Source: Dioscorea cayenensis subsp. rotundata
Taxonomy: Eukaryota; Streptophyta; Magnoliopsida; Dioscoreales; Dioscoreaceae
Direction: 5' to 3'
Assembly (NCBI RefSeq): GCF_009730915.1
Contig: NW_024088559.1
Location: 1 to 64,000 of the forward strand
DNA: 64,000 bases
A model generated the notes under the pieces. The model ran no database searches. It was not told where the DNA came from and saw only the letters and a list, made by a program, of their open reading frames with translations. Positions within the stretch are counted from its first letter, which is position 1. Each line of letters begins with the position of its first letter. Of the stretch, positions 1 to 64,000 are shown one piece after another. The position numbers and the translations under genes are program-made.

Positions 1-1507
1 AGAAAAGAAGCCAAAAGTAGATCAGTACTTGCACCCAGGAATCTAGAAGCTAACAAACGTGAAGACACATAATACTACCTGCCTCAATTAAACTTGGCTC
101 CATCCAAACAGGGCGTTAAAATCCAGCACTGGGAATTAAATGGATGTTATCTTCAACAATTTACTTTTTTGACTTAAAACCAACATCCACACTCCTGCTT
201 AAAGAAAAAAGGAAAAGGAGATGGCATATAAATATACACATTTCTTTAACTTGTTTTACCAACCATTTTCTTTAAGATTTTCATGATGGCAAGGCATGTA
301 TGGTGATCCATACAAACCAAGGTCTTCCTGTAAAACTCTTAATCATGCTGATTGCTACAGACTCATCTCATTAAAGTACATGAAAACCTGAAATGCGATC
401 AAGCAAAACATTATTACTGAAGACTCTGTCATCAAAATGCTTAAGAAAATATAAGGCTCAACAGCTCCATGCATTATCCCTTCCCTAATCCTAAAATTCA
501 AGCACTCAAAACACAAAAGCAAATCGAACCTTATGCATCATTTAGGTTGAATAAACATGAGATATCCTGCTGTCAAAATTTTTCTGTCTCATATTACATT
601 CGGCTAATTAATTGAAGGCTATTGCAATATTGTAGTTAAAAATAAATCCCACCATTACTGGAAGTCATAAACCTACATTCCCTAAAAATTATATCAACTT
701 TATTTGTGCTACAGCATATCACATGTTGTTTTCCTATGCAAGCCACATTGGTAAAAACGATCCATCAGTTTGCCCAACCATTTTTTTTATGAATACCAAG
801 GTTTCAAAGCAAGATGGATCTTATCTAACATCTTGATTTAATGCTCCCAATTCATAAAATCCGTGAATATAGTTTCTCACACCAGCAATCTAAGCTCTTT
901 CTAAAAAAACATAATAGCCTTTCAGTTGTATGATGATGAACCTTTCTCCTGGTTGCCATGAATAATAATTTAGCTTGTATCACCATATCTCCTTATGCTT
1001 CAACTGAAAACCAAGCCAATGTCGTTACTCTATACTGAATGCCCATACAATCTAAAAGGAACATTCCAATAATTCCTTTCAGTAGGCCATCCCTTATTAA
1101 ATACCTTGCTGAATCTGCTATAACACCACAGCATGATTTAATGTTCAACAACGAATTTTTACTTCAGCTAAATAATTAAGACCTTTGAGATGGCTTGAGT
1201 ATAAGAACCAGGAAAGGAAGCATGTAAACAAACTATTAGAGTCAAATGTTATCATCTGAATATGTTTAAGCACTCCCTCAAAATGAAAATTTCAATAATC
1301 TAATGAATAACTACTGTAATTTTAACAATTGAATGAGTTCATTCCGTCTAATATTTTCGGGAAGAAACAGGTGTTTTGATGAACAAGCAAATGATATGAC
1401 ATGAATCATTGACAATACGATAAATAACTAATTTGTTTATAGAAATAGAAAAAGCATAAAATTTAGAAATACTTGTAAATGTTTTTTTGATAAATATTTG
1501 CACAAAC
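1..1507. other. Left-edge non-coding stretch, probably a large PGI intron
   Basis: AT-rich sequence with no exon I can recognise on either strand. The PGI exon ending at 1508 stops after residue 486, and the roughly 75 C-terminal residues expected for the family are not found here. The simplest reading is an intron of more than 1.5 kb with the last exons beyond the left edge. An uncertain alternative is a PGI copy truncated at its 3' end. Confidence 0.6.
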
Positions 1508-8194
<6,687 letters not shown>

Positions 8195-8617
8195 GATGAT
8201 TCTAGCTAGGGTTTGCCCTTGCCGATCAATTGTGGGAAGAAGGAAGGAGATGGAGAGAAGGATTCGAGATCGTGATGACGGTGCTGGTATTTGGCTTTAT
8301 TTGGTTCTAGAGATCAGGGCACGGGAAGATCGTGACCGAACACGTGGAAGTCGTTGAGTCAGAAAGCAACCGTATCGTTAAAAAACTGGGGGTGCTGTAA
8401 ACTACCGAATATTCCCGCGCGCTCGCTGGTTTTTTTTTTTGGGAAGACCGCCTTCGGGAAAGCTTCTGGATCATTGTTGAGAATTGGAATTTATAGAGTG
8501 GAAAATAAGTGGTTTTTTTTTTCTATTAATATATTTTATTCTTTTAAAATTTTAAATGGTGTAGGCTTGTAGGAAATAAGTGGAAAATAAATCGAAGAAA
8601 ATGTAGAAAAATTTGAG
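8195..8617. other. PGI promoter and 5' leader region
   Basis: Contains the presumed PGI 5' UTR and promoter, read leftward. An aaaccctag telo-box-like motif on the minus strand lies just upstream of the ATG (about 8204-8214). No gene is seen on either strand. Confidence 0.5.
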
Positions 8618-8690
8618 CGACTCCGCTGGGGATCGAACCCAGAATCTCTGGTTCCGTAGACCAGCGCCTTATCCATTGGGCCACGGAGTC
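8618..8690 (-). tRNA. tRNA-Arg (ACG)
   Basis: Reverse complement begins GACTCCG and ends CGGAGTC plus discriminator G, giving a perfect 7-bp acceptor stem. The D-arm contains GGATAAGG, the anticodon arm is CTGGT-CTACGGA-ACCAG with anticodon ACG, and the T-arm carries GGTTCGATCC. Length is 73 nt with no intron and no encoded CCA, as expected for a plant nuclear tRNA. ACG is wobble-modified to ICG and reads CGU/CGC/CGA. It sits 424 bp upstream of the PGI start on the same strand. Confidence 0.97.
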
Positions 8691-9821
8691 ATTTGTTTAA
8701 ATTATATAGAATACATATTATAATTTTATTAATAACTTGATCCACTTGAATTGATAATTAATGAGTAATCTGATGAGCCGACATATAATTAATATAGGCA
8801 CCAATACCATACAGTCCCCATCCCTTATTCCCTTATCCAAAACAGATTATTGCATGCCCTATGATGAACAATATAGACATATGTATTTTGAAACTATAAA
8901 GATTGAAATGAACAGAAAAAAGGCAAAACACAAAGTTCAATTTATTTATTTTAAAAATATTTCACCCAAAATGAATGTTGAGATAAAATTTTTAGCCCAA
9001 AAAATATAATTAAATTTTTATATATATATATTTTTTGGTTGATCTCTTTTTTTTTTCTTGTTTAATTGAAATCTAGTATATGAGATGCTAGCTAGCATGA
9101 TAAAAGCATGCATATCAATTTGGTAAGTTACATTTCAATCCAAATCACTCCAAATTTTACGTCAATTAGAGGAATTTTAAAAAATATGATATGCTTTAAT
9201 TGTCTATCAATTGTATTAAACATTTAAAAATATAAAAATAGAACCTTTTTTAAAAATAAATAAAGAAAAAAATAGAAGGCAAATTATTTCGTGCATGCAG
9301 ATATACATGCATTAACACTAGATTTCATTAATTCCTCTCATTTATTATATATGTGCATATATAGATTATATATCATTGGCAGCTTAATTCCCAAGTCCTT
9401 GCTGTAGAGTTATGGAGGCATCATGATGAGTGAATTGGTATCATAAATTTACTACTTTTTCTTTTGTGTGTGATATTTTTTAGCATTCTCCTATTGATGT
9501 CTTTGTATTTCACATTCTGATTATAATAATTTTATTGATTTTTATGTGGGTGATATTATTCTTTTATAGTGGGAACTTTGGTACGTGCATATTAATAATA
9601 ATTTCATTTAGTGATCTCAGCATTTTGACATGGCATTATAGAAATGATTTCTTAGAGTAATTAGTATATATGCAGATTGCAGAGGGATTACTCAGTAATT
9701 AGCAAAAGATTACCTACTTCTTATATATGCAGAGGGATTACTTCCTATATATACAAACTAAATTATGTCCTCTTTTTCTTCTTTAGCAAGATCCTTTAAT
9801 TATTTGAATGGCGCTAAACTT

Positions 9822-9857
<36 letters not shown>

Positions 9858-10746
9858 GTGTGTGTGTGTGCTCTTAATCAAGTATATAAAATTCTCATCC
9901 CACAAGTTATATATGATCACAGTACGTTGATGACTGCATAATCATATGAGTACCATTAGTTTGAGCTTCAGAACTTGGTCCCTTTCTGAGTTTTAGAACC
10001 AATCCCTTCTTAGTACAAAACATTATCATGCAATACATAAGTCGGATCTATTTGTCTACAGAATATATATATATTTAAAAAAAAAATCTTGTATGTATTA
10101 TATATATATACAACACTAATGAGATTATATACATATAATAGTGTCAGATCCATCCGATTCGGATTTATAAGTTTCTATATATTTATTAATTTTACATGTG
10201 ATGAATATTTGATAATTTCAGTATAATACATTCAATTCAATAAAAAATAGAAGTACCTCAACAAATTAAAACCATTTTATATATTTCATGGAAACACAAA
10301 CCTCTCATAGAAGAATTCCTAAAACCCATTTCACACACACACACACACACTAATTAACTAGAAGAAAACAAATTAATTATAAGTAGAAAAACTAAAGGAG
10401 AAGAAGCAACAAAGAAACGCGTCAGTGCACCAAGTCCGAAGCATGGGACAGACAGGGCAGGGCCCTCACTTTAAGATGCTTTATGACCCCACCCATAATT
10501 ATGACTATTATCTCGCGTATAGGAATCCACTACAAAACCAACCCAAAAAGGGTAAGGGAAAAGGGAAAAGGGAAAAGGAAAAAGGAAAAGGCCAAAGAAA
10601 ACATATACTCCTATCAAAGAGCTAGTGTGTTCACACTGAATTCACATATATTAATTCCCTTAATAAATACCAAAGATCAGTTCCCACTTACTCCACCCCA
10701 TCATCTCACTTCATTGATGCATGGCCTGTCCTTAATTAATTAAGTC
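8691..10746. other. Intergenic, AT-rich
   Basis: About 2 kb with no supported gene. It holds a (TA)n tract running into (CA)/(TG) at 9824-9870 and a (CA)n run near 10330-10347. A purine-rich ggaaaa run lies at 10553-10592. The last few hundred bases should contain the promoter of the downstream lipase. Short ORFs here, such as the one at 10425, have low-complexity Lys/Glu content and look fortuitous. Confidence 0.6.
9824..9870. repeat. Compound (TA)n/(CA)n/(TG)n microsatellite
   Basis: Uninterrupted TA dinucleotides from 9824 run into tacacacgtgtgtgtgtgtg. Similar simple tracts occur at 11642-11675, 12002-12026, 16680-16728 and 16835-16865 (TA), 15624-15653 (ATT), 39911-39943 (TG), 50184-50208 and 50366-50393 (TAA). 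Confidence 0.95.
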
Positions 10747-11639
10747 ATGACACCATTGCAGTACTTCCTCTTCATCCTCTTCTTCTTCAGTCCTCTTCTC
10801 CGGCCACATATCTCTTCATCTCGTTCACTCACTGATGAGTCCTGCAGCTTGATCACATCCCCTGACACTGATGGCATATGCTCATCAATGGTCACTCCTC
10901 ACGGTTATAAGTGTCAAGAGTTTGAGGTGATAGATCAGTTTATTTAAATTTAAATTAATTATAATTAATAGTTTAATTTGTATATAGGTGAAAACAGAGG
11001 ACGGATACATTCTGAGCATGCAAAGGATACCGGAGGGTCGAGTTGCAGGAGATGGTGGAGCCAATCGCCAACCTGTGCTCTTACAACATGGAATTCTCAT
11101 GGTATATATATATATATGTATTTTTATAATTTTACACTATAAAAAATTATTCATTTTAGATTAACAAATCGAAGAATAGAATATAATATAATATATAAAT
11201 GGGGTAGCACATGCACATGCACATGCATGCATGCATGCCAATGCATCAGAGATTAATTTGTGCTTGAACGTGAGGCTTTTTTCTGTCTGTTTATAAAGTA
11301 TAACGCGTATGTATACCTTTTCAAATTAAGCCTTATTAATGTGTAAGCTTTTGTGTGTGGGAAATTAAAGAGAGATTCTAATTTCTAAGCATGCATATGC
11401 ATGCATGGTGATCTCATCTTATCAACTTTGCAGAAAAAATCCAATGAATTGAGTGAGGTTCAAGTTCCAAAAAAGATGATTTTTTACTATTTGTTTAAGG
11501 TTGTGATTTTTATGTGATCTAGTTGTGTTCACACACTAATTAATGAAAGAATATATCAGATTATTAACAGATACATGATATATATAAGCATATTATAAGC
11601 ATAAATGGTAATACTAATACCATGTGCGTTAATTTGCAA

Positions 11640-11677
<38 letters not shown>

Positions 11678-14087
11678 AGGGTATAATTAAACATCAACCG
11701 GTCGAATATATTCGTAGATATATGTCATTAATTAAGTTATAAATATATTTGTGATAATATTAATTAATGGATATATGGCGGCGGTGATTAATTAATTTTG
11801 ACATGCAGGATGGAATGACATGGCTATTAAACTCACCTGAGGAGTCCCTTGCATTTGTGTTAGCAGATAGAGGGTTTGATGTGTGGATTGCTAACACTAG
11901 AGGAACTAAGTGGAGTCGCCAGCATGTCACTCTAGACCCTTCATCCCGGGTTGGTTGATTAATTTGTTTTTTTTTTTTCTCTTAATTATTTGTTTTCACT
12001 GTATATATATATATATATATATATATTCATAATATGAACTTAATTCTTCTCTATATTCATTTAATCACCACTTCTTCAGTATTATTAATAATATGAAAAA
12101 TTATGGTCTATGTCAGAAGGAAGGCATATATACACCATTTTTTCTTCTTCTTTTGAATAAATATCTCAAACGAATAAAATTATTTTTGGTTCAGGTGCCT
12201 TGACTCAGTGATGCTTTTATATTTTTAAAAATATTTAATATGAGTCATGAATTTAGTTTTTTTTTATTCATCATTTCAAAAAGAGAGTTTGCTTGACATG
12301 ATTAGGCAAGAAACTTATTTTTACCTATTTTCTCCTATTGACATAAAAGTCAAGACAGAGAAAAATAGTAATTTTATTATACTGATAGGATTTTGCTATA
12401 TTGGCTTCTGATGAGTTGTTGTGAATATTACAACTATATATTGTTTTTTTTATTTGAAAAGCGAATAAAATAAGCATTTGTTTCAAATACATGGCAAAAG
12501 ACAGTAAAGCACCATTTAGGATGAAAATGGAAAACAAGTGCAAAAACCTCATTAAACATTTTTGAAAATATATGTATGGAATGAATATTGAATAAAAATG
12601 CCTTTATTTCCTATATTAAAATAAAATCAGATTATCAATAATTATCATTCTCTCTTAATTTATACAAAGTTTTTTTATATATATTATTCTTTTAAAATTA
12701 TTATTCTTCCAATAAATTCTCTCTCTCTCACACACACACTTCTTCTCCTTCAATTCTTCTTCCTTTATTGGGAACAGGCATATTGGAATTGGTCCTGGGA
12801 TGAATTGGTTATGTATGACCTCCCTGCTACCTTTGACTTTGTGTTCAGTCACACTGGCCAAAAGCTGGACTATGTTGGTCATTCTCTGGTAATGATTAAA
12901 TCTTTGTATTTTAAAGAGAAATACAAGAAGAATAATTCAATTACCATAAATAATTTTTTTTATCTTTGAATTCATTCAGGGAACTCTGATAGCTCTTGCA
13001 TCTTTCTCTGAATGGAAATTAGTGGACAAACTAAAATCAGCGGCACTATTATGCCCAGTAGCTTACTTAACTCACATGACCACTCCAATTGGAATTCTTG
13101 CTGCCAGAGCTTTTGTCGGAGAAGTAATTTAATTTTAATTTTTTTTTTTAAACTCAAAACCTCAAGATGATGTAAATTCATATTGTTTTAATTAATGTAT
13201 CTATCTATATAATGCTTTCTTGTCTTAAATACAGATAACCAGTTGGCTTGGGATGGCAGAGTTCAATCCTAAAGGGTAAGAATTCTCTAAAATTATATAA
13301 AAAAAATTTCCAAGTCATGTAGGACTAAACTTATTTGATATTTGTTTGATTAGAGTTGCGGTGACAAAGTTTTTAAACGCTCTTTGCCATAATCCTGGAG
13401 TTGATTGCTATGATCTCATGACATCTTTCACAGGTAATATATATATATATATCTATATATATAATTCTCCAAAAAATTATACGTCGATCCCATTCAAAAT
13501 TAATAATTTTTATATATGAATACGTACATGTGTCATGTGCTATACATATATATATACAACTCAGGACATAATTGTTGCCTCAATGGATCCACTGTTGAGC
13601 TCTTCCTCAAGTATGAACCACAATCAACTTCTACAAAGACAATGGTACATTTGGCACAAAGTAAGTTTATAATAAGTAACTTATTCTCTCATTGTATTAA
13701 CTTCAACCTCTGAGTTGATTTAATCTAATTAAGATAATACTTGTGTGTTTTTTTTTAAAAAAAATAGCTTTCAGGGATGGTGTGTTGACAAAGTTCAATT
13801 ATGAGAATACAGTTGTTAATTTGGAACACTATGGACAGGCTAAACCTCCGGTGTACAATATATCAAATATACCGGATAATCTTTCACTCTTTTTAAGTTA
13901 TGGAGGAAAAGACTCATTGTCTGATGTTAAAGATGTTCAGCTTTTACTTGATGATCTTAAGTTTCACAATGGTGACAAGTTAGTTGTTCATTATGTTGAG
14001 GATTTTGCACATGCTGATTTTGTGATGGGAGTCGATGCGAAAGAGATGGTCTATAATGCAGTAATCAGTTTTTTCGATCGACAATAA
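10747..14087 (+). CDS. Secreted AB-hydrolase (acidic/triacylglycerol) lipase
   Basis: Member of the AB-hydrolase-associated lipase family (plant triacylglycerol lipase 2-like), predicted to hydrolyse acyl esters. Nine exons: 10747-10926, 10988-11101, 11809-11949, 12778-12888, 12980-13123, 13235-13275, 13354-13433, 13565-13660, 13768-14087; 408 aa in phase throughout. A hydrophobic N-terminal stretch (residues 4-18) followed by Ser/Arg looks like a signal peptide. Visible motifs are QHGILMDG (oxyanion region), a WIANTRGT block, the nucleophile elbow GHSLG in DYVGHSLGT, the acid region GGKDSLSD, and the catalytic His in EDFAHADF. The triad is therefore intact and length is normal for the family. 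Substrate specificity cannot be read from sequence. Confidence 0.94.
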
Positions 14088-14862
14088 ACATATATATACT
14101 GTTTAATAAATTGTACTTTCTTTGGACAATATGATATTTAAAAAATAATAATAATAAACAAAATACATCGATCAAAATGAAGTGTTTCTTTATTTTTACT
14201 AATTAAAAGATACATATATATATATATATTCATAGCATACACTGGTATTGCAACGTGATATATAGAGCTTTAACAACTCATGATACATATATTTGAGTTA
14301 GTGATCAATATGAGAAAAATATAAATGAGGGAAAAAAAAAATCATGACATAACAAATAAGGAAGCTACAAATGAAGGAGGCAATACAAAGAAGGGAGAAA
14401 AAAAAACTGATATAATTATTACAATTCTTTATCAAGCTCAAATTAATACTCAATATATTATTGAAATGATGTTTATATAGCATAAACATAAAGCCAGAGA
14501 TAGAGATCATATCCAACTAATATATAATTAATAACAATACCGAGTATTAACTCTCATACAAACATATTAAATATACAAATCATATAAAATATAAAGCATG
14601 TCAATATATTAAAATACTAATTAACTTTATTTCAATCCTATGTAAAAAAAGTTTCAAAAGCAATAATGTAACTTGGATTATAAGGCAAGCTAAATAGATG
14701 GCTACCTACCATAATTAACCATTGCCAATCATTAATTAACACAGCTTTGCTGATAGTTCAAGGCAATGAACAAGAGCTGCCCAACAAATTAAACATATAA
14801 AAGAGAGAGAGAAAGAGGGGACATATATCAATTGATTAATTAATTAAAGTAGATCTAGGAAA
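14088..14862. other. Intergenic between lipase and phytocyanin genes
   Basis: AT-rich spacer. It carries the lipase 3' UTR, and its right half should hold the phytocyanin promoter; an aacatataaaaga stretch near 14792-14804 could serve as a TATA element about 60 bases before the ATG. No gene is supported. Confidence 0.5.
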
Positions 14863-16354
14863 ATGGAAGTGTTGAAGAAGAGTGTAATGTTTCTTGCACT
14901 AGTTTTGTTGTTGGCATTAATGTTGAACAATGGAGCTGGAGCACTGGCAAAGAACCATGATGTTGGAGGAGACCAAGGCTGGGATGTTTCTACTGATTTT
15001 GGTTCATGGGCTTCCTCCACAACCTTCAGGGTTGGAGACCAACTTGGTGAGTTTTTGTTTTTTTATTTTTTTGTTTTTTCCTGTTTTTGAATAATTTAAA
15101 TCTATGTTGTAAAATGATTAGTGCTTAGAATATTGAAATTGAATAGAGAATTAACGTTCTTAGCTCAAGAATAAGTGGCAAACAATTGCAACACTAGCAC
15201 CTCATTTTACACATAGGGATATTGATGTAGATTACTCTCACTTTAATTAGTTCAATAAAAAACTTTTTCTTAATTTAAATTCACTCTTAAATATCAATAT
15301 TACTGGATGTTTGTTTTCTTTTAAAGTGGTGAATTAAAAAAAAAAAAATTAACTACTCTTGTCTCAATTGTTGTTGAATCACCCAACACTATAAAATGAT
15401 TTTTTTTTTCTTTTGAATTAGTTTGATTTTGATTGAAAATGCTGGATTGAGATACAAATTTTATTTTTATAAATTTGACAATATATTTTTTTTTCTCTTT
15501 ATGATTTCATACAAGTCAAAATTTATATAATTTCAGCATGAGTCACTTCATGGTTGTGGATATTTAAGAAAATATTATTAAAATCTTTTAACCAAACCAA
15601 TAAATTAGAATAGACAAGGTATTAATTATTATTATTATTATTATTATTATTATTTTTTGGTATCTATAATTCACCATGGCATGACATGAATACAAACTTT
15701 CTGTGGTATAAATCTAATATAAATTTTTGTAGGGAAAAATAACAAAAAAAAACTCGAAATGTTTGATATTTTTTATGAATTCTTTCTGAAAATTTTAAAA
15801 TTACTATAGAATCATTAAATCGAACATCCAATCATATGCTTATTAAGCTGAACCGCATTTAAAAGATCATTCATCTTCCAAAAAATAAAAATAAACTTTC
15901 ACTGTAAAATAATTTTAAAAACATTTCGAATAAAACAAACATTTATATATATATTTTTTATAACAAAAACCATGATAATGTGTTTAATAATACATATATA
16001 TTTTTTTTATAATCAGTGTTTACCTACACTCCTGGTTTACATACGGTGGTGGAGCTCGCCGGAGAGAAAGAGTATAACAAGTGTGACTTAAGTGGTGCTC
16101 TAAAATCCATGAGTGATGGCAAGAGCACAGTGAAACTAAGCAAAGCAGGCTATAGATATTTTGCTTGTGGAACCATGGGTCATTGCCAAGAAGGAATGAA
16201 ACTCAAGATTAAGACTTTGGCAGCCAATGAAGTTAGTGATTCTAATACTTCATCATCTTCTCCGTCCTCCACTGCTGTTACCTTCAACCACCCACCTCAT
16301 TTTATTTCTTATGTTATTTTCTTCATGATATTTGTTGTTCTTCTTGTGCTTTAA
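14863..16354 (+). CDS. GPI-anchored phytocyanin (blue copper protein)
   Basis: Small extracellular cupredoxin, likely an electron carrier at the plasma membrane or wall. Two exons (14863-15046 and 16017-16354), 173 aa, split at the conserved phytocyanin intron position (QL|VFTY). A signal peptide runs to about residue 29 (hydrophobic LALVLLLALML). The plastocyanin-like domain follows (VGGDQGWDV, then FRVGDQLVF). Copper ligands are His in LHTVVE, then Cys, His and Met in FACGTMGHCQEGM, so the axial ligand is Met (plantacyanin/uclacyanin type) and not the Gln of stellacyanins. The disulfide Cys pair is NKCDL and GHC. A Ser-rich linker and a hydrophobic tail after residue 155 indicate GPI anchoring. 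Confidence 0.94.
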
Positions 16355-16676
16355 TTCATTCATTCATGATATTTTGTTGTTGAAAATCAGGAACTATATA
16401 TATATATATGGAATTTGTATGACTGTAAATCATTTGGGCATGTCTTGTTTTCTCCTAGGGTTTATTTCTGAAATTAATAAAAGACTAATAATCATTAATT
16501 GAGTTATTTTCTGAAATTCTTTAATTTTGTTTTATTGTCGGTATAATTTTGATATATATAGCCCTGCCCTCCCATGATTGGCATGGGAGGATTTCCACAT
16601 GAATTATGACATGGACATAATTGTCAATTCTGTATTAATTAATGTCCCAAGAAGAAGGTCTATTCATTGGTTTCAC

Positions 16677-16730
<54 letters not shown>

Positions 16731-16831
16731 TTATGTATTTTGATGAGGTCTTCACAATGATTTGTTTGAGATGAAATATAGTATCATATATACCCAATTA
16801 TTATTATTTATAATAATCACTATAAGACAAT

Positions 16832-16867
<36 letters not shown>

Positions 16868-17946
16868 AATTTTGATGTTTTAGTTGTATTATCAACCAAA
16901 TTTTTTTTATTTATTTTATTTATTTATTTATAATAAAAATGGATAAACTCCAACAAAATGTATATAAATATGAAATTAATATCTCAGCACACGTTTATAT
17001 TATCATTTCACTTGAGATGAGATATGAATTCATTTCTTCATAAAAATATGAATATTCTATGCATAAGATCATGTGGCAAGAAATGAAGAGGTTCCCAGTG
17101 ATTTTGATTTATATAAAAAATTATAATCATTTCCATTAATTTACAAAAAAAATTAGATATTTAACATATCCATATATTCGTGCTTTTAACTTGTGAGTGA
17201 GTATTAAACACTAATCATAGTTAACCACATTGTTTTAAATTTAATTTAATTACCACAAATCATTTAGTCAATCAATTTTACAACTTTCACTACTCAATTA
17301 ACATCAAACCCAACTCCCAAATGATTAAATTTTTTTTTTTTTGAGAGACCCAAATGATTATTAAACCTATATTTCTATTCAATTGCAAAAGGGCACAACA
17401 CAATCCAACAATCATGTGGTCAATATTTTTCCAGGTACCAAAGTCTTGGGCCCCACGTAATGAAAAGAACCATGAGTGCGTATACACCATACCTACATCT
17501 TCTTGACCGTCCGATCGACTTTATTAAAAATAAATCAATCATCAATGTACGGCTCTGATCTAGCGGCTGTCGGCCTATCGTTGAAGCCTTGCTAGTTCAT
17601 TCAAATGCACAAGAAAAGGTCAGATCTTGAGGCATTTGAACGGTTGAGATCGCTCACACTCGCCATCGCCGACCACCAGAGGCCCGTTGTTCCCACGGAT
17701 TGGGGAGCAAGCCACATCTTTTTTTTTGTTTCCCGTTTTACCCCCAATGGAACAGTAAAGGTCTATATAAATGAAATGAGTGTATTTCTGTCATTTTACA
17801 TTCATCTCAAAAACCCATCACGAGTTTTCACCTTCTCCGCCTCCGCGCTCAAGCTCGCATCTTCTTGGGCTTTCTGAAATCCCTTTTGATTTTCTAGGGT
17901 TTTCGCCGGCTCTCCTTGCCTAGATCGCTCCGGAGATTTGGTAGGG
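16355..17946. other. Intergenic with (TA)n tracts; DRP3 promoter at its right end
   Basis: Contains the phytocyanin 3' UTR, a long (TA)n run at 16680-16728 and a second at 16835-16865. Base composition turns GC-richer from about 17500, where the DRP3 promoter and 5' UTR should be; a tctagggttttcgcc telo-box-like element lies at 17892-17906. The ORF at 17605-17877 has no recognisable domain and probably lies in promoter or leader sequence. Confidence 0.5.
16568..16590. repeat. Short perfect inverted repeat (hairpin)
   Basis: cctcccatg and catgggagg form a 9-bp perfect stem around a 5-nt loop (attgg). It is an unusually GC-rich stem in AT-rich surroundings, about 215 bp past the phytocyanin stop codon. 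Confidence 0.6.
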
Positions 17947-20900
17947 ATGGCGGAGGAGCAGCCCGCCGTCGCATCACCTGCGCAGTTCCCGCCTGCTGGG
18001 CCGATCGGAAGCTCAGTGATCCCGATCGTAAATAAGCTCCAGGATATCTTCTCTCAGCTCGGAAGTTCTTCCACGATTGATCTTCCTCAGGTGGCGGTTG
18101 TGGGCAGCCAGAGCAGTGGGAAATCAAGCGTACTTGAGGCACTCGTTGGCCGTGATTTCTTGCCTCGCGGGACGGACATTTGCACGCGGAGGCCGCTGGT
18201 TCTGCAGCTCGTGCACTGGCCTCGTCGGGCAGATGCGGCTGAGGGCGACGAGTGGGGGGAGTTTCTTCACTTGCCTGGGAAGAGGTTCTATGATTTCTCG
18301 GATATCCGGAGGGAGATACAGGTATTGTGTTCTCTTATTTCCCTTTTCATTTGTATTGAAAAACCTTGGTCATTCGAGTTCTACCTTTGAAAACTTCAAA
18401 TCTGTAGTTGTTCGTAGTTGTAACTGTATGCTTAAGTATACAATTGGACACACTGTTCTTGTTTCCAAGTAGTATAGTGTTTAATTTCCTGAGCATCCAA
18501 GGATAATTTTATGTTATCAGGAGAAAGAGTCATCTTTAGCTTGTGTGTTTTTCTTATGTTTTAGTGATAGAATAGTGCAGATAGTTTTTTTTTTGCCAAA
18601 AGATAAACAATGAGCACAGAGAAATGTGAAACTACCTGTGGTTACATTTTATTTCAAGAATTAAGGCTTCTCTTCTCCACACTGAGTTCTTTAAACAAGA
18701 CTGTTGGATATCAAAAGTTCTCAAACTTTTGTTTTTTCTTGATATCAAAATCCAACCACCTTTTTATTTGGTCTCCTGACAAGAAATTTTATTTCTTCCC
18801 TGTCTTTTAGTTAAATGCATCTCTACTTTTCCATATGAACAGCTGCTACTTCTTATCGCTTTGCTTTGAGTTAAACGAACTTGCTGTTCAATATTGCAGG
18901 CTGAAACAGATAGAGAAGCAGGAGGAAATAAGGGAGTTTCAGACAAGCAGATTCGTTTGAAGATATTCTCACCCAATGTTTTAAATATTGCTTTGGTCGA
19001 TCTGCCTGGAATAACCAAAGTGCCTGTTGGTGACCAACCAAGTGATATCGAGTCAAGAATACGAACCATGATTGCATCCTACATCAAACATGAGACTTGC
19101 ATAATCTTAGCAGTTTCACCAGCAAATGCAGATTTATCAAATTCTGATGCACTTCAAATGGCAAGGACAGTTGATCCAGATGGTAATTTATTTAGACCAT
19201 TGATCTTTTCATTTGTGCATCAATTTTGTAAAATGGACATTTTTTAGGGAAAGGCAATGCATATGATGCAAAATGTTAAGTGTCCATTGAGCATTGGATT
19301 TGACATGACTCTCTTTTCTAACAGGTTCCCGGACTATTGGTGTCATCACAAAGGTCTCCTTTTATGAGCTTTTACTTAATATATTTGTGTTATATGGGTA
19401 TTTGTTACTCCCTCCATTCCTTTTTATTTGTCGTGGTTAATAAAATCTCACATACCAAGAAACTTAGTTATTTCACAAAGTTTTATAAAAAATTAGTTAT
19501 CTTTCCAAAATTACCCCTAATTTATATCTTCAAATTTCTCTCATATTTAATTTCAACAAGAGAGTTAAATAAAGTGTTAAGGGTAATTTTGGAAAAAAAA
19601 TAATAAATGCTTTTTGATGTTAGAAAATGACAGATAAAAAAGTACATGGATTTGTGACAGATAAAAAGGAATGGAGGGAGTAGTATTTTCTATTTGCTGT
19701 TGAACATGACCATCAATTTATTTCTTGGTTCAGTTGGATATAATGGATAGAGGTACTGATGCTCGCAATTTCTTAATGGGAAAGGTGATCCCTCTAAGAC
19801 TTGGTTATGTGGGTGTAGTGAATCGTAGTCAACAGGTATGACCTTTGTTAATCATCTTGAGTTTATTATAAGCGCATGAATTGGTGAGTATGTGCTACTT
19901 TCTCTGATTTGACTAGACTGAGATGTGATTGGTAAACTGGCATGAAAAAAGAATAAGTTATATATGAAGAGGATTTTGGAGTGAAACTCCATTCTAAGGA
20001 TAGGATACATGAAGCTTAATAGTATAGGTGTACATATGCTGTAGTGTGTGATGAGACCTTTATTGCACGGGCTTATGACGTATCATCTTATCAATTGGCA
20101 ATTTAAATCCTTTCTGGGTGAATGGTGGATGACTTACTGAATATAGGATGAACAGATAAATGGTTTTATCTTTTGTTTTTAGCATTCTAGTTTTCTTGAC
20201 TAAGAACATTGATATTCTATTGCCTGGATAACTATGCTACTTGAGTGTTTTCACTGCATGAAAACCTTTTGGGGGAAATTCATAACAAGGGGACATCCGA
20301 AACACATCATACAACAAATATGATTGTGACTGACCTGCATGAAAACCTTCTTTTGGTGAAATTCATAACAAGGGGACATCCGAAACACATCATACAACAA
20401 ATATGATTGTGACTGACCTTCTTTGGATGTTTGATTTGACCAAGAAGTTAAGAGTTGTGTTTGTGCATTCATTTATACGAGTTTAAACCTTACTTGAGAA
20501 CTGTCCTTTTGTTCTGAGGATTTCATGCACTTTGGTCTAGCATCATCTTGATTTTGAGGCAAGCACTCTCGAATTATTTTGGCAGGACTTCACCATTGGC
20601 TACTCTTCTATGAGATTTTATTCTAAATCTATTGCCATAAAATGGAGAGCTGATTGGTATTTGAAGTTTGACTGATCTATCTTTGGACATAGGAAACTGG
20701 TCATCTTATTTGTCCTGTCTGTTAAACATCATATTCATTTTTGGTTTTCAATTGATCAGGACATTAACCAGAACCGAAGTATCAAAGAAGCATTAGCCAA
20801 TGAAGAAAGCTTCTTCCACACTCATCCTGTATTTCTTCTCAAATTACAAGTTTGCATATTTTCAATAGCAAATCTGTTTTTATGAATTCATTGACTTTTG

Positions 20901-23900
20901 TGTATTGAATTACAGGTATATCATGGTCTCTCTCATTGTTGTGGAATTCCTCAATTGGCAAAGAAATTAAATCAGGTAAACAAAGCTGAACTTTATTTTG
21001 CAACACTGTAACCTGCACTTGAGAATTCTTGAAGTTTTTGGAACTTCCATCAACCAACAAGCAATATTTACCATTTGATCCAATGTCTTGTTGGCTGACT
21101 TGTGTGTTTATATCTAAGTTCAGAACAATTTCCATTCTTCTATCGGTAGTTTAATGATGGATATACTGCTAAACTTGTGTATCATGTGCAGATATTGGTG
21201 CAACATATCAGAGCAGTTCTACCATCTCTCAAGTCTCGTATAAATTCTCAGTTAGTAGCTGTTGCAAAAGAACACGCAACCTATGGCGATGTTGCAGAAT
21301 CTAAGGTATCGAGTATTTCTTGGGGTAATACCTGCTTTGGTGTCCTGGTTTCTTTTACTTCATTCTTTGTATAATATGTTATTACTTGTGAGAAATCTGT
21401 ACTGTTGTTCATCTTCCTCAAGGCATGGTGAATACCGGTGATCGCTTTGCAAAATTCTTATTGTTGATTTTCCATACAAGCACATTGGTATTCCTTCTTG
21501 TTAATTTTGAAATTAGCTAATTGGGATGGCGCTAACTGCCTGATTCCTCCTTAACCTTTCCTTCAATCTAATTCTGTCATAATTAACTTCAAACAAATTT
21601 TATATTTCCATATTTGAATGATATTTATGCTTTGTTATCCATAAGAAGACATTTTGCTTGATAGATTTATCAATTTTTCAGTAATAAACAACTTGGAAAG
21701 TTTGATTATATGTATACACACACACACACACACACAAGATTGTATTTTTTTTTTTTTAATTTTAATCAGAATTCTTATACATATTTTTTCTAATTACAGG
21801 CTGGCCAGGGAGTCAGACTCTTGAACATGCTTACAAAATATTGTGAAGGTCGTGATATTTTCTTTTCCTACTTTGTTGAAAGTCCGGACTCTGGGCGGTC
21901 AATGAATTGCTCTGAATTCTTTCTTTTGTTGTGGAGTATCTTTAATTGTTCAATAGGATCTTGCTAATTTCCTTCAAGGCATTACTTTCCTTACAATCTT
22001 GTTACTCTACAAATTAGGCTTTTTTTCATGCTAAGCAGATAATTTAAAAGGAGTAAAATGCAATTGTGTTCACGTACAAGTTGTGCTTCAATGTAATGAG
22101 CATGAATTTAGCTACTGCTGTTGCATGATGTGAAGAAAACAACATACTTTATCCATAATCCTTTGTGAAAGTCAATTTTTGATACCTAGAGGAGCCTCAG
22201 TCAAAATAATTCATACGAGTTGAATGCAAGTGTTACACTTTGAGGTTAATCACAAAATTCTCTCTGAGATCTAATTGTCTTGGAAATATTCAAGTCCGTA
22301 AACCTAGTTATTTTGCCAGTTTACCCCATCCAAGAAGCTTGCCACTCTAAATAAGCGTAAAATTTAAAGTTTTGCAAGGGTTGGCTTGCTGAAATAAATG
22401 CTATGGTTATTAGAAAGAAGCCTTTTCTTTAGTTCTTTTGCTGATGGTAGTTAATCCATTATGACTAGTTCTAATATCAGATGGATTTATTATTTTGTTT
22501 AGCTCAAGAGGCAACTAATACTGTAGAATTAGGCCACTTTGTGAGACCAAAATTTCCTCTATTGAAGGTGATATTATTAGTTATGAAATGGAATAATGCT
22601 TACTTAAGTACTTGGTAATTATTTTGTTTCTTGCAGCTTTTTCTTCGATGGTAGAAGGAAAAAATGAAGAATTATCAACAGCTGAGCTTTCTGGTGGGGC
22701 ACGAATTCACTACATCTTCCAGTCAATCTTTGTGAAGAGTTTAGAGGTTATCATCATTTCTTCATTTGCTACTTTCCGTTATAGCTTATTCAGCTCTAAA
22801 ATTCCAGTCTGAATTGCTCAACTTGATGGTGTGGATTTTTAGGCACCAGGGCTAGACTTGATCTTAATATATTCAATCTGAAATAAATCGGTTTCATATT
22901 AGTTGATAATCTTATATTTAATTAATAGTTTTTATTGCTGACTGCTGAGGTCTTTCTAAGTTGAAAATAATTCTTTTAACAAGACATAGGAAATGGATTC
23001 AGACTTGGTTTGGTCTTGGGCCTGCATCCAGTGGGTTCCCTCTGTGGCTGCACTAAGATTTGCCAGTTCGCAATGCTAATTATTTATAATTATTTTCTGG
23101 CAGGGTCTGCTTTTTTTATTGAAGGTCGAAGGGAAAGTGCAGTGAAAGAGGGCCAACTTTACCTAGTTTCTTGGAACATTGTTCCCTCTTATCAAGAAAT
23201 TTCTCTCTAAAATATATAAGGCTATTAATGGGTGGGTCTGCAATTTCCCATCTTATATAAACTAATTATTATCTAAATAAGCTTTGGGCCTAAGCTTGAG
23301 TATGAATTAGTTAGAATTGATGGTTCAGGGCCAGGTCTCAATGGAAAAAGCTGTTTCATTATGTAATTGAGTACCCACATAGCATGAGTGCAACATAAAA
23401 TTTAAATGTTTTAAGTGAAAAAGATGTACGCCCAGGTTAATTAGGCTGAACCTTTAACGGCCTTTGCTGAGCATGTAATCCCCAAAACCAAAGGTGTCTA
23501 GTCTTCAGTTGTAGGATTTTTAGTTATGATGGAACAAACATGGGAACCAGCAGAATCCGTTCTTACAGCTACTAATAACTCTTTGTAACTTGTTGCATAA
23601 AATTGCGCCCTCTCACTTCCTATTCACTTTTCACCAGCATGCATCTTCCTATTTTTATCTTGTAACATAATTTGTATCATTATCTGCTTAACCGATGCTC
23701 AAATAAACTTTTTTGTGCTCTTTTCATTCTTGTATCCATATTGTCCCAAATTTGAAGAGCGTCTGCCTTGATGCACTAGCAAGTTGCTTTGCTGGTAGCT
23801 TAGGTGCAACAAATTGAAGACAAACATTCTGTGTACATGCAGGGTTAATGAGAAACATATTTTGACTTCTCCATTCCCCATCGTTTATCCTTTCATATTT

Positions 23901-26900
23901 GTCTTGTATTTATACTTGTGCTTGATTGTGCACCGATATTGTATTGCATATCTTCTTCTATGTTTATCTCTTAGAATTTTCTTTTGTCTAGGTAAATAGA
24001 TCTAAGATTATGTTCTTGTAGGAAGTTGATCCATGCAGTGATGTAACTGATGAAGACATTCGAATGGCCATCCAAAATGCCACTGGTCCTAGAAGTTCCT
24101 TATTTGTCCCAGAGGTAGATATTTCTGTATGGAGTCTTAACTAGATTAAAACCAAGTTTTCTATCATATTTTGCGTTCATATGTTTAACTTTAATAGGTG
24201 GTTTATCTCTTGAAACATCATCTAGGTGCCATTTGAATTTCTTGTGCGAAGGCAGATTGGTCGTTTGCTTGATCCAAGCCTTCAATGTGCGAAATTTATA
24301 TATGATGAATTAATCAAGGTAAAAACTCTTGACCACTCTCTTGATTGAATGTTCACATTTTGAAGGCCAAGTAACTTGCAGTTTTTTTTTCTTTTTCTTC
24401 CTGTATTCAAATGGTTTCCTTTCATTATAACAGATGAGCCACTGCTGCTTAGCTAGTGAGCTGCAGCGATATCCTTTTCTTAGAAAGAAAATGGATGAGG
24501 TAATTTGGAACTTCTTACGAGAGGGGCTTCAACCAGCAGAGACAATGATAACTCATATCATTGAAATGGAGGTACGCTTAGTTTCTGCTTGCAATTGCTT
24601 CTGCTTCTGAGCTGCTACATCGGAAGTGTCCAAATGAGTTTGTGGCAGCTTGATATTATGGTTGTGTTTTAGGGTTGTTTGCTGGTTTCATGTTTGACAT
24701 GTTTTATAGTACTGCCTTTCATTGGTTTAATTTTGAGAGGTAGGAACTTTTATTATTATTAGAGTGTTATGATGGGTGATGTGCAAACTTGCTTGCTCAT
24801 TGTTCTTTTCAAATTTTCAAGGGTACCTGGGAATTTAAAGTTGTATCATGCTGGGTGGAAATGTGCCTAGTATTATTAGTAGAGATGTACATAATCTTTT
24901 ATGTACAAAACTACTATATTAGGTACAAAGCTGTCATATTAGGTTCCAACTTTCTCCAGTAGTATGCCAACCAGCGATAGGCCCGAAGGCATCAGTTGCG
25001 TACCTTGCTCAAAATAAATAGTGATTATTGTTATTAGTCATTATTGCAGGTGTAAGCAGTTGGTGAACAATGTTCCTTATAATTAATTGTCATTTTCCTT
25101 TATGTCCTGACCATCTGTTAGCTTAGGCTTTTTCAAAATGGATGTGGTCTTAGATAAGCCTGGTTGTAGATATTCTTAATATCTTCAAATATTAAATCCT
25201 TTGTTCATAGGCATTTGGAATGTAATGCTCATACATGTATTTATGGAAGTGTTAATTCTGTTGACAAGACCTAATCATGGATACTGAGGAAAATGTTACT
25301 GAGTCCTTGACTCTGGATGACAATTTATCATGTTGTGCTTTGCTTTTCAAAAGATTAAAGAGAAGTCATCTTTTTCTTTCTGTTCATTCTCATGTTCCAA
25401 ATACTAAGCAAGTTAATGAGGCACATTACTTAGAGTCTTAGATACATCAGTATTTCGTGTTACTTACACTGATCTAATAACTTGGGTCTGCAGATGGATT
25501 ATATAAACACTTCTCATCCAAAGTTCATCGGTGGCAGCAAAGCTGTAGAGATTGCACAGCAGCAAGTTAAATTATCAAGGGTATCAGCTTCACTGCCTAG
25601 ACCGAAGGTATAATTGTTTATATTTGAGTTGTCAGGTATATAAATTTTGTTTGATATCATGTCATAGTTCTTGTTTGAGATTCCTGTTAATATAAAAAGC
25701 TTGTGCTTGGATGATGTTTCTTTTCTCATCTTTGGAACTTTTCTGTTGATAATTATTGTGAATTTAATCTCAGCAGTAAATAACCTGTTGGCGATTTAGC
25801 ATGCAAAATTTGACATCCGCTCCTAAGTCCTAACCTAACTAGTTCTTTCACTATAAGATAATCAAAAGAATTCTTAATATTCAAATCAAATAGCCAACGC
25901 TGCCTTTACTTAAAAGGCTAAGGCTTTGTTTGGATTGGCTTATCAAATTTTTTTTTTTCCAGTTTAGTAGAAGTGCTTATGGAAAAAAGTGCTTTTCCAG
26001 AATAAGTTAAGCATTTTTTTTGTATTTTGTGTTTGGATTAGCTTTTCTATAGAAGCAGAAATGGTAAAAATAAGCTAGAAAACAGTTTTTTTTTCAGAAG
26101 CTGGTCATGACCCGTTTATGAAAAAAAAGCTGTTTTTCAGTTTTTTAATTTTTTTTACGGCTTTTGCTTTTGCAGAAAAGCCAATATAAATAACTTTTTT
26201 TGAACTCAGAAGTGCTTAATTTATAAAAAAACACTTATAGGTTTTCCAAAACTAATCCTAAGTAGTTCTAAAATCAGCCTTTTATTTTGATACAGGTATT
26301 GGTAGTCAGTGGTCCAGCTTGATCACAAGTCCAAAATTTATATTGTAGCCTGGAAACTGAAGTTAGTTCTAATACAAATAAATCAAGGCATCAATGTTCC
26401 AACTTGTATGACAGTATAACCTCCATCAAACTTTAACATTTGAACATGTTTAAAAAGTAAGTGGCTTACATCTAGTTTTCGTACCAAAATCTAAGTGACT
26501 ATTTTTAATTATGGTCCCTTTATGCCTGTTCTCTTCCAATTCTTGTTTGACATTATTGTTTGTATCTCCTTGTATAATTGTTTTGGTTATGGCTCTTTGA
26601 TCTTTCTTGTCTTCATCCTGGGTTAACAAATATTTGTGCATCCTTTTGCAACAATATCAATCACTATGAAAACTGTTTCCATTGGAATGGTTTCAGCCAT
26701 AAAGACCGTGATGGTTCTACAGATCTCATTGGATGACAATCATGGATTATTCAACTTGATGACCTTGTCATCTGAAGAATCCACTTTTTATTTTCATATG
26801 ATGCAATATCTGAGAGCAAGTCCCTTGATATCATTTCTTATTGCTTTTTGACAATCTTCTGGTGTAGAGTTTCCTACTCTAGGTTTTTCTGAACGCACAA

Positions 26901-29900
26901 ATTTTCAAAAACCAACAGAATAAAGAAAAAGGGAAGTGAGAAATATTATAGGATGAGTAGCATTTAGTCTATTGCTGGGTGCAGATAACATTAGAAAGAA
27001 AATTGAGTGAAAAAACAGGTTTCAAATCCAATTATAGAAGAAAAAAAGTTTTCTTTGGCAAATATGCTTTAGGCGGTCAATATTGATAACATTTTCTTGT
27101 TATTCTCCATAGGAATGTGTGATATAATACAAAAAAATAAAGTATAATTTTGGGAAGGTATCCTTCCATTGGATATCATATTGTCAAATCATGCACAAGC
27201 CATACTGATTCTTTTTTTCGGACAAGAACTTTTGCATCTTCATTACAACACGCTGTTTTTTGTATATATGTCTAGATGTTGGAAGCTTTTAAATTTCTTT
27301 CATTGATTACCATGTCAAATTTTCTTGGCATTATACCTACTTTTCTGAAAATTAATTCTGTTTGTCTTTCATCCTAGAGTCAATTAATAACATCCTTTAT
27401 ATTCTTTTTATGCTCCAATTATCTGTTTAACCTTTTTTTTAAGGCACTTAACATAGCTTCATTTCTTTAGAACAAATCTTCTATCTTTCCTGATCTAAAT
27501 CTTTTTTGATGCGCGGAGTAGTCTTAGAGGTACTTTCTAATTACAGAAGCTTAATTGGTAAATGATAATCCAAGACAACTTCTCAATTTTATATGTGAAG
27601 TTGCGACGGTTGCGAATGTTATACCAATTTCTAAGATGGATTAAGCTCATACATGAGTATGTCTTTGCCTTACGATATCTGGCAGATAAATAATTGGACT
27701 CTGCATATTGGATGAGTTTTTTTTTTCTTTCAAGATTACACTGCCATTAGTTTTAGATATGGTAGTGTTGGCAAGGTAGATTTTAAAAAAAAAAAAAATC
27801 CTTTACCATGTTTTGCTTAGGAGTTTTGTTTTCTAGTTATTTGAGATTGATAATGTATGTTATGCATGTAGGACATAGTGGACTCTGACAAGCTTCAAGC
27901 ATCCGAAAAAAGTCAAAAATCTCGTGCGATTCTTGGTAGATCTGCTGCTAATGGAATTGTTTCTGATCAGGTTCATACGATTTTAATTTTAACTTTGTTT
28001 TTCATGTGCTTTAATGTTAATTGGCTGGTTATGATAAAACCTGAGTTGTTATGTTTGCTGCTGGATGCTGTCCAGGGAGTTCGGCCTGCTGCAGACTCTG
28101 AGAAATCTGGTGCAACAGGCAAGTGAATTATAAATTAAGTTATACAAATTGGTGATTTTGCTGTTCCGTTCATCTATATCCTATTTATCTGGCATTTCTG
28201 GCTGACATATCAGATAATGCTGTGATTGGAATTTAAATAGTTAACATATAAAGAGTCCTTTTTTATATTATTCAGTTGTCTATTACATGCATGAGTAGCA
28301 GTTACATTGAAATTTTCGTAGTTCCAACATTTTGACCTCTGTTTATGCATGCAAAATGGTGAAATCCTTTGTGTACCAGCTAACATTTTGGTAAATCAGG
28401 TAGTGTCACAGGTTCAAGTTGGGGCATTTCTTCATTATTTGGTTCAACTGAGAGTCGAGCACCTCCGAGAGAAAGCTCTGGTAACAAGGCTTATAACAAT
28501 ACTGTGCATACCGTGGAACATTCATTCTCAGCAATTCAATTAAAAGAGGTAAACTTGAGCAGCTTGAAACTTTATTTGCTTTTTTACTCCTATGCTACCC
28601 ATTCAATATGTTTTTTGCATGCTGTTAACTTATATTCTATGTTTCAGCCACCTGTTGTCTTGAAAATGTCAGAAAATCAGACAGAACAAGAGGCAGTGGA
28701 GGTAGCTATCACAAAGTTGTTGTTGAAGTCATATTATGATATTGTCAGAAAAAATATAGAGGACTCTGTGCCTAAGGCGATTATGCACTTCCTGGTAAAT
28801 GCTTTCATTCTATTGGAAAGGAAACATCGGATGTTCATGATTATTATTTCTGGCCCATTACTGGATATTAAAGTTAATCAAGTCCAATATTTTCCCATAT
28901 ATAGACTAATAGCAGTAAGAGCACGGGTAAAAATTTTAGGAGGTCACTGTACTATAACCATTTTCCACTTTGACCACTGAATTTCAATTTGTTTCTTTTT
29001 AGTCACTCTACACTAATTTTCTTTCACCGGAGGTCACCCATAAGAATCCGGTCAAAAAATCTGAGCTGGTCACCAGAATTGGCTGAGTTGGCTTGGTGAC
29101 GTGTCCATGCCAACTCAGCCAATTCCGATGGCTAGCTCAGCTTTTTTGACCAAATTCTTATGGGTGACCTCCCGGTGAAAGAAAATCAGTGTAAAATGAC
29201 TAAAAAGAAACAAATTGAAATTCATTGAGCAAAGTGAAAAATGGTCATAGTAGGGTGACTTTCTAAAATTTTTACTCTAAGAGCACTATGACATAATTGT
29301 GCTGTGACCACAGAAATTTCATCAACTCTGTCCATTTGCAGATATTGAGGAGCTTTAATATTTGTTCCATATAGAAGCTATTTTCTGCCATTTGATGTTA
29401 GTAGACCATCTTGAGTTCTGTATTTTGTTGGCCATGATGGGGCAGTGCAAATGCATCCAGTCTTTAGGTTGTGTATGCAATAAATCTGATGCCTTCGCTC
29501 CTGTCCAGGTTAATCATACCAAGCGAGAGTTGCATAATGTTTTCATTAGGAAACTTTACAGGTATCAGACATTTGATGTTACAATATATATACATATTTC
29601 TTTTGTTTGACCTTGTCAATTTAATTTATAAATTAAGAAGAAAATTCATGCCATGTTTGTGTGCAAACAGGGAAAACTTATTTGAAGATATGCTGAGAGA
29701 ACCAGATGATGTTGCTGCAAGAAGGAAACGTATCAGAGATACACTACGAATTCTGCAACAGGCCAACAGGGTATGTGAATTTTGCTATGAGTATTAAAAA
29801 CACACTCTCAAGTAATCTCCTTTCCTGGTCATTTTACTATCATCTAATGTTACTACCAGACTCTGGAGGAGTTGCCTCTTGAAGCTGAAAGTGTAGAGAA

Positions 29901-30132
29901 AGGCTACAGTCTGGAGAATGATCCAACCGGTCTACCCAAAGTCCATGGACTTCCATCCTCATTCTATGCCAGCACTGAATTCAGTGCTTCATACAATTCA
30001 TCACCTAATCATCCAAAATCAAGGAGGCCTGCTCATTCTGGAGAGCAAACACCAATGTTCTATCCAAACTCCGATACCAATGGAGGTGGGCATCATCTGG
30101 GTCCGGGTCTCTATCCCACTGTTGAAAGCTGA
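17947..30132 (+). CDS. DRP3: Dynamin-related protein 3 (mitochondrial/peroxisomal fission GTPase)
   Basis: Large GTPase that assembles on mitochondria and peroxisomes to drive fission. Twenty exons: 17947-18321, 18900-19182, 19325-19353, 19734-19835, 20760-20828, 20916-20975, 21192-21305, 21800-21848, 22637-22746, 24022-24114, 24226-24318, 24434-24571, 25494-25607, 27872-27970, 28076-28118, 28400-28548, 28648-28794, 29509-29561, 29671-29770, 29860-30132; 830 aa, all in phase. GTPase motifs: G1 GSQSSGKSS (53-61), G3 DLPG (159-162), G4 TKLD (228-231). The middle domain follows, then a Ser/Gly-rich linker (about 560-625), the GED (about 640-740) and a Pro/Ser tail. It lacks PH and Pro-rich SH3-binding domains, as DRP3 should. 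Intron 15 uses a GC donor. A 29-nt exon 3 is present. Confidence 0.96.
19408..19680. mobile_element. Stowaway MITE in DRP3 intron 3
   Basis: A 273-bp element with the diagnostic Stowaway terminus CTCCCTCCATTCC at 19408-19420 and its perfect reverse complement at 19668-19680, flanked by a TA target duplication (19406-19407 and 19681-19682). The terminal inverted repeats extend about 25 bp (CTTTTTAT, then TTGTC against CTGTC). It has no coding capacity, so it would have been mobilised by a Tc1/mariner transposase elsewhere. Confidence 0.95.
20253..20418. repeat. 82-bp tandem duplication in DRP3 intron 4
   Basis: Two head-to-tail copies start with ctgcatgaaaacctt at 20253 and 20335 and each runs to gtgactgacct. 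They differ only around the tttgggggaaa / cttttggtgaaa segment, so the duplication is recent. Confidence 0.9.
25921..26265. mobile_element. Probable decayed MITE in DRP3 intron 13
   Basis: A 345-bp block starts ggctttgtttggattggct and ends near ggttttccaaaactaatcct, so its termini are roughly inverted (ggatt against aatcc). Inside it are the repeated agaagtgctta and gcttttctatagaagcagaa words typical of a widespread plant MITE type, which is often assigned to hAT. The termini are diverged and I cannot define a clean target duplication. Confidence 0.4.
28925..29277. mobile_element. Mutator-type MITE, full-length palindrome, in DRP3 intron 17
   Basis: A 353-bp element with a perfect 9-bp target duplication TAAGAGCAC at 28916-28924 and 29278-29286, diagnostic of Mutator-like insertion. 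Ends are GGGTAAAAATTTTAG and, reverse complemented, GAGTAAAAATTTTAG. The inverted repeat continues almost to the centre, giving two arms of about 165 nt with scattered mismatches. There is no ORF. It sits in the intron between exons 28648-28794 and 29509-29561. Confidence 0.93.
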
Positions 30133-31291
30133 ACTACGAGGAAGACTGTTTTGGAGACCTATTTCTGTGATGGAAATATGGCATAACCACAATGGCGTCT
30201 GCTTCCGGGTATTGCTATTATTGTCTTGATATTGATTCTTTGCCAGCTACCTGGTCCATGCCTACAGGCATGGCATCCGAGATTTTTACAATGTATAGTT
30301 GAAACATTACCTTCTGTAGGATTTTGTTTTTTTTCTTTCTTTTTTGGACGTGCTGGGGCTCTCCTGGCAAAAATAATGTGAGCTTTACATTTGCCTACTT
30401 GGGGGTTAGTGAGAGAAGCTCAGTTACGTGATAACAGGCTCTTTGGTTGATATAAAGAGTAATGTTTTTCCATGTTTCTATGTGTATGATGGTAACCTTT
30501 TCGCAATTTATTCTTGAAGCCATGTAGGGCCCTTGAATCATGATGGTAGAGGCTGCTACTTGCATCAACATCTTGATGTCACATGATATGTTAATGACTT
30601 CAAAATCCACTTCACTATAATGTCAAAGACTCGGTTTGTATAGAAACCAAGGATGAGTTCACAGACATTAGCATTGGCGTTTTTACAGGGGTTTCCCAAA
30701 TGTCGGTTCTTTTACCCCGAACTTAAGGTAAGAATTTCCTGTGGAAATGCAAGGTTACTGGTGCAAATTCATCAAATTTGGAATATTTTATAAGTTGAAA
30801 TGACTAAAAACAAACTCACTGATATCATTTTTAAATGGGAACCAAACACTTGGTGGGCTCAGTTCAACCTAAAACAGAAACTATTCACCTTGATTTTACA
30901 AGAGGCAAGCATCAATCATACAATTACTTAATAAGATCACAGTGCTCAAAGTTTTTATGCCAGCCCTTCAATTCTACCACTCAAAACTCTAAACCATCTC
31001 ATGCCAGAGACGTGCCTCCAAGATTAAGACTTTTTTTGCTTCAATCTGTACCCTACAAAAACAATAATAATAGAAGCAACGGATTAATAGATTACACACA
31101 CACACAAACAAGAGACTGGTCAAAAGTGTTTGCCGTTGATGTTCTCTCACATGTTTCAAGCATGTTCATTGTTGCACATATAAATTGCATTATAAACATC
31201 ATGCATTTAGCTAGTATTCATGCATTTTTCCTAGTTTTTATGGTCATATCCCTTTCTCCTTGTACAATCTACTTTTTCTAGTTGTTTTCAT
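30133..31291. other. DRP3 3' UTR and convergent intergenic spacer
   Basis: Starts with the DRP3 3' UTR. No protein gene is supported. The ORF at 30835-31281 has low-complexity composition and no recognisable domain. Confidence 0.5.
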
Positions 31292-32310
31292 TGTAGGAAG
31301 CTGGAATTGGCTGAGAAACCTGGAGACTGGGAAGAAACACAGCCTATCTGTGGTCTGCGAGTACCTGTGGTCCATAAAGTGACTGGGGCCCAGCTTTTAC
31401 CTTTTGGCTATAAAAAGGACCATAAAGGGGCTCTAAGTAGAGGGGAAAAGATCAGGAAAAGGGGCTGGCGGCTGGAAAGGGAAGAAGGAAGATCTGAAGA
31501 CCTGGAGAGGGTTGAAGAAGGAAGGAGAGCTGGAAATTGAAGATCAAACCTTGTAGACATCATAGGGAGTTCTCTCAGCTTGTTGTGTTGCTTTCTGCAG
31601 ACTTTCTTCTCTTTCTATCTTTTTCTTTGTAACTAAGATGGTGTGTGAGTAGAACTTTTCTTAGGTTTGGGATTAACCCAAGGTGTTTTGTGTATGATGT
31701 GTTGACACTTTTGTATGGATCTTTTATGCTTAATGGTAGATTTCTTGAGCTGATTTCTGATTTGAGTACACAGCTTGTGATTGTGAAAGCATTGCTTGCT
31801 ATCTTAGAGATCTAGGTTGGCTGAGAAGTTAACTTGGGTCTTGGAACCTCTTTAATCACCCTGAATATACCGAAAGGTAATTCTTGAGGGTCTTTGCCTT
31901 AATCACTGTACTTAATCAGGTTTTGAAGAGGTTTATCTACCACGAAAGTAGGAGGTAGCCTAATCAAGATCTAACTTGTTATCTCTTGAAAGAGAGTGAC
32001 AAGTAGTTTAGGATTAATGCCCTTCAAGAGATCTACCCAATTATAACCTAGATCCAACACATCGTTCATATTATACCTTGTGGTGAGTTCCCAAACCTAA
32101 GTTTATATTAGCCTGAAGTACGATCCGCAGCCCTGTGTCCCTTCAGCCCTGATTGTGTTTCATTCCCTGCTTCTTGTTATTCCTAAATCCTATCTTTTTA
32201 ATTGTCTAGATAACCTCTTGTTGCAATAGGTTGGTAATTACACTTGGTCCTCGTGGGATCGATACTTATTTACTACTTGGCAAAAACCGTGCGCTTGCGG
32301 TTGTGCAACA
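31292..32310. mobile_element. Solo LTR of an LTR retrotransposon (fossil)
   Basis: A 1,019-bp element starting TGTAGGAAGC and ending TTGTGCAACA (TG...CA termini), flanked by an identical 5-bp target duplication TTCAT at 31287-31291 and 32311-32315. A TATA box (TATAAAAAGG, 31409-31418) sits near the left end, consistent with an LTR promoter reading rightward. No internal region, primer-binding site or polyprotein is present, so this is a solo LTR left by recombination between two LTRs. The perfect target duplication suggests moderate rather than great age. I cannot assign Copia or Gypsy from the LTR alone. Confidence 0.8.
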
Positions 32311-32315
32311 TTCAT

Positions 32316-32734
32316 ATATATTGTTAGAAAATAAATAAATAAATAATCAAAATGAAAACAATAAATGAAGCTTAACATATAGCAGCTCTCACATTTTACA
32401 TCGTACTGGGACATGGTGATGGACCATTCTTGTCTTGTTAACATCTTGAATTTTGATACACATCAGATTGAACACTGTAAAACCCAAAACCACATCATAA
32501 TTTAGAATTAACATGATGAATACCTTAAGTAGCAGAGTTTCTTACTGAAAAAACTTGCTCTCAAATTAATTTATGATGTAGATGATTAACAGCGTCATTG
32601 TCCAGCATATACCTGTCCATTACAGTTTAACTCTACATTCCTTCAAATCAAGAGAAAGCGAACTACCTTGCCATCATCAAGTCAGCATGAGAATTTCTTT
32701 TCAAACACAACTGAATTCCCTGAGTTGCCTTGAC
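32316..32734. other. Spacer between solo LTR and methyltransferase 3' end
   Basis: AT-rich. It should contain the 3' UTR of the leftward-reading methyltransferase gene. No other feature is seen. Confidence 0.5.
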
Positions 32735-35700
32735 CTATGAAGTCTTCTTTTTCCCTTTTTTCTTCTTCTGAGCTACTCGGGGACCGCACTTAAACACAGC
32801 TAGAACTTCAATGCTGCAAACATGTTTCATCAAATTAAATTTTCAGCAAGGCATTATATTCTTTGTTTAATGCTGCATAATATGCTAGAACATCAAGTCG
32901 AGTGGACTTATTGCAAGACTCCTAATTTCATAGAAAATAATACAAACTTCAGATCTAAGGAAACAATCCAATTGAAATTGTGTTCTCTTAGCTCCCTGTT
33001 CTCAGAACAGCCAACTGAATATAAATACTACTGAAAGGATGCCATAGCTAAATAAGATGCAAAAAAGTACACTCAATGGATAAAAAAAATTCACACACAT
33101 GGTTCAATATAAAATCATTTGAATTTATGTAGCACAGATAACTTGAAGTTAGTCAGGCAATTCAGAGGCATGCCTATTTTCACAGTTGATCAGTTGATGT
33201 TTTAGTCAAAAGCAAGTTTTTCTCTTCAGTGAAACACTTGGGTGACTTATTTACAAAGGTTCATGCAGTGATGCAGGAAAGCCTAGAAATGTTCATCATA
33301 TGCAAGACCATCTGAATGGGAAGTTGAAGACTACTTGCCTTTTATCTGTAAACAAATTTGAAAAGCATGTCAGCCAATTAGAAAAATTTACCTGTCTGTG
33401 CCCGGGAAAAAATTGAAAGCATGGGCTTTCTCTAAATGCCAAGACTTATCAGCCAACAAAGATTTGCAGTCCTGTTAAACGCTCACTCTTGTTAGAGATT
33501 AATGAAAAAAAAATGAAAAACATAAATTGATCTAAAATATTACTACGGAAAAATTGAAATAAAAATGAGCAAATAAGTTGGCATAAAGATATTGAAATTT
33601 GCTTTTGTACTTATTTAAAAACCATGACTTCAAGTTAATCCAAGTCATTATGAGTTTTGACTGATTACTGCTAATTTGAACAAATATGTTTACATCCAAG
33701 TTGAATTATTCTGTTTAGTGGCTAATTCTAACTAATAACTATTAATTTTTAATAATAATTAATGATTTCATTAATTAAATTTCGCAAAAACAATTAACCT
33801 AGGATAACCCAGGTTATGCCAAGTTATTACCCAATCAAATGAGGCTTTGAAATAATCACAAGTCTAGCAAGAGGTGAAGTGGCATCCGAGAATTTTCTGA
33901 TCAGACAAATATTTTCCAGAAAACAACATATATATTATGATATCTATAACATGTTATTAAGAATACATGAAACTTTTACCTCTTTGAAGCTTTCCCATCC
34001 ACAGCTTATATAGATAAGTGTTTGAGGCCATGTTTCACTTCTATCACAGGCTGTTTTGCTGTCCATTTGAACTGCAGCTTTCCTTGCTCTTAAAATCCAT
34101 GGCCTCTTTTCTTCTTTCACCTTCAGAACAGAACTGGTTCAAAGCAAAGACCCAAGTAATACAAATTCATTCAGAAGTCAATCCAAAGCAGAAAATAACA
34201 TCAGATGCAGGGGGATCAAACTAACAACCGTGTCTAAAACCTTCATACAAAGGCAATTTTTCGAAAATAGTGGACGATGATCATTTTTAAAAATAATGAG
34301 AAACAAACCAGAGGCCTTTACCTTTGAGCTGACTTAGAAGTTTTCCCACTGAAACATGCGGCAGCCTTTAATGCAGCAACAAGAGAGGGGTCCAAACCTT
34401 TTCTCGGAGGATCAACAACAACAACATCTGATCCCTCCAGCCAATGAAGGGGTTCCTGTGATGATAATGAACATTTAAAAACATTTTAATGGTTCACCAT
34501 TTTGTGGAAAAGCTATACCCTACCCACAATGAGAGTTTTCCAAAAAACTTGAGAATTGAGTTCATACAATTGATGCATCTGTGTTATGCCAACTGATGCT
34601 ACCATCCACACTCTTCAGTAAACGGCTCAATGACTTCTCAAAAGATTGTTTAGATTCTTTATTGATCTCAACACATTTGACTGACCTGCAAGAGAGAAAT
34701 CAGAGCTATACACTAATGTTTATTGGCACAATACCTTTCAGATACAAAATGGTTATATGACAAGAAAATCCTTAGCACTTGCCTGCATTTCCTTATTGAA
34801 GCTATAGATAATCCAATAATACCAGCCCCAGCATATAAATCAGTAACAGATGACCCATAGGGAACATACTTTTGCAATTTTCTCAGTAAGGAATCAAAAG
34901 CCTGCAATTGACATCATAAATTCAACGAGGCAATGGAGTCATATTCAGGCAACGAAATTTATTGAACCACATGGCAGAATGGAGCTAGTTGTGCACTATC
35001 TTTGTTGCGCTAATCTAGAACTCCAGATTGATGATTGAAACTTCAACAAAGTTGTGTTCAATTATAACTAGTGATGCTTGCAATTGCAAAAAGTATTTAA
35101 TAAGAGTAATGCAGTAACTGACTATTCACCAAGGCTGTAATTACACTTTGACAGGTTACATTGCTTAAATCATAATGTTTATATAGGGGTACGCTGGTAT
35201 AGTCACCAAATATAGACCACACATAGAAGATCTGAAGAATATAATTTCACAGTATAAATGGACTGACAGTGAAGTAGTATACCAAGAGTTCTTTCGTCAC
35301 ATGATGGATAAGTAGAAGATAGGCTAGAACAGGTTAGTATCTGACACTCATGCATGGCTTGATGCTTAAATGTGTATATCAAAGTATAAATGTGTTTCCC
35401 TGTTACCTTCTCCATTCATCATTATCCTGACAATAGATAAGCAACTGAAAATCACTGTTACCTGTGTATTTGCCTGACCAAAACTTGATGGGTCCAAGGA
35501 GATATCAACCCCACCAACATGTTCCCAGAAATCCCTTTCCCCCAAAAAATGTCTCCACCTATTTCCAAAAATTATCTGCTTGCAGGCAGGATCTTTTAGA
35601 TGATGCACAAAAATTAATTGCAATGGACCAACATATACATCAGTCTCTTTCATGAAAAGAAAATTTCTCTGAAAAATCAATAGCATGAAAAAGGTACAGT

Positions 35701-38700
35701 ACAAATCCTTTAATTGGATTACTCATAATAGATGATCACCATTTGAAAAGAAGGTTATGCTATGACAAGCACAAGTACCAGGCAAATTCCACAGTTGTTT
35801 TTATTAACTGGCAAGTAACTCCATATTGCAATTTCATCATAACCACTCTTTCAGGTATGACTGTATGAGAGCATTGCTTACAGTTAAATAGTTCAAATTC
35901 ACAACAACAAAAAAAAAAGAAGATTTGCTTTCCTCTTTATTTTGTAAACCAACTTTATTTTGGACAAATACTTGCTGTTGGGATTATCTTTTAACTGTCT
36001 TCATATCAGAAAACTGAAAATCCTATTCAAATTATTTAAGACTTCCATAACTACTACAACATTACACTTCACGGGATTTTCACATATGATCCCAAGAAAT
36101 AATAATGTGTATATGAAATTTGAATTTTTCTAATACAATTGATGTTACAGCCCATTTTTTTCCCATCTACTATTCATAACCAAACCTCATTTATGCTTAT
36201 AAAGGATCTCTTGATGAAATGTGGAGTGGGCAAAACAAGCTTTAATCTCTGAAAGACCTGTCTATAGGATTTAAAAGACAAACTATCTAAATAAAACCCA
36301 ATATCAAAGATAAGAATCAACGAAGAGGCGCAATCTTCTCTAAATAGTTTAAAGAGCAACACCAAAATAACAAAAGAAAAAAATGTGGAAAATATAGTAC
36401 AAAAAAAATCATAGAAATAATAGAAACCAAACAACTACTTCATTCATTAATCATCAAATCTAAACTTCCTTCTTACAACAGTAATTCATCTGTTTATAAA
36501 CCTAAGATAAATACAAAGCATAACTCCTAACATAGAACACCATAATTGTAGTAAGACATCATGTCTTAATGTAAATAAAAACTAACCTAAAATCATGATC
36601 TCCAACATATTTAACACTAACCTCATAAGCAATCTCCCTGATTGGTGAGGAAGATCCCATTTCCTATTTAGGCCTCTTTCTCTGCAAGTAACCTTTTTGA
36701 ATTTAAGATAATCATATTGCTCCAAATAAGATTTAGCAATATCTTCATTACTGAAAAGGTTCTTTTAGGGGTATAGTCTGGTATTTTTGGAATTTGCTCA
36801 CTTTTCAATTTATTACGCTAATAAAGCCTCATGCGGAAGCCTTTATCTGCTATACAGGCAAATTTGGAACTTTTAGGAGGATGTTAACAAATGCAATAAC
36901 GGGCCCGTTAAATGAAAATTTTCTAGAGGACTAAATTGTAGATTTTTCAGGGACTAAAGTGTTCTAATAGGCAGACTCTTCCTAATTTACCCTAGAACTG
37001 ATTAAAGCAAAATTCTCCATAAACAAATTAGATGATGTGGAAAAGGGCTTAATATATACTGTAAAAACATGATAAGTCAGCATTGTACATAAAAGAAAAT
37101 TTCATGATCAAGCTAATTCAGTTAGACAAATAGAGCATAAATTCAGCAGAAAGCCTTAACAAATAAAAAAGTTGCTACCTACCAAAGTAGCACATCCAAA
37201 AAGAAACATTGCAGGAATTAAAATAAAACTTGTACATTAATCTTACATTAGTGCTTGAGGTCTGAAAGTTAACCCATATGGAATGGATTAAATGAGCGTT
37301 GCTGTTTGGTCCACCATTTTTCCACAAGAACTGCAAAGCAGAAAGGCCACATATCAAAGGGATCTTTTAAATTTACGCAACTACCATTTTGTGCAAAATG
37401 ACGTCTGCCCAACTAAGTTTGGTCATAACTTACTTCCATCAAGGAATTCAACTTCTCAGCATTCTGTGATTGTTCATTTCTAGAATTCCAAACCAATGAA
37501 ACTTGCACTTTCCCTGTAAAAGAAGAGTATGAATTTTTCTAGCAGCTAAGAAATTACTAGCATTCATATCAACCAGTATCATATGGAGAAGGGGTGAGAG
37601 CAACAACAACACCACCATACTGGCATTTCTTAACCTTTTAGATACCGTTCTGCTAAAGGGAGAGATGTGTTACGTGTGGTAACAGCCATCTGCAAACACC
37701 ACATAACGAAAAGACAATGAGACAAACAACATTCTAGCTATTAACTTGGATATGAAGCTATCAACTACACCATAAATTATTGATACCAATACAAACATAA
37801 AGCATTGATGTATGCTCTTTACATTGAAATCCACTTTCCAAGCTTTAAAAAGGTAAATTTGTCACTATGACAATATACATCTTAGACCTGCGATTTTGGA
37901 AGAGGTTCCCCTGAACAGAACAACATTCCTATACTCAACATCACACACACACACACACAAATAAAAAGAGGAGTTAAGTTTAATCCTGCTGAAAGATATT
38001 GAGCCAGCTGACTAGAGATAACTCACCGAGGCAAATCTATCTTCAACTCACCCTTATTCTTGTAATAAGAACTTAACCAAATATATGGTTCACATATAGA
38101 AGGGTCCTATGCGTTCTAGATGCATTGAACTAACCAAACATAACTGACAAATGAAGTCTTACAAGCCAACTTTATCATGTTAACTGATGCAAAATATCAG
38201 CTGTATTAGCCACTATTACTATATATAGTGGGTATCAGAATTACACCTTGTAAACCTGAACCAAAATGATAAGAACTAAGAATACAGCCATCAGAGGTTC
38301 ATGGATGAAGCTGGAAAGCATGTGAGGTTAGAGAGACAAAAAATTGCACAAACAAAATACCAAATATTTACAGTATTTTCAGATGAAATTTTTCCTGTGG
38401 TTCTGATCATGAATTCTTCGTGCAAACTAACCTTAAATTAGTGGAAATAAAATGGATTCAGATCAAGAACAATTTGGTGTGCATCACATAGTTATGATCA
38501 TAGAACAAAAGCCTAGTATCTTGCTATTGCAACCAAATTAAAAAGGACAGTTCATCTAAATCCAATAGTCAAGGATCATGTGCCAATAGCCATAGCATTA
38601 GGGTACAAAAAATGATGAAGAATTTATGGTTAAGTGTTTAAGAATAGATCTTTTCCCAATATTTGTAATTATGTTTTCTGCATGTAAAAGTAACTCTCCA

Positions 38701-39909
38701 ATTAATTAAGATGAAATTGAAACAAAAGCTTGGGTCAAGAATAAATTTTAGTTGCACAGCAGAATGAACTCAAAGGTCATAGTAAAGCATTGCATATGCT
38801 TACAAGAGTTGAAGTTTGGAAGAAGTTCATTTAGCTAATGACCAAGGAAAGGTGGGACAACATAAATCAACAGACAATAAGAATTTAAAATAGTTTAAGT
38901 AATCTTTATGGCACAATTTTTCACCCTTGAGGCAGTTGTATTTTGCATGCATAATTGACTTGGGGTTTGAGATGGTCTTGATCCAAATCAAGCATGATCA
39001 ATTTTAGGTACCCATCACATATTTGTTCTCATAAAACAAAATAAGGAATGACAAAGCGAAAGGGAATTGCAAAAATTCTATGTTCCCAGTACTCTATATA
39101 GGGGACCCGTTTTGCAATTTAAAAAACCAGCCCTAAAGAAATAAACCAAATTTCACTACAAGGCAGTACAATATATACCCTCCCATTCTTTTATTGTATG
39201 TATAGGTGGTTTTCAATTTGACAACTAAGTTAGATGGTCAGTGGTTGCTATATTTCATTATCTGTTTGAAGTGCTATTAAGGAAGTGTGCAGTGAATACA
39301 GACACATTTTAGAATCTTTTTACATCCTCCACACCTTGTACCATTAATTATGTGAGAGTAGTTACAATGCATTTCCCTTATAAGACTCTTTAAAATCCAA
39401 GAAAATTCACATAAGCTACATTTTTATTTCCCCCATTAAACATTTCCTTCAAGAAACAAGGTTTAAAATCTGAATATATGAAGCATCAAAGGGGAAGCAA
39501 AGCACATATGCATTTCTCCCAATACCATTTTTAATAATATAAAATGCAGATCTTTGGCCTTTCATTTTTATACTTGTAATCCTTCCTTTCACTCCATATT
39601 CAAATGAACAAGGGAAACACTGCAAAGCATAGCTAGAACACAGATTGTTCTTCATAGGCTTCAAACAACCAAATCAAACTAATAAGGAAAAGCGCATTGT
39701 AACCAAATAATTTTTTGTGCCAAAATATTTGAGTTGTGACAAGCTTCATAGAGTACAAAGAGTTGGCATGAAAATCAAATCATGATCAACAAATGTTTAA
39801 CATGCTTCACTTAGAGTTTGTCTAAATGGTTGGTTCAATTTGTTCAAGTAAAAGAGGAAATTTCGATGTTACCACATCATTAGAACAATATAAAAGTGTT
39901 AATACCATG

Positions 39910-39944
<35 letters not shown>

Positions 39945-41206
39945 TATCATAGAAAAATATGATGTCAGTTCTTGACAATGGTAACAAAACTCAATGATTT
40001 GGGCAATGCCTGATTACCATTGATCTTAGACTAACGAAGCTAAGAAGTTTTACACCCGAAGAAGGCACTAACCTGCGCATATCGCAGTTCACCAAATCCT
40101 GAATCTTCATCATATGGCTGAATATTCAAAGTCGTAATACCTAACTAAATAAAGAGAATATGTGAGTTTCAAAGAAGAAACTTGTCACACAGAATAACTA
40201 AAAAAGGGGTTTAGAACTTGCCTTGTTTTAAGAGATTAACTGCTGCATTGATATTTGGATGATGGGCTGCAAAGAAAACCCGAATAACTTATGCCATAAA
40301 AAGAAAATTTATAAGATCAGCTATTTTTCATAAATTTTGATGCCCTTCAACAAAACAACCCTTAACACTAAAGATGGAAACAAGTACTCAGACAAACTGA
40401 TTTACTGAATAAAAGATAATGTTAACAACATGACTTTCCTGTGAACTTCAACCACAGACAGATACAAGTAGATAGTCTTGACATGATCTTGGGCAATTTC
40501 ATTAATCCCGATAATGTTAACCATTTATGTCCAAAAGTGCCATATTTAACAAGAAAGCCAGAGGACAATGCTCATCATTAGATTTTCAGTTGCCATGCTT
40601 GAAAGATTAAACCATTTTGCTTTATCATAGAAAACCACCCATAAAAATGATTCCAACTCTAGGGCATATTTTGTTTCAAACAAGCACTTGCATATTTATT
40701 TGCCAATCAACCATTAAAAAAAGGCATTATCTTGCTGACCTTTGCAGAGGGGAATATCTACCACATTATGAGAGCCCTCTTGATAGAGCCCAATGAGCGG
40801 ACTATCCGGCGAGCCTCGGACGGCGAGCTTAGCACGGCATCGCCATCCCCACAGACGACCGTTCTCGAAGCTGAAATCCTGCACACCGTGCTCCTCGAAG
40901 AAACTGTTCACTTCTTGCAGTACCGAAGGCCGATCCAGAGCAAATTCATGCGAGCAACCCGAGCACCTAGAAAAGTTCGCCATGAAAAAGCAAGACAAAT
41001 TTTTAGCAAAAAATAAAAATAAAAAGGATTCAGCAATTCCCATACGATTGGAAATGCTCGCACTGAAGCGCGGCGTTGCCAGAGGAGGAAGTTCCTTGAA
41101 GGAGGGATTTTTGGTTAGGGTTGGTACGTGAGAGCGGAGGCGGTGGACGACGGCGGGATGCGACGCCGGCCGTGATCAGTGAAGGGAGACGGAGAGAGAG
41201 TGCCAT
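32735..41206 (-). CDS. TrmA/RumA-family RNA (uracil-5-)-methyltransferase, organelle-targeted
   Basis: SAM-dependent methyltransferase predicted to form 5-methyluridine in tRNA or rRNA. Fourteen exons (high to low): 41206-41046, 40966-40740, 40266-40222, 40140-40073, 37689-37635, 37513-37434, 37330-37247, 35575-35462, 34901-34783, 34685-34568, 34455-34322, 34133-33980, 33471-33392, 32813-32735; 505 aa, all phases consistent. The basic, Ser/Arg/Pro-rich N-terminus suggests a plastid or mitochondrial transit peptide. A C-X5-C-X2-C motif (CEHFQSCSGC) plus IPLC matches the RumA 4Fe-4S site. SAM motif I is DLYAGAGIIGLS; VVVDPPRKGL and the catalytic Cys in IYISCGWES follow. Introns 3 and 9 use GC donors. 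The exact RNA target is unknown. Confidence 0.93.
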
Positions 41207-41752
41207 TCGGGTACACCGCGCGCGCGCGATCGAGCGAGAGATGCCAGAATTATGAAGATAATTTTTCCAATGTGGCAAAGAATAAGATTGGGTTGTTATC
41301 GGGTCGGATCTTTTTTTAGATCCGATAGTTCCCTACATACAACGGTGTGGGGAATGAGTAGTGTACACTGTATAGGAGATACAAGTGTCTTTTAACTCAA
41401 CCACTATACCCAATATTTTTTTTTATTCTTGGTATTTTGTGGCAACACCACAAGTTGTCGCGACATGCTTTACTTGAGTGAACCATGACATTAAAAAATT
41501 ATATCAGTTGATTATCAAATGACCTCATATCTAGGTACAAAATGATTGTTACAAGGAAGTCCTAATTATAACGGTGTCATGGAAACTGGACACAGAATCC
41601 AGTGTTCATTTGTAATATGCTGCGTTTAAGCACCATCCAGCTCAGGTGTGTAAAGAGGTAAGATCAAAACTCTTTCGGTATTTATAATAAAATAAACTAA
41701 AAAAAAAAAGAAATTAAAAGAGCGAAGATCATCTTGAAAGCTTCCTAGCCAC
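41207..41752. other. Methyltransferase promoter and RPL17 downstream spacer
   Basis: Just upstream of the methyltransferase ATG is a short GC-rich stretch with ggtacaccgcgcgcgcgcgatcg around 41212-41234. The remainder is AT-rich. No gene is seen. Confidence 0.5.
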
Positions 41753-43093
41753 TCATGATGATGTACCACTGTGAAAAGCCTGAGTTGATTTCTTCGTCTT
41801 TCCAGGGCGCAAGCTGAGTATCAGGCTGCAAAAAGATGAGAGACACTTAGCCTTAAGCACATCGCCAGACTAAGATCTCCAGTACAAACATGATTTCTTA
41901 GTAATACTTGATTAAACTTTAGACTTTATGAATGAAAACTATGAGCCTGAATACTCACCGAACAATGTTACACAAATATGCTACAGCATTTTGCATTGGT
42001 TTAGACACAACAGAACAATCAATTCATTACAGATTTATTGTTTAGGAAGCAAGTGATATGTACTACATTTGAGATGCATGATACAACAAAACTGGCAATT
42101 GAGCCCACCAAAGGATGGTACTAAAGTTCCAACAAATTCGCAAGCAATCGCAAATGAGTCAAAAGTCACATCTTTCTTGACAGGCTCTTCCTTCTCAGAC
42201 AAGGGTAATTCAATATGGCAGGGGGATGACATATAAGCTGTCATAACAAAGTTCAGTCATTATATATCCTATAAATGCATCAGCGAAGCAAAAAATCATG
42301 CATCAATGCCAAACTTACAATTAATTCTGCCATGAGCCCTACATGTTCGGCCCCTCTGCTTCTGGGCTGATTCACGTGGATGTGGGATATGTTACATATG
42401 TATAGGGTGTCCACATCCAAACCTGTCACCTGCCATTTAACATAATGCAAAATGATTATATAATGCAGAAAGAGATAAAGACAGGACTTTCTACATCTGG
42501 TTACTTTCAGCATTTTTGAGTAAATATAAGATGAACCTGGTAGATTTTACAGGCCAGCACCGCAGTCCATTTGGATGATGATTTTTAGCCAGAGCAGTAC
42601 AACCCACGCCTCTGCAATACCTAGTGGAGGAAACTGCTTGTTCGTAAGCTATCACATCATCAAAATACCTTTTAGCTTTCAAAAGAGGCAGCTTCCCTAT
42701 TACAACAGCTCTACCCCGGGTGTTCTATTGAAGAGAAGCAGCATACAGGCAACATGGGATAGACATGGTAAGACAATATCATATTTTGATAAAATAAAAG
42801 AACAAATACAGACCCATACAAAACCTAAACTCATTCATAATGTAAATGAAGTTTACTAATTGTGGCTAGTCAAATTAGTACCCACAGTATTATGCTCGAA
42901 TGGCTTATTTCCACAAGGCCACAAAAACATGTCAATATTTTGTACAATAAAGAGGATATGATTTATTAAATGAACACAAAATCAAAATCTGTCACCACTC
43001 TTATGTGTAGGGCACAAGCATTTGGAGGAGGTTTTATTCAAATAAATACCTTGGAGAGTATATTAGTAGGGACACATCAAAACCTTATTATAA

Positions 43094-43226
43094 AAATGTA
43101 CCATCATTTACTGAACCTTCAATCATTGAAAAGAACAAAGGTTCACCCAATAACAATGTACATGATTTTCCTGAAGCTTACGAGAGGCCTATCGATAAAT
43201 ACAACAGGCCACTGCTTTTTTCCAGG
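43094..43226 (-). ncRNA. H/ACA snoRNA-like copy A
   Basis: 133 nt on the host-transcript strand. The 5' hairpin is closed by CCTGGA/TTCAGG with an inner GTGGCCT/AGGCC stem. The hinge contains AAATCA (ANANNA). The 3' hairpin has TGAACCT/AGGTTCA as its upper stem, and ACA lies three bases before the 3' end. Copy A is nearest the 3' end of the intron. Confidence 0.7.
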
Positions 43227-43265
43227 TTTAAAAAAAAAAAAAAATCACTCAAACTGAGATTGTTT

Positions 43266-43394
43266 TATTGTATCATCATTTACTGAACCTTTTACCATAA
43301 TCGAAAGAGGTTCACCCAATAACAATGAACCTGATATTCCTGGAGCTTACGAGAGGCCTATCGATAAATACAACAGGCCACTGCTTTTTTCCAG
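43266..43394 (-). ncRNA. H/ACA snoRNA-like copy B
   Basis: 129 nt. CTGGA/TCCAG closes hairpin 1, whose inner stem is GGCCT/AGGCC. The hinge box is ATATCA. Hairpin 2 has upper stem TGAACCT/AGGTTCA and lower stem TCATT/AATGA, followed by GATACAATA with ACA at the expected place. Very similar to copy C. Confidence 0.75.
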
Positions 43395-43432
43395 ATATTA
43401 TAAAAAAAAAAATCCTCAAACTGAGATTGTCT

Positions 43433-43567
43433 TATTGTATCATCATTTACTGAACCTTTTACCATTGAGATAATCGAAAGAGGTTCACCCAATAACAATG
43501 AACCTGATATTCCTGGACCTTACGAGAGGCCAATCGATAAATACAACAGGCCACTGCTTTTTCCAGG
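43433..43567 (-). ncRNA. H/ACA snoRNA-like copy C
   Basis: 135 nt. CCTGGA/TCCAGG closes hairpin 1, with GGCC/GGCC in the inner stem. The hinge is ATATCA, the upper stem of hairpin 2 is TGAACCT/AGGTTCA, and ACA is followed by ATA. The hairpin-2 loop is slightly longer than in copy B (adds tctca). Confidence 0.75.
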
Positions 43568-43600
43568 TTAAAAAAACATTTCTCAAACCAAAAATTATAT

Positions 43601-43737
43601 TTATCTATCATCATTTACCAAGCTGTTTACCGTTGAGATAATCAATAGTGGTTCACCCACTAACAATGCACATAATTTCCCCAGAGATTCGGAGAGAGCT
43701 ACTGGAAAATGCAATAGAACCCTGCTTTTTTCCAGGG
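43601..43737 (-). ncRNA. H/ACA snoRNA-like copy D, diverged
   Basis: 137 nt. The inner stem of hairpin 1 is CTATTG/CAGTAG, a different sequence from B and C but still paired. The hinge is AAATTA, which fits ANANNA. The upper stem of hairpin 2 is weakened and the ACA position reads AGA, so this copy may be non-functional. Confidence 0.5.
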
Positions 43738-44076
43738 TAAAGCAAAGTGTGTTCTCAAGCATCATGCCCTATCTGACACAGAATGGTAGTGCAACTAAGA
43801 GCAGAGGAAAAAATATATCTGGTTCCCTTAGGCAGTCAATGCTTCATTAAATGAAAATTGCAAAATTATTCACATATCTTTCCCTTGTTAGGGTGCTAAC
43901 AAAAAATCATGGATACCTATACCCTGTAAAAATTGGAAAAAGAGTCCCTGTGATCTACAATAGAGCTCTACTGCTCTAACAGAGAAAAGAATGCCAGACA
44001 GTGTTGTACCATGCTGCAGGAAAAATGCACTGGACAATGCACGTAAACAAAATACTAGAAAATCCAAATTTTACTT

Positions 44077-44210
44077 TTATGTTTCATCATTTACTGAACC
44101 TTTTATCATTGTGAAATCGACATAGGTTCACCCAATAACAATGCACATGATTTTCCTGGAGTTTATGAGAGACCAATTGACAAACACAATTGAACCCTGC
44201 TTTTTCCAGG
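44077..44210 (-). ncRNA. H/ACA snoRNA-like copy E
   Basis: 134 nt. CCTGGA/TCCAGG closes hairpin 1; the inner stem is CAATTG/CAATTG. The hinge is AAATCA, the upper stem of hairpin 2 is TGAACCT/AGGTTCA, and the 3' end reads GAAACATAA with ACA in place. It lies 340 bp from copy D, a wider gap than between A, B, C and D. Confidence 0.7.
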
Positions 44211-44242
44211 TAAATGAAAAAAATATTATAAACTCATTTTAT

Positions 44243-44378
44243 CCATATGCATCATTGCACCACTGTTACCGAACCTCTTATCATCACCAAAGTCTTGAAA
44301 GGTTCACCAAATCATAATGACATCAATCTCCCTGAATCATCAGACAACCATTGATGGAAACAACAGACCAATAATTTT
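44243..44378 (-). ncRNA. H/ACA snoRNA-like copy F, degenerate
   Basis: About 136 nt, recognisable from GGTGAACCT/AGAGGTTCGG in hairpin 2 and CAATGATGC near the 3' end. Hairpin 1 closing bases and the H and ACA boxes are not convincing. It is nearest the 5' end of the intron. Confidence 0.4.
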
Positions 44379-45034
44379 TTTATATATATATTTAGGTTAA
44401 AAAATCCATATATATTAACATTCAGTTCCACCCATGCCAAAATGGGCTGATTTAATTTTCATTGATAATTAATGACACGTAAAGCATGAAGAGCGAGAAC
44501 AAAATCATACTATTTCAATCTTCTGTCTGGCTGAAACCTAAACTAACAAATCTAGTTTTACAAAGGCTAGTACAATAACATCTGAATGAGAAAAAAAAAG
44601 CAAAACAAGAACATACCTTGAAGTGAGCCCTGAGACCACGGCCCATGGCTTTCGAGGCTGCAAATTCGTGAACCAAAACTCAGAATCATCAAAACCACAA
44701 AAAAAAAAGAAAAAGAAAAAGAAATCATAAACGCTTCATCATCGGAGGCCACATGGCGGGGTTTCGATCCGAAAACAAAGACAATAAAAACCCATAGATC
44801 TAGAAAGCAGAAGCAGGAAGAGAATGGAGAGCTTACAGTTGGTGGGATTCTCGGATTCCCTCAAGCACTTCACCTGCAGAGGTAGAGGAATTCACGACAT
44901 CGAACACTGGAAATCGGACAAACGATGCACAAAAACGGAGAAGGAGGAGGAGGAGAGAACCATGGCGGCTGCTAGGCGAACTGCGGCGACGCAGATTGGA
45001 GCTCCACCGCTTGCGAAAAGGGAATACGCAGAGG

Positions 45035-45068
45035 TTTATATAGAAAGGAAGACCCAGAGAAACCCTAG
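45035..45068 (-). promoter_or_regulatory. Retained promoter of the RPL17-derived locus (TATA box plus telo-box)
   Basis: Minus strand reads TATATAAA at 45042-45035, preceded by the telo-box CTAGGGTTT at 45068-45060. Telo-boxes near the start site are a known hallmark of plant ribosomal-protein promoters. Downstream lies an untranslated first exon and an intron leading to the acceptor at 44874. The leader contains an ATG opening a short 22-codon frame in a good context (gccgccATGG). Confidence 0.6.
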
Positions 45069-47582
45069 CTCATTGTTGAATAGCGCTCTAATTTAAAAAA
45101 CCAGAATAATAATATAATAATTTTTCAAACTTTAGCCACGTTTTTTTTTAACTCAACACCAAATTACCAGTACTTTTATTTTCACAAAATTTAAATTGTT
45201 TAAATAAATATATTTAATAGAATAAAATCTATTTGGAACGTGTTTTCCTCGTCATTTATCTCAATTAATTTAAAACTTGCTTAATATTTTGGAATGTGTT
45301 TGAATTTTTTTTTTGGAGAAAACTTTTATCTGACATTGATCAAAATTTGATTTCATTATATCAATTAAAATATTTCTTTTTTAATAAATGTTGATTGTTG
45401 ATTTATAGCAATCAACATTTATAGTAAAATAGCTTGACCAAAAGCAAAGGTGAAAATTTACAACTTGAGCAGCATAATAATAATAGCTCATGTGTGCAGT
45501 AAAACCTCACAAGTCCTAATTTTTTTTTTTTTTAAACTTCATGTTTTGATTTTTATAAGCCTCACGATCTTAGCATCAATTTATCATCTTTTATGCATCA
45601 AACAGTACCTGCGCACATGGTCATTATATAACATTATATAGAATGTACAATCATCCAAATGAGCCTTCTTCATTTCCCAGCAGATAGCATGAAAATGAAA
45701 AACTAATTCAAATATATCACATAAATACATTCATGTGATTTAGGATTCTAAGTCAAGAGCAAACTTGGTAAGTTAAGTCTCAACATAGAACCTAAGCAAA
45801 TGGTGCGAGATTTAGCTCATTCTTAAGACAGGAAACACAGTAAGTATAGTTTCTTAACTACTTGCTCCAAGATTCACATAAAATGATGGTAGCCCTAAAT
45901 TTGGTATCCTTCCCCATGAAAAGTGTGGTTGGCCTACAGTATAGTTACTGATCACTCCAAATAATGGCCAAGGAAATATCAGATACAGGATACATAGTCC
46001 AAAGATGTAGACCCATAAGCTTATTGCCACTGATTTCATGCAGGATTTAGACCATTTCCCAAAGTAGTATTCTGAACTTGAGTGCCCAGCAACAAAGTTA
46101 GAGATAACCTAGCCAACATCACCTTAAGATCTCCTCGCCTGCAAAAGACATCATGAAAGCAGAATTTAAGTTTAGCAATACTCAATAAATTGTTCATAGC
46201 AAAACAACTAGTAACAACAATAATTATAGTGAATAGTGCAGACATTGAAATTTATCATAGTGAAAAAACTGGTCCTCTGGAATGTGCTCACAGCCATGGA
46301 GAGAAGAGTTGATCCTCAATTATGGAAACTTTCATTTTTCTTGGTTCAAATACTTCCATAAAATAGGATTCAAGGTCCTACCTTTCAAACAGTCAGTCTT
46401 CCAGTTTAAATTTGATATCTGATCCTCAGAAATCCTATGGCTAACACCATTTAAAAGGATTTGTATCATAGTAGATAAAAAAAAAGGGAAGAAAATCAAT
46501 CCAGATGCTGACATCACCAGTTACACACTAAGACTTTTGGAAAAGAGACAGTTTTACACCCTTATCAAGAAGCAAGACTAGCAAGAGTCGAGAGAGACAT
46601 GAAGTGAATCCACACAGGCAGTACATGGACAACAAAAACACACAGCTTTAATAATTGAGAAAAAAGAGAAAAATTAACCTCCATTCATTAAGGTCGTCAG
46701 GTCATATAGTTTACAAAGGTTTGCTAATAGGAATGTAATGATGGGATTAAGAATGTGTTGATTCAATACAATAGCTTTATTGACCAGCTACCAAGAGAAT
46801 ATTAAACTGAAATGGCATGACAAATAAAAGGGTTAACAAATGACCTTACAATAGGCAGAAATAATTTAGTTATCACATCATACCCTAATTTTTTTTTTTA
46901 AATAAAAAAGGCCCGAAGTCAGAATCATGAAATGCAGGATTCTTTTAAGAGCCAAAACAAATGAAGCTTCAACTCATAAGTTAGCATTATGAATTATTTC
47001 TTATCATATGGTCATGAAAGACAAATGGTTCTAATACTTGTGATAATATACAAAATAGTTTGAAATTGAAAAAAAAAAAAATTACAAAAGTACACTCAGA
47101 ATGAAAATGGTAAAATGTGAATATACGTACTCTAGAAGAAACCTTCTCTTTCCAAACAAGTCGCAATGTCCCATGTACATCATCAAACAGGATGCTTGAA
47201 TTTTGAAACACTTAGTAAAATTGTGAACAGCTATGTCACTTATAAGAATGTGTCTAGCAAATAAATTATAGGATATACTTTCCCTAGAACTCCAAGGAAA
47301 AGTAAATGCCCCTTAAAATTACTTCTTAATTATTTGAATTAGTTAGTTAGAGATATCAAAGTAGGGGCAAAGGTAGAAAAAATAAATAAATAAATATTTA
47401 CATAAACCACATCAAATAGTTTCCTTGTGAACCATCAAATCTTTGTGATGAAGTCAATCTAGGAAAACCATAAACTTTAAGCTATGAATCAAAGAAATTA
47501 GAAATATCAAAACATTAGTCCTACCAATTTAAGACTCTAACAGTACCTGGTTGTCTTACAAAGTAACAGAGAAGCATCGAGT
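45069..47582. other. 2.5-kb intergenic region
   Basis: AT-rich. It probably contains the SWP73 3' UTR at its right end. Two short leftward ORFs at 46245-46036 and 46039-45854 nearly abut and contain hydrophobic segments (WVYIFGLCILYLIFPWPLFG), and an acceptor-like tcttttgcag precedes the RRGDLKVM segment at about 46139. I recognise no family and cannot support a gene. Confidence 0.45.
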
Positions 47583-49180
47583 TCATGTGCTACCAGGAGC
47601 ATCATTTCCACCGGCTGGTTTACGATTTAAATACCGGATAACAGCATCTTCCACCCTGGAATATACAGAAGATGATAATGCTTACCATTCCAATGTTTAT
47701 AAAGTGATAAATTCGTATAACAAGGAATAAACTTATACCATGGTTGGTTGTAGAAGTCTGAACGGCGTTCCTTTTCTGCATTACGACCTGCATCCCCAGC
47801 TACAAGTTTTAAGTCCCGACTTTGTGAAGCAATCAAAGCATTTATAAACTCAACCGGAGACTGGCTGAACCCAAGGAAGAATGCTCTTCTCCTACGATGC
47901 TCGTGAATTTTCTTAATTGATGCACAAATAACTTCATCGCATGCCTCAATCTCTTTATGCTTCTCAGAGTTTGTAAGAAATGCTGACATCTCCTTCTGCA
48001 ATGGAAAAGGCACATCCACCAAGACATCATAGCATGCATTGCCCACAGGACCATTTCCTGAAAGTCTGATTTTATGATCAAACTGTATTGGTTGTGGCGG
48101 AAACAAATGTTGGGAAATTTTCTGTGACACTAAAGAGAACTTCAATTTATCCTCTCCAAAAACCTTCTTCAGTGGGGGATCACATATAAAGAAAGATGGG
48201 TCACTTGGATTCTGCAACTTCCTCGCTTTCACATACTGCCATATCCCAGCTATAATCCTGGCACGGGTGTCAACTTCAATACCAAGAACTTCCATCAAAG
48301 GTGGTGAAAGCCTAAACTTCTCAGGATTATAATTCATGTCTAACCGAATACTGACAGTGAACTCTTTATCCCCCTTTCTTTTAACCTCAAATCCTTCATG
48401 AGATGCAGGAGATCTAGCATGTTCCCAAATAATTGTTGGGTTATCTGGATACAGTGTTGGGTCCAACGCAATGGTGATTCTTTTGAAGAAAGACGAGAAC
48501 TTGGGATACATTGGGTTCGGTTTCGGTAGCCCACTCACAGGATCAGGATCAACTCCATCCTCCAATATCCTTCCCACAATTTTCAGTGACCAAGTTGGGG
48601 GTTCAGTATTCTTATTCTCCGGTGTTCTTGGTGTCTGGTTAGCAAATGTATTGAAAACATAAATCCGGAGGGTTCTCTGCAGAGTCGGAGGACTTTTGAG
48701 GGATTCCTGGATGTCAACCTTCTTGCGGGTAAGAGCCGCATCTACACGAGCCTCAAACTCAAGCAACTGCGTATACAGTGCAGACTCAGGGAGAAGAGCT
48801 GCCACCCGATCGGGTAGCTGTTTCTCTGGGAGCTTGCGCTTCTTGCGCCGTGCAGCAGGAGTGAGCTCCCCGGTCTTGAAGGCTTGCATGTTGATAGGGA
48901 GTGCGGCAGGAGCAGGGGGGCGTGCAGGGGGCTTCTGAGGGGGGCGTTTAGGAATGCCAGACATGCCAGGGGCGGAAAGAGAAGGATTTGGGGATTGAGA
49001 GGGGATGTGGAGCTGGAACGGGGAGTGATGCTGCGACTGGGGGTGCATTGGGGGTGGGGTTTGAAATAGAGCTTGGAATGGAGAGGAAGATGCCATCGGG
49101 GACTGGGTTTGAGGGTTGACAGGGCCCGGCATCATGCCACCGCCCATCGGACGGGGTTGATTGGTGTTGTTGGACGCCAT
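47583..49180 (-). CDS. SWP73: SWI/SNF subunit SWP73 (BAF60/SNF12) with SWIB domain
   Basis: Accessory subunit of SWI/SNF chromatin-remodelling complexes in the nucleus. Two exons (49180-47739, 47655-47583), 504 aa, joined at [13 protein letters not shown]. The Pro/Gln/Ser-rich N-terminus (about 1-95) is followed by a basic patch ([11 protein letters not shown]), a central BAF60 region ([22 protein letters not shown]) and the SWIB domain at about 290-370 ([16 protein letters not shown] to [10 protein letters not shown]). The C-terminal BAF60 part ([20 protein letters not shown]) follows. The ATG at 49180 begins MASNNTNQ; the longer frame upstream would need a TTG start and is not used. A 5' UTR intron (about 49405-49218) is possible. 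Confidence 0.96.
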
Positions 49181-50809
49181 GAAAAGCAAAATCCAACCAG
49201 AGAAGGACGATCAAAAGAACCCTAAAAAACGTTAATTTTATAAAAACAGAGGAAGCCCTACTTCCTTGATTTTCAAATCAAACATTTCAAGAAAAAAACT
49301 CCTGGATTGTTTGTTTCCAGCTTCCCAAACGAATCAAAGCCTTTTCAACCCAAAATTTCTGCGTCAAACCCTATGTTCATCCCAGAAATTCAGATAAACA
49401 CTGACCTTCGGAGAAGATGAGGCGAGATCCGAAGGGAGGATGAAATTCCTGCTGCTCAAGCATCAAAGAAACCAGCGATTCGAGGACCCAAAAGAAAGAA
49501 AGCTTCAAGAAACGAGGTCGTCGACGGGAAGTCGGAGTTCTGATCAAAACCCTAGAAAACCCTGGCTTCGATCGAAGCAGGTGATCCGCTTTATCGGGTT
49601 GGGATGTTCATTTAGATCTGTTGAAGCTCTGAGTGTCGATCACGAGGCAGCGCTAATTTTGAGGAACCAGAAGGTTAAAATACTCAATTGGTCCTAGAAT
49701 TTTTAAATCATATCCAAACTTTTATTTTAAATTTTTAATCCTTAAATCCAGGAAAAATGACATTTTACTCCCTAAAGCATATGATAATGTTAATTTTAAT
49801 CCTTAAAACAATTAAATATACTTAATTTTTAATAATTAATTCACATAACTACTATATTTATTTCAGTTTTTAAAAAACAAAAAGATACTCATTTTGATCA
49901 TTACATTTATGCCTATATTTAATAAAAAAATTTATTGACAGTAATCTAATATTCATCTTTATGCATGAATTATTTATTAACTTATTTATTTTTATTAATA
50001 TGCTATCTCTATCTTTAGTGGATTTACGTCATACAATTTTGTTAAATCTAGCAATCGGCCAATCACTTTTATAAGTTTACTGCCGCATTGTGGATGAGGT
50101 AGCAAAAAATTATTACAACTTCAACATTTTTTCCTATTAAAACTTCATATAGCAAGTGATAGGACATATGATGTCAAATTTTTATAATAATAATAATAAT
50201 AATAATAACATATTTATTTATTTAATAATAGATGATAAGTGCGGTTAAAACGATATAATAAATAATACATAAACTGTGTATAGTATAATGCCATATGCAT
50301 AGGGTTTCAAATATATTGATCCATTGCCAAATGCTCTACTATTATCTCAAGCAAATGTTGACCAAAATAATAATAATAATAATAATAATAATATTAAGTA
50401 TTGTATTGAATGTTTTATAAATAATTAGTACAAAATAAATATTAAAGTTAAATAATTGGATAAATATATATATATATGCATAAGATGATAATTTGATGAC
50501 TATGGTCGTTATAAACAATATCAAAACATAATTTATGCATAATATTTATAAAAATAAATATACAGTATTATTAAATAAAATGATGATCTAATAAATATAA
50601 TTAAATGTCTCTTTTCTTTAGAAAAGTAATATAAGGACGTATTTAAATTATCTTCTTTTTTGTGTGTGTGTGTGTGTGTGTGTGTTATAAAGTTAAAACA
50701 AAAATTGTTTTCTCTAGTTCTCGGCAGTCGGCAGGGCAAACAAGAGAGCGTATGCCACTGCTCTCTCCCGGCACCATCACCATCACCATCGGCCGATGAG
50801 CACATCCGC
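49181..50809. other. Divergent promoter region between SWP73 and the PPR gene
   Basis: About 1.6 kb separating two divergently read genes. The left 400 bases hold the SWP73 5' UTR. The middle is very AT-rich with (TAA)n tracts at 50184-50208 and 50366-50393. A (TG)n run at 50661-50685 lies 125 bp before the PPR start. Confidence 0.6.
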
Positions 50810-53095
50810 ATGAGATGGCCAGGATTGATACCCTTGTTCCTCCCCAAACCCCCCTCACTCCTCCGATCCATCCCTCTCTCCGACCCCTACCTCTCCTCTC
50901 TCTCCCCTCACCTCTCCCCCTCCTCCATCTCCTCCGCCCTCAACCTCCTCCCCTTCCCCTCCGCCTTCCGCCTCTTCCTCTGGACCTCCTTCCATCGCCA
51001 TCTCCGCTCCTTCGACTCCCACAACATCATCATTTCCACTCTCGTTTCTTCACCTGACGACTCCTTCCCCTCCGCTTGGCAAGTTCTATCCGACTTCCAC
51101 TCCTCCGGAAATCCCGTCCACCCTGCCGCCTTTACCGTCCTCATCTCCGCCTACTCTGCTGCTGGCCTTCCGGAGAAGGCTGTGGAGACCTTCTCTAGGA
51201 TGCAGGATTTTGGCTCCCGCCCCAACACCTTCACTTACAATACTTTGTTGAGGGTTTTGATTGAGAAAGATGTCATCTTGCTCGCCATGGCTGTTTATAA
51301 TCTCATGCTCAAGTCTGATTGCCGCCCGAATAGTGCTTCTTATGGGATTTTGATTGATGGTCTTTGTAAGGCTGGGAAGAATGAGGATGCGTTGAAGTTG
51401 TTTGATGAAATGCTTCAGCGATGTGTGCCACCCAATGCGGTTATTTATACTGTGTTTTTGACTTCCTTGTGTGGTGCTGGCAAGATTGAGGATGCAATGC
51501 GGCTGCTTGGGACCATGAAGGAGAAGAATTGCCCACCGGATGATGCAGTGTACAATGCGATGTTGAGTGGGTTCTGTAAGGCGGGTAGGATTGATGAGGC
51601 GTTTGAGAATTTGAAGGCTTTTCAGGGGGATGGTTTTGTTCTTGGATTGAGTGGATATAGTTGTTTGATCGATGGCTTGTTCCGGGCTGAGAGGTTTGAG
51701 GACGCATGCAGTTACTACAAGGAGATGTTGACGAAAAGTTTGGTGCCGGATTGTGTGTTGTATACAATCATGATAAGAGGGTACTTGGAGGCTGGGAGGG
51801 TTGATGAAGCTTTCAGTTTTCTCGGTGAGATGACTGACAAGGGTGTAGTTCCAGATACCTTTTGTTATAATACTTTGATCAAAGGTCTTTGTGATTCTGG
51901 CCATTTGAATAGAGCTCGTTCTCTGAGGTTGGAGATTTCAAAACATAATTGCTTTCCTGACTCAGCCACTTACACCATTATGATTTGTGGATTGTGCAAG
52001 GAAGGGATGATTCATGAGGCTCAAGAGATTTTTGATGAGATGGGGAAGCATGGGTGTGCCCCAACAGTCATGACTTTCAATGCGCTCATCAATGGGCTTT
52101 GCAAAGCTGGCCAGCTCAAAAAAGCTAACTATCTGTTTCATAAGATGGAGATGGGGAGAAATCCTTCCCTGTTTCTTCGGCTATCTCAAGGTACAAATCG
52201 TGTCCATGACAGTCATAGTCTCCGGAAATTGGTTGAAGATTTGTGCGAGTCTGGTCTTGTACTAAAGGCATATAAGCTTCTCCGTGATATCATAGATAGT
52301 GGAGTTGTACCTGATGTTGTCACATACAACATACTGATTAATGGCTTTTGTAAAGAAGGGGACCTCAATGGAGCTCTGAATCTCTTCAAGCGGCTTCAGC
52401 TTGAGGGGCACATGCCTGATGATGTTACATACAGCACACTTATTGATGGGCTACTAAAAGTTCGTCGGAAAGAGGATTCCTCATTGATTTATCAGCATAT
52501 GTTGAGGAACGGATATGCCACTAGTTTGTCAATATGCGCTACCCATATGAGAACTATGTGTCGGGAGAAGAGAGTTTCACAAGCTGTGAACTTCTGGCTG
52601 GACCACCTCTTGCAAGATAGTGCCCTTTCTGATGAAAAGGAAACCATTAAACTTGTGCAAAAACAATTCGAGCAGGAATATCTAGAAGAAGCGATTAGAA
52701 CCCTAATTGAGATGGATCAAAGGCGGAACGCTGTCAATTCATTTCCATACACAATTTGGCTCATTGGATACTGTCAAGCTCAAGCTATTGATAAAGCTCT
52801 CAAAATCTTCTCCCTTCTTGTTGAGTATAAAATTGATGTTACTCCCCCTAGTTGTGTACTCCTTATCAATGGCCTTTGTCGGAAGGGGAAACTGGGGTCA
52901 GCTTTAAATGTCATGCTTTATTCATTGGGTAAAGGTTACTTATTCATGCAGCCTGTTGGGAACCGGCTTCTTAAGAGACTCTGCATTTATAATAAGAAGA
53001 GAGCTGCATGTGAGCTTGCAAAGAGAATGCATCTTACAGGATATGACATGGATCTGTATCTTCGAGACACTACCAAAGCTCTGCTGTATAATTAA
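50810..53095 (+). CDS. P-class pentatricopeptide repeat protein, intronless
   Basis: RNA-binding protein presumed to act on organelle transcripts. A single exon of 761 aa. I chose the ATG at 50810 (MRWPGLIPLF) because the frame upstream is translated from a (GT)n microsatellite (MCVCVCVC) and is implausible. The N-terminus is rich in Ser, Leu and Pro with few acidic residues, as in a mitochondrial presequence. About 16 P-type 35-residue repeats follow from about residue 105, for example SYGILIDGLCKAGKNEDALK, VTYNILINGFCKEG and VLLINGLCRKGKLGSALN. A degenerate patch lies between repeats 10 and 11. There is no E, DYW or SMR domain. Absence of introns is normal for plant PPR genes. Confidence 0.95.
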   Translation: MRWPGLIPLFLPKPPSLLRSIPLSDPYLSSLSPHLSPSSISSALNLLPFPSAFRLFLWTSFHRHLRSFDSHNIIISTLVSSPDDSFPSAWQVLSDFHSSGNPVHPAAFTVLISAYSAAGLPEKAVETFSRMQDFGSRPNTFTYNTLLRVLIEKDVILLAMAVYNLMLKSDCRPNSASYGILIDGLCKAGKNEDALKLFDEMLQRCVPPNAVIYTVFLTSLCGAGKIEDAMRLLGTMKEKNCPPDDAVYNAMLSGFCKAGRIDEAFENLKAFQGDGFVLGLSGYSCLIDGLFRAERFEDACSYYKEMLTKSLVPDCVLYTIMIRGYLEAGRVDEAFSFLGEMTDKGVVPDTFCYNTLIKGLCDSGHLNRARSLRLEISKHNCFPDSATYTIMICGLCKEGMIHEAQEIFDEMGKHGCAPTVMTFNALINGLCKAGQLKKANYLFHKMEMGRNPSLFLRLSQGTNRVHDSHSLRKLVEDLCESGLVLKAYKLLRDIIDSGVVPDVVTYNILINGFCKEGDLNGALNLFKRLQLEGHMPDDVTYSTLIDGLLKVRRKEDSSLIYQHMLRNGYATSLSICATHMRTMCREKRVSQAVNFWLDHLLQDSALSDEKETIKLVQKQFEQEYLEEAIRTLIEMDQRRNAVNSFPYTIWLIGYCQAQAIDKALKIFSLLVEYKIDVTPPSCVLLINGLCRKGKLGSALNVMLYSLGKGYLFMQPVGNRLLKRLCIYNKKRAACELAKRMHLTGYDMDLYLRDTTKALLYN

Positions 53096-55506
53096 CACAC
53101 TGGTACAAATTCTATTTGGCTCTTGCACCAACATGAAATGGGTGAGCAAGCGAGACTCTAAGGTAGGATACGCAAAAGGTTTGCCATGATTAGGTTTGTC
53201 TTTTTTCCCCCTTGTAGTGTATCGGTTTCATTGGATGCTTTGTTTTGTTTCCATAAACCTGCATCCTAGTTTTGTAACAATAATGAACAAAAAAAAAAAT
53301 GGTCCAAATTTGGATTCACTCAGACACACTGGATTATAAGTTTTTTGGTAGGAGTTTTAGGGCATTGTCAATAAATTAAATGGTGTGTTTTGATTTAATT
53401 GAATTGATTAGAGTTCGTATGTAGTTTTGTTCTAACTATCTATTCTATGTTGCATATTATAGTTAACTTATAGTATGAGAAGAATCAAACTCACAAAACA
53501 ACAATGAGTTTGTTTACATAAGCAGCAAGCAAGAAGAATTTATAATGTGTTAGTACTTCTGCCTTTGTGGCATCTTTTTTTATCTTATATCTGTGGTGGA
53601 GGAAGAGGCACAAAAATGGTGTGTCTATCATGCATTACTCATTTTGGTTGCTTCGTGGAGTTAGCATATGATTAGTGATTGTTGATGGTCATGTGTGAAT
53701 GTTTGGTTGGAGATGGTGGGAATTTTCTCCTAGTTGGGGGAGTGGAAGACACCGCATTAGAGCTCAGACTGCCATTGTAATTCTTGATCATGCTCTTCGT
53801 TGATTTAGTTCATCAATTGTTATCTTTGATGTTCTTTTGGTTCTTTTCTGTTTTTCTTTTTCAAGATTTAACAATGACCTAGTTCATCATGAATTAACTA
53901 TTCTCATAATGCTAGACAGTTTAAACTTAAGATATATTGGCCAATGTTTTATTTTGTCTTTTTAGCTTTTTTTTTTCTTTCAACATATAACAAGGATGCA
54001 GTCAATTCATCATGAAGTATAAGTATCTGCAGAAAAAAAAGTAAAAAGGGGAATAAATTTCTAGAAGGTGAGATCAATGCTATGATCAAGCTGTCTCCTT
54101 GGTATTATTGATTAAATGTTTTTTATTTTCTTTTTACTTCTCAACAATGTATTGATTTGTTTCTTGACTAAAGTTTAATGGCTCAGGATGTCACCATTAC
54201 TGCAGAACACAAAGGTTAAAGGATCTCTTGCTGCTTGTGTTATTCATGGAATTGAGATATCTGTTGAATTTAAACTAGTTAAAGATCATCCAATGGATCC
54301 TCATGAACAAGATCATCAGGTTTAATGTCCACAACCTGATATTGAATCTTAAACGTTAGCCCTTTAATTTATTACTTTTCTTTGTCCTTAATTAGTTTGT
54401 TTTCAGATTTTTATCAGTGATATTCAAAATACCATCCTAATTTTTAGGCTGGACAAGCTTTCGAGGAAAGGCTCTCTTTTCTTCTGTGCTTGGAAGAGAA
54501 AGCTCACATTCTGAGAGCAAAAGCTGTTGAAAAAAATCTTTGAAGGTGTGTGTGTGTGTTTATATTCTCATGTATGATTTGTTGTTTCTCTTGTTAGGAA
54601 GTGCTACTGTATTTGAAAATGAGGTTAAGTTAATCACCAAGCTGGCAAGCTCCACCATAGAAATCTAGTGGAGAGTGAAGAAGATGGAATTGTATTTATA
54701 GATGCTTTTTATTTTTTGCTTTTTATTACACTGTGTATGTTAATTAATTCTTCCTTGAAACTTGTTGCTAATGTGGCAACACCGTAATGTTAATTGATTC
54801 TTTGTAGATAGAGTCTTGATATTTTCTGTTATATATTTTCATACATGTTCAGTTTAATCAAATTAAATGGTCCAAGTCAAGTTAATGTGTGTAATAAATG
54901 AACCAGGTTGAATTTGGACATTAATTTTTTTTAACAAATTATGCTAAATAGTGAAGTGCCTTTCTTTTTTCTTCCAACCAAAATTCACACATGCTGATGC
55001 AAGGCACTTTTGTGAATTCCAATTCTTATACCATTCCAGTTGCAGGTGCCCCTTCATCATGCATATCACCGCCATTAAAATTAGTTAAGGAAGATTGTAA
55101 ATAAAGCTGGTATATTATTTATCAGCAACAGACTATAGCAATTCACTAGGTCAAGGAACCAGTCCAGTCTACAAAATGGAAAAGAAATAGAGGATGGGAA
55201 CACCATTAGAGATTTAGAAACATTAATTGGCCTGAATGGTAATTAATCTCATATGCCTCCATTGATGGGGAACTGGAAAACCTCAAAACCCTACTCCATT
55301 CTTTCCTGGTTTACATTCTTCTCCTTGCAGTTGCCTTTTCCATATCAATGCTTTCTTTCTATGGTATCAAAAACTGGTAATTCAAACAAACTGAATAATG
55401 TTAGAGAGCATAGACTAATTTGAAATGATAGCAGAACATGCATGTTATTGTTGGTTGAGGTCTTACCTTAAAAAAAAAAAAAGACAGTTATATATATATC
55501 CCTTTG
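53096..55506. other. Convergent intergenic region between PPR and ERO1
   Basis: 2.4 kb, AT-rich, holding the PPR 3' UTR on the left and the ERO1 3' UTR on the right. Apart from the weak two-exon candidate at 54188-54543, nothing is supported. Confidence 0.5.
54188..54543 (+). pseudogene. Possible small two-exon gene or gene fragment, unknown family
   Basis: An open frame MSPLLQNTKVKGSLAACV to HEQDHQ (54188-54319) ends exactly at a CAG|GTTTAA donor. After ttttttag an in-frame second exon (54448-54543) reads AGQAFEERLSFLLCLEEKAH and ends AVEKNL-stop, for a total of 75 aa. The mixed, non-repetitive composition (EERLSFLLCLEEKAHILRAK looks like an amphipathic helix) is unlike the surrounding spacer. 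I do not recognise the family. It may be the 3' remnant of a lost gene. Confidence 0.3.
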
Positions 55507-58500
55507 CTACAAAATACTTCTGCTTGATGGTGAAGAAACCTGTCGTTCCATTATTTTTTCAGCAGCTGGACCTGTTTCTCTGACAAATTGAATGGATTCG
55601 GACAGTCTATTTAAAAGGTTTCCTAGCGCAATCACTTCATTTCGCTGCAGCTGCAACTGTGATGTTAGGGAAGAAACTTGTATCAGTTAAAGCATGACAA
55701 TAATAAAAGTTCCAGTTGAGAATAAGGCTCTATAAATAAGCAAATGAATCAACATCAACAGACAAACATTATGAGCTGAAAACAAGGTAAAACAGCAGGA
55801 AAAGTTAAAAGAATCAGTTTTAAAATGCATCGAAAGATGACATTAGGGCAATAAATAGTAAATATTAGAATTGAAATATCTAAAAATTAAATTGTTGATG
55901 ATGTGAACTCAAGGAGGCCTAAACATTCCTCTATCATCACAATGTCATGCATTGCTGCTCTGCATCAGTTGTCTTGATAATTGGTCCCTTGGCCAAGCAC
56001 AATTTCATGTATGGCAACAGAAACAATGAATGTAGAGATCAAGGTATCGAACCACTGGAGATGCAACCTAATTAGAATGTCAAAACATTCCTCTACCATC
56101 TCCAAATAAGGTGTTGCCCAGGATTAGCTAATTACCTGTTGCCTCTCATAATAATGTACAAATACTTATTGGTCTAGTTGGTGTAATTCTGTTAATCCGT
56201 TGACAGATGCTCTAAAGGAGGATGCAAAGACAAGGAGTTTTCCAGGCATTTAAATTCTGATTAATTCACGAGTAAAAAAGCTGAATCGATGCTAATATAA
56301 TGAACTCTCATATTACAAGAAAGAGTGACTTACAGGTTGATTCAATTGATTTTGGCCATCAACAGAGAAAAGAATCTTCAATGCAGTGCCAAGACCCAGA
56401 ACTTGTAGTTTCCCCCAAAGACGGCATTTTTCACATCCAACACAATCCATCAATGCGCTGCAATATGATCCAAAGGAATAGGTCAAATTAACTGATCAAT
56501 GCCTTGGAATAGTTACCAGACAAAAGTTCTTAAGCTAGATACAACCTTATGTTTCTGAATTGCTTCTGAATTTCCTGCTTCAGTTCAGGGCCACTTTCGC
56601 CTTGCCAAAGCTTTGCTTCATCAAATGGCAGTGGGCATGCAGCTCGTAACTTGGGGTTGTAGAGTAGCTGCCTCACCAATGAATGTGTTTTAAGGTCTTC
56701 TTCTGAATTGCCAGTGTCATATTCAGCTTGTTCTAGATAATCTGCAGCCTGAAACAAATAAGGAAGCATGGATGGAGTAAATTGAATAGAGAGAAATTGA
56801 GTTAAGAAATTATTTCATATGCACGGGCACACACAATGCTTTCAACCTGCATACCTGAAATTTCTAAACCTACTGATAATAAACTTCAAATTCTAATACT
56901 AAAAATCACAACTTATTCTAGTGATTTTTGTGTATGACCAATATTTAAATACAATAGATTTGTAGGCACTACTCAATGAAGAAATTTTAGTTATCCATTC
57001 CTCCTGGGTTCAGCAACAAAATTAACCACTAAATCAAATAAAATATCATTGTCAAAATGCGCCCTTAATATCTCCTTCTACTTTCTCTTTCCCATGTCGC
57101 AAATTTTTTTGATTAAAATAGGGGTCTATTTCACTGTGAAGAGTTCTTTCTTATTAATCATTTCCAAATTTAAACTTTATAGCTCTAAACACCAAATCAA
57201 GCTTTGAATCAAGAAGGATATAGCTAAATAATTGTTATAAAAGTAAAAACACTCGTAAGAACTGTAAATATATAACAAAACAAACTACCTTCGTCACTGC
57301 TCGAAGAACAAAGAGAAAAGTGAAGTATAGATTTTTCACATGATCAGGGTGTCTTAACACGCGTTCATACAATAACTCAAGATTTTGCCCCCACTGAAAT
57401 CACAAAAACAAAAAAAGTTAAAGAAATACTTTGTATGACAAAAATTTCAAAATTTCTAGCTGAACAAAAAATAATAAATAAACTGATGATGAGGGAAGTT
57501 AGAATATAACCAAGTTGGTAGCCTCATCAAGAAGGTAATCAGAAGCTATGTGCACTGAAATTGAGGAATGCAACCCTGAAATCAACTTGTATAGCACTCT
57601 TTTCTCTGGGCAAAAATCTCCTGTTGGATCTGATGTAAAAAAATAATAATAAATAAATAAATAATTCAAGATTCAAGACCAGCATGCATGAAATGGATCA
57701 GTTAAATAGTAGGCCGACATATGTGCCATGTTGAGAATTTAAATATCAAAAACAATTTGAACATTTACTTGTTAGAGTAAGATGGCATTTAACTGAAGAA
57801 AGTGTATCTCATATCAATCTAGTAAAGCATAACAACAGCATGATGATAGAAGTAGAGATAGTTTTGAGATAGGTTAATGGAACTAACGCACATAACACTA
57901 CCCCTAGGCATAAAGATGAGCACAACACACACCGCACACATGGAGATAAAAGGCATAAAAGCATATAGCTGACATCATAAGCAGGAAGAAAAATTACTTA
58001 CTAAATTGCTTGCCTCTTATTTAACATGTGTTCTTTCTCCAAGGGATTTTAGAAAGATAGTGTAGAATTATTGTATAAGCTAGCCCTTACATGCATTTTT
58101 TGGAAAGTTTAAATTCGATGAATCACAACAAACAATTTGAGCTACAAAAAGTATCATGACCAAAGTTTGTATCTGAACTCACATTTCGGGCAATTTTCCG
58201 TGTAAATAGCATCCCATATTCGCCTAGCTGATGGACCGACATAGCCAGTGTAACGTTCAGGGTTTAGCTGGAGGTTTACATATGTCATCTCGGCTGTAAG
58301 AAAAAAGAGGCCATTTATTAACATTCTACTTCAAAAAATTGCAAAAGGAGTAACTCATCAAAATAAAAAATAAAATGAACACCATAATCTCCATAATGCA
58401 TACCATTATCAGTTTCATCATCATAAGTCCAAGGATTGTCAATCTCAACCCACCCCCGAAAAGCTTTGCTATCTAATGTCCTGTCTACAGCAGCCTGTGG

Positions 58501-60895
58501 TTTTCCCTCCTGGCAAATCAGATCATCACTTGGAAGCCCATGAAAAGGCTTCTTAAATGGCTCAGGAAACTCATTCTCTGGGCACTCACAAACACTACAA
58601 TCTCGAAGACGACACATCCCATCATCAGGCCAGAATGGGCAGTCACACCACAATTTAACCTATGAAAAAGGTAGCTATCAGTAATAATAAATAAAAATTT
58701 CAGTATTATAGGATAGCCTTAAATTTCAAACAATGTGTTGATGCACACATGAGACAGATGATCAAGGCAGCAAACTGCACCAAAGCACAAAAGAACATCA
58801 CGTAATGGATAATTCACATATCCATTTTGTCATCTCATGTTGCACATTGAGACAAATGCTTCCAAACTAGAAAATGATGAAAATTAAATTCAAGCAAAAC
58901 AGGCACTCATTCAAGTATAGTGCCTATGTAGGAATTATAATCAGTTTGCATGTAATGATCACAAAATTGAGAATTAAGCAAATTAGATATGATACAGATG
59001 CAGAAAAATTCCAATATGTTTTGGGGGGAGGCAGATAAGGAACTAAGAGAATCACTCAGGGAATCAAGTTAGGGATCTCAAACTGTATGAACATATTATA
59101 GACTAGAAAAAGCCAAATGAACAATTGAAATATGGCAACTGTATATTACTAGAAACATTATTTTCAAAAGTAGAAATAGTAGCTATCGACAGTGTGAGTC
59201 CAAATCCAGTTTAGCCTCATTTTGGTGGTCATGCAAGTTGTAAAAGAAAGAAACTTTGGCGATTCTGATGAAAATATTAACCAACATATTTAAAAAAAAA
59301 AAAAAGTTGCCCACTACCATTAGCCATGGAATAGAATGGAGGGTAAGAAAGCATTTGATTGTCCAAGATGGTGTTCTTACAAGGAGAACAGAAACTCCTA
59401 AACCAAGAAAGATAACACATGATGTGAATAGAGCAATTAAAACAGTCATATCCACTAAATTATCTCTAATGTTAAAAAGCTAGCACGCACTCAACAAATT
59501 TTGAAATTCCAAATGTATGTGAAGAACTAAAACCACCACACCAGGTCAAAATGATTTAAGTGATTCCAAAAAGTATGTTGTTAAAAAGGAAATGAACAAG
59601 AGCGAAAAACAATGAACAATGTTACTAGGACAGTTAGACCATTATTTTGTTATCAAGTCTAAAATTAAAAATGAGATAGCATAAATGTGCAGCAAAATCA
59701 AAAACTTCTTCAAGACATCAAACTTGTTCCGTCAAACAGTTTTCCAATGATCACCAACTATATTTCATTATATCAGTAGAAACATGCCTACTGAAGCAAA
59801 GCCAAATACCCAGAATCCATCAATGCAACAAGGGAAAGCTATGGTTTCGAGCCCAAGTTAAACATAAATTTTGGTACACTCAAATTGTGCAGGTATCTGT
59901 CTTCAGAAAAATACAGAATTAAACCCCCAAACAGGACAACACAAGTTTATACACTAAACAGAAGATGATAAGCATATGTTAGTTGGCATGCCTTGAAATA
60001 GTCATTTGATCTCTTCAACAAATGAAAATAAAATAAATAAGCAATCAACGCAGCTTGTATAAAGAGGGAAAGTTGAAGTTAGAAAGAGCAGAAATTTGTA
60101 TAGAATTGAAGTGGAAGATAAGGTCATATAGCCATGCAACACGAAATGAAAACCACTAAGATTTAGCCAATTTTGTACTCGATTTCCAACTTACATAAAC
60201 AAACAAAAAACTTACATTTTAGCAGCATATTTGAAACCAGTAATTCAGTAAACAAATCAAACACAGAAAAAATACCAACTCTAGAAAATAATGATCTTTA
60301 TCAGTCATCCAATCTCAAAATCAAATCATCAACCGAATCAACCAATCAAGAACAAAACAGCCCTGGAGAGCATGAACCCCAAAAAACAAAAAAGGGAAAA
60401 AAAATTCAACATGTATAAGCATTGCTCAAGTACAATAATAAAAGAGACAACCATAAGATGATCACCTTGAAATACCGAAAGAATGGTGTCGTCACAAGCT
60501 CTTGTAGTATGGGGTGCAACACTTCCTCATTGATAGAATCAACAGTCTCATAATCACAACAACAATCCTCCACGATCCCCGTGTACTTACTCGAACCCTA
60601 AACATTTCTCCACATCAGATCACCAAAAAAACAAAACAAAACAACCAAAATTCCCACATCCCAACCAAACAAAAAAAGAAAAAAGAAAAAAAGAAAGAAA
60701 AACGCAATAAATCAAAAGAAAAGCTACCGAGCAATCGCAGGGCTTTCCATTAAACCCAAAAAGCGGGATCTTGGGTGATGTCCTAGAAGTCACCGCCGTG
60801 GCCAGAAGCACCGCAATCAGCGCCCCCACAGCCCAAACCCACCTTCGACCCCCACCTCCACCCCCATTTCGTCCCTTGACCTCCACATCGCCCAT
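55507..60895 (-). CDS. ERO1: Endoplasmic reticulum oxidoreductin 1
   Basis: FAD-dependent thiol oxidase that reoxidises protein disulfide isomerase in the ER. Nine exons (high to low): 60895-60728, 60597-60466, 58659-58404, 58293-58183, 57629-57511, 57393-57289, 56748-56546, 56457-56334, 55656-55507; 455 aa, in phase. An N-terminal membrane anchor ([16 protein letters not shown], about 20-36) follows a short Gly-rich cytosolic head (type II). Conserved parts: [18 protein letters not shown]; the Cys-rich segment with the shuttle and regulatory pairs ([18 protein letters not shown]); [26 protein letters not shown]; and the FAD-proximal active site CVGCEKC (CxxC) followed by RLWGKLQ. Length is normal for a plant ERO1. 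The start at 60895 (MGDVEVKG) is the first in-frame ATG. Confidence 0.97.
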
Positions 60896-62057
60896 CACAA
60901 CCAAATCAAAACCCTAAATTTCAAAATCAAGATTCCAGGTAACTCCTTTCTCGATTAAACCTCCTCCTAATCACCCCCAATTCAAACTCTTTATAGAACA
61001 AGAAGACAATCACAAGGAGAAGAAGAAGAAGAAGAAGAAGAAGAAGAAGAGGATCACAAGAAGAAGAAGAGAGAAACAGAGAAACAAATGGCGGGAAAGG
61101 GAGGTCGCCGTGGATTGGAAGAAGAGAACCTGGTATGGATTGGAGACAAGGAAACAATGGGAGAGAATGGTCAAAAGGGTTGAAATTGTGGGTTGAATTT
61201 GGAAGTCACGGTCCATTTAATAACAATTAATAAATTAGAAAAAATGAATTTTTTTATTTTTTATTTTTCTGATTGGATGAGCGACGTGTATTTTCTTTTT
61301 TTTTCTTTTTTTCTTTTTGAAGATTCTTGATATTTTTGAGCATATGTTTATTGCATGTTGACTCAATTTTTCATATTAATATTTCAAAAAGTTTGGGTGA
61401 AGTTGCTCAACAGAGAAAGTAGGAGGAAGTTTCTTTTTTTAATGTAGTAAAAAAATTTAAAAAATTAATTACTAGTGGTCCTTGCAGTTCAGGATACTGT
61501 TAACTTTTCCCAATAAGTTCCTTTCAATTTTTTTTTTTATATTTTTTTTAAATCTTTTTTTATTATGATGTTTTCTGATTGATATATCTCTTGAATTCAG
61601 CAAGAAATTTTCAAGAGTTGAAGGTATAACCTTGATGCTACTCTTACCCTTCCAAAAATGGTGGAACCTATCCCTTTCCATTTGGACTAAAAATTTATAA
61701 AAAGCTTTCTATCACAGGACCTCAGGGCTACAGGCCTTTGTTGTTATGGTTTTTTAATAGTAAATATTTCACTTTATCTTTCAGTAGTTAAAAAGATCTT
61801 ATATCTATACAAAATTTCAATGCAATATACATCACACATACATAATTCTAAGGAACTTAATTTACCCATTAATGCCAATTAAGATTAACACATCCAACAT
61901 TGGATCAGTCACACTTTCAAAAGTTTATTAATGCATACTGCGAAAATTCACAAAAATGTCGAACACACGCAAGGAAAACTGAAACCCGGGATTTTACATT
62001 AGGAAGCATCATTTTACATCACTGGCTCAAGTTCGAAAATTCAGTCTAAGGTAGTAA
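60896..62057. other. ERO1 5' region and KING1-like 3' region
   Basis: The ERO1 leader (minus strand) crosses a (GAA)n/(CTT)n tract at 61017-61050. The rest is AT-rich with T-runs, and the right end carries the 3' UTR of the next leftward gene. No further gene is seen. Confidence 0.55.
61017..61050. repeat. (GAA)n trinucleotide microsatellite in the ERO1 leader
   Basis: Eleven uninterrupted GAA/AGA units about 120 bp upstream of the ERO1 ATG. On the transcribed minus strand it is a CTT/TTC pyrimidine tract, a common element of plant 5' UTRs. Confidence 0.9.
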
Positions 62058-63974
62058 TTAGACTCTGCTGTTCTGAGGCAATGGAACTACACCATCAAAG
62101 AAATCTCCAAAGTAGCCCCGCGGTTCATGGACGAGCTTGGAGATTATATCTCTTAGTGTGATCACTCCCTCTAAATTATCCTCGTCATCTACAACGTATA
62201 TGCGCTGTATTTTGTAAGAGTCTAGTTTCAAAATGATGTCTTTGATTGTGTCAATTCTCTTGCAGGTAATCACTCCAAGCAACCGGGGTGAAGTTCCTTC
62301 GTGTTCTTTCAGATAACTCCTTACCAGTGAGACAAAATCCTTAGCTCTGATAGACCTGTAAATGTGATTCTGTGTATTATCATGTTCTCAAGCAAAATTT
62401 ACCATACTCTGACAATTGAAAACTAAGGGCAAACCTAACATTATCGTGAAAAAATTTATACACATTTCTTCAAAAGTATAGTGATATGACATTGATAATA
62501 TATAGTTCACATTATCAGGTACTAGAGTAAAGAAGGAAATAATTATTAACTAAAAGGGCGTAAGTACGAACCTGTAGTCTTTGTATATTTCTGGGGCTGT
62601 TAAAAGATATTGAACATCTCTAATGCTTATATTTCCTATTGCCTTCTTCCCGTTTGCTTCAACTACCGGAAGCCCACCAATTCCTTTCCTTCTCATCAAT
62701 TGGAAGGCCTTTAGAACTGGCTCGTCCTCACTCACCTACAAATTTTATTTATGTAAAGAATGTCATGAACATCTATTGAATAGAGGAGACAAATCATTAT
62801 ACAGAATAAAATATCTCCATCAGTTTTCAGGTAGTTCAGCCATTCAACTGACAGAGCCAAACACAGAACTACCTATGGAAATAAAGATCAATTATGGGAG
62901 AAATCTCAAATCAAGTTAGAAAATATAATCTCAGAAACAGTCAGCAACTATTAAGCTATTCTAAGTGCTTGAAAAGAACTATTTCATGCTGAAGATAATG
63001 GGCAAGACAATGTTTATCAACTGCAATAAGATGGAATTGAACTTCAGGTTAATTTTTCTAAAATAAGTATGATAATGTGAAGATGATCATAAAAGCCACT
63101 CAAATTTTCAATTATGAGGTGAAATTACATAGTGTTTTATTCCTAAAAATTATTTAAGCCGGTTGTTTGTTAAGTAGCCACACTTAAGATCATGCTATAG
63201 CAAATTATTTTAATGTCTCAGAGAAATCTAGTTCCAATTCAATGGCTAGAATAGCAGTCAACAGCAAACTTCATTGACGAAATCAATCTGACAAATTGAA
63301 GAAGGATAATCAAGTGGTAACGGATGCAAAAACTTAAAATATAAAATGTGAAATGAAAGTTGAAGCAAAAAGATCACCTTAACAAGTCTGCTGGGTTTCA
63401 TTATAGGAAGGCCAAGTTCAAAAAGTTTCTTAGTGCCCCAGTCTTCAAACCAGTGAAGCCCAACACATTCCGCCAACATGTGAACCACAGCAGACTGTGT
63501 GATGATGTTGTCGATTTTCCCATCACCAAGATCAACCACAGGAAGACTCTTCATTCTATATTTTGATAGTAGCAACAGCATGGTCAGAAATGAATCAGAT
63601 TTCTGCAAGGCAAGAAACGGCGCCCACCGGAATGATCCCAAGATGTCACGAACCTGAATCAAAACACACAAATTTAAGCACAAAATAATTCTTTCAAAGA
63701 TGTATAAGTCCCACATAATCAAATTAAACAAATATTGATCACTCTTCTCATCATATGCAACCTTAGTTTTCTTATAAAAGTCAGAAGAAGTGAGAGTTTC
63801 CAAAAAACTCCCACCCATCGAGGCTGCTGCTTCAGAGTCAGTTGTCTCAGAGGCAACATCATCACTGCTAACACCATTGCTTCCTTGTCCAGACGCCTCC
63901 AGAGTCACATTGGCCACCTTCTTGGCTAATCCATCTGCCGAACCACTTACACTCTTCTGAGCTGCAGCATCAGA
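62058..63974 (-). CDS. KING1: SnRK1 regulatory gamma subunit, KING1-like (CBS domains), 5' end off window
   Basis: Energy-sensing kinase (SnRK1/SNF1) gamma-type subunit. Four in-phase exons (high to low): 63974-63762, 63653-63378, 62735-62572, 62355-62058, encoding 316 C-terminal residues. Four CBS motifs can be placed from VRDILGSFRWAPFLALQ, then MKSLPVVDLGDGKIDNIITQ, GIGGLPVVEANGKKAIGNIS, and QRIYVVDDEDNLEGVITLRD. The protein ends HEPRGYFGDFFDGVVPLPQN-SRV, a near match to the Arabidopsis KING1 tail. Before the first CBS lies a 65-residue Ser/Gly/Ala/Asp-rich segment of low complexity. The exon at 63974 begins at an acceptor (cag|TCTGATG) with no Met, so the start is beyond the right edge. 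Confidence 0.94.
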
Positions 63975-64000
63975 CTGCAATAGCAAAGCTAATAACTTAT

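Follow-up and report, generated by a model that had tools for sequence, protein, structure and literature searches.

A tandem array of snoR74 H/ACA snoRNA units in an intron of an apparently decayed RPL17 duplicate of Dioscorea cayenensis subsp. rotundata

In the 64,000 nucleotides of Dioscorea cayenensis subsp. rotundata DNA analyzed here (referred to as the window; assembly GCF_009730915.1, contig NW_024088559.1), six related tandem units of the plant H/ACA snoRNA family snoR74 are present on the minus strand inside 43094-44380. They are found within one intron of a gene which, as judged from its sequence, is a duplicated copy of RPL17 (uL22) that no longer encodes RPL17, and two intact paralogues of this gene are present in the same genome. 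We consider it rather likely that this RPL17 duplicate lost its protein and has persisted as a carrier of snoR74, the 3' pocket of which would guide modification of the A-loop of the 25S rRNA. The broken RPL17 gene looks like a dedicated snoRNA host. The coordinates of the array, the host exons and the promoter elements are summarized in Table 1.

Table 1. Features of the snoR74 array and of its RPL17-derived host (window positions; unit matches refer to Rfam RF01231).
Feature	Positions	Strand	Basis or remark
Unit A, intact snoR74 copy	43094..43231	-	109 bits, match 43094-43221; two-hairpin fold; local folding z
Unit A, H box AAATCA	43168-43163	-	
Unit A, left arm of 3' guide, TTATTGGGTG	43153-43144	-	
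Unit A, right arm of 3' guide, CAGTAA	43113-43108	-	
Unit A, ACA	43099-43097	-	
Unit B, intact snoR74 copy	43266..43400	-	96.3 bits, match 43266-43390
Unit C, intact snoR74 copy	43433..43573	-	87.6 bits, match 43433-43563
Unit D, decaying snoR74 copy	43601..43742	-	63.3 bits, match 43601-43731; alignment; lowest-energy fold
Unit E, intact snoR74 copy	44077..44216	-	98.9 bits, match 44077-44206; identities
Unit F, decayed snoR74 copy	44253..44385	-	41.3 bits, match 44253-44380; array model 102.9 bits
Telo box TAGGGTTT (AAACCCTA on the other strand)	45060..45067	-	105 nt upstream of the ATG
TATAAA	45035..45040	-	78 nt upstream of the ATG
Host exon 1	44961..45040	-	taken to run from TATA box to ATG; GTTCTC intron after the ATG, as in the C14 paralogue
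Host exon 2, RPL17 remnant	44837..44873	-	homology
Host exon 3, RPL17 remnant	44617..44657	-	homology
Host intron 3, array-bearing, GTATGT...CAATAG, 1892 nt	42725..44616	-	position shared with the intact paralogues
Host exon 4, RPL17 remnant, 1-nt deletion near 3' end	42495..42724	-	homology
Host exon 5, RPL17 remnant, early stop at its start, 9-nt insertion, 1-nt deletion	42319..42429	-	
Host exon 6, RPL17 remnant	42170..42237	-	homology
Host exon 7, RPL17 remnant, 1-nt insertion	41745..41825	-	3' end drawn to the stop codon, transcript end unmapped

The array and its six units

A search against Rfam 15 placed five of the six units above the gathering score of 44 bits of the family RF01231 (snoR74), and unit F narrowly below it (E = 0.00066). 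Furthermore, a covariance model of the array itself detected all six over the 64 kb at 102.9-163.4 bits, scores which are high by construction since the model was built from those units. With this model no seventh unit was found in the window, the next best match having 15.4 bits, nor in an unfiltered run over the intron, and the only Rfam match that passed elsewhere in the window was a tRNA. A tRNA-Arg (anticodon ACG) is located at 8617-8690 on the minus strand, and a two-copy tandem repeat of 83 nt with 95% matches at 20254-20419.

The sequence-only reading of the window had described six tandem H/ACA copies within an intron of a gene resembling RPL17, and this is supported. The covariance search against Rfam that it had proposed was run, and the family that it had left unnamed is snoR74. 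Since the units match this Rfam entry, the array is not a new family, and since the family was already known, its not being recognized is no evidence of novelty. The units belong to an established plant H/ACA snoRNA family and sit at a type of site already known for such RNAs. It shares with RF01231 the full-length covariance matches, the two-hairpin plan and, in four units, the H and ACA boxes; what differs is that a single intron contains six units in tandem, of which two are decayed.

The complete plan of two hairpins with an H box and an ACA three nucleotides from the 3' end is found in four of the six units (A, B, C, and E). Here, the H box reads AAATCA in A and E and ATATCA in B and C, the ACA is kept, and the upper 3' stem TGAACCT/AGGTTCA is retained in the alignment. 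Unit D has this stem broken and reads AGA in place of ACA, with an H box (AAATTA) that still fits ANANNA; unit F has neither box, its sequences being AGATTG and GCA. The plan of A, B, C, and E, the two hinge variants and the decay of D and F had been proposed from the letters of the window. The 5' closing stem CCTGGA/TCCAGG that had been given for the same copies stands only in part, as it is not uniform: A ends with TTCAGG and B begins with TCTGGA.

Unit A folds into two hairpins at -46.0 kcal/mol, the fold of B shows an extra small hairpin in the hinge, and the lowest-energy folds of D and F depart from the two-hairpin plan. In tiles of 130 nt, the folding z-score reaches -4.46 for A, followed by C (-3.17), B (-2.82), E (-2.26), and D (-1.79), and the tiles of unit F are not unusually stable. 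Pairwise identity across the six units ranges from 52 to 94%. Units A, B, and C share 84-94% among themselves, E is 76-82% identical to these three, D 70-73% to A, B, C, and E, and F 52-65% to every other unit. Covariation among the six is limited to two pairs changed on both sides, a value reached in 209 of 500 shuffles.

The spacers between the units are T-rich. Units D and E are spaced by 475 nt compared to 168-176 nt between the other neighbors, which leaves room for almost two lost units. Within this gap (43743-44076, 334 nt), an unfiltered search with the array model revealed no relic of a unit (best 4.1 bits on the same strand and 6.1 on the other), no Rfam match was obtained at E up to 1, and the folding of the eight 130-nt tiles lying wholly inside was not unusual (z -0.78 to 0.63).

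The array is the sole snoR74 locus found in the 584-Mb assembly, by searches that are lower bounds. RF01231, for which 57 of 41321 first-look candidates were scored, gave five matches, all of them in the array; a DNA search using unit E likewise gave five, again all in the array. This indicates that the array is not a dispersed repeat; the idea of a SINE or satellite family present at many loci, named in the sequence-only reading as an outcome that would speak against it, is not borne out within the limits of these searches. RF01231 had no match in 14 control genomes, and a pattern derived from snoR74 gave 0 matches in viral contigs.

The host gene and its intact paralogues

By homology, the host consists of seven exons and six introns, and all six introns keep GT and AG. 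The units are on the host strand within the GT-AG intron that homology with the intact paralogues delimits. This intron had been counted as the second, with a length of 1.9 kb; the length is correct, and the position becomes the third when the intron right after the ATG is included, as the intact paralogue supports. Here, the first exon of the host ends at the ATG, the same arrangement as in the intact RPL17 gene on contig C14 of this genome. Exon 1 is drawn from the TATA box with the transcript start unmapped, so that the true exon 1 would be shorter. The loss of RPL17 coding in the host, as well as any target of the snoRNAs, had been absent from the sequence-only reading.

Upstream of the ATG a telo box and a TATA box are retained, and a search of 500 nt gave neither a site II motif nor a TEF box. 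In passages of PMC3022908, telo boxes are described as usual promoter elements of ribosomal-protein and snoRNA genes in plants. The neighboring open reading frames encode a SWIB-domain protein (47627-49189, minus strand) and a PPR protein of 811 codons (50660-53095, plus strand).

The full-length RPL17 frame, which has 183 codons in both intact paralogues, is absent from the host. In comparison to C14, two 1-nt deletions (at the end of exon 4 and in exon 5), a 1-nt insertion (exon 7), and a 9-nt insertion (exon 5) are present, and the spliced frame meets its first stop at codon 105, which precedes the exon 5/6 junction by 107 nt. In a PDB search the host stretch is recognized as L17 (E = 4.3e-37), and with Pfam Ribosomal_L22 it scores 13.9 bits vs. 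46 bits for the same stretch of Arabidopsis, the cut-off being 28. Over residues 2-101, the host is identical to the L17 proteins of Arabidopsis, tobacco, tomato, and wheat among the PDB rows at 62, 62, 61, and 67 positions per 100, and the four plant proteins share 80-94 per 100 among themselves. Residues in common with the wheat row, KAMGRDLR and CGGVG, point to a monocot. Twenty-three of the 76 positions that are invariant in these four are changed in the host, as are 15 of the 46 that are also kept in the PDB row L17-A, which we take to be yeast.

A protein search of the 584-Mb assembly revealed three RPL17 loci, namely C14, C5, and the copy in the window. Both C14 and C5 are uninterrupted and encode 183 amino acids each. 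The 7-kb region of each gave no match in Rfam and, under default filter settings and E values of up to 10, none to the array model either, and unfiltered searches of the corresponding introns yielded no convincing relic of snoR74 (best 8.7 bits, E = 0.3).

At sites where C14 and C5 agree, private substitutions of the window copy amount to 22 of 153, 17 of 161, and 30 of 86 at codon positions 1, 2, and 3, respectively, i.e., 0.144, 0.106, and 0.349 per site. C14 and C5 differ from each other at 11, 4, and 79 of 165 sites each, so that the rate at second positions is 0.106 for the window copy vs. 0.024 between C14 and C5. These rates suggest that the window copy is clearly relaxed at second codon positions, yet was not fully neutral over its whole history. 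The private changes fall mostly at third codon positions, so that the copy probably encoded the protein during much of its past, and the loss of the frame may be recent. For this reason, the retained splice sites say little about selection.

Predicted target of the 3' pocket

The pocket of an H/ACA snoRNA pairs with both sides of the target uridine, about 14 nt from the ACA. Here, the left arm TTATTGGGTG and the right arm CAGTAA of the 3' pocket form 6 + 4 bp with the 25S A-loop on the two sides of a single uridine, in the sequence ATTG[TT]CACCCA. This 10-bp pairing is found in all four intact units with the pocket 14 nt before the ACA, which is the top of the pocket in the one chosen among four boundaries tried. 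Past 6 bp the left guide arm mispairs with the plant-type A-loop. Three rRNA copies in the same genome read GGATTGTTCACCCACCAATAGGG at this stretch, found by a search pattern that fixed all letters but one.

The scan for targets covered LSU pieces of 1841 nt (L014) and 526 nt (L003), a piece of 7001 nt with 833 N which is partly rRNA (L015r), and an SSU piece of 912 nt (L004). In the two LSU pieces and in L015r, the A-loop was the best site of the 3' guide with a score of 23.5, all others there reaching at most 10.0, and the SSU piece contained no site of A-loop strength (best 13.5). By chance, 0.04 such sites are expected per 5467 nt of random rRNA-like sequence, and on both strands of the window 2 of 41693 uridines score as well by chance.

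Several contigs outside the window carry rRNA of eukaryotic type. L002, filed under a Mucilaginibacter MAG, has two eukaryotic LSU rRNA segments (1-97 and 4349-4975) with about 4.3 kb of other sequence between them; it looks like an element sitting in rDNA and is probably a eukaryotic contamination. The IMG/VR contig L001 starts with a eukaryotic LSU rRNA fragment (1-361), with seemingly unrelated sequence after about 130 nt, and two further IMG/VR contigs, L004 (3632-4543) and L005 (4059-4305), contain eukaryotic SSU rRNA pieces.

Units A, B, C, and E show no difference in the 22 alignment columns that make up both 3' guide arms together with the lower 3' stem. Outside of these columns, E differs from A, B, and C at 32, 28, and 25 positions (P 0.0015, 0.0034, and 0.0084), and for the 16 guide columns alone the corresponding values are P 0.01, 0.018, and 0.034; all of these refer to columns picked after the target was seen. 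Among the guide and lower-stem columns, D differs from E in 3 of 22 and F in 6 of 21. The altered left arm of D, TTAGTGGGTG, pairs with 7 bp into the A-loop compared to 6 in the intact units, and the guide of D scores 22.5 at the A-loop and is outscored by other sites of L015r at 24.0.

Taken at face value, the pairing geometry suggests that the uridine of the 25S A-loop equivalent to yeast Psi2923 is probably the target of the 3' pocket in the four intact units. A section of PMC8351944 describes a pseudouridylation site in the A-loop of Arabidopsis and names no guide for it. In yeast, U2923 sits in the A-loop (PMC1766470, in part) and Psi2923 is made by snR10 (passages of PMC7277114 and PMC9045821). 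A published target of snoR74 was not found in the portions searched of the plant literature naming this snoRNA, section 5 of PMC5122169 among them. The units described here share with snR10 the same A-loop uridine as predicted, an equivalence by predicted target only. The human counterpart would presumably be position 4500. This position has been reported as m3U (PMC10227372, in part), so that a pseudouridine in the A-loop need not be universal.

For the 5' pocket, a 28S segment of animal type that precedes the A-loop pairs well with units A, B, and C (7 + 3 bp). This candidate was dropped: both copies from this genome that cover the site have a C at the target U, and E and D pair poorly (7 + 1). 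The two rDNA copies (L014 and L015) are mutually divergent with many indels and may represent pseudo-rDNA or assembly noise, and due to this the rejection is not absolute. U4 and other RNA snippets were considered as targets as well and given no weight.

Proposed role of the locus and its alternatives

In the course of events that we propose, RNA polymerase II would start at the promoter with its preserved telo box and TATA box, splicing would remove all six introns from the transcript, and intron 3 would release the four intact snoR74 copies together with the two decayed ones. In the joined exons, two exon junctions lie beyond the premature stop. A stop at such a distance ahead of later junctions generally exposes an RNA to nonsense-mediated decay, and the spliced RNA would probably go untranslated or be degraded. 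Dyskerin and its partners would bind each intact snoR74, the 3' pocket of which would then base-pair with the 25S A-loop and turn the uridine equivalent to yeast U2923 into pseudouridine, as snR10 does in yeast. The family, the boxes, the fold, the decay of the host beside its intact paralogues, the finding of no second snoR74 locus in the assembly and the pairing geometry come from computation; transcription, processing, modification of the A-loop and selection on the locus for its snoRNAs we infer. A further step would be a split of labor after the duplication of RPL17, in which two genes keep the protein without snoR74 and the third is the only source of snoR74 in the genome, a non-coding host under selection. 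For this step we see the chances as evenly balanced.

It is unlikely, although the most probable of the alternatives, that host and guests are all dead, the frame having been lost recently and the functional snoR74 coming from a locus that is missing from the assembly or was missed by the searches. The decay of units D and F would fit this, as would the private changes, which are still mostly at third codon positions and point to a recent loss, and the genome searches, which are lower bounds. Against it, both boxes and an unchanged pair of 3' guide arms are found in four copies that differ in other columns, the telo box, the TATA box and all six GT-AG pairs are retained, and no other snoR74 copy was found in the assembly. 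Furthermore, snoR74 has been reported throughout land plants, though it is absent from some species examined, according to part of PMC5122169, so that some source of snoR74 is expected in this genome.

Much less probable is that a functional protein of RPL17 type, divergent or shortened to 104 residues, is still produced from the host, with the snoRNAs as ordinary passengers. Its first 104 codons are open and third-position changes dominate. However, exons 5 to 7, which account for roughly two fifths of the protein, are cut off or out of frame, changes affect 23 of the 76 plant-invariant residues and 15 of the 46 also kept in the presumed yeast row, and the Pfam score is down to 13.9 bits. That the units are a SINE, a satellite or another dispersed repeat merely resembling H/ACA RNAs is suggested by the tandem arrangement and the T-rich spacers, but we regard it as extremely improbable, since a curated snoRNA family is matched at up to 109 bits and the five DNA matches in 584 Mb, a lower bound, are all in the array.

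With the carrier of snoR74 as the preferred reading, the locus can be set beside known systems. It resembles the intronic snoRNA clusters of rice, as far as these are described in passages of PMC3022908, in that the cluster resides in the intron of a gene of ribosomal-protein type with a telo box upstream; it differs in that the host has lost its frame and no site II motif was found within 500 nt. With the non-coding snoRNA host genes (SNHGs), as portrayed in passages of PMC7719101, it has in common a spliced host with apparently non-coding exons and snoRNAs in an intron, the splicing here being presumed; in contrast to them, the RPL17 ancestry is readable and intact paralogues are present in the same genome. 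Within the literature searched, mostly abstracts together with passages of PMC3022908, PMC3511168, and PMC7719101, no description was found of a decayed RPL17 host with snoR74-free intact paralogues or of the A-loop target.

The array alone is an ordinary plant snoRNA cluster, and it is the host that gives the interest. Non-coding snoRNA hosts are usually poorly conserved, whereas at this locus one can still read the ribosomal-protein exons with the lesions in them, and two intact paralogues besides. If the split of labor is true, this locus catches a protein gene in the process of turning into a snoRNA host gene. The predicted A-loop target, if right, would mean that this plant has a guide for a pseudouridine of the very loop with which the A-site tRNA pairs.
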